DNA of 64,000 bases from assembly GCA_029570205.1 (NCBI GenBank), contig JAKQSI010000111.1:1-64000 (forward strand), in the 5' to 3' direction. This document shows positions 1-64,000 of this stretch, in pieces. The translations under genes were made by a program, and so were the position numbers. Source of the stretch: Candidatus Omnitrophota bacterium. Lineage in GTDB: Bacteria > Hinthialibacterota > Hinthialibacteria > Hinthialibacterales > JAKPRU01. The stretch's first letter is position 1; the number at the start of each line of letters is the position of its first letter. The notes beneath the pieces were generated by a model, which worked only from the letters and a program-made list of their open reading frames with translations, was not told the origin of the DNA and made no database searches.

Positions 1-137
1 CACAGAGGCCTGTCCCACCGTTTATCTTCTTTCGACAGGCACAGAGGCCTGTCCTACCGTTTATCTTCTTTCGACAGGCACAGAGGCCTGTCCCACCGTT
101 TATCTTCTTTCGACAGGCACAGAGGCCTGTCCTACCA
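1..137. repeat. Tandem 39-bp palindromic repeat, three full copies plus a partial one
   Basis: Units start at 1, 40, 79 and 118 and differ almost only at one C/T position (TGTCCCACC or TGTCCTACC). Each junction forms a hairpin, GACAGGC, a 6-nt loop, GCCTGTC. The array probably extends left of the window. The same hairpin occurs once at 59272-59291 beside the same neighbouring repeat. No ORF or spacer structure is seen, so this is a REP-like noncoding repeat. Confidence 0.9.
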
Positions 138-168
138 GTAGGCCAGGCGTCCCTGCCTGGCAGCTACC
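135..168. repeat. Single copy of the 33-bp GCCAGGC/GCCTGGC palindromic repeat
   Basis: One copy of the unit that is tandemly repeated at 59295-59622. It contains the hairpin GCCAGGC, a 6-nt loop, GCCTGGC, and ends in CAGCTACC. It directly follows the GACAGGC-type hairpin, and the same order is found at the distant array. Confidence 0.85.
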
Positions 169-268
169 TTGCGAAGATTCCTCTGGACTTGTCATTGTCG
201 GACGCTGCGTCTAATCTTCTGAAATACAATATGGATGCAATTTACGGAAGATGAAATAAGAGGTTCTG

Positions 269-1492
269 ATGGTTGAAAAAAGCCTGGATTGTAAATTGGC
301 GGAGATCCATGCCAATCCCAATTCCAAGACATTCATTCTGGCGGATGCGAAGGATGCGGACATGGCGTTCGGGATTCGGTCCGGCGGTGTTTCACCGGAA
401 TCGTATCACGGCGAGCTGCGTTTTCGGAGTATAGCGGAATACCGGGAAATGATGCGTCAGGTGACTCGTCAGGCAGCCGTGGACATTATGCTGATGTCGG
501 CAAGCAGCAACGAGATCCTGACCATCCGGGAACGTCTGTTCGACAATTCCCCTGTGACCCCGGCGGTGCGCACAAACGACACGACAGACATTCATATTGC
601 CCGTCACGGCATTTATGTCAACGAGTTTTCACGCCCGTTTCGAACCACAACCATCGACCACGCGCAATGCGGGAAATACGAGTGCGCTCCCTCGGAACGT
701 GGAATGGGAGCGAACCTCGGCCTGTATTCGGTAACCTTCAATAATCATCATGAGCGGGATTTGGAAACTCTCAAGGCGTTCAAAGCATTTCGCCTCGAAG
801 CGGAAGAAAAGGGATTCCGGTATTTCCTGGAGATTTTCGATCCGAATGTGGATATCGGCCTGTCTCCCGACAAACTTGGAGAGTTTGTCAATGACATGAT
901 TACGAGAAGCCTGGCGGGGGTAACCGAAGCCGGACGTCCGCTGTTTCTCAAAATGGTGTATCACGGCCCGAAAGCGATGGAGGAATTGGTTCATTACGAT
1001 CCTCACCTGATTGTGGGGATTTTGGGCGGCTCGGCGGGAACGACTTATGATGCGTTTAAGTTGATTCACGAGGCCCGGAAGTACGGTGCGCGTGTCGCCC
1101 TGTTCGGCAGGAAAATCAATAATGCGGAGCATCAATTGGCTTTTGTGCGATTCTTGCGCCTGATTGTAGATGGGGCGATCTCACCTGAAGAGGCCGTGCC
1201 GGCCTACCACGCCGTCCTTCAGGGAATGGGAATCAAGCCCCGCCGGTCTTTGGAAGACGATTTGGCGCTGACGTCGGGCATCATGAGCTATGGCGGGTCC
1301 GGGACGGCTATTGTCGATATGAGTCGTCGAGCGGGATCGGTTGGAGAGAAAACGACCTCTGCAAGTCCAGCCACCTCGGACGGAACTCCCTCACGAGCGC
1401 TTTCACCAAGTGCGGAACCGGATTGGAGTCGGATGACCCCACAAGAGAAACTGGCATACAACCAGAGGGAACGGGACCGGATTTTCGGCTGA
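269..1492 (+). CDS. Class I aldolase-like TIM-barrel protein, function unknown
   Basis: This is a 407-residue soluble protein with no signal peptide. The region around residues 250-300 (GGSAGTTYDAF, then GARVALFGRKI) resembles the end of a beta/alpha barrel of the DeoC/FbaB/LacD class I aldolase type. I cannot assign a substrate or a Schiff-base lysine with confidence. After about residue 355 a Ser/Thr/Pro-rich tail, probably disordered, leads to a short charged end (TPQEKLAYNQRERDR) that looks conserved rather than random. The ATG start has an AAGAGG ribosome site 5 nt upstream. The gene converges with the next one, leaving 23 nt between stops. The barrel fold is an inference from pattern memory. 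Confidence 0.6.
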   Translation: MVEKSLDCKLAEIHANPNSKTFILADAKDADMAFGIRSGGVSPESYHGELRFRSIAEYREMMRQVTRQAAVDIMLMSASSNEILTIRERLFDNSPVTPAVRTNDTTDIHIARHGIYVNEFSRPFRTTTIDHAQCGKYECAPSERGMGANLGLYSVTFNNHHERDLETLKAFKAFRLEAEEKGFRYFLEIFDPNVDIGLSPDKLGEFVNDMITRSLAGVTEAGRPLFLKMVYHGPKAMEELVHYDPHLIVGILGGSAGTTYDAFKLIHEARKYGARVALFGRKINNAEHQLAFVRFLRLIVDGAISPEEAVPAYHAVLQGMGIKPRRSLEDDLALTSGIMSYGGSGTAIVDMSRRAGSVGEKTTSASPATSDGTPSRALSPSAEPDWSRMTPQEKLAYNQRERDRIFG

Positions 1493-1515
1493 CTTTTCAG
1501 AAGAGACGGACGCAA

Positions 1516-2325
1516 TTAGCCCGACTGGCGTTCCAGGGACTTACCGGAGCCACCGTCCGCCGTTCCGGTTCGGCGCGCGGTCTCTGGGGGCTGACCGGCA
1601 GCCGCGCCTCGTGCCCCGCAATTCTGGCAAACCCACGTATTGTCGATCCGTGTGAACATCCACAATCCCAGCATCACGGTTGGAATCCCGATCACAATTG
1701 AAAGAAAAAATCCCAGGCATCCCAGCAAAATGGTCAAAACCACTCCACAGGCTGTAATGCCGAGAGAAAGAAACGGGTTGAATCGCTGAATCCGCATTTC
1801 CACCACCAGCGCGCCACATTGCGCACAGGGGGGAAGTTCTTCCGAATCCCGCTTGTTCCGGGGTGTGGAAGGCGGGACTCCCTCCTGGCTCTCTCCCGCA
1901 GTGGCTTGATCGACATGCTCCAGTTCATCCGGATTTACCGGTTGGAAGCCGCCGCTGTTTTCCCCACCCCCCTCGATCAGGGCCGACAAATCCGAATTGC
2001 CGGATGTCCCGCTCTCGCCGGCCAAGTCATTCACATGCAATATTTTCTGAAAGGCTTCATCGTCCCGGATAGAATCGAATTCCGGGTCCTCCTTGGCCCA
2101 GTCAATACACTGCTGATCCAGTTTTGCCGCCCGGTCCAGGTATACAATGGCATCATCCCGCTGACCGAGCATGGCATAACAGCAGGCAAGATTGTACAGC
2201 GCTTCTGCATAAGAGGGGTCTTCGAGAACGGCTTCTTTAAACAGTTCGGCGGCCTTATCGGGCTTCTTCTTGTGAAACTGAATCAGCGCGCGATCGAAGA
2301 GTACTTTGGCTTGCAAAGATGGCAC
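1516..2325 (-). CDS. TPR protein with a zinc ribbon split by two membrane segments
   Basis: This 269-residue protein starts at GTG with a good GAGGTG site. The N-terminal third has two to three TPR-like helices (AEALYNLACCYAMLG is a typical TPR core). A low-complexity acidic linker follows. Then CAQCG is followed by about 40 hydrophobic residues that can form a membrane hairpin, and then CQNCG. The two CxxC pairs could meet as one zinc ribbon at the membrane face. This suggests a membrane-tethered scaffold or sensor, but no function can be assigned. It is divergent from the epimerase gene, with about 70 nt between starts. Confidence 0.65.
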   Translation of the reverse strand: MPSLQAKVLFDRALIQFHKKKPDKAAELFKEAVLEDPSYAEALYNLACCYAMLGQRDDAIVYLDRAAKLDQQCIDWAKEDPEFDSIRDDEAFQKILHVNDLAGESGTSGNSDLSALIEGGGENSGGFQPVNPDELEHVDQATAGESQEGVPPSTPRNKRDSEELPPCAQCGALVVEMRIQRFNPFLSLGITACGVVLTILLGCLGFFLSIVIGIPTVMLGLWMFTRIDNTWVCQNCGARGAAAGQPPETARRTGTADGGSGKSLERQSG

Positions 2326-2394
2326 GGCTGCACCTCGTACGTCCTCTCATTTCGCCCAAAACATATTATATTGCATTCAATGGATAAAAGATAA

Positions 2395-3441
2395 GTGATT
2401 ATGTGCGATTCAGAACCAATCCAAGCTGTCTTGCGCCGGCTCCACCCCAGGGTTCCTTTCGGTATCTCGCGGGGTGTCAAGACCTTTGTTGAGAATCTCT
2501 TTGTCTCTCTCTCCGATCATATCGGCGAGGCTGCGCCGGTGGCGTATCTCGGCCAAACCGGCGAAGTTCTCCTGAACCGATCGAGAGCAATTCGTGTACC
2601 AGATTTTTACGTTGAGCGCCCGCAAGAGGCTATTCAGGAAATCGGGGCGGTTTTAGCCGATTTTCCGTGCTTACTAGCGGCGATAGATATGGCCATTCAC
2701 AGCGCTTGGGCAGCCGGACAAGGACAGCCGTTGTACCGGCTCTGGGGAATTGAGGCAAAAAACGCCCCTGCAAGCTCATTTACCATCGGGCTGGATACGC
2801 CCGAACGAATGGTTGAACGATTGGAATCCAGCGGTGATTTTCCCATCGTCAAGATCAAATTGGGCGGTCAAAACGATGTGGCCAGACTGAAAGCCATTCG
2901 TCAGGCCACAACCAAAACTCTTCGAGTTGATGCCAATGAGGGATGGGATCGGCAGACCGCCCGATGGTGGATCGAACGCCTTCGGGACTGGAATGTGGAT
3001 TTGGTTGAGCAGCCGCTGCCGCGCGGAGACAGGGAAGGGTTGCTGGAACTGAATCGGATCAACCAGGGACGGATTCCGATCATTCTGGATGAGAGTGTGC
3101 GGACCAGCCGCAATATCCCGGGGATTCTCGGTACGTGCGACGGCATTAATATCAAGTTGGCGAAGTGTGGGGGGCTATTGGAAGCGCGAAAGATGATTTA
3201 TCTGGCTCGCGAGCACAACTTGCGGATTATGGTAGGATGTATGTTGGAGAGTTCGCTGGGGATAACGGCGGCGGCCCATCTTGCACCGTTCGCGGATTTT
3301 GTCGATCTGGACGGTGCGGCGCTTTTGGCAGACGATCCATTTGATGGTGTGTGGTTTGAGAAGGGACAGGTTCGATTCCCGGGTCGTCCGGGTTTGGGCG
3401 TGGTTTTCCGTGGAAACGTGCATGACATATTCGGGGTTTGA
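2395..3441 (+). CDS. Dipeptide epimerase (L-Ala-D/L-Glu epimerase type, enolase superfamily)
   Basis: The protein is likely to epimerise dipeptides such as L-Ala-D-Glu released from murein, which would allow cell-wall peptides to be recycled. The catalytic layout of the muconate-cycloisomerase branch is visible: the KIK pair (about K153 and K155), metal ligands in DANEGW (about D179), EQPL (about E205) and LDES (about D232), and the second base in NIKLAK (about K254). A late DLDG is typical of the dipeptide-epimerase clade. The length of 348 residues fits the family. The start is GTG at 2395 or ATG at 2401, neither with a strong ribosome site. The following ArsA-type gene lies 50 nt downstream. 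Exact substrate specificity is inferred. Confidence 0.85.
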   Translation: MIMCDSEPIQAVLRRLHPRVPFGISRGVKTFVENLFVSLSDHIGEAAPVAYLGQTGEVLLNRSRAIRVPDFYVERPQEAIQEIGAVLADFPCLLAAIDMAIHSAWAAGQGQPLYRLWGIEAKNAPASSFTIGLDTPERMVERLESSGDFPIVKIKLGGQNDVARLKAIRQATTKTLRVDANEGWDRQTARWWIERLRDWNVDLVEQPLPRGDREGLLELNRINQGRIPIILDESVRTSRNIPGILGTCDGINIKLAKCGGLLEARKMIYLAREHNLRIMVGCMLESSLGITAAAHLAPFADFVDLDGAALLADDPFDGVWFEKGQVRFPGRPGLGVVFRGNVHDIFGV

Positions 3442-3491
3442 GCCGTTGCAGTAACAGTAAAACAAAGATTTTCATATTGGGAGATGGAATC

Positions 3492-4700
3492 ATGCGGATT
3501 CTTTTCTATACCGGGAAAGGCGGTGTCGGGAAAACCAGTATCGCCGCAGCCACGGGTTTGCAGTGCGCATCGAAAGGATACAATACGCTGGTGATGTCGC
3601 TCGACCCAGCGCATTCGCTTGCGGATGCCTTCGATCTGGAGCGTTCTCTTTACGATACCGCGAAGGGGGACCCGGTTGCAGTAGCCGATAACCTCTGGAT
3701 TCAGGAAATCAACATTCAACAGGAATTATCGAAAAACTGGCAGGAGGTCCATGCTTATATCTCCGGCCTGCTGAATGTGTCGGGCCTTGAGGATGTGGTT
3801 GCGGAGGAAGTTGCCATTTTCCCCGGTATGGAGGAGATATCCTGTCTGCTCCATATCAACCGTTATCTCAAACAAAAGCAGTTTGATGTGATGATTCTGG
3901 ATTGCGCGCCGACCGGCGAGTCGGTGCGATTTGTCAGTATGCCCACCACGCTCGAATGGTATATGAAGAAGATTTTCCGGTTACAGCGAAACCTCATCCG
4001 AACCGTGCGTCCCATCCTGAGGGGAGTTTCTTCCGTACCGCTGCCGGAAGATCGCTATTTCCAGAACCTGGAGAGTCTCTTTCAGAAGATGGAAGGAATC
4101 GATCGGGTTTTGTGTAATCCGGAAGTAACCAGTGTTCGCCTGGTTACCAATCCGGAAAAAATGGTTATCAAAGAGACTCAGCGGGCGTTTATGTATTTTG
4201 CGTTGTACGGACTCTGTGTGGACCTGGTGATTGTCAACCGTATCCTGCCCGAGGATGCCGATCTGTCGTATTTTCGTAAATGGCGCGAGAAACAGCAGAA
4301 ATATGTGGAGGAAATCCGGGAACTGTTTACTCCGGTGCCGGCCCTGGAAGTCCCGGCGTTTGAGTCCGAAATCCTGGGTAAAGAAGGATTGGACAGGTTG
4401 GCAAAGCGGCTGTATGATAATAATGATCCGACAAACCGTTTCGTCCGGGAACGGCCGATCCGGTTTTCAAAAAAGGATGGACGGGGGACCGTAATTATCC
4501 GTTTGCCTTTCGCTCTGAAAGGAGAGGTGGACATGGTAACCACGGGGGACGATTTGGTCGTTCAGGTGGGAAATTTCCGAAAACACGTTACCCTTCCCAG
4601 GACGTTCGTCGGATTGACCCCCGAACGAGCAGTCCTGAGGGAGGGGGAACTCAAAGTCGAGATGGGAGGTGTCGGCGATGAACGCGACAAACGAGGATGA
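3492..4700 (+). CDS. ArsA/Get3-type ATPase with C-terminal HSP20-like domain
   Basis: This is a 402-residue P-loop ATPase of the anion-transporting ArsA/Get3 group. The deviant Walker A GKGGVGKT lies at residues 8-15, DPAHSLADAF is the switch-like segment, and DCAPTGE is the A-loop/switch II region. The last 80 residues (RGTVIIRLPF to LKVEM) match the alpha-crystallin-like beta domain often fused to bacterial ArsA homologues. No paired CxxC arsenite site is obvious, so arsenic transport is not supported; a role in membrane-protein targeting or as a chaperone is more likely but inferred. The ORF track starts at TTG 3438, but ATG 3492 with GGAGATGG upstream leads straight into the P-loop and is preferred. 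Confidence 0.85.
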   Translation: MRILFYTGKGGVGKTSIAAATGLQCASKGYNTLVMSLDPAHSLADAFDLERSLYDTAKGDPVAVADNLWIQEINIQQELSKNWQEVHAYISGLLNVSGLEDVVAEEVAIFPGMEEISCLLHINRYLKQKQFDVMILDCAPTGESVRFVSMPTTLEWYMKKIFRLQRNLIRTVRPILRGVSSVPLPEDRYFQNLESLFQKMEGIDRVLCNPEVTSVRLVTNPEKMVIKETQRAFMYFALYGLCVDLVIVNRILPEDADLSYFRKWREKQQKYVEEIRELFTPVPALEVPAFESEILGKEGLDRLAKRLYDNNDPTNRFVRERPIRFSKKDGRGTVIIRLPFALKGEVDMVTTGDDLVVQVGNFRKHVTLPRTFVGLTPERAVLREGELKVEMGGVGDERDKRG

Positions 4701-4917
4701 ATCCCGTTCTGCAGAAGGCTGCCGCTCGCTATCCTGCCCTATCGGTGCGCTGTTCGATCTGATATTTGATCTTCCGGGGGAATCCATCGATCAGTTTCGG
4801 CAGTCGAAGATCTCCTTTCTGCGCGGCCTGCGGGGGATGATCGACCACCGGATCGAGTCTCTCGAAAGCGCCCGTGAACGCAAAGGAAAGCGTGCCCGCA
4901 AAGTAAAAGTCGAGTAG
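4678..4917 (+). CDS. Small hypothetical protein coupled to the ArsA-type ATPase
   Basis: This small acidic-to-basic protein of 79 residues overlaps the end of the ArsA-type gene by 23 nt, which suggests translational coupling. The ORF track starts at GTG 4669, but ATG 4678 is preferred. The middle (IGALFDLIFDLPGESIDQF) is amphipathic, and the C-terminus is a charged helix ending in a Lys/Arg cluster. I do not recognise a named family. Its position suggests a partner of the ATPase. Confidence 0.6.
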   Translation: MNATNEDESRSAEGCRSLSCPIGALFDLIFDLPGESIDQFRQSKISFLRGLRGMIDHRIESLESARERKGKRARKVKVE

Positions 4918-4967
4918 GATTTCCGGCCCGAACCGCCCGGAAAATCCCGATTCAACAGGAGGAATCG

Positions 4968-6014
4968 ATGCGTCCGTTTCGATTGGCCCCATGGGTTCTC
5001 TGTGTAGCTTTATTTCCGGTTTCGGTATCGTCACAGGTACTCGAAACGATTGAAGCGAAAGTCAACGGGGAGGTTATTTTTGCTACTGAACTGGATGATG
5101 CCATGCGGGCAATGTGGTTCTATGGGACAAACCGATCCCTGGAATCCATGACCGATGAGGAATATCGGGCATTGCGAGTGCGTGCCTTGAAAGAACGGAT
5201 CAAGGATCTCCTCCTGACCCAGGAATGTCGAAAAATCCTCAAGGAACACGGAGTGGACAGTCGTGTTTCGGAGCGTGAAATCAATTACCTTGCCGATCAG
5301 GAAGTGGAGCGATTTCGCGCCGCTTTCTCTTCGGAAGAGGAAATGCGCGAGAAGATGGAAAAGAGCGGCATCACGGAGGAAAGCCTGAAAGCGCACTGTC
5401 TGTATCTGGCCCGTCGGAAATACTGGCTTCGGGAAATTGCGCCACGGGTTGTTCGGGAAAGAGTTCCTCAGGTTACGGAAAAAGACGTTGAGGCATTCAA
5501 GGCGGAACATCCCGGCCAATGGAAGGAACTCGAGAGTATTCAACTGAGTCATATCCTTCTGAAGGTCCCGGAAAACGCCTCTCCGGAGGAGGAAGCAAAG
5601 ATCAAAGAGAAAGCCGACTTGATCGCATTGCGGGCAAAGGCCGGTGAAGATTTTGCGGCGCTCGCCCGCGAATGCTCGGAACAGGAAGAAACCCGGAAAA
5701 ATGGGGGACGTCTGGGCAGGTTGCGCCGCAGCGAGATTTTCCCCGAATTCGAGGTCTTGTTCGATCTATCGGTCGGGAAACCCAGCGATCCGATCCGTAC
5801 GAATTTGGGATACCACATCGTCCTGGTCCATGATCGGGTTACCATCGCCAATGTGCTGTATCGTGAGAACTTCAATCGAGAGTTCAACCGGTGGATTGAT
5901 GAAATCATCGAACGACCGGAAACGCAGATTTACGCTAAAGGGGAACTGGTGAAAGAAAGCATCACGGAGGCCGGCTCCGAACAAATCGATCTGCCCGATA
6001 CTGCTACCCCGTAG
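4968..6014 (+). CDS. Exported parvulin-type peptidyl-prolyl isomerase (SurA/PrsA-like)
   Basis: This 348-residue protein has an N-terminal signal peptide ending near VSSQ. A helical SurA-N-like chaperone segment follows (about residues 25-170). A rotamase domain spans about residues 185-285, with the family hallmarks LSHILL, GEDFAALARECSE, GGRLGRLRR, EFEVLFDLSVGKPSDPI and GYHIVLV. It should assist folding of exported or outer-membrane proteins in the periplasm. The gene has a GGAGG site before ATG 4968. It ends 54 nt from the stop of flgK, which converges on it. Confidence 0.9.
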   Translation: MRPFRLAPWVLCVALFPVSVSSQVLETIEAKVNGEVIFATELDDAMRAMWFYGTNRSLESMTDEEYRALRVRALKERIKDLLLTQECRKILKEHGVDSRVSEREINYLADQEVERFRAAFSSEEEMREKMEKSGITEESLKAHCLYLARRKYWLREIAPRVVRERVPQVTEKDVEAFKAEHPGQWKELESIQLSHILLKVPENASPEEEAKIKEKADLIALRAKAGEDFAALARECSEQEETRKNGGRLGRLRRSEIFPEFEVLFDLSVGKPSDPIRTNLGYHIVLVHDRVTIANVLYRENFNREFNRWIDEIIERPETQIYAKGELVKESITEAGSEQIDLPDTATP

Positions 6015-6068
6015 CGGATCCGGTTCGGGCTGCTCCACAGGAACAGGATGCTTTCGCGGATCGGATGA

Positions 6069-9000
6069 TCAGGCCCCCATGTTGATGACGAGACTGATCA
6101 ACTCATCGACGGTTGTGATGAGACGCGCGGAGGCCTGATACCCCTGCTGGAAGCGGATCAGATTGATGGATTCCTCATCGATGGATACGCCGGAAGTCTG
6201 CTCCTTGATTGATTCAAACTCACTGAGCAACCTTCTGTTGACCTCGCTGAACTGGCTGATTTTTGCACCTTCCAGTCCAAGGCGGGAAATCGTGGACCGG
6301 TAGTAGTCACCATGACTCCCCCCTTGCAGAACATCGGAATCGCTCAGTTCTGCAATTGCAAGCGCGGCCTGATTGTCGCCGGTCGCCCCGGATTTTGAGG
6401 TGGCCAGAAGCTGCGCATCGTAAAGAACCCTGTCATTGATCCGAATGCCGGCTGCATCCGAGCCCAGAAAAAAAGTGTTCAATCCGGCGGAGGCCAGGAA
6501 GTGACTGCTATCCTCCAGAAAAGAAATCTCATCCGTTCCGGTAGCAGATAGGACCAACTGATTGTCCTGGTTAATGGAGGCAGAGACAGTCGGTCCGATA
6601 TTGTCGCCGATTTGGGTGACTTGGCTTGCCGCCAGGATGCCATTGTCCCCGGTCGCGTCCAGGACCGGTCCATCCGCAAAACCCAGAGCCGCCAGCAACA
6701 GCGTGTCATCGCTTCGGAATGTGAATTGATGCCCCCGCGTGCCTTCCACTTTCAGGCAATACTGTGTGGGATCGGACGGATTGGGGGCAAGAGACGCGAG
6801 GATTGGAGCGCCAACCTCATTGGCGGCATCGTTGATCGCCTGAACAATGTCCGAAAGGGACATTGCACCTGTGACCGGATCCGCTTCGACATCGACGTTG
6901 AAAATATCGGTCACTTTGCCTCTGGAATCGGCAACAACGACCTCGAAGGTCCCGGACTGAAACGGCAAACTCCCCAATTGCCCGTGCCCGTCAATTTTAC
7001 TGAGACCGAGCGCATCGATTAACCCGGTATTGTCGTTTCGGAAGAAGAAGCGAGAGTCGTTCGTTGCCGTGATCTGCATTTCGCCGTTGGCGGTAACGGT
7101 GACATCGAGGTCCGCCATTGCGTTGATCTGTGCGGCAACACCGTTGATCGTCTCGATTCCCCCGTCGGAAATGGCAATGGTACGGGTTTCCCGGATGTTT
7201 CCCCGCGCATCCACCACAACCACATCAAAGGATCCTTCCCCGATCACGGAAGGAGAATTGCCGGGGAAAACGGCGCTGAAATTCGGGTTCCCGGCGGTGA
7301 TGAAGTCGGTGTTCTGCTGCCCTGCCGCAAATAGACCCTTTGTGCTGGTGGAAACGCCTCCCACCAGGTCAACGGTCGGATCGGTGACAGGGATCATCAT
7401 GGCGCGCATGATCCCGGATGTATCTCCCTGAATGGACAGCGTTTCCCCGGATTTTGTCGTCTGGAGTCGAAAGAGAACACGATTGGGGTCTTTCGGATCG
7501 GGAACAAACGCCACCGCGACTTTTCCTCCGGTTTCGGTGGCGATTCGTCCTGCAATGTCGGACATCGTATCGGTCGAGTTGATGGTAATAACATAGGGAT
7601 CGACAACATTGGGAGTTGTGCTGTCGGCATCGATGTCGTTTCCGGTAGCATCTTTCAGGTGAATCTCCAATTGAAAGGGACCGGCATCGAATCCGACCGG
7701 CGCATCCGGAAACAGAGCAGAGAGAGCCAAAGGCGGCCCGCCGGGCAGCACATCATCCGGGTCGAAATTCAAGACCGATTTTACATCGGCGACATATACA
7801 GGGTCAAACGTGTATACAGAATAGGCTGTGGAAACAACCCCGTCCGCGCGGTCAATGCGTTGCACGATGTCGTACAGGCTGTCATCCGTGGAGACATTCA
7901 CATTGAATGTTCCACGGGTTTCGTTGTTTTGGGTGGCCACGCGGATGGTAAACGCACCGTCTTGGATTTCAAACGGATAATCGGTGATCGGCGCACTGGG
8001 GGAAAGCGCGGGATAATTAAAAAGTTGGTCCAGCGTTTTGGGAGAGGTCGGCGAAGTCGATCCGGATGGAAAGGCGAATTCGCTTGTAAGTTCCTGGTAT
8101 CCGGCGGTTCCGGTGGCCGCGCTGTGAATACGGTTGACTTCCTGAATCAGGCTTCGGGCGAGCGTATCCATGTCCGCAAGGAGCTGCGGAAGGATACGGT
8201 CCCGCGCGTCCACTATTCCCCCCAACTGCCCGTCTTTCAAGTATTTATCCAGCGACTGGAGACCCTGGCGTTCAAAGAATATGTTGTCGGTTTCAACGGG
8301 ACCCCCGCCGCCGGTGCGGGTGACCAACTGGTTAGTTTGCACGCCATCAACAAGTCGCACACCCTGAAGGGTCACGGCGACCTGTCCTTCCCCAATATCC
8401 GTGACCTGGATGGGAACGATCTCTGCAAGACGGTCGAGCCGGCGGTCGCGTTCGTCCCTCAGGTCATTTGCCGAGAACGACTCGCCGACTTCGGCCACGG
8501 AAATCCGGCCGTTGAGATTGGCGATATTGACGGCAAGTTGGTTGATTTCATCGACCAGGTCATGGACCTGATTGTTGAGATCGGTTCGGGCTTGATTCAA
8601 CTGTTTGGCAATCAGATTCAGCGTATCGGTAAGAGTGGCTCCGCTTTCAAGGACAGCGCTGCGGACTTCCGAGGCCTCGGGGGAGTTGGCGAGATCCTGC
8701 CAGGAAGAATAAAACCGAGAAATCAGGTTGTTCAATCCGCCGGAACTTGACTCTTCAAGAGAATCGGAAATCGGATCGAGGGTATCGTTCAGAATAGATT
8801 CAATTCTGAGGAAGATACTCTCCTGTTCCTCGTAAAAAGCCGCTCCACTTTTCGCGCTTCGGACCTGGCCATCCAGGAAAGCATCCCGTATCCGTTCCAC
8901 AGTAACCACGTCCACACCGGACCCGAAAATCCCGTCCGCGGTGCTGATCGGCGCAGAGGAAGTCTGCACTGTTCGTTGGCGTGTATAGCCCTCAGTGGAG

Positions 9001-9095
9001 GCATTGGATATGTTGTTCGCGGTAACATTGATGGCTGCTTGTGAGGCAAACAACCCGCGCGCGCCTATATTGAGGATACCGAATAGGGTTACCAT
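6069..9095 (-). CDS. flgK: Flagellar hook-associated protein 1 (FlgK), unusually long
   Basis: FlgK links the flagellar hook to the filament. The N-terminus (LFGILNIGARGLFASQ, then NNISNASTEGYTRQ) and the C-terminus (NLIRFQQGYQASARLI) are the paired D0/D1 helices of FlgK. The protein is 1008 residues, against about 450-650 in most bacteria. The extra length, roughly residues 330-900, is made of repeated beta-rich modules with recurring phrases such as FEVVVADSRG, SFDVVVVDARG, SDIVQAIND and ALGFADG/ALGLSKIDG. The ORF-track start at 9209 is too early: ATG 9095 with AGGAAGG upstream gives the canonical FlgK N-terminus. No other flagellar gene is present nearby. Confidence 0.92.
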   Translation of the reverse strand: MVTLFGILNIGARGLFASQAAINVTANNISNASTEGYTRQRTVQTSSAPISTADGIFGSGVDVVTVERIRDAFLDGQVRSAKSGAAFYEEQESIFLRIESILNDTLDPISDSLEESSSGGLNNLISRFYSSWQDLANSPEASEVRSAVLESGATLTDTLNLIAKQLNQARTDLNNQVHDLVDEINQLAVNIANLNGRISVAEVGESFSANDLRDERDRRLDRLAEIVPIQVTDIGEGQVAVTLQGVRLVDGVQTNQLVTRTGGGGPVETDNIFFERQGLQSLDKYLKDGQLGGIVDARDRILPQLLADMDTLARSLIQEVNRIHSAATGTAGYQELTSEFAFPSGSTSPTSPKTLDQLFNYPALSPSAPITDYPFEIQDGAFTIRVATQNNETRGTFNVNVSTDDSLYDIVQRIDRADGVVSTAYSVYTFDPVYVADVKSVLNFDPDDVLPGGPPLALSALFPDAPVGFDAGPFQLEIHLKDATGNDIDADSTTPNVVDPYVITINSTDTMSDIAGRIATETGGKVAVAFVPDPKDPNRVLFRLQTTKSGETLSIQGDTSGIMRAMMIPVTDPTVDLVGGVSTSTKGLFAAGQQNTDFITAGNPNFSAVFPGNSPSVIGEGSFDVVVVDARGNIRETRTIAISDGGIETINGVAAQINAMADLDVTVTANGEMQITATNDSRFFFRNDNTGLIDALGLSKIDGHGQLGSLPFQSGTFEVVVADSRGKVTDIFNVDVEADPVTGAMSLSDIVQAINDAANEVGAPILASLAPNPSDPTQYCLKVEGTRGHQFTFRSDDTLLLAALGFADGPVLDATGDNGILAASQVTQIGDNIGPTVSASINQDNQLVLSATGTDEISFLEDSSHFLASAGLNTFFLGSDAAGIRINDRVLYDAQLLATSKSGATGDNQAALAIAELSDSDVLQGGSHGDYYRSTISRLGLEGAKISQFSEVNRRLLSEFESIKEQTSGVSIDEESINLIRFQQGYQASARLITTVDELISLVINMGA

Positions 9096-9145
9096 GATTT
9101 TTTTGCCTTCCTCAAATCTTGAAAACCCCTGAATGCAAGAAATCC

Positions 9146-9162
9146 CCGGCAAATGTTGCCGG
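9146..9162. repeat. Perfect 7-bp inverted repeat in the flgK leader
   Basis: CCGGCAA, a 3-nt loop, TTGCCGG, located about 50 nt upstream of the flgK start. It could be a regulatory hairpin in the 5' leader or an operator. No function is shown by the sequence. Confidence 0.5.
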
Positions 9163-9330
9163 TATAACCCTGGAAATACCGGGTCATGTTCAAGAAATGC
9201 AAACCCCATACCAGAGGCATTGACAATCAGAAATCAAATCAGAGACCAGCCGAATCCGCGCGCTTTTCGGCGTGAGCAGGATGCAAAACGAAAGCGTCGG
9301 GAGCCAAGCCTTGAAGGCCGTTGAATGAGT

Positions 9331-9359
9331 TTGAACGCACCCTGTGAATATGTTAGTCT
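9331..9359 (+). promoter_or_regulatory. Sigma70-type promoter for the amidohydrolase/GH35 operon
   Basis: TTGAAC at 9331-9336, a 17-nt spacer, and TAGTCT at 9354-9359, about 36 nt before the ATG at 9395. The spacing is ideal, the -35 is a 5 of 6 match, and the position fits. Confidence 0.5.
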
Positions 9360-9394
9360 GACCATTCAACAACAAACTGTTTTGAGACATTGCA

Positions 9395-10597
9395 ATGGAA
9401 CAGCCTGATCTTTCAGAGGAAGTCAAAAATCTCACCCCGGAGCTGGTCCGGCTTCGACGTGATTTCCACCGTCACCCGGAGCCGGCATTTCAGGAAGAGC
9501 GGACGGCGGAAGTTGTTGCGGCGTATCTGCGGGACTTTGGATTGCCTGTGCAGACCGGAATCGCGCGGACCGGAGTTGTCGCTTTGATCGAAGGGAAGAA
9601 ACCGGGGCGAACCCTTCTGCTCCGGGCGGATATGGACGCTCTGCCGATTGAGGAAGCAAACGAAATCGACTATCGCTCTCAGGTTCCGGGAGTTATGCAC
9701 GCCTGCGGGCATGACGGGCATACGGCAATTCTTCTGGGAGCCGCGCGTGTCCTGGCGGAGAAGAAGGATCGACTTACGGGGAATGTGAAACTGGTTTTTC
9801 AACCGGCCGAAGAGAAACCCGGCGGCGCATTGCCGATGATTGAAGAGGGAATCCTGGAGAATCCGAAGGTGGATGCGGCGCTGGCGCTGCACCTGGCGAT
9901 GATGTTACCCATCGGGCAGATCGGCGTTCGACCGGGGCCGGTATTTGCGAGCACGGATGAGTTCCGGATCACCGTTCTGGGGAAAGGCGGTCACGGCGGG
10001 ATGCCCCATGAGACGGTGGACCCCATTGTTTGCGCGGCACGGGTCGTGGAAGCCCTTCAGACACTGGTGAGCCGCGAATGCCATCCCGCGAAAGCGCTGG
10101 TTGTCACCATCGGTCGGATTGCAGGCGGGGAGACATTCAACGTGATCCCGGACAGCGTCGAATTGGGAGGCACGGTTCGCACGTATGATACCGCCTTGCG
10201 GCAGTCTATGGAGGAACGGATCAGGCGAGTAGTCAAAGGAACTACGGAGGCCGCCGGAGCCGACTACCGACTCGATTACCGTTACCTGTATCCGCCTTTA
10301 GTTAACGACACGGATATGAGCCGGTTTGTTCGGACAATCGCTGGGGAGATTGTCGGCGAAACCCAGGCTGTTGCGCACGATCTCGATATGATCGGCGAGG
10401 ATATGGCTTTTATCCTGGAACGTGTACCGGGATGCTACTTCTTCGTCGGCGCGCGAAACGAGGAAAAGGGGTGTATCTACCCACATCATAGTTCACGGTT
10501 CAATTTCGATGAGGACGCCATGTCCATCGCCGTCGAAATGTTTATCCGGTGTGCGGAGCGGTTTCTAACGAATAACAACTTCTGGAGAGCGGAATGA
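9395..10597 (+). CDS. M20-family amidohydrolase (N-acyl amino acid / hippurate hydrolase type)
   Basis: This 400-residue cytoplasmic metallohydrolase should cleave N-acyl groups from amino acids or related amides. The dinuclear metal motif HACGHDGHTA, the catalytic AEEKPGGA region and GKGGHGGMPH, which starts the lid/dimerisation domain, are all present. A late HHSSRFNFDEDA segment carries the last metal ligand. It overlaps the next gene, a GH35 beta-galactosidase, by 4 nt (ATGA), which suggests a joint role in breaking down an N-acylated glycan or glycopeptide. That functional link is inferred. No clear ribosome site precedes ATG 9395. Confidence 0.88.
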   Translation: MEQPDLSEEVKNLTPELVRLRRDFHRHPEPAFQEERTAEVVAAYLRDFGLPVQTGIARTGVVALIEGKKPGRTLLLRADMDALPIEEANEIDYRSQVPGVMHACGHDGHTAILLGAARVLAEKKDRLTGNVKLVFQPAEEKPGGALPMIEEGILENPKVDAALALHLAMMLPIGQIGVRPGPVFASTDEFRITVLGKGGHGGMPHETVDPIVCAARVVEALQTLVSRECHPAKALVVTIGRIAGGETFNVIPDSVELGGTVRTYDTALRQSMEERIRRVVKGTTEAAGADYRLDYRYLYPPLVNDTDMSRFVRTIAGEIVGETQAVAHDLDMIGEDMAFILERVPGCYFFVGARNEEKGCIYPHHSSRFNFDEDAMSIAVEMFIRCAERFLTNNNFWRAE

Positions 10598-13077
10598 AGA
10601 AACATCGAACAGTAGAATATGATCGATGCAGTTTTATTTTGAGCGGGAAACGTGTATTCCTGACTTCCGGATCGATTCACTATTTCCGTGTACCTCATGA
10701 ACTGTGGGCGGATCGACTGGAGAAAGCGAAATCGTTCGGCTTGAATTGCATTCAGTTTTATGTGCCCTGGAATTACCACGAACCTCGTGAGGAAGATTAC
10801 TTTTTTATAGACGATGCCGATTTGGATCGATTCATGTCGCTTTGCGAGAAAATGGGATTTTACCTGATTGCGCGGCCCGGACCCTATATTTGCGCGGAAT
10901 GGGATTTCGGGGGATTCCCGGCATGGTTGCTGACGAAACCGGGCCTTCTTCTTCGCCGATATGAACCGCAATACCTGAAATACGTGGACCGCTGGTTTGA
11001 CCGCCTGATTCCCATCATCGCGAAACATCAATACACGCGCGGGGGCGGCGTGATTCTCGTTCAGATAGAAAATGAATTGGGAAACATCTGCCTGGACGAG
11101 GAAGAATCGGAGGCATATTTGACCCATATCGAGGAACTCGTACATCGGAACGGGATTGATGTCCCGCTCATTACCTGCGCAGGTTCTCACAAGGGGACGC
11201 TGGAATGTATCAACAGCCATTATCCCTCGCTTCAAGTAGAGTCATTCCGGGACAAGCAACCGGATGCCCCCATTTTTTCAACCGAGTTTTATCCGGGCTG
11301 GTACTCCACGTGGCATAATCCGGCAGACTGGAATCCTTACCCGAAAGAAGTTGTGGAGAAAGAAACATGGCGGTTTCTGTATGCCGGTGCGTCGGGATAT
11401 AACTATTACATGTGGCATGGGGGGACTCATTTCGGCTACAATACCATGTATTTGCAGACGACAAGTTACGATTTCGGCGCGCCGTTATCCGAAGCCGGAG
11501 GGGTAACGGATAAGTTCCGTGCCTTGGCGCGACCGGCCCGTCTTGCCTCGGCATTTTCGGAAATCCTGGCCGGATCCGATTTGGAGTATACCGACCTGCT
11601 CATTCCCCCAAGCGCGGACATTCTGGTTCGTCGCCGGCTCAATGGGGAGTCACAATTCCTATTCCTGGAAAACGATGGCGACACAATCGGCAAGCCACCC
11701 CTGCGGGCGGTCGGACTGTCCCGGATTTCTTTGAAGATTCCCCCGCAAACCTTTCGAACCGTTCTCGGCAACATGGATCTCGGCAACCGCGCAACCTTAT
11801 TGGAATGCCGTTTCCCGGTTCTGGGTTTGTTTCAACTCAGGGGGGCAAAAGTATTGGTTCTGGAGGACGCAGACGGTTTCGCACAACTGCAGATCCCACG
11901 TGAAGTTGACATTACGGGTAATTTGCCGGTTACCCGCAGGGGAAACAGGATTGAATTGGAGGGAAAACTCAGGGGAAACAAGTACGCCCGGGCGGATTTC
12001 AAATACGACAATGAACATCTTATTGTGCTACTGGTTTCCCCGGACCTGGATAACCGTGTCTGGCCGGTAGCCGACGGAGTGGTGATCGGGGGGCGGTATG
12101 CGCGACAGGAGAGAAAGCGGGTTGAAGTCCACTTCGGCCCGGATGAAACGGAAGCCTGGCTGATTACCCCGGAAGGCTCCGTAGCGATGACGCCTCAAAA
12201 CAGTAATCTTTTACTTCCGGTTCTCGGCGAGTGGATGTGTGCGGCCCGGGATACGGAACTTTCTCCGAGAATCGACGACAGCGAATGGATGGAAAGTTAC
12301 CGACCGGTTTTGCGCGATCTTGCAGGCAGCCATCACGGCTATGCCTGGTACCGATGCCATGTACAGGAGGATCAGCCGGCTGAGCGAGAGTTGCACCTGA
12401 CGGCGCCGGCGGATCGCGCATTGGTATTCATTAACGGCGAACAGGTGTTGACTACGCTGGAACCGCCCGAGGACCGTCGCGTTCAACCGTCCGCTTCCGT
12501 ACGTGTGCGGTTGCAGAAAGGAGAGAATGTCATCGCCATCCTCTCCGACAATCTGGGACATGTAAAAGGCGATTGGCAATTGAGCGATGTGCGCAAAGAC
12601 GGAATGAAAATGCACGACGATCACAAGGGGTTACTCGGTCCCGTGTATCTCGATTCGAGAGAGCTGCATTTCTGGCGATTTCAACATGGCTTGATCGGCG
12701 AACAGCGGAATTATCCGCAAGGAGAAGGAGATTGGGTACCTCTCTCGGAAAGGCAGGACAAAAGGCTGCAATGGTTCAAGACAGATTTCTCTGTGGAGCA
12801 GAACACTTTGCGCGCCTCCGCTGCATCGCCGTTGCGTATTCGTCTGGAGGGGCTGACCAAAGGTGTCCTGTGGGTTAATGGAAAACACCTGGGGCGCTAT
12901 TGGACTATGAACGGGCATCTCGATTACTACGTCCCGGGGCCGTGGTTGAGCAGACGGAATACGCTGGTGATTTTTGAGGAGGGAGATGGGACGCCGGAAA
13001 GGGCGCATTTTGTCTGGGACCCTACGGGGGCGTGTGCAGTAAATATTCTGGAGATCGGAGATACAACAAGATGTTGA
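10594..13077 (+). CDS. Beta-galactosidase, glycoside hydrolase family 35
   Basis: The protein hydrolyses terminal beta-galactosides with retention. The GH35 signature RPGPYICAEWDFGGFP is intact. The acid/base is E161 in IENELG, and the nucleophile is E231 in STEFYPGW. At 827 residues it has the TIM barrel (about 1-320) followed by several beta-sandwich domains, including a jelly-roll near LWVNGKHLGRYW at the C-terminus that is typical of the family. There is no signal peptide, so it probably acts on imported oligosaccharides. It is translationally coupled to the M20 hydrolase upstream and overlaps the next small secreted-protein gene. Confidence 0.95.
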   Translation: MKKHRTVEYDRCSFILSGKRVFLTSGSIHYFRVPHELWADRLEKAKSFGLNCIQFYVPWNYHEPREEDYFFIDDADLDRFMSLCEKMGFYLIARPGPYICAEWDFGGFPAWLLTKPGLLLRRYEPQYLKYVDRWFDRLIPIIAKHQYTRGGGVILVQIENELGNICLDEEESEAYLTHIEELVHRNGIDVPLITCAGSHKGTLECINSHYPSLQVESFRDKQPDAPIFSTEFYPGWYSTWHNPADWNPYPKEVVEKETWRFLYAGASGYNYYMWHGGTHFGYNTMYLQTTSYDFGAPLSEAGGVTDKFRALARPARLASAFSEILAGSDLEYTDLLIPPSADILVRRRLNGESQFLFLENDGDTIGKPPLRAVGLSRISLKIPPQTFRTVLGNMDLGNRATLLECRFPVLGLFQLRGAKVLVLEDADGFAQLQIPREVDITGNLPVTRRGNRIELEGKLRGNKYARADFKYDNEHLIVLLVSPDLDNRVWPVADGVVIGGRYARQERKRVEVHFGPDETEAWLITPEGSVAMTPQNSNLLLPVLGEWMCAARDTELSPRIDDSEWMESYRPVLRDLAGSHHGYAWYRCHVQEDQPAERELHLTAPADRALVFINGEQVLTTLEPPEDRRVQPSASVRVRLQKGENVIAILSDNLGHVKGDWQLSDVRKDGMKMHDDHKGLLGPVYLDSRELHFWRFQHGLIGEQRNYPQGEGDWVPLSERQDKRLQWFKTDFSVEQNTLRASAASPLRIRLEGLTKGVLWVNGKHLGRYWTMNGHLDYYVPGPWLSRRNTLVIFEEGDGTPERAHFVWDPTGACAVNILEIGDTTRC

Positions 13078-13796
13078 TGTTGCTCTTGGTCGTTGGCATT
13101 GGTGTTTTCTCCGGCGCATCTTTTTCCGCCGGATTCCCTTACGAAATCGGTCAAATCCGGACTTACGAACATGAGACGGAAATGCCGTTCCCTGAAGAGA
13201 AGGCGACCGGGCATTATGTTCTGACTGTGCTTCGAGAAGAAAAAGTAGCGGATCGGGATTGCCGGGTCATCCAGGAACACTACGATCCGGCCTCCCTCGG
13301 GGCAAAACGCGAATTATTTTTTGATTCCGATTTCAATCGGATACAGGAAATCGTTTCTCAGGGAACATTCGAGGAGCGGATCGAGTTCGATCCTCCGATT
13401 TCGAATCCGTATGCGGAATTAGAGGTTGGAGAGGAAAGGAAAACAAGTCACACACTGATTGTGCGCGGTCTGCCGGGCGGTGAGGAACGGAGCCGCTCGC
13501 CCTTCACCCGTGCGGTCAAACGTCTACCGGATGAGACGGTTGAGGTTCCGGCAGGGATATTTGTGTCTTGCAGAAAAATCATGGAGCGAACAGAGTCCGA
13601 GTCTGTCAATCAAGGGGGGACCTGCAAAATCATCACGATTCGAGAGGCATGGTGGGATCCAAAGCAGGGGCTTGTGAAAGAAATCTACCATAACTGCATT
13701 TGTGGACCTCAAGGTGTTGTGGTCAGGGAATGGACCATGACTAATGCGTTGAAATCCATCACGGGGCGGGAAGAAACCGAGCCGTCTGAAAAATGA
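13071..13796 (+). CDS. Secreted protein of unknown function
   Basis: From ATG 13071, which overlaps the GH35 stop and has GGAGATCGGAG upstream, this is a 242-residue protein with a signal peptide ending near SFSAG. The mature part is beta-rich. It contains VEVPAGIFVSCRK and REAWWDPKQGLVKE, phrases that recall small periplasmic TapB/DUF3108-like beta-barrel proteins, but this is a weak resemblance. It overlaps nth by an ATGA. No function is proposed. Confidence 0.6.
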   Translation: MLMLLLVVGIGVFSGASFSAGFPYEIGQIRTYEHETEMPFPEEKATGHYVLTVLREEKVADRDCRVIQEHYDPASLGAKRELFFDSDFNRIQEIVSQGTFEERIEFDPPISNPYAELEVGEERKTSHTLIVRGLPGGEERSRSPFTRAVKRLPDETVEVPAGIFVSCRKIMERTESESVNQGGTCKIITIREAWWDPKQGLVKEIYHNCICGPQGVVVREWTMTNALKSITGREETEPSEK

Positions 13797-14449
13797 TCTC
13801 AAATCGGAATATCCATTGGGCGATCCGAATGCTTCGTGAGATGGTCGCGGAATGGCGTGAGCCGATTGTCACGCGGATTGCACGTCGCGGGGACCCGTTC
13901 CAGGTTTTGATCTCCTGCCTCTTGAGCCTTCGGACAAAGGATGAGGTCACTCGTACGGCATCCCTTCGCCTTTTCGCGATGGCAGAGACTGCGCAGGAGA
14001 TGCGGAGGATTCCCGCGGAGGAAATCGCGAAGGTTATCTATCCGGTGGGTTTCTACAACACGAAAGCAAAGAATATCCATCTGATATGTCAGGATTTATT
14101 GCAGCGTTTCGGAGGGGAGGTTCCCAGGGAGATTGATGCTCTGCTGACGCTGAACGGGGTTGGGCGAAAAACGGCCAACCTTGTGGTGACCAAGGGGCAT
14201 GGATTGCCTGGAATCTGCGTGGATACCCATGTGCATCGGATTCCCAATCGCTGGGGATATGTGGAAACACGGACGCCGAAAGAGACGGAATTCGCGTTGA
14301 GGTCGAAATTGCCCGAACAATACTGGATTGAGTTCAATGATTTGCTGGTGACATTCGGGCAGAACTTATGTGTCCCGATTTCGCCTCATTGCAGCCGTTG
14401 TCGATTGGCGGATTCGTGTGGCAGGGTGGGAGTTACGCGAAGCCGATGA
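13793..14449 (+). CDS. nth: Endonuclease III (DNA glycosylase/AP lyase)
   Basis: This base-excision repair enzyme removes oxidised pyrimidines and nicks at abasic sites. The helix-hairpin-helix motif LNGVGRKTANLVV contains the catalytic K126, and VDTHVHRI holds the catalytic D144; the spacing of 18 matches E. coli Lys120/Asp138. The iron-sulfur ligands are C-X6-C-X2-C-X5-C near the C-terminus. The length of 218 residues is normal. It starts within the stop of the upstream secreted-protein gene. Confidence 0.96.
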   Translation: MISNRNIHWAIRMLREMVAEWREPIVTRIARRGDPFQVLISCLLSLRTKDEVTRTASLRLFAMAETAQEMRRIPAEEIAKVIYPVGFYNTKAKNIHLICQDLLQRFGGEVPREIDALLTLNGVGRKTANLVVTKGHGLPGICVDTHVHRIPNRWGYVETRTPKETEFALRSKLPEQYWIEFNDLLVTFGQNLCVPISPHCSRCRLADSCGRVGVTRSR

Positions 14450-14526
14450 GCGGGCAGGTGTCCGGTTGCATTGCCCCGAAGGAAGGCCAACCGTATCATA
14501 AACAGTAGAGGAAATGAGGTTATTCC

Positions 14527-15123
14527 ATGAAGTCATACTTTGATCAAAAATGGCGTTCTACAACGATTGTGGCGGTCCGCCGGAACGGGAAAGTTGTTGT
14601 CGCCGGAGACGGGCAACTCAGCCTCGGCGATACGATCATGAAGAACCATGCGCGGAAAGTGCGCCGTCTCTACGACGACCGTGTTGTGGTTGGATTTGCC
14701 GGTGCAAGCGCGGATGCATTCACCTTATTCGAGAAGTTCGAGGCGAAATTGGATGAGTACCGGGGGAATCTGGTGCGCTCCTCGGTGGAGCTGGCAAAAG
14801 ACTGGCGGATGGACCGTGCCTTGCGTCACCTGGAGGCGCTGTTGATTGTATGCGATGAAGAGAACACCCTCGTGATCTCGGGAAACGGAGATGTGATCGA
14901 GCCGGACGAGGATGTGATTGCCATCGGTTCCGGCGGCCCATTTGCGCAGGCGGCGGCTATGGCGCTTCTGAAATTTACCGATATGGATGCCGCGTCGATT
15001 GCGCGGGAATCTCTTGCCTTGGCCGCAAGGATCTGCGTATTCACCAACCAGGAGTTTGTGCTGGAAGCGCTGCCGAAATTTCCCGAGGAACCCCCATCGA
15101 AAAAACGGAACTCAAAGGACTGA
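14527..15123 (+). CDS. hslV: HslV, peptidase subunit of the HslUV protease
   Basis: HslV forms the double-hexamer proteolytic core (beta-type proteasome fold) driven by HslU. The catalytic threonine is T12 in RSTTIVAVR, which implies an 11-residue propeptide removed before activity. The motifs [18 protein letters not shown] and [11 protein letters not shown] are typical. The length is 198 residues, slightly longer than E. coli HslV at both ends, with a charged C-terminal tail. A GAGG site precedes ATG 14527. hslU follows after 7 nt. Confidence 0.97.
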
Positions 15124-15130
15124 ATACACT

Positions 15131-16537
15131 GTGAATCAAGACGTTGTTCGATTTGAATTAGTATCCTCTCATGGCGTTATTGAAGGTCTGACGCCGCGTC
15201 AGATCGTTGCGGAATTGGATAAGTACATCGTCGGGCAGGATGAGGCAAAACGGGCGGTTGCCATTGCGTTGCGGAACCGGGCGCGTCGTCGCGCACTTTC
15301 CCCGGCCGTTCAAGAAGAGATTTATCCCAAGAACATCATTATGATCGGCCCGACAGGGGTCGGAAAGACCGAAATCGCCCGCCGTCTGGCCCGCCTGGAG
15401 GACTCCCCGTTTGTGAAAGTTGAAGCCTCCAAGTTCACCGAGATAGGCTATGTGGGCCGGGATGTGGATTCGATTATCCGGGACCTGGTGGAGATGGCGG
15501 TAACACGGGAACGGACCCGAAGAACCGAGCAGTCCAGGGTGGGGGCCGAACAGGCCACTGAGGAACGTCTGTTGGACCTGCTTATGCCGGGGGGAACGCG
15601 GACCGTGATGGAAGAGGAAGCAGCCGACCTCACCGACATCGGGAAACAGAGACTGCAAGCCAGTCGGGAACGCCTGCGGGAAATGCTCCGGGCAGGGAAA
15701 CTCGACGATCGAATGGTGGATTTTGAGGTAACCGAGAAAGCAGGGAATGTGCTGGTCGGATTCCCCTCCGGCGCGGGACTGGAGGAGTTGGGGATCGACC
15801 TGAAAGAGATGATGGACAAGATGCTGCCGACTCGCAGACGGCGTCAGGCCATGAAGGTTTCAGAGGCTCAATCCATTATTCTGGAAGAGGAAGCAGGGAA
15901 ACTGATCGACATGGAAGCGGCGGTCAAAGAGGCGATTCACAAGGTGGAACAGACCGGCATTGTGTTCCTGGATGAGATCGACAAGATCGTGGGCAGAGAG
16001 GGCGGATCGGGGCCGGATGTTTCCCGGTCGGGGGTTCAGCGGGATATTCTTCCGTTGGTTGAGGGGACGACGGTTTTCACAAAATACGGGATGGTTCAAA
16101 CCGATCACGTCCTGTTCATCGCAGCCGGGGCATTCCACGGCAGCAGCCCGGCGGACCTGATTCCCGAGCTGCAGGGAAGATTTCCTATTCGGGTGGAACT
16201 GGACCCGCTCGAAAAAGAAGACTTCGAACGGATCCTGCGCGAACCGGAAAACTCCCTGATCCGGCAGTACATTGCGCTTGTGGAAACGGATGGCGTAATG
16301 CTGGAGTTTACGGACGATGCCTTGACCACCATGGCCGAAATGGCTTTTGAAATCAATGAGGAAACCGAGAACATCGGCGCACGACGGTTGCACACCATTA
16401 TGGAAAAGGTTCTTGAGGATGTTCTATTCGAGGCCCCCGACATTGAGACCCATCATGTCGTGGTCGATTCGGATTACGTAAAAAGGAAACTGGAAGACAT
16501 TGTGGGCGATACGGACCTGTCGAAGTATATTCTCTGA
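15131..16537 (+). CDS. hslU: HslU, ATPase subunit of the HslUV protease
   Basis: This AAA+ unfoldase feeds substrates to HslV. It shows TPRQIVAELDKYIVGQ at the N-terminus, Walker A GPTGVGKT at about residues 73-80, Walker B IVFLDEIDKI, the GVQRDILPLVEG region, and a C-terminal YIL tail that would dock into HslV. The ORF track starts at 14987 inside hslV. GTG 15131, with AAAGGA upstream, gives a 468-residue protein of normal length and is preferred. The I domain lies between the Walker motifs. Confidence 0.96.
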   Translation: MNQDVVRFELVSSHGVIEGLTPRQIVAELDKYIVGQDEAKRAVAIALRNRARRRALSPAVQEEIYPKNIIMIGPTGVGKTEIARRLARLEDSPFVKVEASKFTEIGYVGRDVDSIIRDLVEMAVTRERTRRTEQSRVGAEQATEERLLDLLMPGGTRTVMEEEAADLTDIGKQRLQASRERLREMLRAGKLDDRMVDFEVTEKAGNVLVGFPSGAGLEELGIDLKEMMDKMLPTRRRRQAMKVSEAQSIILEEEAGKLIDMEAAVKEAIHKVEQTGIVFLDEIDKIVGREGGSGPDVSRSGVQRDILPLVEGTTVFTKYGMVQTDHVLFIAAGAFHGSSPADLIPELQGRFPIRVELDPLEKEDFERILREPENSLIRQYIALVETDGVMLEFTDDALTTMAEMAFEINEETENIGARRLHTIMEKVLEDVLFEAPDIETHHVVVDSDYVKRKLEDIVGDTDLSKYIL

Positions 16538-16650
16538 TGAATGCCGAGCGCAGAAATCCTCAGGCCCGTCCGGTCTCATGCGTATTTCCGCTTCGGCTTA
16601 TCAAACAGGGTCGCCCGGGGTGGAATCCTGAACATCTGGGAAGTTCATAA

Positions 16651-17232
16651 TCAACGCTTTTCCACTTCCTCGTTTCCCCACTGTACCCAGCCATTGCGCG
16701 GATGCCTGGCAAACAGTTCCAGGTACGGACCGGGGGAACACGCCTCAATGATGTCGTACAGTTCATCCGGCTTGCGGGAATGCTCCCGCTTCCGCGCTGT
16801 AAGGATGTTCGTCTGTGTTCTTCCGGCCGTGAGCGTGCGCATACTGCCCCGAATGCCGAAGAGGACCAACTCCGTTACATTGCGAAAGTAGAACCCTACA
16901 CCCCGACCGTCCGGCCCGCCATCTTTGCGCACTTTGTACCAGACCAGGTTCGTCTTATACGTGAATCCCCACCGTTTCATTACCTCAAGCCCTTCCGAGA
17001 TAAGGGCATTGGGGACCCAAAGGTACAGGTGAGCGCGTGCTGCCACGATACGATTGACGGGCAGTTCATATATTTCTTCCATTGTCATGGTGGGATAGCG
17101 CAGAAGCCGCCGATGTTCCGGGGCCATCTTTCCGGTGCGGTTGTCGAATCGCCAGGGGGGATCAGCAAGAATGGTTGAGAATGGCCCCTTGATCCGGCTG
17201 GTCAGATCTTCAGCGGCGGAAATTAGGGGCAT
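16651..17232 (-). CDS. MT-A70 family adenine-N6 methyltransferase
   Basis: This is a probable S-adenosylmethionine-dependent methyltransferase acting on adenine in nucleic acid. The catalytic DPPW and the HLYLWVPNA, TNLVWYKV and KPDELYDIIE segments match the MT-A70 family. PYLELFAR near the end is also typical. From ATG 17232 it has 193 residues; a TTG at 17265 would add 11. No restriction nuclease is beside it, so it is an orphan methylase in this window. It is the last gene of the minus-strand chaperone cluster, with its start about 55 nt after the Hsp70 stop. Whether the substrate is DNA or RNA cannot be told. Confidence 0.85.
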   Translation of the reverse strand: MPLISAAEDLTSRIKGPFSTILADPPWRFDNRTGKMAPEHRRLLRYPTMTMEEIYELPVNRIVAARAHLYLWVPNALISEGLEVMKRWGFTYKTNLVWYKVRKDGGPDGRGVGFYFRNVTELVLFGIRGSMRTLTAGRTQTNILTARKREHSRKPDELYDIIEACSPGPYLELFARHPRNGWVQWGNEEVEKR

Positions 17233-17286
17233 GTTCCGTATCTCTGCTGTCGATTCCAAGGACAAGAGAAGGGCAGAAGGAATGAC

Positions 17287-19041
17287 TCAGTAATCCGCCG
17301 TTTCCATTCGGGTGAGCAGTTCGTTCAGCTCTCCCATGATCTCGCCCATGCGGTCATGATCCTTGGACTCTTTGGCCGTTTTCAGTTCATCCACCACGCG
17401 TCGCGCGCTTTCCGATAGAGCATCATCGTACTCACCGAACATTCGCTCGGCGCGGTAAATCAGGCTTTCGGCTTCATTCACCAGGTTGTCTCTCTGGCGC
17501 ATTTTCGTGATTTCCGCGACCCGCTTTCGGGCCTCGTCGGTCAACCGTTTCACCTCTTCCGGAGAAAGTCGGTTATCGGTGGAGAGGATGGTGACGCTGA
17601 CTTCCTTGTTGGTCGTCAGATCTTTAGCGGTTGCTTCAAGAATCCGATCCTGATTGAGTCGGAATGTCACCTCAATCCGGGGCACACCACGCGGAGCAGG
17701 TGGAATCCCATCAATGCGAAGCATGTCCAGGAACGTGTTGGCCGAAGCGACCGGCTCTTCCCCTTCATAAACCGGGAATGAAATGGCGGTCTGGAAATCG
17801 CGTGTTGTCGTGAAAAGATCACGGGCCTCGGTCGGATAAGTTGAGTTTCGTTCGATCAGAACGCCGTACCGGTCATCCGCTAATCCCACCCCTAATGAGA
17901 ACGGGGTAAGGTGGACAATCACCGGCCCGTCCGTCTGCACGGCATCCGCTGCGGTCAATTCCAACTCCTCGTCCAGCGGAGCCAGAATGGACGCCTGGAT
18001 GGCCGCCCCCAGGGCGACACATTCATCCGGGCTGACATCCTTGCGTGGTTCTTTATTGATGAGGGAACGAACCAGTTGCTGGACATAGGGAATTCGAGTG
18101 GTTCCGCCCACGAGCAGCACGTTGCTGACATCTTCAGGCTGCAACCCCGCATCGGTAATGGCGTCCCGCGAAGGACCAATGGTGCTTTCCAGCAAATCTC
18201 TTGTCAGCGCTTCGAACTTGGCGCGTGTGAGTTCAGTGTCCACCGTGATCGGCCCTTTGGGCGTCATGGCAACGGCCTCGACAAGAATGTGGGTCTTAGT
18301 AATACTGGACAGCTCAATTTTTGCTTCCTGAGCGGCATCGCGAAGACGGAACATCGCTTTGGCGTCTTTGGAAAGATCGACTCCATATTGACGTTTGATT
18401 TCGCCGAGGAGAAACTCCACAATTCGTTCGTCCAGATCGTCGCCACCCAGCTTGTTGTTGCCTTTAATGGACAAGACCTGAAAAACCCCGCCGACCATCT
18501 CGATGATGGACACGTCAAACGTGCCACCGCCGAAATCGTACACCATCAGGATTTGGTCGCTTTCCTTGTCCAAGCCATAGGAGATTGCCGCAGCGGTCGG
18601 CTCGTCGATAATCCGCCGGACCCGGAACCCGGCAATCATCCCAGCATCACGGGTGGCCTGACGTTGAGCATCGGTGAAATAGGCGGGGACGGTGATCACA
18701 GCCTGCTCGATGGATTGTCCCAGGTAGTTCTCTGCATCCGTCTTCAGTTTCTGAAGAATAATGGAAGAAATCTCCTGCGGCGTTCGTTGAATCCCATCGA
18801 TATTCACACGATACTTCGTTCCCATCCGTCTCTTGATGGAGAACACCGTGCGATCCGGGTTCAAGGCCGCTGCCCGTCGGGCCTTTTTCCCAACAAGGAT
18901 GTCTCCGTCCTCGGTAAAGTGGACAACAGAAGGTGTCAGCCGATCCCCCAGATCGTTGGGGATGATGGTGGGCTTGCCATTGTCCATATACGCCATGACA
19001 GAATTTGTCGTACCAAGATCGATTCCCAGGATAATTCCCAT
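17287..19041 (-). CDS. Hsp70 chaperone (DnaK paralogue with shortened C-terminus)
   Basis: This is an ATP-driven chaperone. GIDLGTTNSV opens the nucleotide-binding domain; VYDFGGGTFDVS and LVGGTTRIPYV are the other Hsp70 signatures. The substrate-binding part has TPFSLGVGL and the helical lid. At 584 residues it is about 50 shorter than housekeeping DnaK and lacks the Gly/Asp/Glu-rich tail, ending in a helical lid (MGEIMGELNELLTRM). It sits with a short GrpE and a J-like TPR protein, so it looks like an auxiliary system rather than the main dnaK. AGGAG precedes ATG 19041. No CIRCE element was seen. Confidence 0.92.
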   Translation of the reverse strand: MGIILGIDLGTTNSVMAYMDNGKPTIIPNDLGDRLTPSVVHFTEDGDILVGKKARRAAALNPDRTVFSIKRRMGTKYRVNIDGIQRTPQEISSIILQKLKTDAENYLGQSIEQAVITVPAYFTDAQRQATRDAGMIAGFRVRRIIDEPTAAAISYGLDKESDQILMVYDFGGGTFDVSIIEMVGGVFQVLSIKGNNKLGGDDLDERIVEFLLGEIKRQYGVDLSKDAKAMFRLRDAAQEAKIELSSITKTHILVEAVAMTPKGPITVDTELTRAKFEALTRDLLESTIGPSRDAITDAGLQPEDVSNVLLVGGTTRIPYVQQLVRSLINKEPRKDVSPDECVALGAAIQASILAPLDEELELTAADAVQTDGPVIVHLTPFSLGVGLADDRYGVLIERNSTYPTEARDLFTTTRDFQTAISFPVYEGEEPVASANTFLDMLRIDGIPPAPRGVPRIEVTFRLNQDRILEATAKDLTTNKEVSVTILSTDNRLSPEEVKRLTDEARKRVAEITKMRQRDNLVNEAESLIYRAERMFGEYDDALSESARRVVDELKTAKESKDHDRMGEIMGELNELLTRMETADY

Positions 19042-19162
19042 ACGCTACTCCTAAAGCGCATAGCCTATTGCGTCCCATCTATAATTTATCATAAGGAAGG
19101 CATTTCCTCACGCCCAATATGGCGGGCAGGGAAATGCTCCGGGACTGACTGATTGACAGACC

Positions 19163-19684
19163 TTAATCACGTGGAGACCGAGCAACAATGACTTTCGAAT
19201 CACGGAGGATGCGGCCCTTATATTGATATCCTTTTTCCACTTCCTCCACAATGGTGTTGTCTTCCACGGAAGGGTCCTCCCTGACATCCACGACCTCATG
19301 ACGAGTAAGATCCAGCTTCTGTCCGACAGATTTTATCGCGGACAGCCCCTCCCGTTCCAGAGCTAACAGCAAGTGTCGATGAACCGCCTTGATGGCCTTG
19401 AACCAATTGGCAAGAACTTCGTCCTCCTCAAGATTGAGGCTGGAGGAATACTTCAAAATATTATCAAAAGCGTCAAGGATCGGGATCATCCGGCGCATCA
19501 GGTCTTCTTTGGAGTCTTTCCTGCGCTCGACCCGTTTGGGCACTTCGCCCCGCTCCAGCGCTTCAAGGCACGCGGAGAGGACATCCCGTTTGCGGTCGCT
19601 CCGAACCTCCAGGGGCATCTCCTCGATCGGGAAGATTTCCTTAAGGTCGGAACGGTCAGACTTGCCGAGTTTCCAACCGGGCAT
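19163..19684 (-). CDS. GrpE-like nucleotide exchange factor, short N-terminus
   Basis: This 173-residue protein has the GrpE C-terminal beta-wing signature VEKGYQYKGRILRDSKVIVA, and upstream helices with LMRRMIPILDAFDNI, which matches the GrpE dimer helix. The long N-terminal coiled coil of housekeeping GrpE is reduced and replaced by a short region with an acidic patch. It lies between the J-like protein and the Hsp70 genes, so it probably serves that Hsp70. AAGGAAAA lies upstream of ATG 19684. Confidence 0.85.
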   Translation of the reverse strand: MPGWKLGKSDRSDLKEIFPIEEMPLEVRSDRKRDVLSACLEALERGEVPKRVERRKDSKEDLMRRMIPILDAFDNILKYSSSLNLEEDEVLANWFKAIKAVHRHLLLALEREGLSAIKSVGQKLDLTRHEVVDVREDPSVEDNTIVEEVEKGYQYKGRILRDSKVIVARSPRD

Positions 19685-19735
19685 TGAGTTTTCCTTGCTC
19701 TATAGGTGTTCGACGATGCGAGTTTTTCGGCTCGA

Positions 19736-21022
19736 TCAACGCAGATTTCCGAGACGTTTCGCCTCTCGGACCCCCTGCTTTGCAGCCTTGTTCCTGGGGT
19801 CGAGCTCCAGGATTTTCTCGTATTCCTTCAACGCAGCGGCGAATTTTCGCATCTCGAAATAGGTTTCCGCAATCAGCAGGCGTACTTCCAGATTTGTCGG
19901 GTCGAAACGAAGCGCGTTTTTGAAGTGCGCCAGGGCCTGCTGGTGGATATTTTGGCTGCGAAGACGTTTTCCAATTGTGATATTTCCCCGGATGATATGG
20001 TCCTTCACCTGGTCCTTGCCGCCGCTGATTTTCAGAGCGCGGTTCCACATGTGAAAGGCCTCGTTAATCCGGTTTGTATTGAGATAGGCCCATCCGAGCT
20101 GGCACAGGAAATCGACATCGTCGCGGTACTCATCGAAGCAGGATTCAAAAGCGCGGACCGCCTGGGCCCAATTGCCCCGCTGCATACAGGCGTATCCCAA
20201 GTCTTTGCCGGATGCGCCCACCAAATCCTCAGAAACGTTCGTGGTTCCGCCCAGAAACCGCCCGCCGCTCTGTTTGTGTGCCGCCAGAATAAGCGCCTTG
20301 TAATATTCATCGTCAGGATGTTGACGGAGAACTCCGTGCCAAGACTCCAGGGCCTTCTTCCACCATTTATCCTGATTTTCCTCATCTCCTATTTTGCCGT
20401 AGGCGATTGCCAGGTTCTGAAACAGTTCCCCGTCGTGCATTTCCTCGGCCAGCGGCAGCCAAATCTTGATGGCTTCCTCCCAGTGTCCGGCCACGGCAAG
20501 GTCGTAGCCTCGTTTCCAGCGCATCGCCCGCCAGTTATGAATGGTTTCCGTATCGTTGGGCCGATAGCGCAGAATTGTCTTGAAGTCTTCTTCCGCCTCT
20601 TCCCACCGTCCATGCTCCGCCAGATAAAGTGAACGCCCCCGCAGGATAGTAATGGCCTTTGCACGTTCCTGGTCAGAGAGTTGATCGAGGTTCCGGTTCC
20701 CCAAAATGGCTGAAAGTTGCTGATTTAATTTGAAATGGGACAACGGCTGTTCCGGGTAATCCGGATAATCGGAATACCGGAGACGCGGGGAAGGCGCAAG
20801 AATGGAGATATCCTCACGTGCTCTGGAAGCGGGATCCCTCAGAATATCGTAGGCAGTACGAACTTCAATGAATTCATCGGGATGATATTCCGGCGAATAC
20901 TTCTTAACTAAAGCGAAATAAGCCGCTTTGATCTCTTCCTCCGTGGCCCGACGGTCCACGCCCAGGACTTTGTATGGGTTTCGAGTAAGTGTGATGTCTG
21001 TGCTGGTTTCGGTCTCGGCCAT
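19736..21022 (-). CDS. J-domain-like TPR protein with degenerate HPD motif
   Basis: From ATG 21022, with AGGCGGA upstream, the protein has 428 residues. The N-terminus (NPYKVLGVDRRATEEEIKAAY, then RTAYDILRD) aligns with a J-domain, but the loop that should read HPD reads SPE in KKYSPEYHPD; a literal HPD follows a few residues later, out of register. The remainder is mainly TPR repeats, for example AVRAFESCFDEYRDDVDFLCQ and ALKEYEKILELDP. It is the first gene of the auxiliary chaperone set and probably delivers clients or regulates the adjacent Hsp70. The ORF-track start at 21082 lies upstream of the likely promoter and is rejected. Confidence 0.8.
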   Translation of the reverse strand: MAETETSTDITLTRNPYKVLGVDRRATEEEIKAAYFALVKKYSPEYHPDEFIEVRTAYDILRDPASRAREDISILAPSPRLRYSDYPDYPEQPLSHFKLNQQLSAILGNRNLDQLSDQERAKAITILRGRSLYLAEHGRWEEAEEDFKTILRYRPNDTETIHNWRAMRWKRGYDLAVAGHWEEAIKIWLPLAEEMHDGELFQNLAIAYGKIGDEENQDKWWKKALESWHGVLRQHPDDEYYKALILAAHKQSGGRFLGGTTNVSEDLVGASGKDLGYACMQRGNWAQAVRAFESCFDEYRDDVDFLCQLGWAYLNTNRINEAFHMWNRALKISGGKDQVKDHIIRGNITIGKRLRSQNIHQQALAHFKNALRFDPTNLEVRLLIAETYFEMRKFAAALKEYEKILELDPRNKAAKQGVREAKRLGNLR

Positions 21023-21081
21023 ACTTCCGCCTGATGACAAACAAAAAGAGTCCCTGCCCTCTTGACAGGTGAAAACGTGCA

Positions 21082-21110
21082 ATCTTAGCGTAAGGAACCG
21101 ACTATTTCAA
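21082..21110 (-). promoter_or_regulatory. Sigma70-type promoter for the J-like/GrpE/Hsp70 cluster
   Basis: On the minus strand, TTGAAA (21110-21105), a 17-nt spacer, and TAAGAT (21087-21082) lie about 60 nt upstream of ATG 21022. The spacing and hexamers are close to consensus. The element is not a recognisable heat-shock (sigma32) promoter. Confidence 0.55.
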
Positions 21111-21136
21111 CAGACTTCCCTACTGTAGAATATAAT
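21106..21136 (+). promoter_or_regulatory. Candidate promoter for the flavin-reductase-like gene
   Basis: A perfect -10 TATAAT is at 21131-21136, about 34 nt before ATG 21170. The -35 region (TTCAAC at 21106) is weak and 19 nt away. It overlaps the -35 of the divergent chaperone promoter, so the two promoters may compete. Confidence 0.45.
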
Positions 21137-21169
21137 GCAGGTCAATTTGAGCCGATCCGGGAGTGTCCC

Positions 21170-21739
21170 ATGCTTGAACTTTCTCCCCAGAAATGCACGG
21201 AATTGCTCTATTCCCATCCGGTTTTGCTGCTGTCCTCGCGTGTCGGCTTGAAAGCCAATGTCATGCCGGTTTGCTGGTATGTGCCGCTCAGTTCCATGCC
21301 GGCGCTGATCGGGGTTTCGTTGACCCCCAGTTCGTACACATGCCACCTGGTGCAGGAATCCGGGGAGTTTGTTCTCGGGGTGCCGGACGAGACCATGCTG
21401 AAAGAGATTCATTTCTGCGGGGTTCACTGTGGGATGGATGTGGATAAGATTCGCCATTTGAAGTTGGTGACTCACCGTGCCCGCGATGTCAGCGCACTTC
21501 TGATTTCGGATTGCCTCGGTCAGATCGAATGCCGGGTTCGACAGGTGCAATCCACCGGCGACCGGAAGTTTTTCATCTCCGAGGTGATGACAGTGACGGT
21601 TCAGCCGTTTGCCTGGAATAACGGCTGGACCGACGAGATTCGACTGGTGCATTATCTGGGCGGGTTGGACTATCGGATTGGAAACGAGGTTGTGCGAGTT
21701 GAGGGAGTGCATCCGGGATATGTCCCGCTGGAGCGTTAG
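21170..21739 (+). CDS. Flavin reductase-like protein (FMN-binding split barrel)
   Basis: This 189-residue protein starts at ATG with a GGGAG site. The opening motif PVLLLSSRVGLKANVMPVCW and the following VSLTPSSYTCHLVQESGEFVLGVP are typical of the flavin reductase-like FMN-binding split barrel, where Thr/Ser and backbone groups hold FMN. Such proteins reduce flavins or store FMN, and the partner is unknown. The gene converges with amrA, 7 nt apart. Confidence 0.85.
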   Translation: MLELSPQKCTELLYSHPVLLLSSRVGLKANVMPVCWYVPLSSMPALIGVSLTPSSYTCHLVQESGEFVLGVPDETMLKEIHFCGVHCGMDVDKIRHLKLVTHRARDVSALLISDCLGQIECRVRQVQSTGDRKFFISEVMTVTVQPFAWNNGWTDEIRLVHYLGGLDYRIGNEVVRVEGVHPGYVPLER

Positions 21740-21746
21740 GAACGAT

Positions 21747-22358
21747 TCACGAACTGCCTGTGCGGGGCGGCCAAATCCCCATACCTTTTTCACCAAAGAC
21801 CTGAGCTTCATAAGTGTAAATCTCCGTCTCCGGGTTTTTCCAGGCATTTCTGGACAAACCGGCTTTTTGGCAGGTCTGTTCCAGAAAGGTCTGACGGTCC
21901 CAGCCCTGGCCTGCGCCGACCTGCGGCAACAAGGTTCCATGCCGTTGACCTCCGAAAGGCGATTTCCCCACGATATACAAACCATGGCGGCCTACCTGGA
22001 TCTCCTCGATATTTTGGACGCGGTGCATCGGTGTCAAGACGGATATCTCGATGTCCAGTTCCGGGATTTCATCAGACGATACCGGCAGAAAACGGCTGTC
22101 ATTAAGCGCCGCCTCTCGTGCCATGACGGCAACCAATTCCAGAAGCGGGATGTCATCGGGTTCAAACCTTCCCAGGCAACCCCGAAGTTCTTCCTGACGG
22201 TGAAGTGTAACAAAAACACCGCATTTTCTGGCCAGATTTCCGAGAGGCTCCGCGAATTCACAGATCGTGCTGCTTACGGCTACCCGGACCGCATCTCGGG
22301 CAACTCTCAGCAACTGCCGCCGCTCCGACTCGGTCAAGAACGAACTTTTCTCCGACAT
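21747..22358 (-). CDS. amrA: AmmeMemoRadiSam system protein A (AMMECR1 domain)
   Basis: This 203-residue protein belongs to the AMMECR1 family, marked by the invariant LRGCLG motif and the downstream SPFGGQRHGTLLPQV and GWDRQTFLEQ segments. The biochemical role of the family is not established. The ORF track starts at TTG 22379, but ATG 22358 with a GGGGGAAG site is preferred. It lies just downstream of the Memo-family gene, a recurrent pairing in bacteria and archaea. The radical SAM partner of this three-part system is not in the window. Confidence 0.9.
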   Translation of the reverse strand: MSEKSSFLTESERRQLLRVARDAVRVAVSSTICEFAEPLGNLARKCGVFVTLHRQEELRGCLGRFEPDDIPLLELVAVMAREAALNDSRFLPVSSDEIPELDIEISVLTPMHRVQNIEEIQVGRHGLYIVGKSPFGGQRHGTLLPQVGAGQGWDRQTFLEQTCQKAGLSRNAWKNPETEIYTYEAQVFGEKGMGIWPPRTGSS

Positions 22359-22385
22359 TGCTTTTCTTCCCCCTTTCAAGAGAGA

Positions 22386-23288
22386 TCATTCTGCCGGCGT
22401 TGAATCTTGCTTCCGCCGTGAGCGATATACGGCCAAAGAACCGTAGCCCACTACCTCATCTCTGGAACCGTAGGTGGAATCCCCGGAATTGCGGTAGGCC
22501 AGGATTTCGGCGCGATCCGCCCCCAGGTTCCCGGCAGCACGCAAAGCCACCAGGACCGCGCCGGCGCCACAAAGAACACAGCGCAAACCCCGTACCGGTT
22601 CACGCGCCAATTCCGCCAGACGCTGTCGAATATGCTCTTCATCCAGAGTGACAAGCGCATGGAGAGCCTGTCGATCAATTCGAACCGCATCTTCGTACGG
22701 CGGGTAGTGAGTCATGTCCGAGGATGCAATCAGGACGGCCTTCTTTTCAGGGTGATTCTGCAGAACGGACGCAATCCCATCCCCGATCCGTTTGCCCAAT
22801 TCCGGGTCTTGCCCGCCGATCAGGATTTCGACGAAACGCGCGCCCGGGAGAGCAGTTTGAATAAATGGAATTTGCATTTCGGCGGAGTTCTCCGGGCGGC
22901 CGAAAGTCCCTGTATGAGCAGCCTGGATGTACGGCAAATCGGGAACGGCCTGCCGCAACTCCGTTACCAGATCGCGGTCGATATCAATTCGCCCCAGGGG
23001 TGTTTCGCAGGCTTCCATGTCCAGGATCGAGGCTTCCGCCGTACCACTATGGCAGACTGCGAGAATAATCGCCGTGTCGATTCCTCTGCCCTGCAAGGCA
23101 CGATACGAATATCCCGCTACTGGCCCGGAAAAGGTATAACCTGCATGAGGCACTAGAACCGCAAGAATCTCATCGGAGGTCTCGGGCGCCTTTGCTTGAT
23201 AAAGATAGGACCGTATTTCGGTTTGCAAAGCCCGTGGATTACCGGGATACCATTGACCCGCAAGAGCGGCCTGTTTGATGGACGGCAT
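22386..23288 (-). CDS. amrB: AmmeMemoRadiSam system protein B (Memo family)
   Basis: This 300-residue protein has the Memo fold, related to extradiol dioxygenases. VPHAGYTFSGPVAGYSY, the AHTGTFGRPENSAEMQIPF segment and SSDMTHYPPY carry the conserved histidines of the putative metal site, and GLRCVLCGAG carries the conserved cysteine near the C-terminus. It ends 27 nt upstream of the amrA start. Function in bacteria is unknown; by analogy with human MEMO1 a redox-active metal site is possible. Confidence 0.92.
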   Translation of the reverse strand: MPSIKQAALAGQWYPGNPRALQTEIRSYLYQAKAPETSDEILAVLVPHAGYTFSGPVAGYSYRALQGRGIDTAIILAVCHSGTAEASILDMEACETPLGRIDIDRDLVTELRQAVPDLPYIQAAHTGTFGRPENSAEMQIPFIQTALPGARFVEILIGGQDPELGKRIGDGIASVLQNHPEKKAVLIASSDMTHYPPYEDAVRIDRQALHALVTLDEEHIRQRLAELAREPVRGLRCVLCGAGAVLVALRAAGNLGADRAEILAYRNSGDSTYGSRDEVVGYGSLAVYRSRRKQDSTPAE

Positions 23289-23299
23289 GTGTTGTCATC

Positions 23300-23415
23300 T
23301 CCCTTCGGGGGCGAGACACCCCCGCAAAATGTCCAAGCTCCTTTCGGGGGCTAGAGGCCCCCGCTCCTGTATTACGATCCGTCATTCCGGCGAAAGCCGC
23401 AATCCGGGGTATGAC
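23300..23415. repeat. Cluster of small palindromic repeats
   Basis: Three hairpins lie between divergent genes: CGGGGGC/CCCCCG at 23306-23324, CGGGGGC/GCCCCCG at 23345-23363, and the widespread repeat GTCATTCCGGCGAAAGCC at 23381-23405 with stem CCGGC, loop GAAA. A relative of the last one recurs at 58986-59010. No gene is in this interval; the ORF-track start at 23275 merely reads through it. Confidence 0.75.
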
Positions 23416-23496
23416 GAGCAAAGCGCCATATTGAGCGATCTGCCGTTGTGTATGATACCAGCTGGAAGACCGAAAGAAAGAAGGAGACAACCCGGC

Positions 23497-24195
23497 GTGC
23501 CGTATTCCGTCCGTCTCATCAACAGGGATTATTCATGGTTGCGGGACCTCCCCTGGGAGAACGATCCGGCGGCATGGACATCGGCAGGGGCACAGGTTAT
23601 CAAGAAGTCCAAATCCCGGTTTGTCTTTTTCTGGGAAGGAGAATCGCCGGTTTTTATTAAGCGTTATTTGTCGCGTCGTTGGACAACGCAGTGGTTGTCC
23701 TGGCTGGTAGGGGTCAAATCGGCACGCGAGGCAAGAATCCTTCTAAAACTGCGCGGGTGTGGCATCCCGACGCCGGAACCCTATGGGGTGGTCGCGCCGT
23801 GGTTCCCGCTGGGGCCGGTTTCGAATTACCTGATTCTGGAGCCGTTGCGGGGCCGGAACCTTCATACGGTCATCCGGGAGTCACCGGAGAAGATGGAACC
23901 GGTCGCGCAGAAACTCGGTTCTCTTCTTGCGCAAATGCACGCGGTTGGATTTTTCCACCACGATGCGAACCTGCACAATTTTCTCCTGGATGAATCCGAA
24001 GACACACTGTACGCAATTGATGTGGATGGCGGCTGGTTTCCGCTCCCTCTGCTGATGTATCACCGCCGGAAGAACGTGTATCAAATCTTGCGGTCGGGCC
24101 GGGGATGTTGCACAAACAACGAATGGGAAGCGCGTTTTTGTCGGGCCTATGCGGAATCGGCTGGAGTCCCTCCGGAGGCCATTGCGGCGCTGTAG
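23497..24195 (+). CDS. WaaP/Kdo-kinase-like lipopolysaccharide kinase
   Basis: This is a 232-residue protein-kinase-fold enzyme that probably phosphorylates a sugar of the LPS core. The lysine in PVFIKRYL, the catalytic loop HHDANLHNFLLD (HxDxxxxN) and the metal-binding IDVDGG (in place of DFG) are visible. The start is taken as GTG 23497 with AAGGAG 10 nt upstream, because the longer ORF would translate the repeat cluster. The 3' end overlaps the convergent ligase/GT4 gene by 49 nt. It opens the envelope-glycan locus. Confidence 0.85.
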   Translation: MPYSVRLINRDYSWLRDLPWENDPAAWTSAGAQVIKKSKSRFVFFWEGESPVFIKRYLSRRWTTQWLSWLVGVKSAREARILLKLRGCGIPTPEPYGVVAPWFPLGPVSNYLILEPLRGRNLHTVIRESPEKMEPVAQKLGSLLAQMHAVGFFHHDANLHNFLLDESEDTLYAIDVDGGWFPLPLLMYHRRKNVYQILRSGRGCCTNNEWEARFCRAYAESAGVPPEAIAAL

Positions 24196-26678
24196 AACTG
24201 CTCGAAGAGATCGGCGATCCGTTCGGGTGTATGTTGCCGTTCCGCCCGCAGCCGTCCGTGCCGCCCCATTTCCCGCAATCGCTCGGGAAATGCAATCAGG
24301 TCAAGAATATCCCGCGCCAGTGCGTCTGGTCGTTCATCACGACAGATCACACCGTTTACTCCATCCTCAATCAGGTCTACCAGAGCGCCGATCGGCGAAA
24401 CCAGGCTGGGTATTCCGACAGCCATTGCCTCCAATACGGTTCGGCAGGCGCCGTCGGAACCGGGACGCAGATAAATCAACAGGTCCATCGCCGCAACATG
24501 CTGGGGGAAATCATCCGTATGATATCCGCCGAAAATGACGGAATCGGTCAGGCCCCGCTCGATCACCAGGCGACGAATTTGCTCCTCATTTTCACCGCGT
24601 CCGATCAGAAGGAGACGCGCATCCGGACGGGTTCGAACCACATGCGCCCAAGCTTCTACAACCAGATCATGGCGACGGTACGGTTGAAACCGGGAAATCA
24701 TCCCGGCCACGGGAGCCTCTGTGGGAATGTTGAATCGGCGGCGCACGGATTCACTGTCCAATCCGGGATGAAACCGTTCGATATCCACAAGACCTGGGAG
24801 AACCCAGCAGGCTTCTTGTCCGATCATCCGCTCATGGATCATTTGGTCGCGTGTCGCCGAGGAGACGCAGAGGACCCCTTTGACACGCCTGTAAATGTAA
24901 TCGGAGAGCGGATCTCTCGGCGGCGGCTGATCTTTAAAGATACTCGCCACAAGAGCCGCGCCTGCCGGGCGGGAGGCACAGGCGAACGCGGCAAGCGCCA
25001 GATCGTGGGGAAAATGGGCGTGGATGATATCCCACTCGCCGCTGCGTACGAATTTGCGTAACGTACGAATATCGGAGAGGTTATCGAACAGGTTCAAATG
25101 CCGATTCAGGCGAATCTGCGGCACAAGAAGCAATCCCTGCTTCTCAGCCAGAGCGCCTAATCCTCGTTGCCCCTGCTTTTCGCGACTGGTGAAAACCGGG
25201 CCTCGACTGGACAAACGAAACCGTGGCGGTCCCACGGGAGAGGCGAATCCGATCTGATGTCCCCGCTTTGCCAATAGCGAACAAACGGTCAGCACCATTC
25301 CGGCGGGACCGGTGTAACGGTCGTTCCCATATAGGTGCAGAATCCTGAGCGGGCGTGAGGGGATGGCAATTCTGGGAGGCGAGACATACGGTTTCTCTTC
25401 CGGGAACAGACGTTGATCGGTCTCAACCAGACGGGGAAAATCCGATTCCGTCCTCAGGCGTTCCAGCATCCCCAGGAACAGCACAAGAGCAGGAGTCACA
25501 TTTCGCGTGAACAGCAGCGTGTCAAAGCAACAGAAAACCGTAAATCCTACGGCAGCCCCGAAAAAGTAAGCGTGTTCTCCATATCGGCCCCACGTGCCGG
25601 AGGGCGAGCGCGGCGGAACAAATCGCACAAAGCGAACAGCCAGCCAAATCAGGGCCAGAAGTCCGGGAGGACCGTAAATCAGCCAGACATGAAAAAAAAG
25701 GTTGTGTGCATGGTTGATTTCCGGGTACGGGGGCCGGTCCGCACGAAAGGATTGCAGGTATGACACACGATCCTTCACCGCATTCCCGCCGCCCCAGCCG
25801 GACGCGGGAAGATGCGGGACAGCATAACGCATCATCTGGTCCCAAATCACCAGGCGGGATTGCGGACGGGAGCCGGAGATATCCAGGAAGGTTTCCTTCA
25901 TCCGCCCCATGGCCGGTCCGACAAAGAAAGGCGCGACAAGTCCCGCGATCAACAGCAGCGGCAAGAGATGCATCAGCGCCCGACGTCCACCCAGCCGCCA
26001 CATACAGATAAGAGAAACAAACAGCCCCAGGTAAGCCGCTCGTGAAAACGTTATCAGAACCGCCAGGAAAATCAGCGCCGCCACACAGAATATGCCCACG
26101 TGAATCCACCACTCTCTCGAAAGACGGGCAATCAGTAGAAGCATCGGCAATCCAAGCAGGGCATAAGCCGCCAGCAGATTGGGATGGCCGAATGTGCCCT
26201 CTGCGCGGAATTGCCCGCTCACAATCCATTCAAACAAAACCACCATCCCCAGGTATAAATTCCCGGCGACAAAAGCGCCTGTAACCCACCGTGTGGCACG
26301 TTCGTGAAACGGAAAATTGACCAGGGCACAATAAAAAGCCATACACAGAATCAATTTCAGCGCATCTTTGAGGGACTCGTAGCCGTATCCCGGCGACACA
26401 CCGGAAAAAAGCGAGACAAGCGCCAGCCCTGCCAATGGAGCAAGGAAAATCCCCGGACGCAGGCGCAAGTCGCTTCCGAGAAACCAGAACACAAACCACG
26501 TTATTAGAAACGGCGTGAAAAGCTTGTAGGCATTCCCGCCAAACGAGACTGACTGCCCGAACAACTCGAAGGCAATTCGCCCGGCGGGTATGGTGAACAG
26601 AATAACTCCCAGCTGAATCCACAAGAGAATCCCCAGCCAGAAGCGGAAGTCATTTCGACGATACCCGGCCATTTGCAT
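24147..26678 (-). CDS. Fusion of O-antigen ligase/polymerase-like membrane domain with GT4 glycosyltransferase
   Basis: This 843-residue protein has about ten to twelve membrane segments in residues 1-430, with the Wzy_C-type region SRAAYLGLF and SRLVIWDQMM and a large loop ending in EINHAHNLFFHVWLIYGPPGL, typical of O-antigen ligases (WaaL) and polymerases. After a short linker, residues 465-843 form a GT4 enzyme: HLYGNDRYTGPAGMVLT, IIHAHFPHDLA, SRFQPYRRHDLVVEAW, and the donor site around GACRTVLEAMAVGIPSLV. Joining sugar transfer to polymer ligation in one chain is unusual. The ATG has a weak AGG site. The 3' end overlaps the kinase gene on the other strand. Confidence 0.85.
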   Translation of the reverse strand: MQMAGYRRNDFRFWLGILLWIQLGVILFTIPAGRIAFELFGQSVSFGGNAYKLFTPFLITWFVFWFLGSDLRLRPGIFLAPLAGLALVSLFSGVSPGYGYESLKDALKLILCMAFYCALVNFPFHERATRWVTGAFVAGNLYLGMVVLFEWIVSGQFRAEGTFGHPNLLAAYALLGLPMLLLIARLSREWWIHVGIFCVAALIFLAVLITFSRAAYLGLFVSLICMWRLGGRRALMHLLPLLLIAGLVAPFFVGPAMGRMKETFLDISGSRPQSRLVIWDQMMRYAVPHLPASGWGGGNAVKDRVSYLQSFRADRPPYPEINHAHNLFFHVWLIYGPPGLLALIWLAVRFVRFVPPRSPSGTWGRYGEHAYFFGAAVGFTVFCCFDTLLFTRNVTPALVLFLGMLERLRTESDFPRLVETDQRLFPEEKPYVSPPRIAIPSRPLRILHLYGNDRYTGPAGMVLTVCSLLAKRGHQIGFASPVGPPRFRLSSRGPVFTSREKQGQRGLGALAEKQGLLLVPQIRLNRHLNLFDNLSDIRTLRKFVRSGEWDIIHAHFPHDLALAAFACASRPAGAALVASIFKDQPPPRDPLSDYIYRRVKGVLCVSSATRDQMIHERMIGQEACWVLPGLVDIERFHPGLDSESVRRRFNIPTEAPVAGMISRFQPYRRHDLVVEAWAHVVRTRPDARLLLIGRGENEEQIRRLVIERGLTDSVIFGGYHTDDFPQHVAAMDLLIYLRPGSDGACRTVLEAMAVGIPSLVSPIGALVDLIEDGVNGVICRDERPDALARDILDLIAFPERLREMGRHGRLRAERQHTPERIADLFEQFYSAAMASGGTPADSA

Positions 26679-26792
26679 GGTTTCTATTACCTACCCGGAA
26701 ACGCAGGATCCTCACAGGACAGGGTCTTCTCCTCAGAGCATAAACCGAAATGATACGATCACACAAGCGAAAAAGACTCCAGGGTATTTCCT

Positions 26793-27938
26793 ATGGATTC
26801 AATGCCTCTTCCCATCCTTCAGATCTCAAGCAGCAGCTCCATGACCGGAGAAGCCGGGCATGTTTTCAGCCTGTCCAGGGGGCTGATCGAACGGGGGCAC
26901 CGGGTCCTGATCGGCTGTCGAAGCATCAAGAGAGGGAAGCCGATTGATCGGATGCTGCAAGAGGCGAGAAAGGTGGAAGGCGCGGAGGTTTTCCCGCTCA
27001 ATTTAGTGAAAGGGATTTCGTTGCGATACGACCTGGCAGATCTGGGAACGCTGGACCGCCTGTGCAGAGACAATCCTGAATTGCGCATCATTCACGCTCA
27101 CCGATCCAAGGAACACTGGCTGGCCATGCTGCTCCGGCGACGGTATCCATATCTTCGGGTGGTTCGAACCCGGCATGTCACCACACGTATCCGACCGCAC
27201 ATTCTGAACCGCCGGCTATATCAAAATACCGACGCGGTAATCGCTACCTCAACGGCCATTCGAGATGGACTGGCCGCATCCGGGATTCTTCCGGCGGAGA
27301 GTATTTCCGTACTGCATGGTGGGGTTGACGCGAAACGGTTCCATCCGGGGATATCCGGGGAACCGTTCCGACAAGAACTCGGCGTAGACATGGATGTTCC
27401 GTTGGTAGTGGCCGTCGGGCATCTGGATCGGGTCAAGGGGTATGATGTGCTGGTCCGCGCATTTCGTAAGGTTCACCGGGCATTCCCCGCCGCTCGCCTG
27501 GTCATTGTCGGAGAAGAGCATGAGGTTCGGCGGGAGGATTTGATGAACCTTGCTGCCGAGCTGGACATTGCAGACCGGGCGCTTTTGCCCGGGAGGAGGG
27601 AGGATATCCCGGTAATCATGGCGGCGAGTACGGTGGGGGTGATTTCCTCGGTCGGATCGGAGGGAAACAGCCGTGTAGCTCTGGAGTTCATGGCAACAGG
27701 AAAACCTGTGGTGTCCACTACGGTAGGATGTCTTCCTGATTTGATTCGAGACAATGAGACAGGGATATTGGTCGCTCCTGGGGATTCTGATGCACCGGCA
27801 GAAGGGATACTCAAGATTTTGGAGGCGCCGGAGATGGGGGTGGCATTCGGCAAAGCCGGACGAAAACTTGTCGAAACAACCTATACTGAGGAGATTGCCG
27901 CTGAGAGGGTGGAGGGGATTTACCTGGGGCTTTTTTGA
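26793..27938 (+). CDS. GT4-family glycosyltransferase
   Basis: This 381-residue GT-B enzyme has the acceptor-domain loop SSSSMTGEAGHVFSLSRGL, IIHAHRSKEHW, the donor-domain GHLDRVKGYDVLVRAF and the ENxxxE-like SEGNSRVALEFMATGKPVV, which contacts the nucleotide sugar. It probably builds an LPS or surface glycan. The acceptor and sugar cannot be named. An AGGG site lies before ATG 26793, and the gene is divergent from the ligase/GT4 fusion. Confidence 0.9.
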   Translation: MDSMPLPILQISSSSSMTGEAGHVFSLSRGLIERGHRVLIGCRSIKRGKPIDRMLQEARKVEGAEVFPLNLVKGISLRYDLADLGTLDRLCRDNPELRIIHAHRSKEHWLAMLLRRRYPYLRVVRTRHVTTRIRPHILNRRLYQNTDAVIATSTAIRDGLAASGILPAESISVLHGGVDAKRFHPGISGEPFRQELGVDMDVPLVVAVGHLDRVKGYDVLVRAFRKVHRAFPAARLVIVGEEHEVRREDLMNLAAELDIADRALLPGRREDIPVIMAASTVGVISSVGSEGNSRVALEFMATGKPVVSTTVGCLPDLIRDNETGILVAPGDSDAPAEGILKILEAPEMGVAFGKAGRKLVETTYTEEIAAERVEGIYLGLF

Positions 27939-28058
27939 TACTGGCAAATTGCGAAAAAAGGGCTATATTATATCTGTGTCGGAATAACCGTGCGGACCGG
28001 TTCTTCGTTGAAGAATAAAACAAGTGCGGGTTCCATCCGCCATCGGAGGAAAACAATC

Positions 28059-29516
28059 ATGATCCAATCCGTTCTGATTCTGGTTTTCGCGTTGTTGGCT
28101 CCGATCGGACTGTGGGCATCGGAAGAGCAACCTGATCCGGGGAAAATGTATATGCTGGAAAGTAAACGGCTCCCGGTGCAGGATCGGATCAACCGTGCCC
28201 TCGAAACAATGGAGAGTTCCGAGGAAGAGGCTGTTTTGGCGGAGGCGGTGTGGGATCTGGCTCGTTTCTGTGGAACGCCGGAACGAAGCAAACAGGCGCT
28301 GGAAGCCATTGATCGGTTGATCGAAAAATCTTCCGGCAACTCCACCGTATCTAAACGGGCTACCCTTTCGAGAGCTCGCATTTTCGCACAGATCGGGCAG
28401 AGAGATGAGGCGTACGATATCTTCGCCCGCGCCATTATGGAACAATGGGATGAAAAGGCTTATGAACTCTATTACGAGAGTCTGAAAGACAACGGCGAGT
28501 ATGCCGTCATGGCCATCGACCGATACCAGCGCGTAACCAGCGACCAGGTCAGCGATGAATTCCGGAAATTCTTCAAGTTGGATGGCGATCTGGTTCTGAT
28601 GTTTCGGGAACTCCAACGGATGAAACAGGAAAACAAGGATGCGTTGGCGATGGAAGCGGTATACCCCCAGCTCCAGGAGTCCAAAGGCCGACCGCTTGCG
28701 AAGTGGATTGCAGAGGCATTGTGCCTGACATCGGACAAACGCTACCGGGAGGCTTTGGCTCTAATCAACCGCCTCGATGACCGAATGCGGAACGAGAAAT
28801 TCCCGGAAGCGTGGTACGATGACTCGAAAGATTTTCCGATGTATGCCTCCATCGCGCTTTTCTATGAGGCAGCGGATTTCGACGCGGCAAGAGCCTGTTT
28901 TCGGGAGTTTATGGATCTGAATCAAGACAACCCGGAGCGTGTTTTGACGAAGGCGGTTGAGATCACATACGGGATGGGTCACTCTCCGGAGACAACAAAA
29001 TTGATTGCGGAACTGACCGGATACTTGCTGCAAAGTGAGCTGTATACGGACGAGAATATCCGTACCGGTCTTCCCGAAGAGAAACTGGCATCGCTGATGA
29101 ACATGCATCACATTTCCCTGATTTGGCGCGGGAAACCGGATGAAGCGGCGAGAGTGAGCATGCAAGTAATGGAAAAATACTATCCTCAGACTCTGGCGGG
29201 CGCGGTTGCCGCTCGATCCTTTGCGCAATATCTGGTTCAGGCGTATAACGATCTCGATGGTGCGGAGAAGATTTATCTGGATATCCTGGATCGCGCTCCG
29301 TTCGATGGGGTGCAGCCGACGACCCGAATCGACTTGGCGGGAATTGCCATGATGCGGCAGGATTATGCCAGGGCTGTGGCGTTGCTGGATGAGGTGATTG
29401 CTCATGCCGGCCCTTCACCAAGAGAGCATCTTATTTCATGGGTGCAATCGGCGTACGAGATGCGGGAGATCGCGCTGAGTAAAATGCTGTCTGCTTCGGG
29501 ACCTCCCCGGCCGTAA
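28059..29516 (+). CDS. Exported helical-repeat (TPR-like) protein
   Basis: From ATG 28059, with CGGAGGAA upstream, this is a 485-residue protein with a signal peptide ending near LWASEE. The rest is helical with TPR-like spacing (RARIFAQIGQRDEAYDIFARA, then DYARAVALLDEVIAHAG). No catalytic motif is visible. It sits inside the glycan locus, so it may be a periplasmic scaffold for export or assembly; this is inferred from position alone. Confidence 0.7.
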   Translation: MIQSVLILVFALLAPIGLWASEEQPDPGKMYMLESKRLPVQDRINRALETMESSEEEAVLAEAVWDLARFCGTPERSKQALEAIDRLIEKSSGNSTVSKRATLSRARIFAQIGQRDEAYDIFARAIMEQWDEKAYELYYESLKDNGEYAVMAIDRYQRVTSDQVSDEFRKFFKLDGDLVLMFRELQRMKQENKDALAMEAVYPQLQESKGRPLAKWIAEALCLTSDKRYREALALINRLDDRMRNEKFPEAWYDDSKDFPMYASIALFYEAADFDAARACFREFMDLNQDNPERVLTKAVEITYGMGHSPETTKLIAELTGYLLQSELYTDENIRTGLPEEKLASLMNMHHISLIWRGKPDEAARVSMQVMEKYYPQTLAGAVAARSFAQYLVQAYNDLDGAEKIYLDILDRAPFDGVQPTTRIDLAGIAMMRQDYARAVALLDEVIAHAGPSPREHLISWVQSAYEMREIALSKMLSASGPPRP

Positions 29517-29596
29517 CACGTCAGGCAGGTGAAAGAGGATTCCGACAGCGGAGTCCGGCACGGAATTTCCTTACGGATTGATGTGGAATGGCATAA

Positions 29597-29633
29597 GATG
29601 GTTTAACCTTTTCGGGAAAAGGGTGAAACCATC
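29597..29633. promoter_or_regulatory. Strong hairpin directly before the next start codon
   Basis: A near-perfect 17-bp inverted repeat (GATGGTTTAACC, then GGGTGAAACCATC, closing through CTTTTC and GAAAAG) ends one base before TTG 29634 and contains the only purine-rich ribosome site, AAAGGG. It could be the terminator of the upstream gene or a structure that controls translation of the next. There is no U-run typical of an intrinsic terminator. Confidence 0.6.
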
Positions 29634-31199
29634 TTGCATTTGTCTTTCGGTGACATTCTTCTTTTTGCATTCGAAGACATCGTGAATGCGCCGGCGCTTT
29701 ATGCTGTTTTGGCGCCGTGCCTGGTGTCTTTTTCCCGCTCTATTCCATCCCTCGGTGCGGCGATATCGGGTTTGGGGATCGGGCTTCTAGTCGGGTCTCT
29801 CCTGCCGGGAATCGTTGAGAATCGTTGGCCGGCATCGGCAGCGGTTCTTATTTTGTTTGCGCTTTGCCTGAGGCCGGTTCGGGAGTGGATGCGGAGCCGA
29901 AGTCGGCTGACAGAAGTTGATGCCGTGCTCATGGTTGGTTCTGTGCTGGTTCTCATTTTTTCCCTCATCTGCGTTTTTTACAGTTGGACTACGGGACAGG
30001 AGTCCTGGGGAATCCGGCCCGTTGTGGCCGTGATTGTTCTCATGGCCTGCTATCGTCGGCTTCTTCCCGCCTTTCTGCAGGGAAAAGGAAACCGCATCGC
30101 GAAACGCATTGCGTTAGCGGGAGCGGTGATTCTTTGTGCGCGGGGAATGGTCTGGTATGGGCAGTATCACACGCTTTCCTCGGCAAGATCGCCCCGCGCC
30201 GATTTATTTGTAAATATCCACTGTCTGGAGGCAACCCAAAAGGCCTTGGAGCATTTGGGGAACAACAGGATGCCGGAAGCTGTCACTGCGTTGCGCGGCT
30301 GTCTCATCGGCGGGGGGCCGGAAACGGTTTCCGCCCGGGTGGCCGGGTGGTCCGGTCTGGAACCGACAGCGCTGCCTCTCATGCTGGCCTTTGGGGGACA
30401 TGTCCCTGTGCATCGTCGGACTCACGTCTATTCCTCCGGATGGGATGGCGCGCACGGGCGTATTCTGGCGCTGGGTGAGAGAGGGAGACTGTGGGCGTTG
30501 ACCCGGTCCGGAGCGCAAGACCTTGGGGCGCCGCTGAAAGAGGCGATCGCCCTGACTCTCAGCGCGGATGGATCGCAAATCGGCCTGATCTCGGAAAAGG
30601 GGAGAGTGTTCATCACAGACCAACAGGGGAAAGAATTGTGGAAATTATGGCTTCCTGAATCAACCTATCGAGATATAGCAGGAACCGAATCGCCAAACCG
30701 ATTCCTCGCGCTTCGGGCGGACGGCGCGGTTTACAATGTTACTCATCAAGGCTCCAGGCTGCTTGAGGGATATCCCACCTGGAAAGATACTGAACCCGCG
30801 GTGTCGATTGTCTCAACCCCTGACGGAAAAGGTCATTATGTTCTGGATCGATTCGGGGGTGTTCATCCGAGAGGAGAAACCCCCATCCGGTATGAGGACC
30901 TGAAGGGGCAATCGGAAAGCGGTCATTATTGGCCGGAACAAGACACAGCGCGCGCGATCCTTCTGGCCTCGCCGAATGTTCTGATATATGTGGATCGATT
31001 CGGAGGCTTGCACAGTGTTGTCAAAAGTGACGGAACAGTTTCCTATCGGGGGCACGATTATCCGCCACTGAATGAGCCGGTTGTTGTGGATGTTCTCGGT
31101 GGGATTGTTCCCGGTATGTTTCACATTGTTTGCGAGGATGGGCGGATTATGCCCATCCCGGACTATGGGTGGCTGATTCCGAGGGGGGAACATGAGTGA
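29634..31199 (+). CDS. Membrane protein with C-terminal propeller-like repeats
   Basis: This 521-residue protein has five or six membrane segments in the first 185 residues. A soluble part follows with an SEKGRVFITDQQGKE-type repeat. The last 250 residues hold at least five repeats of the form xxVLDRFGGVHxxG (VLDRFGGVHPRG, VDRFGGLHSV, ALRADGAVYNV), which suggests a beta-propeller facing the periplasm. The same repeat style appears in the cohesin-like protein at 49110. The start is uncertain: TTG 29634 abuts a hairpin, and the next option is GTG 29682. It overlaps the downstream GT4 gene by 8 nt, so the two are probably coupled. Function unknown. Confidence 0.65.
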   Translation: MHLSFGDILLFAFEDIVNAPALYAVLAPCLVSFSRSIPSLGAAISGLGIGLLVGSLLPGIVENRWPASAAVLILFALCLRPVREWMRSRSRLTEVDAVLMVGSVLVLIFSLICVFYSWTTGQESWGIRPVVAVIVLMACYRRLLPAFLQGKGNRIAKRIALAGAVILCARGMVWYGQYHTLSSARSPRADLFVNIHCLEATQKALEHLGNNRMPEAVTALRGCLIGGGPETVSARVAGWSGLEPTALPLMLAFGGHVPVHRRTHVYSSGWDGAHGRILALGERGRLWALTRSGAQDLGAPLKEAIALTLSADGSQIGLISEKGRVFITDQQGKELWKLWLPESTYRDIAGTESPNRFLALRADGAVYNVTHQGSRLLEGYPTWKDTEPAVSIVSTPDGKGHYVLDRFGGVHPRGETPIRYEDLKGQSESGHYWPEQDTARAILLASPNVLIYVDRFGGLHSVVKSDGTVSYRGHDYPPLNEPVVVDVLGGIVPGMFHIVCEDGRIMPIPDYGWLIPRGEHE

Positions 31200-32301
31200 A
31201 CAGGCCCCCCTGCGTGTCTGGCATGTGGACTCCGGGAAACGTCATGGAGGCGGACAGGTCCAGATTTCCTATCTGCTGAACGGCCTGGTCAGTCGGGGAG
31301 TTGCCTGCACATTGATTTGTCCGAAAGAATCGCCGATTCCGGGCCTCGGCATTCCACGGGAAGTCGAAGTGATCCACCTGAACGTTCGGTCGGAATGGGA
31401 CGTTCCGTCGATCTGGAAGATGCGGAAGCTGGTAAGGGCTTTCCAGCCGGACATCCTTCATGCGCATGATGCCAAGGCGCACACCGTTTGCCTGCTGGCG
31501 CGAACCGGAAGGCAGAAAGTGATCGTGCATCGACGGGTATCCTTTCCCATCCATCGGCATATCCTGACAAAATGGAAATATGGCGCAGGCGTGGATCAAT
31601 ATATTGCTGTCGCAGAATGTGTTCGGGACCGCCTGATTGGGATCGGAGCGCCGAAAGAGAATGTGACGGTGATCCACAGCGCAGTGGACCTGTCCCGATT
31701 TGGAAGTACCGGGCGGGATACCACCGTGAGGGAAGAATTGGGCTTGACGGAAGACCGGAAGATCATCGGCACGGTTGGGCGACTCACGCGGGAGAAACGG
31801 TATGATTGGCTGCTGGACACCCTGAAGCCGGTTCTGGAAAGCCATCCGACATGTTGCCTGGTCCTCGTGGGGGACGGGCCGGAACGGGGACCGTTGGAGA
31901 GTCGGGCCGAAAGGTTGGGGATTCGGGATCAGGTGATTTTTACGGGCCACCGGAAGGATGTGCCCCGGCTCCTGGCGGCCTTTGATGTCTATGTGCTTTG
32001 TTCGGAATCGGAGGGGTATCCGGTGAGTCTGGCGGAAGCAATGGCGGCAGGGTGTGCCGTAGTGAGCGCCAATGTGGGCGGGGTTTCAGAAATTGTGACG
32101 TCAGGAGAGAACGGAATAGTGGTCCTCCCGAACGATGCAATCTCTCTGAGGGATGCGGTGGGAGATCTGTTGCAAAATAAACAACTGCGAATGGAATTGG
32201 GCCAAGCCGGTCGAGAATCCGCGATAAAAAAAATCGGTACGGAAGCAATAGTCGAAGCGGTTCTGAAGCTGTATAATCAGGTTCATATTATGGGACGGTG
32301 A
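31192..32301 (+). CDS. GT4-family glycosyltransferase
   Basis: This 369-residue GT-B enzyme has the glycine-rich acceptor loop GKRHGGGQVQISYLLNGL, DILHAHDAKAH, GTVGRLTREKRYDWLL and the donor-site SESEGYPVSLAEAMAAGCAVV (EX7E). It starts inside the 3' end of the membrane propeller gene, and the GT9 gene follows after 15 nt, so it is part of a co-transcribed run through the methyltransferase gene. A role in LPS core or O-antigen assembly is likely. Confidence 0.92.
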   Translation: MSEQAPLRVWHVDSGKRHGGGQVQISYLLNGLVSRGVACTLICPKESPIPGLGIPREVEVIHLNVRSEWDVPSIWKMRKLVRAFQPDILHAHDAKAHTVCLLARTGRQKVIVHRRVSFPIHRHILTKWKYGAGVDQYIAVAECVRDRLIGIGAPKENVTVIHSAVDLSRFGSTGRDTTVREELGLTEDRKIIGTVGRLTREKRYDWLLDTLKPVLESHPTCCLVLVGDGPERGPLESRAERLGIRDQVIFTGHRKDVPRLLAAFDVYVLCSESEGYPVSLAEAMAAGCAVVSANVGGVSEIVTSGENGIVVLPNDAISLRDAVGDLLQNKQLRMELGQAGRESAIKKIGTEAIVEAVLKLYNQVHIMGR

Positions 32302-32316
32302 GGCGATTGAATTGCG

Positions 32317-33438
32317 ATGACAAAGCCAAAGCGATTGAAAATCGTGGGGAACTTTTCATCCGTTTTAATAATCCGCCTGAATGACATCGGCGAAGTAGTG
32401 ATGACCCTTCCGTGCCTGGATGCCGTGCGCCATGCGCTTCCGGGGGCACGGATCGGGTACCTGGTGTCTCCCCCGAGCCATGAACTGCTTTTGCACGACA
32501 GCCGAGTCGACCAAATCTTTGTTTTTGAGAAAAAACTCTGGCGGGATCGCCCATCCCTGCAGGGCATCAAGCAGCTGGGGAAACTTCTGCTGGACCTTCA
32601 TCGCGAACGTTTCGACCTCGCTATCGATCTTCATAATAATCCATCCACGCATTGGCTGGCCTATGTGTCCGGCGCGAGATATCGAGTTTCATTGGATTCA
32701 AAATACCGATCTCGTTACCTGATGACCTGGAAGGCCGCTCCGTGCGCAGGCTGGGAACAGATGCACAATATCGAACGGCATTTTCATGTTCTTACATCGG
32801 TAGGAATACCGACCCGAGGCGCGGAATATCGCTTTGCGCTGGATCCCGAATCGAGAATGCGTGTAAAGACCCAGCTGGATCAGGAATTGGAACCGGGGAA
32901 ACCTGTGGTGGTTCTGCAACCGGGGGCCGGTCTGCCGGAACGATGCTGGCCTGTCCAACGGTTCGGGGAACTGGCCGCTCGATTGGTGGAGGAAGCCGGT
33001 GCGCAGATTGTCGTCCATTGCGGTCCGGGCGAAGACCACCTGGGTGAGCGAATCCGTCAGTCGGTACCGCAGCCGGTTTTGATTGCGAAGCGCCTCACAT
33101 TACAGGAGTTGGCGGGGCTGTTGGATCTTTGTGACCTGCTTATCTCGAACGATTCGGGACCGATGCACCTGGCCGCCGCTCTGGGGAAACCGGTGGTCGC
33201 GGTATTCGGGCCGACACATCCGCAGCGTTCGGGTCCCTATCAGGCCCGTTCCGTGGCGGTCAGCAATTACGTGGAATGCTCACCCTGCGGCATTCAGAAT
33301 CTGTCCTGCATTCACCGGAAATGTCTGACCGATATCTCGGCGGATGAGGTCTATGATGCGGCGGTGCGCGTCCTGAGCCGGGAGCGGGACCGGCCACAGG
33401 AGGAATCCTCCGGAATCGCCTCCGCCGGAGCCTCATGA
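32317..33438 (+). CDS. GT9-family heptosyltransferase-like enzyme
   Basis: This 373-residue protein resembles LPS heptosyltransferases (WaaC/WaaF/WaaQ type). It shows IIRLNDIGEVVMTLP at the N-terminus, LQPGAGLPERCWPVQRF opening the donor domain, and SNDSGPMHLAAALGKPVVAVFGPTHP, the conserved sugar-nucleotide site. Its presence points to an LPS-like outer leaflet. Whether the sugar is a heptose is not shown. It overlaps the next GT4 gene by 4 nt. Confidence 0.92.
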   Translation: MTKPKRLKIVGNFSSVLIIRLNDIGEVVMTLPCLDAVRHALPGARIGYLVSPPSHELLLHDSRVDQIFVFEKKLWRDRPSLQGIKQLGKLLLDLHRERFDLAIDLHNNPSTHWLAYVSGARYRVSLDSKYRSRYLMTWKAAPCAGWEQMHNIERHFHVLTSVGIPTRGAEYRFALDPESRMRVKTQLDQELEPGKPVVVLQPGAGLPERCWPVQRFGELAARLVEEAGAQIVVHCGPGEDHLGERIRQSVPQPVLIAKRLTLQELAGLLDLCDLLISNDSGPMHLAAALGKPVVAVFGPTHPQRSGPYQARSVAVSNYVECSPCGIQNLSCIHRKCLTDISADEVYDAAVRVLSRERDRPQEESSGIASAGAS

Positions 33439-34541
33439 TTCGCCCCATCCTTCTGATCCATCGCGCCGGCTGGGGAGGAGCCGAGCAGACTCTCCTCGAT
33501 TTGATTGAAGGTCTTCCAACCGATCAATGGCAGGTAACGGCGGCCGTGCCGGATGGACCCTTCTCCGAAAAACTCGCGGGACTCCAAACAAACATTGAGT
33601 CGATCCGGTTTCCTGCATGGCGCAAAATGCGGGACCTGATACGAAATCGGTTGTGCCTTCGCTCAATCACAAGACTGGCGGGGCGGGTTTCTGCACGAGT
33701 GGTAATCGCCGGGGATTTTCGCACCGCGCCTTATGCCGTTCAGGCAGCGGTCAACCGGGGGTGTCCCAGCCTGGTGTTCATACAAGACTCGACTATCCGG
33801 CAACGGCATATCAAAGCCTATCGAGTTCATCGAGCGGACCGGGTGCTTTGCCCCTCCAACCGTCAACTTCAACATGCCATTTTGGCTGGTGTTGATCCGC
33901 CCAGGGCAATTCTTTTGCCGGTCGGAATCGATACAAAGCGATTCAATCCCCATGTTGATGGATCGCGGTTGCGAAATCAGTGGATGCCTTGTCAGGACGC
34001 CGTTCTGGTGGGATGTATCGGGAGCATTTCGCCCCTGAAAGGTCAGGACCTTCTGCTGGAAGCCATGCTGCCCCTGATGCGAGAGGATAAGAGAATCGGG
34101 TTGATTTTCGCCGGATCGGGAAAGAACTCATTTATCGAGAATCTGAAAGGGCGGGCATCGGAGTTTCTCTCCTCGAACAGGATTCGTTTTGTGGATTGGA
34201 TGGAGGATATTGGGGCGGCGTATGCGGCGGTGGATGTGGTAGCGGTTCCCTCCCGCTCGGAGTCGTTTTCGCGTGTGACAGCGGAGGCGATGGCCTGCGG
34301 AAAGGCGGTAGTCGCGACACAAACCGGCGCAGTGGAGGAATTGTTTGACCGGGATCGGTGCGGGATATCTGTTCCCGTCGGCGATATATCGGCGCTGCGG
34401 GAATCGCTAACGCACCTGGTGAACGACGCCGAAATGCGAATGCGACTTAGGCACGCCGCGTCCGAACAGATCGTCCACCATTTTTCTCTGGCGAAATCTC
34501 AACAACAGTTCCGGGAAGTATTACAGAGCGTGTGTGATTGA
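33435..34541 (+). CDS. GT4-family glycosyltransferase
   Basis: This is a 368-residue GT-B enzyme with an acceptor loop RAGWGGAEQTLLDLIEGL, a donor domain GSISPLKGQDLLLEAM, and SRSESFSRVTAEAMACGKAVV as the EX7E region. Its ATG lies in the ATGA overlap with the GT9 gene. It is the last glycosyltransferase in the run and overlaps or abuts the SpoU methyltransferase gene. The acceptor is unknown. Confidence 0.9.
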   Translation: MIRPILLIHRAGWGGAEQTLLDLIEGLPTDQWQVTAAVPDGPFSEKLAGLQTNIESIRFPAWRKMRDLIRNRLCLRSITRLAGRVSARVVIAGDFRTAPYAVQAAVNRGCPSLVFIQDSTIRQRHIKAYRVHRADRVLCPSNRQLQHAILAGVDPPRAILLPVGIDTKRFNPHVDGSRLRNQWMPCQDAVLVGCIGSISPLKGQDLLLEAMLPLMREDKRIGLIFAGSGKNSFIENLKGRASEFLSSNRIRFVDWMEDIGAAYAAVDVVAVPSRSESFSRVTAEAMACGKAVVATQTGAVEELFDRDRCGISVPVGDISALRESLTHLVNDAEMRMRLRHAASEQIVHHFSLAKSQQQFREVLQSVCD

Positions 34542-34564
34542 CGGAAATCTCCGAGAGCGACGAA

Positions 34565-35377
34565 ATGGAACGGGATCATTTCAAAACGTTGTCCAGTGTT
34601 CAGAATCCCCTCGTGAAACAGGTCGTGAAGCTGAAAGACCGGAGGCATCGGGATGAACTGGGCCTGATGGTGATCGAGGGATCCCGCGAGATTGCGCGTG
34701 CCCTGGAAAGCGGGATTCGCATCGATCAACTCTTTATTTGCAGGGAACTGACGAAGAATGAACAGGCACAGGGAATCATCCGACAGGCCACACAAACAGG
34801 CGCGGAGATTCTGGAGATCGACACACGGATTCTGGAGAAGATTGCTTACCGGGAGAACCCCGATGGTCTTGTGGCGGTGGCAAGACAACCGGCCTGGTCG
34901 CTTCAGAACTTTCGGTTAGGAGAGTCTCCCCTGGTTGTCATTGCAACAGGTTTGGAAAAACCCGGCAACCTGGGATCGATTCTGAGAAGCGTGGATGCGG
35001 CCGGTGGGGACGGAGTTGTGGTATGTGACGGGATCACAGACCCGGCGAATCCGAATGTCGTTCGTGCCTCAACGGGGGTTTTGTTTACAGTCCAACTGGC
35101 AAAAGCCGATCCTGCGGAAACCTTCTCCTGGCTGAGGGAAAATCGAATTCGCGTTCTGGCCGCATCCCCGGAAGGAAACTGCGAGTTCTGGGACGTGGAC
35201 TGGCGAAAGCCTTGCGCAATCGCAGTCGGCACAGAACATGCCGGTCTGGATAAAAAGTGGCGCGAGAATGCAGATCAAACAGTTCGCATTCCCATGAAAG
35301 GCCGGGCGGATTCGCTGAATGTGGCTGTGACAACAGCGCTGCTGCTTTTTGAGGCGGTACGGCAGCGGCGGGGGTGA
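34565..35377 (+). CDS. SpoU-family rRNA/tRNA 2'-O-methyltransferase
   Basis: This SPOUT enzyme uses S-adenosylmethionine to methylate a ribose in structured RNA. The three SpoU motifs are present: GLEKPGNLGSILRSVDAAG, GTEHAGLDKKW and IPMKGRADSLNVAVTTALLLFE, which form the trefoil knot. An N-terminal RNA-binding domain (SSVQNPLVKQVVKLKDRRHR) precedes them, as in RlmB/TsnR-like proteins. Length is 270 residues from ATG 34565; TTG 34538 in the preceding stop is an alternative. The RNA target cannot be read from the sequence. Confidence 0.9.
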   Translation: MERDHFKTLSSVQNPLVKQVVKLKDRRHRDELGLMVIEGSREIARALESGIRIDQLFICRELTKNEQAQGIIRQATQTGAEILEIDTRILEKIAYRENPDGLVAVARQPAWSLQNFRLGESPLVVIATGLEKPGNLGSILRSVDAAGGDGVVVCDGITDPANPNVVRASTGVLFTVQLAKADPAETFSWLRENRIRVLAASPEGNCEFWDVDWRKPCAIAVGTEHAGLDKKWRENADQTVRIPMKGRADSLNVAVTTALLLFEAVRQRRG

Positions 35378-35698
35378 GAACAAGAAGTTCTTTCCACCAT
35401 CCGACGGAGGGGCAGAACCCCGGTGTGGGGTAAACGACCCGGATTGTCCTGTCGGGATGCTGTCGGATCTCGACTTTGCTTCCGGGGGATGACATTTTCA
35501 TTGTGCAAACTCCCTGACATTTTTATTGTGCGGGAACAAAAACAGGGGAACGGAGTCTCGTCATAATCGATCAAGAATGGTATCTTTCTAAAAAGATTGA
35601 GGAACAACAAAACAAGCACCCACTTACCCCAAATGGACCAGCCGAATTCCTCAGGAGGGGATGCTCAAGTTGAGAGACCCATGGAAATCGGGAGTGGA
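35378..35698. other. Intergenic interval with a possible insertion-sequence remnant
   Basis: About 320 nt without a credible gene. Two 16-bp direct repeats, GACATTTTCATTGTGC (35491) and GACATTTTTATTGTGC (35516), lie 25 bp apart. On the minus strand just beside them a short reading frame gives GSKVEIRQHPDRTIRVVY, which resembles the C-terminal end of integrase-core transposases. No full transposase, target duplication or inverted terminal pair can be defined, so this is a tentative remnant. Confidence 0.35.
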
Positions 35699-36226
35699 AT
35701 GACGGCCACGAAACACGAGTTTCGCGCTGAGTACGTCAATCCGTTCATCCGCAGCGTCAGTAATCTGTTCCAAACTTTGTTCAAATGCAGTGTGGAGAGG
35801 AGGGAAGTGGCATTAAAACGCCGTCTTCCACCGAATTTCGATATTGTGGCGCTGACCGGCTTGAGCGGCGGCGTGCGTGGATTGGTAGCAATGGCATTCC
35901 CGGCACGAACGGCTCTGGCGATAGTAAGCCGGGCCTATAACGAACGAATTATCATAGTGGACGACAGGGTTCTGGACACCGTGGCGGAATGCGTGAACAT
36001 TGTCGCAGGTGGCGCCCTATCCGAGCTGGCTCACGCAGCCGGGACACCGATTGTGCTCAGTTTGCCTGTCGTTATTCGGGGAAGCGATTTCAGTCTGGAG
36101 TATCCCGCATTGCGGAATTGGGTGGAAGTGCCCTTCATAAGCGAGCTCGGTCCGTTTTCGATACGAATCACTATCGCGGCAAACAGGAGCGAGAGTGACG
36201 GCAATGCGAGCATTGATAGCGCTTGA
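35699..36226 (+). CDS. cheX: CheX-type chemotaxis phosphatase-like protein
   Basis: CheX removes phosphate from CheY-P to reset chemotaxis signalling. The protein has EYVNPFIRSVSNLFQTLF at the start, LTGLSGGVRGLVAMAFP, and the catalytic helix DTVAECVNIVAGGALSEL with the ExxN pair E97 and N100. From ATG 35699, with GGGAG upstream, it is 175 residues, close to known CheX; the ORF-track start at 35597 adds 34 unlikely residues. It is the only chemotaxis gene in the window, although a receiver-like fragment follows. Confidence 0.82.
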   Translation: MTATKHEFRAEYVNPFIRSVSNLFQTLFKCSVERREVALKRRLPPNFDIVALTGLSGGVRGLVAMAFPARTALAIVSRAYNERIIIVDDRVLDTVAECVNIVAGGALSELAHAAGTPIVLSLPVVIRGSDFSLEYPALRNWVEVPFISELGPFSIRITIAANRSESDGNASIDSA

Positions 36227-36353
36227 TCCCGTTCCGGCATGGGCGCTCAAGGAATCGGGAACTCCGGAGATCGATCAGACCGGAGACGGATTTCAGGCGA
36301 TCAAGAGTATTCGGGAGACTACCTGCGATTTGATCCGGGTTCAAAATGGATGA
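36204..36353 (+). pseudogene. Possible truncated response-regulator receiver remnant
   Basis: A 49-codon ORF below the track cut-off overlaps the cheX end. It begins MRALIALDPVPAWALKES and continues GDGFQAIKSIRETTCDLI, which matches the first half of a CheY-like receiver in order and spacing. The acidic pair reads LD, the phospho-acceptor strand reads IRVQNG in place of an Asp, and translation then stops. This looks like a decayed or truncated receiver next to its natural partner family. It may also be chance. Confidence 0.35.
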
Positions 36354-36377
36354 ACGTGGAGTACAAGGCAAGAATCG

Positions 36378-37535
36378 ATGAGGCGCTTTCTGGTCAGTGT
36401 GGTCTTATTGAGTATCTCGATCGGCGTGGTGTGGCGAATTGTTACCATGGAGGCTTCGCCAAAGAATGGAATGGCCGGTCGGGGGCAAGTCCCGATCGCG
36501 GTGGAATGCGCGAAAGCGATTCAGGGAGATATTGATGATGTGGCCATCTTCACAGGAACGCTGGCCGGCATTGCCGAAGTGCAGGTTTCTCCCAAGATTG
36601 CCGGGCGAATCGAATCCATCCGAGTGAACTTGGGCGACGAAGTCCGGCAGGGGCAGTTGCTGGCAACACTGGACGACAGCGAAGCCCGTCACGCGGTCAC
36701 AGAGGCGCAGGCGAGGTTGGCTGTCGCACGCGCCAGCCTGGAAGAATGTCAGACAAACCTGGAGACGGCAAGGCGGGAGTTGGAGCGCGTTCGGACATTA
36801 CGGGAACGCAAAGTTGCCGCGGCCTCCGAACTGGAGGCCGCGGAATCGGAGGTCTCCGCTCTGGAAGCCCGCAAGAGATTTGCGGAAGCCAACATCCTTC
36901 AGCAGGAAGCCGCCCTTCGTGTGGAGGAAGCGCGGCTTTCGTACACGCAAATCACGGCGCCGATCTCCGGATTTGTCGGGAAACGGTTTTTCGATGAAGG
37001 AACCATGATCTCCTCCTCGACTCCCATCCTTTCCCTGGCCGACATTCGAACAGTCAAGACAGTTATCCACGTGGTCGAGCAGGATTACGCCAAAATCCGG
37101 CCCGATCTGAAAGCCTACTTGACCGTGGACGCATACCCCGATCGCGAATTCGAGGGGCATGTGTCGCGGATCGCCCCGGTATTGGACCTGGATACCCGTA
37201 CGGCAGAAGTAGAAATCGAGATTCCTAATCCCGACCTGTTGCTGAAACCCGGGATGTTCACACGGGTGCGGATTCACTTCAGTACGCATCAGGGAGTTAC
37301 CCTGATTCCGAATCGGGCTCTGGTGAAACGGGAAGCGAAGCAGGGAGTATTTGTACCCACCGCAAACAACAAACAGGCACATTTTGTTGAAGTGAAAGTG
37401 GGAATATCGGCGAAAGACCTGGCCGAAGTGACCGGCATCCAACCGGGACAAGACATCATCGTGCTCGGCCAACATCTTCTCAATGATGGGGATCCCATCA
37501 TTCTGGGTGCAACCCCGGAAATCGGTTCTTTTTAA
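36378..37535 (+). CDS. RND efflux periplasmic adaptor (HlyD/AcrA family)
   Basis: This 385-residue membrane-fusion protein bridges the RND pump and the outer-membrane channel. It has an N-terminal membrane anchor, a biotinyl-lipoyl half (VSPKIAGRIESIRVNLGDEV), a coiled-coil hairpin rich in Ala/Glu/Arg (about residues 95-185), the second lipoyl half (ITAPISGFVGKRF), then the beta-barrel and membrane-proximal domains (PNPDLLLKPGMFTRVRI). The Cys expected of a lipoprotein is absent. The pump gene follows after 16 nt. Confidence 0.93.
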   Translation: MRRFLVSVVLLSISIGVVWRIVTMEASPKNGMAGRGQVPIAVECAKAIQGDIDDVAIFTGTLAGIAEVQVSPKIAGRIESIRVNLGDEVRQGQLLATLDDSEARHAVTEAQARLAVARASLEECQTNLETARRELERVRTLRERKVAAASELEAAESEVSALEARKRFAEANILQQEAALRVEEARLSYTQITAPISGFVGKRFFDEGTMISSSTPILSLADIRTVKTVIHVVEQDYAKIRPDLKAYLTVDAYPDREFEGHVSRIAPVLDLDTRTAEVEIEIPNPDLLLKPGMFTRVRIHFSTHQGVTLIPNRALVKREAKQGVFVPTANNKQAHFVEVKVGISAKDLAEVTGIQPGQDIIVLGQHLLNDGDPIILGATPEIGSF

Positions 37536-37551
37536 TTAAGGGCGGTCCGCC

Positions 37552-40500
37552 ATGAAGATTTGCAGCCTCGCCATCAATTTTCCGGTCACGACAACCATGT
37601 TTTTCTTAATGGTGATCCTGTTCGGGGCCGTCTCGTTTGTCCGACTGCCGATTGATCTCATGCCGGATGTTACCTATCCCAGTATTACGATTCGCACGGA
37701 TTATGAGCATGTGGGTCCCCAGGAAATTGAGCAGCTCATTACACGTCCCATTGAGGAGACGGTCGGATCGGTTCAGGGGGTGGAGAAAATCCGTTCGACC
37801 TCATCGGAAGGGCAAAGCTCGGTCCGCGTGAGCTTTGTGTGGGGAACCGACCTGGATACCGCGGCCAACGATGTCCGTGATCGTGTGGACCGCATTCGCG
37901 GACGGCTGCCGGAAGAGTCGGAAACACCCGCTATTTATAAATTCGATGTAACCACATTCCCGATTTTATATTTGGGAGTTTCCGGAGCATTAGACCCGGT
38001 GGAAATGCGGGATTTGGTGGAACACCAGATCAAGTACCGGATTGAACGTGCGCCCGGAGTGGCCGCCGTCGATGTTCGCGGCGGGCTGCAGCGGGAAATC
38101 CACGTGGACCTTGACCGGGAAAAGTTGACGGCGCTTGACCTCTCGCTGGACACCGTTTTGGAGGCTCTCCGCTCCAGAAACCTGAATCTGCCTGCGGGAA
38201 CAGTGGAAGACGGGAATCTGGACGTTCTGGTGAGAACAAAAGGGGAATTTGAAACGCTGGATGAGATACGCAATACATTTGTCCATGTTCGCAACGGCGT
38301 TCCGATTCTGGTGAAGGACATCGCAACGGTAGAGGACTCTTACGAGGAAATCACCCATATCGTGCGGCTGAACGGGGTTCCGGGTCTGCGGATGAATATC
38401 AACAAGCAATCCGGAAGCAATACGGTGCAGGTTGTCGATGCCGTGCTGAAAGAGGTTGAGCGGATCAATATCGATCTTCCGCAGGTCAAAGTATTTCCAA
38501 CTATGAATACTTCCGACTATATCAAGCGCGCCATTAAGAATGTGAGCGATTCTACTTTGTATGGCGCCACACTGGCTGCCGTTGTCCTGTACTTTTTTTT
38601 GCATAGTTTGCGCACCACCGTTGTAATCGGCCTCGCGATTCCGATTTCGATCATGGCTACTTTTGGTTTGATGTATTTCTGCGGATACACCTTGAACATC
38701 ATGACCTTCGGCGGGCTGGCATTGGGGGTGGGCATGCTCGTAGACAATGCCATTGTCGTTCTGGAGAACATCTTCCGTTACACGGAAAAAGGTTTATCCC
38801 CACGGGAGGCCTCCGAACTCGGATCGTCGGAAGTCTCCATGGCTATTACGGCCAGTACCCTGACCACGCTGGTTGTATTTCTTCCGGTGGTTTTCATCCG
38901 GGGGATTTCAGCGGTGACATTCAAACAGATGGCCGCGGTTGTGTCGTTTGCGCTCTTCTGTTCGCTGGTTGTGGCTCTTACCCTGATTCCTCTGATGGGA
39001 AGTCGTTTTCTTCGCACGCTGGGTCGTCCGGGAGACAAAACCGGCGGGGGAAAACTGATGGCCTTTGTGGAGCGCGAGTATGGGCTTCTTCTTCGTGCCG
39101 CTCTTCGCGTTCGCAAGTCGGTTCTGTTTGTCGCGCTGGCGCTGTTTGTCGTGAGTCTTTGGCTGATCCGGTACATTGGTGTCGAATTCATGCCTCAAGC
39201 GGATGAAAGTGAAGTTCGTGTCAACGGAGAGATGGCAGTCGGAACCCGCCTGGAAGTGTTGGACGCCACCTTTGCAAAGATCGAGCAGATTGTGCGCGAG
39301 GCGGTTCCGGAAGCGACGGTCATTTACTCCCGAATAGGAGGAGGGGGATCGATGGGCAGCGGAGGACATACCGGGGAGGTCCGAATCACCCTTGTGCCGG
39401 TGTCTCAACGCACCCGATCGAGTTCGGAAGTCGGGCAGGCTCTTCGACCTCTCCTGGCAAAGATTCCCGGCACAATCATTCGAGTGCGGGAAGGTCAGGG
39501 ACTTTTCCTGATGCGGATGGTGTCCGGCGGAGAAGAGGAAGCCGAGGTTCTGGTCAGGGGATATGACCTTGATATTGCCCGCGACCTGGCTTTGCGGGTA
39601 AAACGAGAGATGGAACAAGTCGAGGGAATCACCGATGTATTGATCAGCCGGGAGGAAGGTCAGCCGGAAGAAGTGGTCCGTATTGACCGGGCAAAGGCCT
39701 CCACCCTCGGGCTGTCCGTTTCCAAAATCGCCCGCGATATTGAAACCTGTCTTTCCGGAACCAACGCTACCATGTTCCGGGAAGGCGGAGATGAATACGA
39801 AATCCTCGTTCGACTAAAGGAAACAGACCGGCTTTCGGCACAGGACGTTTTGAACATGACGGTGACGAGCGAAAGCGGCCGGAGCATCGTTTTAAAAAAT
39901 GTCATCCGGCTGGAACGTCGGGAGGGTCCTGTCCGCATTGAGCGAGAGGACCAGCAGCGAATTATCAGTGTGGCCGGCAATATCGCCGGGCGCGACCTGG
40001 TATCTGTGATGAAAGAGGTCCAGGCGCGGGTTGCGAACATACCCAAACCTCAGGACTTCGAGATCATACCCGGGACGGAATATGAGGAACAGCAGAAGTC
40101 TTTTCGGGAGTTGATGTTCGGTTTGTGGTTGGCTATTGTCCTTGTTTATATGGTGATGGCCTCCCAATTCGAATCTCTCGTGGACCCGTTCGTCGTGATG
40201 TTCTCGATTCCATTGGCGATTATCGGCGTTGTTTTGACTCTTTTGCTGACGAATACGATTTTCAGCCTTCAGGCGTTTATCGGCTGCATCATGCTGGCCG
40301 GGATTGTGGTAAATAACGGAATCATTCTGGTAGACTATACGAATCTTTTGCGGAGACGGGATGGAATGCCGTTGGGGGAAGCGATCGAGGAAGCGGGTCG
40401 AAGACGGCTGCGCCCGATTCTGATGACCACTTTGACTACCGTGGTGGGACTGATGCCGCTCGCTCTGGGATTGGGGGAAGGCGGTGAGGTTCAGGCCCCC

Positions 40501-40614
40501 ATGGCCCGTGTGGTAATCGGCGGGCTGACCAGTTCCACGCTGATCACACTGGTAATCATTCCGGTCGTTTACTCGCTGTTTGAAAGGGGTAAGACACCGG
40601 ATGCTACAAATTGA
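37552..40614 (+). CDS. RND-family efflux transporter (HAE1/AcrB-like)
   Basis: This is the inner-membrane pump of a tripartite efflux system, 1020 residues, with the twofold RND layout of twelve membrane helices and two large periplasmic loops. PIDLMPDVTYPSITIRT and the ITRPIEETVGSVQGVEKI porter segments are typical. In TM4 the proton-relay motif reads GMLVDNAIVVLEN, keeping the first Asp but with Asn for the second; in TM10 GIVVNNGIILVDY has Asn where AcrB has Lys940. This D-N-N set is seen in many non-AcrB members, so activity is not excluded. The substrate is unknown. Confidence 0.95.
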   Translation: MKICSLAINFPVTTTMFFLMVILFGAVSFVRLPIDLMPDVTYPSITIRTDYEHVGPQEIEQLITRPIEETVGSVQGVEKIRSTSSEGQSSVRVSFVWGTDLDTAANDVRDRVDRIRGRLPEESETPAIYKFDVTTFPILYLGVSGALDPVEMRDLVEHQIKYRIERAPGVAAVDVRGGLQREIHVDLDREKLTALDLSLDTVLEALRSRNLNLPAGTVEDGNLDVLVRTKGEFETLDEIRNTFVHVRNGVPILVKDIATVEDSYEEITHIVRLNGVPGLRMNINKQSGSNTVQVVDAVLKEVERINIDLPQVKVFPTMNTSDYIKRAIKNVSDSTLYGATLAAVVLYFFLHSLRTTVVIGLAIPISIMATFGLMYFCGYTLNIMTFGGLALGVGMLVDNAIVVLENIFRYTEKGLSPREASELGSSEVSMAITASTLTTLVVFLPVVFIRGISAVTFKQMAAVVSFALFCSLVVALTLIPLMGSRFLRTLGRPGDKTGGGKLMAFVEREYGLLLRAALRVRKSVLFVALALFVVSLWLIRYIGVEFMPQADESEVRVNGEMAVGTRLEVLDATFAKIEQIVREAVPEATVIYSRIGGGGSMGSGGHTGEVRITLVPVSQRTRSSSEVGQALRPLLAKIPGTIIRVREGQGLFLMRMVSGGEEEAEVLVRGYDLDIARDLALRVKREMEQVEGITDVLISREEGQPEEVVRIDRAKASTLGLSVSKIARDIETCLSGTNATMFREGGDEYEILVRLKETDRLSAQDVLNMTVTSESGRSIVLKNVIRLERREGPVRIEREDQQRIISVAGNIAGRDLVSVMKEVQARVANIPKPQDFEIIPGTEYEEQQKSFRELMFGLWLAIVLVYMVMASQFESLVDPFVVMFSIPLAIIGVVLTLLLTNTIFSLQAFIGCIMLAGIVVNNGIILVDYTNLLRRRDGMPLGEAIEEAGRRRLRPILMTTLTTVVGLMPLALGLGEGGEVQAPMARVVIGGLTSSTLITLVIIPVVYSLFERGKTPDATN

Positions 40615-40635
40615 AAATCGACCGAGGAGCCTGCC

Positions 40636-42168
40636 ATGCGCTTCCTGATCGCGTCCCTTCTTTCCGGCCTTCTTGCCGTTTCTGTACCCTGCGTTGGCGC
40701 ACCGACCGGGGCCGAAATCGCCTCGCCGACCCTGACCCTCACCGTTACAAACAGCATTCTTATGGCTCTTGAAAATAATCGTGCCCTCGCCGTGGAACGG
40801 TACGGACCGGATATCCTGGAATCGTTTGTCCCCGAAGAGGAAGGAAGTTTTGATCCCTCTTTGAATGCGGAGTGGTCTTCATCGGAGACCCACGGACAGC
40901 GAACTTCGGGAGTCGGGGAGTTTACCGCAGTGGAATCGGTCCAGCGAACCTCTACCGTGGGCATCAACAAACGAACCACTCGGGGGTGGGATGTCGGACT
41001 GGAAGCCTCAACGGAATCACGTTCATCGAACGTCTACCGAAGGATGTTTTCTACCCGGCTCGGAGTCACGGTCAATGTTCCGTTGATGGAAGCGGCGGGG
41101 AAAGAGGTTAATCTTGTGGGTGTGAGACAGGCCCGGCAGAATGCCGAGATATCCCGACAGGAACTGAGGGGATTTGTGCTCGAACTGGCTGCGCAAGTAG
41201 AGGACAACTACTGGGACCTTGTGCTGGCCCGCGAGGAACTCACAATTCATTTGACATCGTTGGATCTGGCACGGCAACAGATGCAGGAAACTCAGACCCG
41301 GATCGAAGTGGGGGCTTTGCCGGAAATCGACATCGCCGCGGCAGAGGGAGAAGTGGCCTTGCGCGAGGAAGATGTCATCGACGCGGAAAGCGCCATTGAG
41401 AAGACTACTCTACTCCTGTTGAGATCCCTGAACCCTCCCCTGGAGAATGTCTGGGCCTTGCCGATCGACCTGGTGGACTCCCCCAACCGGGAAGAGCCGA
41501 TTCTTGGCGACATCGACGAGCATATCCGGACTGCCCTTGAGAACCGGCCCGATCTTAACCAGGCGCGTATCGAATTGGAGAAAAATGAGTTAGAGATTGT
41601 TCGAACACGCAATGGTTTGCTGCCCAAACTGGACTTCTTTATCACACTGGGACGAACCGGATACGCGCGGACATTTGACGATTCCGTTCGGGGGCTGGAG
41701 GATCCGAATTTTGAACTGACCGGTGGGATTCTGTTCGAGCATCCCTTTGGAAACCGCGCCGACCTGGCGCGTCATCATCGCGCCGACCTGAGAGTAGAAG
41801 AAAGCAAGGCGGCCCTGCGGAACCTGGAACAGTTGATTGAATTGGATGTTCGCACGGCCTATGTAGAGGTGCAACGCACGAATCGCCAGATCACGGCCAC
41901 CCAGGCCGCCACGCGTCTCCAAGAGGCCAAACATACGGCGGAAGTGGAGAAATTCCGCGTGGGAAAATCTACCAATTTACTGGTCCTTGTCGCTCAGCGC
42001 GATCTGATCCAGTCCAACCTCGACGAAATCCGCGCCCGCATCGAGCAGAAAAAAGCGCTGGTTGATCTTTACCGTTTCGAGGGAATCCTTCTTGACCGAA
42101 GAGACATCGTTATCCCCTCCGAAACAACTCCGGCAACCCCAACTTCTTCGATTTCCAGTCCCCGCTGA
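40636..42168 (+). CDS. TolC-family outer-membrane efflux channel
   Basis: This 510-residue exported protein has a signal peptide ending near VGAPTG. It has the duplicated TolC repeat: LTVTNSILMALENNRALAVERY for the first half, and EHIRTALENRPDLNQARIELEKNELEIVRTRNGLLPKLDF for the second, with long alpha-helical segments for the periplasmic tunnel. It completes the adaptor-pump-channel operon, with 21 nt after the pump gene and a GAGGAGCC ribosome site. It converges with the large minus-strand gene at 42303. Confidence 0.92.
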   Translation: MRFLIASLLSGLLAVSVPCVGAPTGAEIASPTLTLTVTNSILMALENNRALAVERYGPDILESFVPEEEGSFDPSLNAEWSSSETHGQRTSGVGEFTAVESVQRTSTVGINKRTTRGWDVGLEASTESRSSNVYRRMFSTRLGVTVNVPLMEAAGKEVNLVGVRQARQNAEISRQELRGFVLELAAQVEDNYWDLVLAREELTIHLTSLDLARQQMQETQTRIEVGALPEIDIAAAEGEVALREEDVIDAESAIEKTTLLLLRSLNPPLENVWALPIDLVDSPNREEPILGDIDEHIRTALENRPDLNQARIELEKNELEIVRTRNGLLPKLDFFITLGRTGYARTFDDSVRGLEDPNFELTGGILFEHPFGNRADLARHHRADLRVEESKAALRNLEQLIELDVRTAYVEVQRTNRQITATQAATRLQEAKHTAEVEKFRVGKSTNLLVLVAQRDLIQSNLDEIRARIEQKKALVDLYRFEGILLDRRDIVIPSETTPATPTSSISSPR

Positions 42169-42302
42169 TGTCGAGGACCGATTCGGAGACCGTCCGCCTC
42201 TGATAGTCCTTTCATCTTCTGGTACGTTTCGTCCATTTGAACCGGAGCTGCACCGACGGGCGCAACATTACGAAACATCCGCTTCCGGGGGTTTCTTTCC
42301 GT

Positions 42303-45167
42303 CTATTTGATCGCTTCACCCTTCGTCATGACGGTGATCCGCGCCCGTGCGCTTGCATCGCTCAGACACTTGCAGTCGAACTCGATCTCGTTCTTGCCCG
42401 GCTGGAGATCCGGCAGGTCCCCCTCAGGGTTAACCTCACCAAGTAACTCTCCGTCCCTGCCATACAGTTTACAATCGGCGAGAGAATAGCATTCAAGATA
42501 TTGGCCCGTCTCTAACCTTACGGGAAATGTAATTGTCATCCCGCCGACGGTAATGGACAGATCCTTCAAAGTGATCGGAACTAACGGTAACGCCTTTACC
42601 GGGCCCACGCCGCACTGAATCTCCGCCCCCTGCGGCACATCGTTACAGTAGACAGTGACCCACTTGGTGAATTCCAATTCCACGTTCTCTCGATAGATTG
42701 AATAGTCGGAACCGTATGGCCATGTGTAGTTTGCATAGCGCTCCGATTCCAATTCAACCAATTCGAAGTACCGCCAACCCGTGAAATCGACAATAACATA
42801 ATGTTCACCCATTCCGCGATTAGTGAGATGCTCCGCATTCCGCAGTTGGACATTCAATACTTCCCCTTTGCCGTCGCCGTATATCCACACACCTAACGCA
42901 TCTTTTCCCCGCAGATCGAGAAGGGGATCGAAGGTCTTCCCGGCCATGGCCCAGGCGGCTTTCGCATTCGGCTGCCCGGTATTCTTTACTGAAAGAAGAC
43001 TACAGGTCCGGTTATCTTTCTTTACCCCTCCGCCCGATGTGATATTGAATTCGACGCCGGCAGCCGTCTTCCGCTCAGGAAGCGGTTCCCCTGATGCGAA
43101 ATCAATCAGCATAACCGCATCCGTTGCATCCAATGGCCCGGCGGACATCAATGCCTCGATGCGGATCCTCAACGGCTGCTTTTGATATTTGTTCTCGATT
43201 TGCCAATGAGTGTCGTCATTGTCCACTCCCGTTACTTTATGCTTATGATACTCCATGCGATCGAATCGCCACCGGTCTTGTGACTCTTCCACTAAAGTGA
43301 ACTCATTCCCCGGAACGCGGAGTTGCTCCTTTACCGATTCGCTGAAATAGTTCGCGTGACGGAGATCCTCATACTGTCGCATGATATTTGCCAGCCTCTG
43401 ATAAACCGGTTTATCCCGATTCTGCGGATTAATCCCCATAATCGAGAACCCGATATCATGGCCGATACATTTGGCGCACAAGTATTCAATATCATCCGAA
43501 AATGTCGGTTCGCCCTGAACCCCGGTCCAGGTCTTGATCGCCCACCAGCCGAGATGAGGAGGCAGAAACATCCGCTTGACTTCCTCGTTGGCCTTGCAGT
43601 GAATGTCGATAAAGCGTTTATGGCCTCGGGTCGGATGGTCCCATGCTCCCATGCGCGCGCGAACGTACCACAGATGATGGTGAAAGGTACTCATCTCCAT
43701 GAGGGGAGATTTCTTCAGTCGCTTGCACAATTCAAATACAAATCGTGAGCCGTAATGCCAGGCATACTCCGGGCCGCCGAGGATGCTTTCGCCGTCCAGG
43801 GCATCCAGGTAAATCATATCGAATCCGCAGTCATTAAATGTCTCGGCGGATTTTGCCGCGACCTCCGCCAACAGAGTCGACTCCGCATCCGGTACAAACA
43901 GCCCGAAGCATTCTTTCAGATGGCCGATTCTTGCGCCTGCTTTATGTGGCGCGATACAAGTCCCATAGGCCCCACGGGTGCATTCCGTAAACGCGTACGG
44001 CGGCGATTTCCGAATGTTCGCGTAGTTGATTAACTCATCATCAATTTGTAACGTGACGCTGTTATGTATAAAGAATCCGGTAATCGTAGACATTTGTTCC
44101 GTAGTCTCAATCACCGGAACATCCGTGGCCGTGTCGGTCAGGTCGTCGGCAAGTGTAAAGTAAATGTCTTTCGCCAGTCGCGGGTCCGGAACAGGAGTCA
44201 CCCAAGGGCAGTTTTTGTCGATAAAGAAAGCATACGTGTGAAGCCCGGCGGCAATGCCCGCTTCATGCAAACGGTCGATAACCGCTTTCAGGCTCTCTTT
44301 TCCTTTCGGATAGGTTTTTGGATTCGGAAAACAGTCGCCGAATCGGAACGAGCTGCCGCCGTGAAAGTCGATTTGATTGATTCCTAGCTGCCGTGCCAGC
44401 GCGATCCATTCATCGACGGTATCCTCCGACAGGTCTCCGAAATTGAACAGGTACGAACCCCGATTGATCGGCGCATCCAGCGCCCACGGTCCTCCGATGT
44501 CGGATCGGGGAATCTCCTTTGCCTGGAGAACGACCTCTTTCATGATGGAACGCAACTCCGGGTAAGGGCACAGAATCAGCGCCGCTTCCGCCCCCTCCAT
44601 GCCGAATTTCGGACAGCAAATCGCGCGCAATTGCGTATTGTCCATCGGAATTTCGGGAACATCGGTCTGTAAATTGAGCGCGAGCGAGCAGCCTGTAAAT
44701 CGATCTTCCCGGCGCTTATTCTCAACAAGAGATAGATTAAACAAAGTAAAGCGTTCGACGTCTGTTCCCTTTACATCGGTAACCCGAAAGAGGAAGAAAT
44801 TCTCCTGAATTGTCGGTGTGACCTGGGCGGTAACGCCTGTTTCCCCGAAAGCCAGGTACAGAATGTCGCCGTTCTTTTCCAGATTCGTGATCGGTTGCAC
44901 CCGGTCCTTGATAACGACGAAGGCAAACTCCGGGGTCTTTGCACGGTCCAGGTAGTCTTCCCCCGTGCGAAGGTCAATTACGCTCACGTTCCGGCCGTCT
45001 GTTCCAATTTCCCAGCGGACATGGCGATTCTCGAGAATAATTCCGGGGGCTTTGCAGTAAGCGGAACATTGCGAGACAACAAGAGAGATTACGAAAATGG
45101 CTGCAATCTTGAACAGCCGTGAAGAATTGCAACGATAAGGAGAAGAAAGGGGTGTCCTGTACATCAT
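42303..45167 (-). CDS. Large secreted TIM-barrel protein, putative glycoside hydrolase
   Basis: From ATG 45167, preceded by GGAG, this is a 954-residue protein with a signal peptide ending around SAYCKA. A beta-sandwich (about residues 45-220) precedes a barrel-like region with INQIDFHGGSSFRFGD, AGIAAGLHTYAFF, GFDMIYLDALDGE and EMSTFHHHLW; the layout resembles clan GH-D/GH31-like glycosidases, with D residues in MIYLDALDG as candidate catalytic acids. The C-terminal third looks like carbohydrate-binding beta domains. I do not recognise the family, and the assignment is from fold-like pattern only. Confidence 0.6.
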   Translation of the reverse strand: MMYRTPLSSPYRCNSSRLFKIAAIFVISLVVSQCSAYCKAPGIILENRHVRWEIGTDGRNVSVIDLRTGEDYLDRAKTPEFAFVVIKDRVQPITNLEKNGDILYLAFGETGVTAQVTPTIQENFFLFRVTDVKGTDVERFTLFNLSLVENKRREDRFTGCSLALNLQTDVPEIPMDNTQLRAICCPKFGMEGAEAALILCPYPELRSIMKEVVLQAKEIPRSDIGGPWALDAPINRGSYLFNFGDLSEDTVDEWIALARQLGINQIDFHGGSSFRFGDCFPNPKTYPKGKESLKAVIDRLHEAGIAAGLHTYAFFIDKNCPWVTPVPDPRLAKDIYFTLADDLTDTATDVPVIETTEQMSTITGFFIHNSVTLQIDDELINYANIRKSPPYAFTECTRGAYGTCIAPHKAGARIGHLKECFGLFVPDAESTLLAEVAAKSAETFNDCGFDMIYLDALDGESILGGPEYAWHYGSRFVFELCKRLKKSPLMEMSTFHHHLWYVRARMGAWDHPTRGHKRFIDIHCKANEEVKRMFLPPHLGWWAIKTWTGVQGEPTFSDDIEYLCAKCIGHDIGFSIMGINPQNRDKPVYQRLANIMRQYEDLRHANYFSESVKEQLRVPGNEFTLVEESQDRWRFDRMEYHKHKVTGVDNDDTHWQIENKYQKQPLRIRIEALMSAGPLDATDAVMLIDFASGEPLPERKTAAGVEFNITSGGGVKKDNRTCSLLSVKNTGQPNAKAAWAMAGKTFDPLLDLRGKDALGVWIYGDGKGEVLNVQLRNAEHLTNRGMGEHYVIVDFTGWRYFELVELESERYANYTWPYGSDYSIYRENVELEFTKWVTVYCNDVPQGAEIQCGVGPVKALPLVPITLKDLSITVGGMTITFPVRLETGQYLECYSLADCKLYGRDGELLGEVNPEGDLPDLQPGKNEIEFDCKCLSDASARARITVMTKGEAIK

Positions 45168-45306
45168 ATTATCTCCGGAGCGCATCGGGAAGGGTATTAT
45201 TTCGTAGTTTCATCGGATTGTACTCTCCGCAGGGATTGCTTGAAAAGAATACATTGCGCGGTGTCCCGATGTCTGCATCAGGTTACTGTACTATCTGTGC
45301 GCTTGC

Positions 45307-46413
45307 CTATTTCGCCCCCAGAATAGTCTTAATCGGTATTCGTGTGGCGCGGCATTGGGCGCGGGTTCCGTCATAATGGGTCGGCGGATTGCCCGCCCAG
45401 TAATAGACGATTACCAGGTTGTCGCCCAGGACCACGCCGCTGGGATATCCGAAATCGCCGGACACGGGCTGGGTCAGGCTCAATACGGTCTCGGTCTCCC
45501 AATTTTTACCGCCATCCCGCGAGAGAATGCCTCGAATGTCTTTCTTTTCATCGTCGCGATTTCCGTAGATCATCAGGATGTTATTGTTACCGAGGTCGAT
45601 CAGGTCCGCCGGATGTTGGCCATCTTCTTTGGTTGCCGCAATAAGATAGGTCCAGGTTCGGCCCAGATCGGAACTGCGGTAGATATCCGTGTTCGATTTC
45701 GGTCGGTCGCAGCGAGCAGCGGCCAGGAGGTCCCCATTGTCCAGCGGGAGCAAGCCGGTCTCGTTATGATCTGCGGCGATCCAGGATGGGTCCCCCCATG
45801 TTTGCCCTTCATCCGTGGACCGGATGATATAAGAATAGTCCACGCCCTTTTCCGACTCAGGCATGTTGGGGACTTTCGGCGCGTGCGGGCCGTAGACATT
45901 CTGCAGGTAAGTTCCATCTTTCAGGCGGATGATTCTGCCGTATGGGGAAGTTGATTCCAGTCCTTCATATTTCAGCGGCTTCAGGTCCGACCAGGTCACC
46001 CCACGGTCATCGGAATAGAGTTGAATATCCCGTGCCAGTCCGAGACTGCTTTGATAAGTTCCGTGCCCGTTGTATCCATCCTGGTGATGAATGCCCAAAA
46101 GGAACCGCCCGGAAGGAGTGATGCCGAACGCCGGATTTCGGTCATCCGCCGACGTGTCCACGGCGTTGCGCATCCCGTACCAGAGTAACCCGTCTTTGGA
46201 GAACAGCAGATCCAGGCGACCCCCGATTCCCAAGTGACCCGCGCCTCCCCGGAGAACCACCGCCAGTTCTCCATCGGGAGTTTTATCCATCACGGGGAAA
46301 TAACCCTGACCGTAAATGACAACGCTTGCCTCGACCCCCGGCGTGTGGGTCAAGTCAACAACGTTCGGTGTCTGGGTGAGGAGGATGGCGATAACAAGCG
46401 AAAGGGGAGACAT
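45307..46413 (-). CDS. Sialidase-like BNR-repeat protein
   Basis: This 368-residue protein has four Asp-box (BNR) repeats, SDDRGVTW, STDEGQTW, SSDLGRTW and SRDGGKNW, spaced as in six-bladed sialidase propellers. A cleavable or uncleaved hydrophobic N-terminus (LSLVIAILLTQTP) suggests export. The arginine triad and the Tyr/Glu pair of true sialidases could not be verified, so the activity may be on another sugar or absent. It is co-oriented with the large barrel gene downstream and starts with a GAAAGGAAACC site. Confidence 0.8.
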   Translation of the reverse strand: MSPLSLVIAILLTQTPNVVDLTHTPGVEASVVIYGQGYFPVMDKTPDGELAVVLRGGAGHLGIGGRLDLLFSKDGLLWYGMRNAVDTSADDRNPAFGITPSGRFLLGIHHQDGYNGHGTYQSSLGLARDIQLYSDDRGVTWSDLKPLKYEGLESTSPYGRIIRLKDGTYLQNVYGPHAPKVPNMPESEKGVDYSYIIRSTDEGQTWGDPSWIAADHNETGLLPLDNGDLLAAARCDRPKSNTDIYRSSDLGRTWTYLIAATKEDGQHPADLIDLGNNNILMIYGNRDDEKKDIRGILSRDGGKNWETETVLSLTQPVSGDFGYPSGVVLGDNLVIVYYWAGNPPTHYDGTRAQCRATRIPIKTILGAK

Positions 46414-46479
46414 GGCTGGTTTCCTTTCAATGAGGGAGCATTGAGGCTGCGGATGTTCGAGGCAAATATCAGGTGAAAC

Positions 46480-47811
46480 TTATTTCTGGCTGTAGGCTTC
46501 GGTTCCCGGGAGTGGGGGTAAGACATAAAGGGGATTGATATGTTTGTGGCTGTCCCACACCTCAAAATGCAAATGGGGGCCGGTAGCTCTTCCGGTCGAT
46601 CCTGATTTGGCGATCCGTTGACCCTGCTTCACTCGCTGGCCGGTTTTGACAGACATACTCATAAGATGGGCATAAAGGCTTTTGTACCCGTTTTGGTGGT
46701 CGATAACGACCGTGTTTCCTTTGCCGCCGCTTCGGCGGGCGAAGATCACGATCCCATCGGCTGCCGCGTACACAGATGTGCCCTTTTTGGCCTGGAAGTC
46801 GATCCCGCGATGGAACAACTGTTTTCGCAGAATCGGATGTGTTCGCATCCCGTAGCCGGAGTTGATAACAATCTCTTCCAACGGATAACGGAATGAAAGA
46901 GACGCTCCCGGTAACCGTGGAGTCGGGATGATCAATTCCAGTCCGGGCTTGAGACGGGAGGGATCGCCGATATTGTTGAGAGCGATCAAATCCTCCATTT
47001 TAACTTTATATTTCACACAGATTTGCCAGGGATTTTCTCCCGGTAATACGACGTGACGGACGAAGGCTTCATTCTCGACCGGCGCATCCCCTGCCGTGGT
47101 TTCCGGTGTTTCGGCGGCTTGGCCGGAAGATCCTTTTTTTGGAACTTCATCAACATTCATCAATTCCGGGAGATCCGGAAGGACTTGTGTGTGGCTCAGT
47201 TGTTCGGAGGTTTTGGCGATGTAGGATACACTTTCTTCGGAGGTTGTTCCGGCGAAAGAGTTGGAGGGTTCAAAAGTATAGCTTTCCAAGCTGGGGATAG
47301 GCGGCGTGTCGAAGTCACTCGGAGGGGGTTCGGCGAATACGGCGGATTGAGGATCCTCATATCCGTCATCCTCGCTGATTGTATCCTGCATCCCCGGCGG
47401 AAGGAGCAAGGCTCCTAAGTTATTATCCTCACTCTCCTCACCGGATTGGCCCAGCGGGGGAACGAGAATTCCGATACTAATACACGCGATAAAAACCAGG
47501 GTAGAACTGACTGTCCATGCTTCGAGGCGGTCGGTGATCGGTCGGAAAAAGCGGAATATCAATCCATTCCGATTGGGGAAGCGCCGACCGGACTGGTTTT
47601 CCCGGAAAGAAAGAAATTTTCCCATCAGACCGACAAACAGGCAGCTGAAAATCAGGCAGAATAATTGTTTGAACCAGGAGGCAGCAGTTCTGAGATGAAA
47701 CTCTGAAAAATGTTGTCGAAAAATGTCGCCGGCTTTCGGGTCCTCCAAAAGCTCGTGCTTGCGGGTGGGAATCTCTTTTTTGCGGTCCAGGCGCGCATTT
47801 TTTTCAATCAT
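46480..47811 (-). CDS. Membrane-anchored LysM and M23 peptidoglycan endopeptidase
   Basis: This protein probably cleaves peptidoglycan cross-links or acts as an EnvC/NlpD-like activator. Two hydrophobic segments lie in the first 120 residues. A long Pro/Ser/Glu-rich linker follows, then a LysM motif (VVLPGENPWQICVKYKV to LIIP), then an M23 domain with HRGIDFQA and GPHLHFEVW, which hold the zinc ligands, so it is likely active. From ATG 47811 the length is 443; the track's GTG 47823 is too close to the GGAGGAG site. It lies on the minus strand, divergent from the dockerin-like gene. Confidence 0.88.
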   Translation of the reverse strand: MIEKNARLDRKKEIPTRKHELLEDPKAGDIFRQHFSEFHLRTAASWFKQLFCLIFSCLFVGLMGKFLSFRENQSGRRFPNRNGLIFRFFRPITDRLEAWTVSSTLVFIACISIGILVPPLGQSGEESEDNNLGALLLPPGMQDTISEDDGYEDPQSAVFAEPPPSDFDTPPIPSLESYTFEPSNSFAGTTSEESVSYIAKTSEQLSHTQVLPDLPELMNVDEVPKKGSSGQAAETPETTAGDAPVENEAFVRHVVLPGENPWQICVKYKVKMEDLIALNNIGDPSRLKPGLELIIPTPRLPGASLSFRYPLEEIVINSGYGMRTHPILRKQLFHRGIDFQAKKGTSVYAAADGIVIFARRSGGKGNTVVIDHQNGYKSLYAHLMSMSVKTGQRVKQGQRIAKSGSTGRATGPHLHFEVWDSHKHINPLYVLPPLPGTEAYSQK

Positions 47812-48335
47812 GGGCCGATTCACGCTCCTCCACGCTCAACGTGTCGCACCTCAATTTTTTGACAAGCAAATACCAAACCAAAATGCCAGTATTGATTTAA
47901 AGCCAGCAAATCCAAATAGTTGGAAACTCAACCCGATGAACTGCAATTTTGTTGTCTATGCTCCGCAGGCGAAAAATGGAGCAACGCCCATCGCTTAATG
48001 ATGGTGATGATAAACACACAAATTTCCTTATGTCAAGGTGTTTTCAATTTCATTTTCAGGCCAAAAAGGAGGATTAATTTCCATAATTATAGAATAATCA
48101 ACAAGTTATATGATAAATTCGGAATTTTGAAACGGCCTCAAAATTCTTCAGTGAGGCTTCGCCATGAAAATTGTGTGAAATAAGATGCAAGAAGATGCAA
48201 TTTGTGTGGGTGAAAACGCTTGACACTTTGCAGTTTTGCACTATAGTTAGAAGGTCTTTGTGCCAGATAGTATTTTTGGGCACTTGAAAAAGAACATATT
48301 CTTTGTCTGATGATTCGTCGAAAGGAGAACTTGGC
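47812..48335. other. AT-rich divergent intergenic region
   Basis: About 520 nt, clearly more AT-rich than the rest of the window, with no supported gene (the small ORFs at 47723 and 47920 have no ribosome site or protein character). It holds the promoter listed below and a direct repeat GATGCAAGAAGATGCAA at 48184-48200. It separates the M23 gene from the dockerin-like gene. An island boundary or a large regulatory region are both possible. Confidence 0.5.
48220..48247 (+). promoter_or_regulatory. Near-consensus sigma70 promoter for the dockerin/cohesin pair
   Basis: TTGACA at 48220-48225 (perfect), a 16-nt spacer, and TATAGT at 48242-48247. The likely transcript starts near 48255, giving an 80-nt leader before ATG 48336, which has AAAGGAG. 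This is the best promoter match seen in the window. Confidence 0.75.
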
Positions 48336-48935
48336 ATGCTTCGGACATCCACGACTCCGCGCGTTGCCCATCTTTTCTGGGTTGGTCTGCTGGTAATAAT
48401 GGTCCCGGTTGCGGTGTATGCGCAATCGGAAACCCCGACGGCAGCACCGGAAACCCCCACCGAAACCCCGACAGTGGTACCGGAGACCCCCACGGAAACG
48501 CCGACGGTCGTACCGGAAACTCCTACCGCTGTCCCGACAAATACTCCGAGACCGACGGAAACGCCGACAGCCAGACCGACGGAAACGCCAACAGCCAGAC
48601 CGACGGAAACGCCGACAGCCACGCCAAAACCGACCGAAAGCCCAACCGCCGTTCCCGAGACTCCCACTTCTACTCCGACGGTGACCCCGCAGCCCGCACG
48701 GCCTGGTGATCTCGATGGAGACGGGGAGCTTTCTTCGGCGGATGCGGATCTCCTTATTGAGTTGATATTGTATGGAACCATAAACGGAGAACCCGCAACC
48801 ACGGAACAGCGCGCTCTCGCCGACCTCACCGGGGACGGAGAGGTGACAGCACAAGATGCGCAAGAAGTCTTCCTGAGACAATCGCTGATGTTATTTTTGA
48901 AGACCATTGACAAAGGACGTATGGCAGAACAGTGA
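48336..48935 (+). CDS. Secreted dockerin-like protein with Pro/Thr linker
   Basis: This 199-residue protein has three parts: a signal peptide ending VYAQ (about residue 30), a linker of repeated ETPT/RPTETPTA units (about 31-121), and a C-terminal double calcium loop. Loop one is D125-L-D-G-D-G with D136; loop two is D163-L-T-G-D-G with D174. D/T/D at positions 1, 3 and 5 and Asp at position 12, followed by an amphipathic helix, are the dockerin type I hallmarks. No catalytic domain is attached. From ATG 48336 with AAAGGAG. It is followed 174 nt later by a cohesin-like protein with the same kind of linker and signal peptide. Confidence 0.75.
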   Translation: MLRTSTTPRVAHLFWVGLLVIMVPVAVYAQSETPTAAPETPTETPTVVPETPTETPTVVPETPTAVPTNTPRPTETPTARPTETPTARPTETPTATPKPTESPTAVPETPTSTPTVTPQPARPGDLDGDGELSSADADLLIELILYGTINGEPATTEQRALADLTGDGEVTAQDAQEVFLRQSLMLFLKTIDKGRMAEQ

Positions 48936-49109
48936 GCGCCGATTCGGATGGTCAAATGACGTAATCAAGAATAACGCATGTCCCTTCCCAGGGGACGTCC
49001 GTTGTTCTGTTCAATTGGTTTGAAAGATCGATTCGTGATGATGAATACGAAGTACGCAACCAGAAAGGCCAAAACCGGCGGAATGAATGCAAGCGAAAGG
49101 GGATCATCG

Positions 49110-51050
49110 ATGACCTCGACGACCTATTCCATTCCAGTGAGAACGTTCAGGATTGCAGGGATCCTTTTTATCGGGTTCTGTTTTTCGTTAATCACCATGG
49201 GGGTATACGCGCAGGAAACCCCTACGGCGGTCCCGGAGACTCCCACAGAGACTCCAACGGTTATTCCCGAGACTCCCACAGAGACTCCGACGGTCGTTCC
49301 AGAGACCCCGACAGCCATTCCAACGGCGACGCCACGACCGACAGAGTCTCCCACCGCGACTCCACGACCTACAGAATCGCCCACAGCAACGCCGAGGCCG
49401 ACGGAATCTCCTACCGCGACTCCACGACCCACGGAATCGCCTACGGCCACTCCGGTGCCGGTGACTCCCAAGCTGCGTGCGGGGCAGGCGGAAGGCCGAC
49501 CCGGTGATGCCGTTGTTATCGCGATTACCGGTGAAGATATGCCCACGACGGATGCCTTTGGGTTTGATCTGACCTATAACAATCTCCGCTTGAAATTTGC
49601 CGAGATTTTACGTGGTTCACATACTCAGGGGTGGTATGCGGTAAGTGCGGCTGATTTGTCGGGTGTTCTCCGTGTTGTCGGCATTGCGGGAACGGCTCCG
49701 GCAATCTCCGGTAATGGTGAGATCGCTCAAATACGGTTCACGATTCAGTCGAACGCGCCGGAAGGGATTGTCCCGCTTGATTTCAAGGTCATTACGGATG
49801 ATCTGGCTTCGGCGCAAGCGATCTCCGGTTCGATTACTATTCTGCCTGCGGCAGAGACTCCGACAGAGACACCGACGGCGGTTCCGACGGAGACCCCGAC
49901 CTTTACACCGACTCGAACAGCAACACCGGTTCCTACCAGCACACCAACGCTCGGTCCGATAGAAACGCCGACGGCGATTCCAACAGAGACCCCTGTTGGG
50001 ACTCCGACCGTAACGCCTACTATCACGGGCACTCCGATTCCAAGGATGGATCCCGGGCAGTCCATTATAGCTTTGAGCGCGTGGGGCGACATTGCCGCAT
50101 TGGGCAATATCAAGGGCTTCGTGGATGTGGATAACAACGGGTATTTGGATGATCCGTTGCCGCATCCGACCGGACCGTATCCGCCGCGCGTTTCCGGGTA
50201 CACGGCTTTCGACATCGCGAATGTTGTCAACAGTCGGGGGCTTGTTACTCCGGGCTTCCTGGTTATGCTGACCGAACAGGGTAAGACTATCTCGTATCAG
50301 TTTGTGGAAAACCCGTTTGCCGATCAGAAGATTGTCTCGAATGTGTTCCCAGACTTGGCCCGTGATGTCCTTGGCCGAGCCAGCCAGGTACGGTTTGTGG
50401 ATATTGAGATCAATACTGCACTGGACGGATACTTCGCACTAAGCGAGTTGGGCCGTGTGATTTCAGTCAGCGGAACGCCGCGAAATGTGGTGGCGAACGG
50501 TGCGGAAGTAAAACCGTTCCTCGCTTCACCGGAGACAGCAGTTGACTTGGAACTGCTCCCGGGTGGTGGAGTTGCGGGTCAGTTGCAGGGGTACATTCTG
50601 ACCTCCACAGGCCGGATTGTCGCAATCGGCGATGTGCCGCAGCTGATCCCGACCAGAGAACTTCGAAACAAGGGAACGTTCATCGAGATGGACCTTGTGC
50701 TGGGTCAGGCCGGGGAACTTCTTGGAGCGGTCCTGGCGAACGGTGTCGGCGAGTTCTATCTGGCGGCAGTGGAAGGTGCGAATACCTTGCCGCCGGTTGA
50801 TCTGCCGGAAGGCGATTACGCTCGCCTGCTGTTCCCGTTGAGCACACCGCTGGTTCTTCAGGCATTCGAGCTGGTTCCAACCGAAGAAACCTTTGGAATC
50901 ATTGCTCTGGACCGAACCGGCGCGCTCCACACCTTCGGTCGTGCCAGCCGGTATCTGCCGACCCTGGAACAGCTGCAATCGGTGCTTCTCTTGTGGGGAA
51001 CCGCAGGTGTCGATCTCTCCGTTCATCAGTATCCCGGTTTGGGAAAATAA
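49110..51050 (+). CDS. Secreted cohesin-like protein with Pro/Thr linkers and C-terminal propeller-like repeats
   Basis: From ATG 49110, with AAAGGGGA upstream, this 646-residue protein has a signal peptide ending VYAQ, a first linker with four PTESPTATPR repeats (about 34-120), a cohesin-like beta-sandwich at 121-246 (EGRPGDAVVIAI, FGFDLTYNNLRLKF, GEIAQIRFTI), a second Pro/Thr linker (about 247-305) and a C-terminal domain with repeats such as YILTSTGRIVAIG and IIALDRTGALHTFG. The cohesin call rests on the pattern GxPGDxV, FDxTYxxxxL and IxFTI and the length of about 125 residues. It could instead be another immunoglobulin-like fold. The start could also be ATG 49083 upstream. Confidence 0.65.
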   Translation: MTSTTYSIPVRTFRIAGILFIGFCFSLITMGVYAQETPTAVPETPTETPTVIPETPTETPTVVPETPTAIPTATPRPTESPTATPRPTESPTATPRPTESPTATPRPTESPTATPVPVTPKLRAGQAEGRPGDAVVIAITGEDMPTTDAFGFDLTYNNLRLKFAEILRGSHTQGWYAVSAADLSGVLRVVGIAGTAPAISGNGEIAQIRFTIQSNAPEGIVPLDFKVITDDLASAQAISGSITILPAAETPTETPTAVPTETPTFTPTRTATPVPTSTPTLGPIETPTAIPTETPVGTPTVTPTITGTPIPRMDPGQSIIALSAWGDIAALGNIKGFVDVDNNGYLDDPLPHPTGPYPPRVSGYTAFDIANVVNSRGLVTPGFLVMLTEQGKTISYQFVENPFADQKIVSNVFPDLARDVLGRASQVRFVDIEINTALDGYFALSELGRVISVSGTPRNVVANGAEVKPFLASPETAVDLELLPGGGVAGQLQGYILTSTGRIVAIGDVPQLIPTRELRNKGTFIEMDLVLGQAGELLGAVLANGVGEFYLAAVEGANTLPPVDLPEGDYARLLFPLSTPLVLQAFELVPTEETFGIIALDRTGALHTFGRASRYLPTLEQLQSVLLLWGTAGVDLSVHQYPGLGK

Positions 51051-51082
51051 CGGGGGGTGCGACTCTCAATAAGATGATTTAT

Positions 51083-51129
51083 GAGGATCAGGAGTCCGGT
51101 TGAAGAAGGCTCCTGATCCTCTTTATTGT
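51083..51129 (+). terminator. Strong intrinsic terminator
   Basis: A perfect 12-bp inverted repeat, GAGGATCAGGAG and CTCCTGATCCTC, with a 15-nt loop, followed by TTTATTGTT. It lies 32 nt after the cohesin-like gene and should close that transcript. Confidence 0.85.
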
Positions 51130-51217
51130 TCGGGCGGCGTAAACGGAGATCTGTACCCCGAGCGGAACAGACGTGAGGCACAGGCGCGTATTTCTCTGTT
51201 AAGGAGGCAGTAATTTC

Positions 51218-52036
51218 TTGAAATTGCATGGTGGTGTTTTTCTTATTCCGTTTTTCCTGTTTGGAATCGGATTTGTTATGGCCACGTCAAGCGATAGCGG
51301 CGAAAAAACGCTTGTTGTGGACCGTTTTGACCATGCTTGTTCTTCCTCGATTCCGGATGGGTGGACCGAATATCAGTTCAAGCATTCCAAACGAGCAACG
51401 CAGTATCGTGTAGTCCCGGAGGCTGCGGTAGAGGGAGATGCCGCAACAGACTGCTCGGATGGTTGTGTACTCCGTGCCGAGTCCGACTCCGGAGGATCGA
51501 TGATCGCAAAGAAATTTGTTGTCGATCTGAATGAATACCCCGTTCTTCGGTGGCATTGGAAGATAGAAGGAATTATCGAAGGGGCGGATGGCCGAGCAAA
51601 GGAGACCAACGATTTTCCCGCGGGGATTTATGTGGCTGTGCGGCCAAAAGAGGGATTCCATCCCATCCGCTCTCTTGCGCAGGGTATGGCTCGATCTGTG
51701 GCCGGGGTGCCTGTTCCCCAAGCCGCTTTCCATTTTGTCTGGGCGAATTCCGGTGAACCGGGAGAAACGTTCCGCAGCGCATCCTCTCTAGGTACCGCGC
51801 TGAACAATATCGTTGTGGTGGTTGAAAGCGGGAAAACCAATGTGGGGAAATGGGTCGAGGCAAGTGTGAATGTCCTGGAATACTACAACCGCTTTTTTCC
51901 GGGGGGTCCGGCGATGACAGACGGAGTGGGAATTATGACGGACTGCGACAACACCGGATCGAAGGCCGTTGCCTACTACGACGATCTTCGGTTTTGTGCG
52001 GAAAAAACAGACCGTTCCGGCAACGCCGGGGGATGA
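51218..52036 (+). CDS. Exported DUF3047-family protein
   Basis: This 272-residue protein has a signal peptide (FFLFGIGFVMA). The core (PVLRWHWKIEG, NDFPAGIYVAV, then YYDDLRF) matches the DUF3047 pattern of small periplasmic beta proteins of unknown role. It probably starts at TTG 51218, preceded by AAGGAGG at 11 nt. It is the first gene after the terminator and is co-directional with the hydrolase that follows. Confidence 0.75.
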   Translation: MKLHGGVFLIPFFLFGIGFVMATSSDSGEKTLVVDRFDHACSSSIPDGWTEYQFKHSKRATQYRVVPEAAVEGDAATDCSDGCVLRAESDSGGSMIAKKFVVDLNEYPVLRWHWKIEGIIEGADGRAKETNDFPAGIYVAVRPKEGFHPIRSLAQGMARSVAGVPVPQAAFHFVWANSGEPGETFRSASSLGTALNNIVVVVESGKTNVGKWVEASVNVLEYYNRFFPGGPAMTDGVGIMTDCDNTGSKAVAYYDDLRFCAEKTDRSGNAGG

Positions 52037-52118
52037 GATACCGGGACACCGTCCGCTCCCTGTTTGCTGCTTGTGTGCTACAATCCCTGACAAATCCGAT
52101 TGAGTAAGGATACCCGTG

Positions 52119-53267
52119 ATGCGCATTTTTGTTATTCCGGTCGGACTTATGTTTCTACTCTCCATTTCGGTTTGTGGGGAGGATATAAACACGGATCTGG
52201 AATACTCTTTTGAGATCTGGAAGTCGATTACGAATCATCCGACACCCTCTGCCGTGGCCGATCAGCCACAGGCGGGTAAGAAAGAGCTTGTTGGCCTGGT
52301 GGATGGAATCGAGGCCATGGACTGGGCTTCCCGACGCGCGGATATCGCGAGGACCGTCGGGCAGTTCCTCGGTGAGCCACCTGCCAGGGTTCCCGCTGTG
52401 CAGGGGACGGTGGTGCATTCGGAGCGGTTTTCTGATCACGTTCGCCAGTTGGCGCTTTACACCGGCGAGCCGGGCGAACTGATCCCGGCGTACCTGTTTA
52501 TCCCACTGGGGATCACCTCACCGCGCCCGGCTGTTATTTGCCAGCACCAGACGGTTTATCCGGGGAAAGAGGAGCCTGCCGGAATCTGGGGGAAGCCGGA
52601 GCTGGCTTTTGCTAAAGAACTGGCTCAGCGTGGGTATGTCACGCTGGCTCCCGACAGCATCTGTTTCGGAGATCGAAAAGTGAAAGGTTCAGGCCATTAT
52701 GGTGAGGCTGTGCCGTTTTTCAAACAGCATCCGAACTGGTCGATCATGGGCAAACAGGTGTGGGATATCGGTCGGGCGATTGATTTTCTGGAGACCTTGC
52801 CGTATGTCGATGCCGGTCGAATCGGGAGTATCGGTCATTCGCACGGGGCTTATGGAACGATTTTTTCTCAAGCTTTTGATGATCGCATCCGGGTGGGTGT
52901 CGCCAGTTGCGGATTTACGGCGCTAAGAAGCGATCCCACGCCGGAACGCTGGTCTCATCTGACGGCGCTGATTCCGGAGATCGGTTTCTACAAAGACCAC
53001 GTGAATGATTTGCCGTTCGATTTTCACCATATACTGGCATTGTGCGCGCCAAGGCCGTTGCTGATTACCGTCGCTTTGGACGATGAGATTTTCCCGAACG
53101 GCGATTCAGTGAAAGAGGTGGCAGACCGTGTCCGGGAGGTGTATGCGCGGCTGGATGCGCCGGAGGCGTTTGATGCCTTTTTCTTCCCGGGCGACCACAA
53201 TTTCACTCCCGAAAGCCGTGACCGCGCGATGGCTTGGATCGATCGCTGGATCGGGCCGGCGAAATAG
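52119..53267 (+). CDS. Secreted alpha/beta hydrolase (dienelactone hydrolase / acetyl-xylan-esterase-like)
   Basis: This 382-residue protein (ATG 52119, or GTG 52116) has a signal peptide ending near SVCGE. The catalytic elements are the nucleophile elbow GHSHG in IGSIGHSHGAY, the acid in DDEIFPNGDS and the histidine in PGDHNFTPE. RPAVICQHQTVYPGK near residue 140 supplies the oxyanion region. It looks like an acetyl-esterase or DLH-type enzyme of the prolyl-oligopeptidase-related branch; an ester on polysaccharide is a likely substrate, but not proven. Confidence 0.85.
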   Translation: MRIFVIPVGLMFLLSISVCGEDINTDLEYSFEIWKSITNHPTPSAVADQPQAGKKELVGLVDGIEAMDWASRRADIARTVGQFLGEPPARVPAVQGTVVHSERFSDHVRQLALYTGEPGELIPAYLFIPLGITSPRPAVICQHQTVYPGKEEPAGIWGKPELAFAKELAQRGYVTLAPDSICFGDRKVKGSGHYGEAVPFFKQHPNWSIMGKQVWDIGRAIDFLETLPYVDAGRIGSIGHSHGAYGTIFSQAFDDRIRVGVASCGFTALRSDPTPERWSHLTALIPEIGFYKDHVNDLPFDFHHILALCAPRPLLITVALDDEIFPNGDSVKEVADRVREVYARLDAPEAFDAFFFPGDHNFTPESRDRAMAWIDRWIGPAK

Positions 53268-53306
53268 ACCCCGATCGATAATCTGGGTTGAGCATGGAGG
53301 CTGACA

Positions 53307-55841
53307 ATGCGATTTTCATTCTGGTTGCCTGTCTTGGTGGTTCTGGCCGCAGTGGGGTTGGTCGCCTTGCTGCTGTTTCTTCCTTCGACGGATATACCGG
53401 ATCAGACCGGGACAGGAACATCCATTTTAGAGCCGACACGGGTCGAGATATCCGGGACCGGCGAAGTCTCCCAGGGGCCGAGCGCATCGGTCCTTGGGTC
53501 TTCGGAAGAATCCGGTGGTTTCATTACGGCCGCGAGCGTCGAAGAAGGGGTAACACCGCCGACCGGTTCCACACGGAGCGGGGAAGAATTGTCCGTCGCA
53601 TCCGGTACCGACACCGTATCTTCTTCCCAACCGCCCGGGCAAGAGACTTCCGACGCGGCTCATCCGCCGACCGGCGACACAATTTCGGGTGTGGTGTATT
53701 CGGGGAAACGGCTACCGCTGGCCGGTGTTGCCGTTGTTGCCGGGGAATGGAGCGCCACCTCGGATAGCGCAGGGCAGTTTGCACTCAGCGGAATTCGGGA
53801 ACCGAAAGTGGATATCGTATTCTCGCTTGAGGGGTATCAGACAGTTACCAAGAACGCCGTGCCTGTCGGGACAAAGAATCTCAGTGTCATTCTGGTTGAA
53901 GATGGGCACCTGGCAGGTCGGGTTACGGACCAGAATGGGAAACCGGTCAGTTATGCCTCGGTGCGTCTGGAGGCCCAGACCGGGGTGTGGATGCTGTCGC
54001 TGGAGACGGATATCAGCGGGAGTTTCGATACGGAAAATGTGCCGAATGCGCAAATCCGTATCACGGCTACCTGCGAGGGACTGACCGATACCGGCGGCGG
54101 GTCGGTTGTGATTGAGACGCCTTATTCCGAACTTGTGATGCTGTGTTTGCAGCGCCCCAGTCTTTCTATCTCCGGTTCCGTGGTTATGGCGGATACGGGG
54201 CAGGGAGTAGCCGATTTTGCCCTGATTGCGCAAAAACAGGACGGGGCCACCGCCGAACCTCTGCGCACGACTACGTCCTCCGGCGGGTCTTTCCGTTTTG
54301 ATGAACTGGATATCGGAGTGTACCTGATCTCCAGTGATGCGGGTGAAAACCAGGATTTGGGTGTGGCGATTCCCGTAACGGAGGACCACAAGACTGTTCG
54401 AGTATTCGACAAAAACGTAGAGAATGTCGTTTTTCTGGCCGGGCCGGGATTAACCGTGTCCGGTCGTGTCATCGGGCCGGACGGGAACGGAGTTCCCGGC
54501 GCGATGGTGACCCTTGCGAACCAGTCCGGAGGGTACTCTTCCGGGGCAGGAGCGCAAGGGCGATTGAATACGAATTCCGTTTCGGATGGAAGCTATGAAT
54601 TGCGCGGCGTGCCCTCTTCCGGTGGAGCGGGGGCAATGCAGGCGCGGATGTTTGCCTCTCATTCGGAGTACGGTTCCGGCCTGAGCGAACCGTTTACACC
54701 GGATCCGAGTATGCGAGTCATCGAAAACATTAACATCACGCTGACCGGCAGCGCGACGGTTACCGGGCGTGTGCTGATCGGCCAACAGGTTGCCTCCGGG
54801 GCGCGGGTGACATTGATCGACCTTTTTCAGAATACAAGTTCGCAACAGATTACCGACCAGATGGGTGGTTTCACCTTTAATAATGTTTCTGTGGTTTCCC
54901 AGAGGTACTCGACAGTAAACGGGTCGCACACCCTGATTGTGGAGATGGAGGGGTATGCGACCAAACGTCAGGATATCCTGGTCGATTCCACCAATATCGA
55001 GCCGATTATTGTGATATTAGATGAAGGGGGATTTATCCAGGGGCGCGCGCTCGACAACCAGGGACGGGGTATCCCCGGCGTTTTGGTCAGCGCAGTCTCT
55101 ACGGATGGACAGAGGTACTCCGGATCGACTAACGAGGCCGGTGTTTACTACATTTCGGGGCTGAAATCGGGGACCTACGATCTGCTGTTCCGCCTCGAGT
55201 CCAAGCCGCCGCTGTATGGAGCGCTGTATGATGTTCCCACCGGGCAGACCGCTGCCGATGTGGTTCTGCAAAAGCAGGCGTGGACGGTGATGGGAACGGT
55301 AACGGACCGCGATACGGGCAAGCCGATTTCGCGGTATGTCCTTGCGGTCGAAGGACAGTTGAAAGACCCGAGGGCCGGCGCGTTCGTTACCAAACAGAAT
55401 CTTAATACGCCGGATGGAACGTACCAGCTGACATTTCACGAGGCGGGCGTATATTATATCCATTTTTCTTCGGATGGCTACCAGCCGTGGGATGGGGCGG
55501 TTGCAATGACGCCGGAAACACAGGAGATCCAATTTGTGAATGCGGTACTGGAGCCGCTTCAGGCGACCGGCCGGATTGTCGGCGCTCTTGAGGTCCCGGA
55601 GGGGACTGCTTTTGTACTGGTAGAGGTCCTCGGTCACGGGCAGTATCCGCCATCTGCGCCGAATGAATTTGTACTGGAAGAGGTACCGGCGGGGAAACAT
55701 AGTTTAATTTTTTATGTACGCGGTCCGCGTGACGCCGGAGCCGGAGTGTACGGAGTTCTCTCTTCCGTACAGGTTATTCCCGGCCAGACGACCAACCTTG
55801 GATTTCTGACGGGGTCTGCGTTTCATGTGTCGGTGCGGTGA
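53307..55841 (+). CDS. Cell-surface protein with about eight carboxypeptidase-regulatory-like domains
   Basis: This 844-residue protein has a hydrophobic N-terminal anchor (WLPVLVVLAAVGLVALLLFL), a low-complexity Ser/Thr/Gly linker, then about eight beta-sandwich modules of the CarboxypepD_reg type. Their starts recur as ISGVVY, LAGRVTDQNGKP, ISGSVV, VSGRVIGPDGNG, VTGRVL, IQGRALDNQGRG, VMGTVTDRDTGK and ATGRIVG. No enzyme domain is present, so it is probably a structural or adhesive protein. It has a GGAGG site. The stop lies 95 nt from the convergent aldolase gene. Confidence 0.8.
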   Translation: MRFSFWLPVLVVLAAVGLVALLLFLPSTDIPDQTGTGTSILEPTRVEISGTGEVSQGPSASVLGSSEESGGFITAASVEEGVTPPTGSTRSGEELSVASGTDTVSSSQPPGQETSDAAHPPTGDTISGVVYSGKRLPLAGVAVVAGEWSATSDSAGQFALSGIREPKVDIVFSLEGYQTVTKNAVPVGTKNLSVILVEDGHLAGRVTDQNGKPVSYASVRLEAQTGVWMLSLETDISGSFDTENVPNAQIRITATCEGLTDTGGGSVVIETPYSELVMLCLQRPSLSISGSVVMADTGQGVADFALIAQKQDGATAEPLRTTTSSGGSFRFDELDIGVYLISSDAGENQDLGVAIPVTEDHKTVRVFDKNVENVVFLAGPGLTVSGRVIGPDGNGVPGAMVTLANQSGGYSSGAGAQGRLNTNSVSDGSYELRGVPSSGGAGAMQARMFASHSEYGSGLSEPFTPDPSMRVIENINITLTGSATVTGRVLIGQQVASGARVTLIDLFQNTSSQQITDQMGGFTFNNVSVVSQRYSTVNGSHTLIVEMEGYATKRQDILVDSTNIEPIIVILDEGGFIQGRALDNQGRGIPGVLVSAVSTDGQRYSGSTNEAGVYYISGLKSGTYDLLFRLESKPPLYGALYDVPTGQTAADVVLQKQAWTVMGTVTDRDTGKPISRYVLAVEGQLKDPRAGAFVTKQNLNTPDGTYQLTFHEAGVYYIHFSSDGYQPWDGAVAMTPETQEIQFVNAVLEPLQATGRIVGALEVPEGTAFVLVEVLGHGQYPPSAPNEFVLEEVPAGKHSLIFYVRGPRDAGAGVYGVLSSVQVIPGQTTNLGFLTGSAFHVSVR

Positions 55842-55854
55842 TACGTGAGATGAG

Positions 55855-55911
55855 AGGATTGCCCTAATTTACAATGAAGGTAATCCGATAACCAGGCAAA
55901 TCATGGCAGAC
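55855..55911. repeat. Partial copy of a GATTTACA-type palindromic repeat
   Basis: AGGATTGCC, a TAATTTACAATGAAG-like loop, GGTAATCC, then AATCATGGCAGACC. It is similar to the fuller copy at 57066-57150 and lies between the stops of two converging genes. Confidence 0.65.
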
Positions 55912-55936
55912 CGGGAAATGCGCCCCGGGTTCCCTC

Positions 55937-56911
55937 TCACACATCCCCGATACACTTGTCGTAGAAATCGACAAAGTCATATTTCTGGGGGCCGGAGCGG
56001 GCGGCAATGGCGGCGCGCGGGTGCTGATTCAGCTGGCCGGATATGTTGTACTGCGGAGAGGGTCCCCAGTCGAGTGTCTCGCCCAGTTTGACAAACTGGT
56101 CCTGCAACAGCTGCCAGACCGGTCGAATGCGGAACTTCGGATTGCGCAAGAACCCCATCAGCAATTCCATCGGGCAATTCCCGGCTCCCCGACCGATCCC
56201 CCCCATAGTGGCATCAATGCGATTCACGCCGCGAATGATCGCCTCAATCGTATTGGCGAATGCGAGTTGCTGATTGTTATGCGCATGGATGCCGATTTCT
56301 TTTCCGGTTCCCTCCAATGCCTTTCGGTACATTTCGACGTACATTTTGATCTGTTCGCAGTACAGGGCGCCGAAGCTGTCGACAATGACTACCACCGATG
56401 CGGGAGTCTGCGCGACCACTTCGAGCGCCTGCTGGATTTCCACTTGCTGAGCCGCCGAGATGGCCATGATATTACAGGAAACCTCGTAGCCTTTTTCGTG
56501 AGCATCGTTTATCATGGCAACGGCTTCCGGGATCTGATTCACATAGCAGGCCACGCGGATCATGTCGAGCACACTTTCCTCTTTCGGCAGAATATCGGTC
56601 TGCCAGTCGCTTTTCCCGGCATCCGCCATGGCGGACAATTTCAAAGAAGTATTATTGTCGCCGACAATGCGACGAATATCTTCCTCATCGCAGTGTCGCC
56701 AGGGGCCGAACTTGTCCTTGGGGAAAAGACGTTTCGAGTTCTTATAGCCGATCTCCATATAGTCGATTCCGGCCTCCAGACAGGTTTGGTATACCGCCCT
56801 CACAAAACGGTCATCAAACCGGGAATCATTGATAAGTCCGCCATCGCGGATGGTGCAATCCAGGACTTTGATTTCGGGTCGAAACGTAATCCATGGGGCC
56901 AGATCGGGCAT
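55937..56911 (-). CDS. HMGL-like (DRE-TIM) aldolase
   Basis: This 324-residue metal-dependent TIM-barrel lyase has the signature VLDCTIRDGG, with the catalytic Arg/Asp, GIHAHNNQQLA, which supplies two metal-binding histidines, and GIGRGAGNCPMELL. It resembles 4-hydroxy-2-oxovalerate aldolase/HMG-CoA lyase family proteins but is not clearly either; no acylating dehydrogenase partner is nearby. AAGGAG precedes ATG 56911. The substrate remains unknown. The region just upstream carries a palindromic repeat. Confidence 0.85.
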   Translation of the reverse strand: MPDLAPWITFRPEIKVLDCTIRDGGLINDSRFDDRFVRAVYQTCLEAGIDYMEIGYKNSKRLFPKDKFGPWRHCDEEDIRRIVGDNNTSLKLSAMADAGKSDWQTDILPKEESVLDMIRVACYVNQIPEAVAMINDAHEKGYEVSCNIMAISAAQQVEIQQALEVVAQTPASVVVIVDSFGALYCEQIKMYVEMYRKALEGTGKEIGIHAHNNQQLAFANTIEAIIRGVNRIDATMGGIGRGAGNCPMELLMGFLRNPKFRIRPVWQLLQDQFVKLGETLDWGPSPQYNISGQLNQHPRAAIAARSGPQKYDFVDFYDKCIGDV

Positions 56912-57065
56912 TGATGTTCTCCTTATTGTGTGTTTGTGGGGCCAACGAAACCCTGTGCCATGTATAAATACGGAAGCAGTCCCCCGCTCTATTGTAAAGG
57001 GCGGGGACAGCCGGCCGAATATCCGTCGGAGTGTATCATCAACATATCACGAAGTGATGAAATGC

Positions 57066-57150
57066 CTGAACCCTGATTCGTCGGATAACAGGATTACCAT
57101 GATTTACAATCAAGGTAATCCTATAATCAAGCGAATCATAGTTCAGACAA
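57066..57150. repeat. Imperfect 85-bp palindromic element
   Basis: The outer arms TGAACCCTGATTCG and CGAATCATAGTTCA and the inner arms AGGATTACC and GGTAATCCT are mirrored around ATGATTTACAATCAA. Such GATTTACA-containing repeats are widespread in bacterial genomes. It lies in the spacer between the alpha/beta hydrolase and aldolase genes. No ORF or target duplication is visible. Confidence 0.75.
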
Positions 57151-57158
57151 CCGCTAAA

Positions 57159-57977
57159 TCACGGTCCGGTTGCCGGAAGAACTTCTGCCAGAAACGCCGC
57201 AATTCCGTCCATGTATATTTTCCCGGATTCCCTGTAGCCGTTGTTATGATCCCCGGAGATTTGCAGGAACTTTTTCGGTTCGGGCGCAGCCTCGAACAAC
57301 TCTTTTCCGTGATGAAACGGAATAATGTCGTCCTCCGGGCTGTGAATCACCAGCACGGGACACCGCACTTTCGGAATCTTGGAAAGCGAGTCAAACGGCA
57401 TGGTCACCATCCAGGAGACCGGCAGAAACGGGTACAGCTCTTTCCCGATGGCTACTGTGGAGGTGAAACTGCTTTCGACAATCAGCGCGGCGGCATCATC
57501 TACGCGCGTGGCGAGATCCACCGCTACGGCCCCACCCAGTGAACGACCGAACAGGACGATCGGCTCCTTGTGCGTTCGCGCGGCCTGGTACACGCTGAAT
57601 GCATCCGCATAAACTCTTTCCTCGCTGGAACCGTCCTCGCTGCGCCCGTATCCCCGGTAGTCGAAAATCAGTACGCTTAGATTCAGCTCATGGAACAGGC
57701 GGATCGAATCAAGCCGGTGGCTGATATTCCCTGCGTTCCCATGGCAGAACAGCAAAATGGCGATGGGTTTTTCAGCCGGAATGAACCAGCCGTGGACATG
57801 CTGCCCCGGTGTCGGCTCCACGACGAAGTCCTTGTATTCCAGGCCGATATCGCTCGGCTTGGCTTCAAGAATGCGGGATGGGATGAACAGATTGGCCCGT
57901 TCGAAAGCCCGGATGCCCCACCACCCGACCAGAATCAGGACAACAAGACCGAGGAATGTTGTCACGGCGCGCCTCAT
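57159..57977 (-). CDS. Membrane-anchored alpha/beta hydrolase (BEM46-like)
   Basis: This 272-residue protein begins at ATG 57977, overlapping the stop of the upstream gene by 4 nt; the track start at 58073 lies inside that gene. It has a single N-terminal membrane segment (FLGLVVLILVGWWGI), ILLFCHGNAGN (oxyanion region), the nucleophile elbow GRSLGG, an Asp in HSPEDDIIPF and a His in SGDHNNGY, as in the BEM46/ABHD13 group. It is probably a serine hydrolase of unknown substrate, acting on the outer face of the inner membrane. Confidence 0.85.
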   Translation of the reverse strand: MRRAVTTFLGLVVLILVGWWGIRAFERANLFIPSRILEAKPSDIGLEYKDFVVEPTPGQHVHGWFIPAEKPIAILLFCHGNAGNISHRLDSIRLFHELNLSVLIFDYRGYGRSEDGSSEERVYADAFSVYQAARTHKEPIVLFGRSLGGAVAVDLATRVDDAAALIVESSFTSTVAIGKELYPFLPVSWMVTMPFDSLSKIPKVRCPVLVIHSPEDDIIPFHHGKELFEAAPEPKKFLQISGDHNNGYRESGKIYMDGIAAFLAEVLPATGP

Positions 57978-58885
57978 GCCTCGGCGGCCCGGCTCCACTG
58001 CTCGCGAAGGAACTTGACACATTTCGGCAGTTCCTCCTTCGGATCGCCCAGGATACCGCATTCCAGGCTGCAATAGTCCGCATAGCCGATCTGCTGCAGG
58101 GCGCGGAATCCGGGAATATAGTTCATCTCACCCTGGCCGGGAAGTTTGCGGGTGTTGTCTGCCAGATGGACATGATGCAGCCACGACCCGGCCGCGCGAA
58201 TGGCAGCGGCTTTGTCGGCTTCCTCGATATTCATGTGGAAGAAATCCGCCATGACACAGACGCCTTTGCTGTCCACTTCTTTGCAGATGGCGACCGCATC
58301 CGCAACCCGGTTGAGAAAGGTCGCCTCGTACCGGTTCAGAGGTTCCATCAGCATCCGTGTGCCACAGGAGAGCGCATGTTCTCCGAGCGGCTTCAGCTGC
58401 TCGACGAGCAACGCGCGGGACAGGTCGTATTTCGACTTGTACGGGTTCAGATCCGGCATGGTATATTGCCGGTTGAATGCCGGGACGAAGATCAATCCGG
58501 TCGAACCGAGTTCCCCACATGCCGTGAGAATCGCCTTGATATCGTTTACGGCGGTGGTGCGTTCGGCAACATCCGGCGAAATCAGGCATCCGTCGTAGCC
58601 CGAACAAACCGCGCTGATTTTTGTATTTCGCCCCTTGATTGCCTCCTGGATTTCTTTCACCCGACCTGGAAGCCCGCTGCCGGACAGCTCTACTGCATCA
58701 AATCCGTATTTCTCAAGTAAATCCATTTTCTCGGCGAATGTCGCACCCGGAAGAAGCCCTTCCTGGGTGGAGACTTTCATAGGAGCGATCTCTGCTTTGG
58801 CGGCATGGGCAGTTCTTCCGACAAGCAAAGCGGCTCCGGCGCTGCAGGCCAGATTCCGAATGAAATTGCGGCGTGTGGCGTTCAT
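57974..58885 (-). CDS. Tat-exported sugar phosphate isomerase/epimerase-like protein
   Basis: From ATG 58885, with GGAGG upstream, this 303-residue protein carries a twin-arginine signal (ATRRNFIRNLA then hydrophobic) and an AP-endonuclease-2-type TIM barrel. The barrel shows YGFDAVELSG, GSTGLIFVPAFN, EPLNRYEATFL, CVMADFFHMNIEE and WLHHVHLADNTR, with the Glu/Asp/His metal set of this superfamily (hydroxypyruvate isomerase or xylose isomerase-like). Substrate unknown. It is coupled to the downstream alpha/beta hydrolase by a 4-nt overlap. Confidence 0.85.
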   Translation of the reverse strand: MNATRRNFIRNLACSAGAALLVGRTAHAAKAEIAPMKVSTQEGLLPGATFAEKMDLLEKYGFDAVELSGSGLPGRVKEIQEAIKGRNTKISAVCSGYDGCLISPDVAERTTAVNDIKAILTACGELGSTGLIFVPAFNRQYTMPDLNPYKSKYDLSRALLVEQLKPLGEHALSCGTRMLMEPLNRYEATFLNRVADAVAICKEVDSKGVCVMADFFHMNIEEADKAAAIRAAGSWLHHVHLADNTRKLPGQGEMNYIPGFRALQQIGYADYCSLECGILGDPKEELPKCVKFLREQWSRAAEA

Positions 58886-58985
58886 CACTGATTCCTCCAA
58901 GAACGAATAGATTCGGATAAACCTACCAGAGTTCGGGCGGCAAGACTATGCCAAGGCAGCCTCGCCCATCGCCGTCTGCATCCCC

Positions 58986-59190
58986 GTCATTCTGGCGAAA
59001 GCCGGAATCCAGCGTTCGGGGCGAGACGCCTGTGCTCCTGAGAAAGCTCCCGCGTGTTTGTCATTGCGAACCATGGGAAAAGCCGGGCGCTTGGATGAGA
59101 TTTCTCCCTTCGGTCGAAATGACAGGGAAGGGGGTCGAAATTACAGGCCTGTTGTCATTCCGAACGAATGCGAGGAATCTCAACAAAGCC
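58986..59190. repeat. Cluster of dispersed REP-like repeats
   Basis: Several short palindromic types follow one another: GTCATTCTGGCGAAAGCC at 58986-59010, a GTCATTGCGAACCATGGG unit ending in TCGAAATGACAG near 59060-59125, and GTCATTCCGAACGAATGC near 59154-59190. They are the usual GTCATT-type REP sequences. No gene is present between 58886 and the next one at 59673. Confidence 0.65.
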
Positions 59191-59204
59191 TGAGTAGATC
59201 TTTG

Positions 59205-59236
59205 GTGGGTTAGCCCGCAGACGGGCTTGAGCCCAC
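59205..59236. repeat. Hairpin of the GTGGGTTAGCCCG type
   Basis: GTGGGTTAGCCCG and CGGGCTTGAGCCCAC form an imperfect stem around CAGA. It is one more repeat type in the same repeat-dense interval. Confidence 0.65.
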
Positions 59237-59271
59237 CTTACAGCGGTTCCTGCAAAGAAATCTTGCCCATC

Positions 59272-59291
59272 GACAGGCATGGAGGCCTGTC
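59272..59291. repeat. GACAGGC/GCCTGTC hairpin shared with the left window edge
   Basis: GACAGGC, a 6-nt loop, GCCTGTC, followed by CCACC and immediately by the 33-bp tandem array, in the same order as at 118-168. Confidence 0.8.
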
Positions 59292-59294
59292 CCA

Positions 59295-59622
59295 CCAGTA
59301 GGCCAGGCGTCCCTGCCTGGCAGCTACCCAGTAGGCCAGGCGTCTCTGCCTGGCAGCTACCCGGTAGGCCAGGCGTCCCTGCCTGGCAGCTACCCAGTAG
59401 GCCAGGCGTCCCTGCCTGGCAGCTACCCGGTAGGCCAGGCGTCCCTGCCTGGCAGCTACCCGGTAGGCCAGGCGTCTCTGCCTGGCAGCTACCCGGTAGG
59501 CCAGGCATCCCTGCCTGGCAGCTACCCAGTAGGCCAGGCGTCTCTGCCTGGCAGCTACCCAGTAGGCCAGGCGTCCCTGCCTGGCAGCTACCCGGTAGGG
59601 CAGGCGTCTCTGCCTGGTAAAG
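59295..59622. repeat. 33-bp palindromic tandem array, nine full units and one partial
   Basis: Units begin every 33 nt from 59295. Each has CCAGTAGG or CCGGTAGG, then the hairpin GCCAGGC, GTCCCT or GTCTCT, GCCTGGC, then AGCTAC. Variation is nearly limited to two transitions, so the array looks recently amplified. Because 33 is a multiple of three, long artificial ORFs run through it on both strands. It has no spacers, so it is not a CRISPR. It ends about 50 nt downstream of ribE. Confidence 0.95.
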
Positions 59623-59672
59623 AAAGGCTTTCTTCACCCAATCACCGGCCCTGCTGGAGGGAGGCGCCTGAT

Positions 59673-60311
59673 TCACAAGAATCCGTGTTCCGCGAGAAAT
59701 TCTTTACTCAGTTCTCCCTTAGAATCCGCATGAAGCATTCGCTCCACATAACGGGCCAGCATGTCTACCTCAAGATTAACACGATCCCCCACACGGCGGT
59801 ACTTGAGAACGGTCTGCTCAAACGTGTACGGAATCACAGCGACCGTTAAGCGATTCCCGGACAGCGTCGCTACAGTCAGACTGATTCCATCAATAGAAAT
59901 AGAGCCTTTCTCGGCTATGTAACGGGATAACTCGGCAGGAAACTCTACGGTGAGATCATAGAAGTCGCCGACCTGCCGCAGCTGAGTAATCGTTCCCAGC
60001 CCGTCCACATGCCCGAAAACTAAATGACCGCCGAGTTTATCGCCCAGCCGCAGCGAAGTCTCGATATTCACCGGCGCGCCCGGCTGCAACATGGAAAGAC
60101 TCGAACGGGACAACGTTTCTTTCGAGACATCCACGGTGAATCCATCTCCCGACAGTTCGGTTACAGTGAGACAGACTCCATTCACCGCCACACTGTCGGA
60201 AATCTCTACATCCCGCATGGGTTCGGGACAGGTCACAGCCATCCGAACGCCGGCGGGACGATGCTCGGTCCGCCGGATTCGACCGACCGCTCGAATAATT
60301 CCGGTAAACAT
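59673..60311 (-). CDS. ribE: Riboflavin synthase, alpha subunit
   Basis: The enzyme converts two 6,7-dimethyl-8-ribityllumazine molecules to riboflavin. MFTGIIRAVGRI opens the protein, and the duplicated lumazine-binding domains show DSVAVNGVCLTVT and GSISIDGISLTVA at matching places, plus GGHLVFGHVDG. From ATG 60311, 9 nt after GGAGG, it is 212 residues, the usual length. It lies downstream of ribD with 22 nt between. The tandem repeat array sits just past its stop. Confidence 0.96.
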   Translation of the reverse strand: MFTGIIRAVGRIRRTEHRPAGVRMAVTCPEPMRDVEISDSVAVNGVCLTVTELSGDGFTVDVSKETLSRSSLSMLQPGAPVNIETSLRLGDKLGGHLVFGHVDGLGTITQLRQVGDFYDLTVEFPAELSRYIAEKGSISIDGISLTVATLSGNRLTVAVIPYTFEQTVLKYRRVGDRVNLEVDMLARYVERMLHADSKGELSKEFLAEHGFL

Positions 60312-60333
60312 TGTCATCCACCTCCGCTTGCGG

Positions 60334-61470
60334 TCAGGGCAGGTCGGAAAGCCGCCCGCGAACCAGGATATCTTTTTCGACTCTCTCCACGGTCATCTCT
60401 TTGAGTTGCCGTGCATCCTCGATGGAGTCTGCGCCGATGCCTCCAAAGATGGAAGGCGCATCCCTGCCCCCGATCAACATGGGCGCAATGAAAAGGAAAA
60501 CCTCGTCTACCAGTCCCGCTGCCAGGAAAGATGTCGCGATCTCCTGCCCCCCCTCGATCAGCAGAGATTGAATGTCCTGTGTGGCAAAATAGCGCAGGAG
60601 ATCATTCAATGCGGAATCGGTGTTCTCAACAGGCCATCGTGTAATCCTCACCGACGTGTTCTTGTCGATCTTCTTATCAAGAACAAGATCACGACCCACG
60701 ATAATTTCGAGGGGCGCGGCATCGAGGTCTTGAATACAATCCAAATTGGACAGCAGGCGGCCTCGACGGTCCAGGACGATCCGGCGCGGCTGACGGAATT
60801 CGTCGGATGAAAGATCGGTGGGTCGTGCGGTAAGGCGCGGGCGGTCTTTCAACACTGTTCCCGAGCCGACCAGCACGGCATCGACTTCGGCGCGAAGATC
60901 CTGGACGATCTTCCGAGAGGCCTCACAGGAGATCCAGCGGGAATCCCCGGTTCGTGTAGCGATCTTGCCGTCCAGGCTCATCGCCATTTTCAGAATCACC
61001 CACGGGCGGCCCCGTCGATGCACCGAGAAGAAATATCGGTTCCGCTCGCGGCATTGCAGCTCACAAACACCCACGTCCACAATAACCCCCTGATCTCGCA
61101 GGATGGAAATCCCCTTGCCGGAGACCTCCGGAAAAGGGTCCTGTGTTCCGACAACAACCCGCCGGATACCTGCCTGCAAGATGGCATCTACACAGGGTGG
61201 TGTCTTTCCGTGGTGGCAGCAGGGTTCCAGGTTGACGTATAACGTCGCCCCCCGCGCAGCAGGACCGGCATCCCGCAGCGCGAAGAGTTCCGCATGGGGC
61301 CTGCCCGCACACGGGTGAAACCCCTCACCCACAATGGATGGTGTCCCGCTTTGTTCGGCGACAATCACCGCACCGACACGGGGATTGGGCGAGGCAAGAT
61401 ACTTGCCTCGTTCCGCAAGGTCCAATGCGCGAAGCATGAATGATTCATCCGGGGGGTGTGTCGGGTTCAT
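60334..61470 (-). CDS. ribD: Bifunctional riboflavin biosynthesis protein RibD
   Basis: This 378-residue enzyme carries out the deaminase and reductase steps after GTP cyclohydrolase II. The N-terminal deaminase holds PNPRVGAVIV and the zinc site formed by HAE (in GRPHAELFA) and PCCHHGKTPPC. The C-terminal reductase starts near PWVILKMAMSLDGKIAT and contains DAVLVGSGTVLKDRP and LLIEGG. ribE follows. No FMN riboswitch was recognised upstream; only 27 nt separate it from the preceding gene. Confidence 0.96.
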   Translation of the reverse strand: MNPTHPPDESFMLRALDLAERGKYLASPNPRVGAVIVAEQSGTPSIVGEGFHPCAGRPHAELFALRDAGPAARGATLYVNLEPCCHHGKTPPCVDAILQAGIRRVVVGTQDPFPEVSGKGISILRDQGVIVDVGVCELQCRERNRYFFSVHRRGRPWVILKMAMSLDGKIATRTGDSRWISCEASRKIVQDLRAEVDAVLVGSGTVLKDRPRLTARPTDLSSDEFRQPRRIVLDRRGRLLSNLDCIQDLDAAPLEIIVGRDLVLDKKIDKNTSVRITRWPVENTDSALNDLLRYFATQDIQSLLIEGGQEIATSFLAAGLVDEVFLFIAPMLIGGRDAPSIFGGIGADSIEDARQLKEMTVERVEKDILVRGRLSDLP

Positions 61471-61497
61471 GGAAAGGGTCGGAGCGAAATCCGATTC

Positions 61498-62316
61498 TCA
61501 GGAAGACATTTGTTTTACACCGACAAGCCCCATCTCATCGGCGAAACGGTTCAAATCCTCCAAAACAACGCCCAAAGGCCGCTCATCTTTTATTTCAATG
61601 ACAATCGGCCCGTTAAACCCCTCTTCGATCAGCGCCGCAAAAACCTGTTCCCACGGGAGATCGCCCGTTCCGGGGAACAGGTGGCTGTCCGAATGCCCGG
61701 TGTTGTCGCTTGCCTGGACCGCTTTTAGAGAACTCCCGAGATACCGGATGCAGGAGGGTAACTGGCCGTTCACATAGGCATGTCCGAGATCCAGGCTGAT
61801 CCCGACATTCTCGGCACACAGCGCCTCAATGCGTGCTACCAGTTCAACGGGATCATCGCAGAACAACGGTCGCGGGTGATTCTCCAGAGCGATGGACAGA
61901 TCGCGATCGGATGCGTATCGAGAAAGATCCCGCAGGCTCGACATCAAAGCGGGCCAGCGCATGGGCGTTTCCTTGGGACTGCACTCCACTCCACTGGGAT
62001 GAAAGGTCACCAGGCTCACCCCCAATAAGGTCGCCGCGTCCAGAACACGAAAACTGAATTCCAGCGATTCCTTCCTTTGCATTAGATTGGGCGAAGAGAG
62101 GTCGATACCGATTTTTGGAGCATGAAGTGTCACCCGACGAATCCGATTTCTCCGGAGCGCCAGCCCGGCTTCCTGCACCACATCGGGGTTGCGGAGATCC
62201 AGATGGCGCCGGCTCGCAAAGATCTCCAGGGAATCAAATCCCGCTCGCGAAACCGTGTGTATATGTTGCAGAAACGGTTCCTGCAACCACAAATACGATG
62301 AGACAGAAAGATACAC
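61498..62316 (-). CDS. Sugar phosphate isomerase/epimerase-like TIM-barrel protein
   Basis: This 272-residue cytoplasmic protein of the AP-endonuclease-2 superfamily has FDSLEIFASRRHLD, VTLHAPKIGIDLSSP, SIALENHPRPLFCDD, NVGISLDLGHAYVNG and VIEIKDERPLGVV, which carry the His/Glu/Asp metal ligands of the barrel. The substrate is unknown. It precedes ribD by 27 nt, on the same strand, which suggests co-transcription with riboflavin genes; a functional link is not established. Confidence 0.85.
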   Translation of the reverse strand: MYLSVSSYLWLQEPFLQHIHTVSRAGFDSLEIFASRRHLDLRNPDVVQEAGLALRRNRIRRVTLHAPKIGIDLSSPNLMQRKESLEFSFRVLDAATLLGVSLVTFHPSGVECSPKETPMRWPALMSSLRDLSRYASDRDLSIALENHPRPLFCDDPVELVARIEALCAENVGISLDLGHAYVNGQLPSCIRYLGSSLKAVQASDNTGHSDSHLFPGTGDLPWEQVFAALIEEGFNGPIVIEIKDERPLGVVLEDLNRFADEMGLVGVKQMSS

Positions 62317-62558
62317 CTGTTGTCCTCATGTCGTTCTAAACTGTCTTCCCGTCCCCTGAACTCTTTGCTTTCGCAACGAACCATAAAACAGCCGGTCTAC
62401 ACAGTTTATCGGGGCGCAAGTTGTTGTCAAGTTATTGACCGCCAAATCGGGAGAACCTTGCCGGTCCGGTCATGCTTAAAGAACGTTTTGCTTATGCCGA
62501 TACTTGTTACGACGTCACGAACGGCCTGGAGAGCCGCATTGATCGAGGAAGAAGAAAC

Positions 62559-62903
62559 ATGGCCGCGCAAGGTATCGGCATCTGTCGCAAGGTACTCCCA
62601 CTTGAGGAATCCAGGGCAATAACCCGAAAATCCTCCGTCCCATCCGATGAATCATTCGAACAACAGTTGATTCAGGAGGAGAATCGCTTTTCCGCCGAAG
62701 TTATTCCTCTGCCGTTGCCTTCCCGCTCCCAGCACATGGAGTCCGTCCCGCCGGTCCCCTCATTTCCACATAAGCTGGTCAAGGATCAACCGGACTGCGA
62801 AATGGATGAATATCTTGATCGTATCGAAAGCAGGATCAAGGACTTAGAATGCAATATCCTGCTGCTGAACCGTCAGGTTTCTGCCCTCCTCCGCTGTCTA
62901 TAG
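62559..62903 (+). CDS. Small hypothetical protein with a C-terminal coiled coil
   Basis: From ATG 62559, preceded by GAGGAAG, this is 114 residues; the track start at 62472 adds 29 residues without a ribosome site. The middle is Pro/Ser-rich and the end (DEYLDRIESRIKDLECNILLLNRQVSALL) is a short heptad-like coiled coil. No family is recognised. The gene is divergent from the TIM-barrel gene across about 240 nt. Confidence 0.5.
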   Translation: MAAQGIGICRKVLPLEESRAITRKSSVPSDESFEQQLIQEENRFSAEVIPLPLPSRSQHMESVPPVPSFPHKLVKDQPDCEMDEYLDRIESRIKDLECNILLLNRQVSALLRCL

Positions 62904-63601
62904 TCGAACAAAATCCCGCATTTATGACAACTTTTTACAGATCTTTCTCATTTTACATATTGCCAAGGTGTCATAAAATCTGTTAATATACAGAGTCGCT
63001 TCTTCCGAGAGACGCTGTTAATAGTAAGGCTCATCGAGGGAAGGGGCGGTTGTCTGGTGATGTTTTGATTTCCGGCGAGGGTGAAGGATTGGGATGGGGA
63101 GGGTCGCCTGCAGCGAGGAGGTTGATTTTGCAGAGTTGACCGGGGGTAAGCCGGGAGTTTCTGTTGTTGGGGGGGTGGGGGAATCCATTGAGAAGGCCTG
63201 ATTTGTCGTACAATATAATCAGCGATGTAAAACCGTCGATCTGCGTTGTGCGTTTGCCGCGAAGATATCGTCATCGACAATGATGGAGAAAGGGCTGCCG
63301 GGGAGGGATTTTGAGGGACAGCGAAATTGGGGATTGGGATCGGTTTCGGTTTTTTGTAAACTGTTTGGGTAATAACCTGACCGATTCCGATTCGTTTAAA
63401 GTATGACGAGCAAGGATATCATCCGAGGCCGCGCCAACCCGAAAAGTGGAGGCGCGGAACGGATCAACTAACTTCTTAAAGAAAGGAGCAAAGGGGGGCG
63501 CCAGGTATTCTCAACGGTTCATTCAACGATTGAAATGGAGTCGGGAAGACCGATTGAGAAAGGAAAATTGGAAGTCTGTCTCCCTGAAAAGGCAAGTCAT
63601 T
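62904..63601. other. Intergenic interval with promoter and hairpin
   Basis: About 700 nt with no strongly supported gene. It holds the promoter at 62960-62989, a purine-rich stretch (63041-63180), and a hairpin CCGCGCC and GGCGCGG near 63429-63457. A 22-codon ORF at 63403-63471 (MTSKDIIRGRANPKS) exists but has no other support. The antisense ORF 62948-63280 looks like a shadow. Confidence 0.4.
62960..62989 (+). promoter_or_regulatory. Candidate sigma70 promoter
   Basis: TTGCCA at 62960-62965, an 18-nt spacer, and TAATAT at 62984-62989. It points toward the CDS at 63602, leaving a leader of about 600 nt, so another promoter nearer that gene may exist. Confidence 0.45.
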
Positions 63602-64000
63602 ATGTCGGCAGTCGCAGCAGTGGCATTCCAGACAACAAAGAAGCGCCACTCCGAGGAAGAAGCGCGGAATCGCGCGGCGGTGAAAGAGGCCCTGATGGAT
63701 CGCTGGTCCGTCAGTGAAGAGATCGCGGAAGGATTCGCGAAGAAACATGCGTTCCTGATGCCGGTGGATGTGATCCGATTTGTAGAGGAATTGGCTCAGC
63801 ATCACCGGAACCTGCATTTGTCTCATCACGGTCACCCGATTGATCCGCCGGTCTTGACGCGCGCTATGGAGCTGTGTTTGCAGCGCCTTTCCAGAACGCG
63901 CAAAGGTCTCTCCGAAAAACAATTGAGCTACTTTTTGCAATTCGCTCGGGATCAGATCGCCAGTCAGGTTACATTGAACGCGGATCCCGGAACCCCCAGC
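63602..64000 (+). CDS. Hypothetical protein, C-terminus beyond the window
   Basis: The frame stays open from 63602 to the last base (133 codons) and is absent from the ORF track, because no stop is reached. The sequence has normal protein character: SEEEARNRAAVKEALMDRW is an amphipathic helix, followed by FVEELAQHHRNLHLSHHGH and LCLQRLSRTRKG. The frame is open upstream to about 63407; GTG 63446 or TTG 63530 would add a basic N-terminal segment. ATG 63602 has AAAAGG about 10 nt upstream. No family is recognised. Antisense ORF 63476-63940 is judged a shadow. Confidence 0.5.
   Translation, partial: MSAVAAVAFQTTKKRHSEEEARNRAAVKEALMDRWSVSEEIAEGFAKKHAFLMPVDVIRFVEELAQHHRNLHLSHHGHPIDPPVLTRAMELCLQRLSRTRKGLSEKQLSYFLQFARDQIASQVTLNADPGTPS

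Follow-up and report, generated by a model that had tools for sequence, protein, structure and literature searches.

A gene joining an O-antigen ligase-type membrane domain to a GT4 glycosyltransferase in Candidatus Omnitrophota, a candidate WadA-like enzyme of LPS assembly

The window, a 64,000-nucleotide stretch of DNA that was analysed as a whole, carries on its reverse strand a gene (24147..26678) for an 843-residue protein that joins an O-antigen ligase-type domain, a linker and a GT4 glycosyltransferase domain, an arrangement kept in three congeners. This fusion of a Wzy_C/WaaL-type domain with a GT4 is real, and we consider it reasonably likely that the protein is a bifunctional LPS-assembly enzyme working like WadA of Brucella. 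The reading draws on (i) a profile and fold match to WaaL that includes all three catalytic residues, with His rather than Asp or Glu at the acceptor position; (ii) a single open frame preserved in three congeners, both halves being under purifying selection; (iii) a GT4 clade recurrently tied to Wzy_C, in six adjacent gene pairs and a reverse fusion; (iv) GT9 and Kdo/WaaP-type kinase genes nearby, with KdtA and LpxC in the genome; and (v) an N-in/C-in topology that would make the GT4 cytoplasmic, WadA being a demonstrated precedent. Counting against it, the best structural matches of the GT4 half include BshA and HepE besides WaaG, KdtA is encoded on a contig other than that of the fusion, and each genome of the phylum (a sample of 14, G000-G013) has about 8-12 Wzy_C paralogues, any of which could be the ligase.

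The open reading frame begins with ATG and contains no internal stop codon. Pfam recognised both halves above its curated cut-offs: Wzy_C (PF04932) at residues 199-344 (E 9e-16), Glyco_transf_4 (PF13439) at residues 461-635 and Glycos_transf_1 (PF00534) at residues 643-809 (E 8e-29), which bears out the single chain of ligase-type membrane enzyme and GT4 put forward in the original prediction. An integral membrane domain with 12 transmembrane (TM) helices (residues 1-413; 25440..26678), identified as Wzy_C/WaaL-type by Pfam, AF2 and a profile and fold match to 7TPG, is followed by a 30-residue linker (residues 414-443; 25350..25439), which was modelled at low AF2 confidence and is of equal length in the three congeners, and then by a complete GT4 domain of GT-B fold (residues 444-835; 24174..25349), defined by Pfam, AF2 and PDB matches; all three lie on the reverse strand.

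The gene cluster around the fusion looks like one for LPS core assembly, to which the heptosyltransferase, WaaP/Kdo-type kinase and GT4 neighbours point together with genomic KdtA and LpxC. The Kdo/WaaP-type kinase gene (23275..24195, forward strand; PF06293, 35 bits against a cut-off of 21) is convergent with the fusion gene; at their 3' ends the two share 49 bp (24147-24195), an overlap present in all three congeners. The remaining neighbours, likewise on the forward strand and assigned by Pfam, comprise a separate, divergently transcribed GT4 paralogue (26793..27938), which the tree places in a different GT4 clade, two further GT4s (31192..32301 and 33435..34541) and a GT9 heptosyltransferase-type protein (32317..33438; PF01075, E 1e-43). 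KdtA and LpxC were found in four of the four genomes tested, which therefore probably make Kdo-containing LPS. The same stretch includes a gene for a membrane protein with no Pfam match (29634..31199, forward strand), which is homologous to a gene product of about 600 residues in family f2 of the same phylum (hhalign probability 98.7, E 3.5e-16). Genes of this membrane protein family lie directly 3' of a stand-alone Wzy gene in all six f2 genomes (L057, L058, L059, L060, L061 and L062), and in the window's genus a homologue is still encoded close to the fusion; the family is a possible ligase partner.

A first AF2 model, which covered the whole protein and used a mixed alignment, was confident for the GT4 half and poor for the membrane half; a second, of residues 1-430 alone with a Wzy-only alignment, reached a pLDDT of 85.5 and a pTM of 0.87. 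This second model has twelve helices (helices 8 and 9 are continuous in it and were divided by hand to reach that number), a long loop at residues 269-326 and both termini predicted inside. Searched with Foldseek, it gave 7TPG, the WaaL of Cupriavidus metallidurans, as the only match with E below 0.001 (7tpg_B, E 1.6e-6, probability 1.00), and TM-scores of 0.55-0.58 show for the modelled structure a fold common to WaaL but considerably diverged. When a profile built from 31 relatives was compared with solved structures, only 7TPG (E 5e-19) and the oligosaccharyltransferase structure 9RMK (E 1.8e-11) matched. In the alignment to 7TPG, R213 (26040..26042), R275 (25854..25856) and H325 (25704..25706) coincide exactly with R191, R265 and H313, the first two of which are the diphosphate-binding arginines of WaaL and the third its proposed acceptor-activating His (PMC10920833). 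Both R275 and H325 lie in the large loop between TM9 and TM10 (residues 269-326; 25701..25874), assigned to the periplasm from the AF2 helices and loop charges, and the motif HAHNLFFHVWL is at residue 323. The likeness to WaaL (GT121) thus extends to the 12 helices, the long periplasmic loop, the three residues and the fold; unlike the fusion protein, WaaL is single-domain, without a GT4, and the two are about 18% identical.

The identity of the acceptor residue also bears on whether the membrane half might be a Wzy-type polymerase of O-antigen or exopolysaccharide, with the GT4 adding the last sugar of an Und-PP-linked repeat unit ahead of its flipping and polymerisation. Most polymerase families in WaaL's clan (GT-C1 BP-Pol) have Asp or Glu where the ligase has His, GT127 being the named exception (PMC10920833), and the fusion protein has His at this position (H325). 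The solved structures matched are a ligase and an oligosaccharyltransferase only, the genes around the fusion are of core type (a kinase and a GT9), and a non-exhaustive Pfam examination of the neighbours revealed neither a Wzx nor a Wzz homologue. Set against these points, the Pfam family is common to ligases and polymerases, many GT4s act on Und-PP-linked units, and several GT4 genes lie near the fusion, so that we regard a polymerase as unlikely rather than implausible. We think it improbable that the membrane half is a protein O-oligosaccharyltransferase (PglL/TfpW-like) acting on periplasmic proteins, with the GT4 helping to build the glycan: WaaL gives the better match by profile and fold, the neighbours are of LPS-core type, and the match to TIGR03097 (exosortase-associated 'O-glycosylation ligase'), which together with that to 9RMK would favor this activity, is weak, at 45.5 bits far under the cut-off of 188. 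To our knowledge, sequence alone cannot safely divide Wzy_C proteins into ligases, polymerases and O-oligosaccharyltransferases; judged by its aligned residues and its predicted fold, the membrane half appears ligase-like.

In the full-chain AF2 model the GT4 half is a confident GT-B domain, with pLDDT mostly above 90. Its PDB matches, namely BshA, HepE, PimB' and WaaG, are all GT4 enzymes, the WaaG structure 8B62 being one among many GT4s matched. In the tree it falls within a GT4 clade of 25 rows (SH-aLRT 100), apart from the window's other GT4s, and most clade members carry DG[ST]CRxxLEAMA, for which the window sequence is DGACRTVLEAMA. Within the clade signature DG[AST]CRxxxE, the fusion has a D-x7-E motif (DGACRTVLE, residues 742-750; 24429..24455) in place of E-x7-E, a variant common to most of the clade. 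With the WaaG-type core glycosyltransferases it shares the GT-B fold, the retaining GT4 motifs and an LPS-core context; it differs from WaaG in matching BshA and HepE best, in its D-x7-E motif and in being fused to a ligase-type domain. In several phyla or families, GT9 or WaaP-type kinase genes adjoin the genes of this clade; in G037 and G327, for instance, the neighbours are WaaP-type kinases (Pfam-confirmed for G037).

With twelve helices and both termini inside, the GT4 is predicted to be cytoplasmic and the ligase loop periplasmic, in agreement with the compartments originally proposed. In the WadA-like mechanism that we favor, the C-terminal GT4 would add a core sugar, probably the terminal one, to lipid A-core on the cytoplasmic side, and lipid A-core would be flipped by a separate transporter. 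R213 and R275 would then hold undecaprenyl diphosphate while H325 activates the acceptor, and, on the periplasmic side, the N-terminal WaaL-type domain would attach the polymer to this sugar. The substrates, an activity as ligase and not as polymerase, and the role of the GT4 as maker of the ligase's acceptor are points that we infer. The suggestion that the fusion channels a lipid-linked glycan across compartments found no support, because the chain contains no flippase part; flippases would still be required to move its substrates.

The nearest known enzyme is WadA, a GT25 + GT121 bimodular O-antigen ligase of Brucella and other Rhizobiales; in Brucella the GT25 module occupies residues 1-266 and the ligase residues 267-703, and the protein adds the last core glucose and ligates O-antigen (PMC9938171, PMC10920833). 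The fusion protein is like WadA in combining, in a single chain and in an LPS context, a cytoplasmic glycosyltransferase (with a putative core role) and a 12-helix O-antigen ligase-type domain. Unlike WadA, it uses a GT4 of GT-B fold and not a GT25, for which a Pfam search of the fusion protein gave no match; its glycosyltransferase is C-terminal and not N-terminal; and it comes from a different phylum and a separate origin, with a proposed function where that of WadA is demonstrated. By analogy, the fusion protein most likely works as WadA does, yet it is not a WadA.

A search with the GT4 domain covered 386 genomes, of which those of the window's genus and G048, a genome of another phylum, are the only ones known to have it fused to Wzy_C, a result that rests on matches and frame lengths, with domain content covering most long frames. 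The original prediction, which called the combination uncommon, is right as to its rarity, but WadA provides a precedent. Long Wzy_C proteins as such (700-1000 residues) are common in these genomes, and many of the Wzy_C proteins in G000-G013 lie in frames of 600-1000 residues. A GT4 was present in none of the 27 other long Wzy_C frames in which the profile re-found the Wzy_C domain, which speaks against GT4 + Wzy_C fusion as a widespread architecture, and in 14 further regions, where the profile missed Wzy_C, the GT4 frames were short or, in one, a double GT4. We expect the extra part of the other long Wzy_C proteins to be TPR.

Homologues of the two halves are always fused in the genus; outside it they are separate, non-adjacent genes in most genomes, and the concern that they might always be encoded as two genes is further dispelled by a fusion in reverse order elsewhere. 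Within the same phylum, family f2 and G011 encode the Wzy half on its own (415-443 residues), and in the gene order examined no GT4 of the fusion's clade lies next to it. G048, by comparison, encodes an 805-residue protein with the GT4 first and Wzy_C second (L063:6676-9093, reverse strand), and in its six phylum mates GT4 and Wzy_C follow one another in matching order as adjacent or overlapping genes, with a GT9 gene upstream in five of the six (the contig of the remaining one, G064, ends there). Other members of the GT4 clade have no Wzy_C gene alongside. The GT4 halves of the two fusions fall in one clade and their Wzy halves in different lineages; a single origin shared with the reverse-order fusion of G048 is ruled out for the Wzy halves (AU p 2.8e-6). 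Given Wzy halves of unlike lineage and opposite domain orders, the trees indicate that the same kind of GT4 was joined to two Wzy_C lineages in at least two independent fusions.

This recurrence, with the two genes side by side in six genomes from another phylum and fused in the opposite order in a further one, and the same coupling in Rhizobiales WadA with another GT family, make it very improbable that two enzymes of one pathway were merely joined by a chance stop/start deletion, without functional coupling. Such a history would suit the separate and unlinked state of the two halves in most genomes outside the genus, and the linker, which resembles a flexible tether and evolves fast (pairwise dN among the congeners of 0.24-0.54 versus 0.01-0.07 in the flanks). 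Both halves are under strong purifying selection: between pairs of the three congeners, dN/dS is 0.06-0.07 over the Wzy domain and 0.09-0.17 over the GT4 domain.

Tentatively, we suggest that fusion of a ligase to the enzyme for its acceptor sugar may be a recurrent convergent solution with three or more origins (GT25-based WadA, ligase-GT4 in the window's genus, and GT4-ligase in another phylum, there out of a conserved pair of neighbouring genes); in that case the DG[AST]CR clade would mark, in various uncultured phyla, the step that supplies the acceptor sugar for LPS ligation. Beyond WadA, the two fusions with a different GT family, which come from other phyla and show both domain orders, suggest repeated selection for coupling acceptor completion to ligation, and they offer a testable guess as to which of some ten Wzy_C paralogues serves these uncultured bacteria as LPS ligase. 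The main interest of the fusion lies in this convergence.

The junction itself, which the original prediction placed near residue 430, is in one frame in all three genomes of the genus sample (the window's, G001 and G002), with neither stop nor frameshift in the linker. The whole fusion is present at 88% identity in the separately assembled G001 (JAKPYU010000485.1); in G002 the junction lies within a single contig at 94% identity, that contig ending later, at residue 602, and being overlapped by a second from residue 485 of the fusion. Although the window's source is a draft assembly of 131 contigs, the identical frame in three separately assembled congeners, at 88-96% identity over the junction, rules out a missed stop and leaves the chance of an assembly or sequencing artefact negligible. 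Production of the GT4 alone from an internal start was also considered and rejected: codons 405 to 460 of the fusion gene include no ATG, GTG or TTG, so the GT4 is not obviously produced on its own. A search of a plasmid collection returned no record covering 80% of the fusion.

Two minor observations concern the surrounding sequence. Within the linker (25350-25439), dS is also raised, at 1.1-1.8 versus 0.2-0.7 in the flanks, from few sites, perhaps through recombination or a local hotspot. At 21747-23288, a Memo/AmmeMemoRadiSam system B gene adjoins an open reading frame that by eye resembles AMMECR1, a familiar gene pairing.
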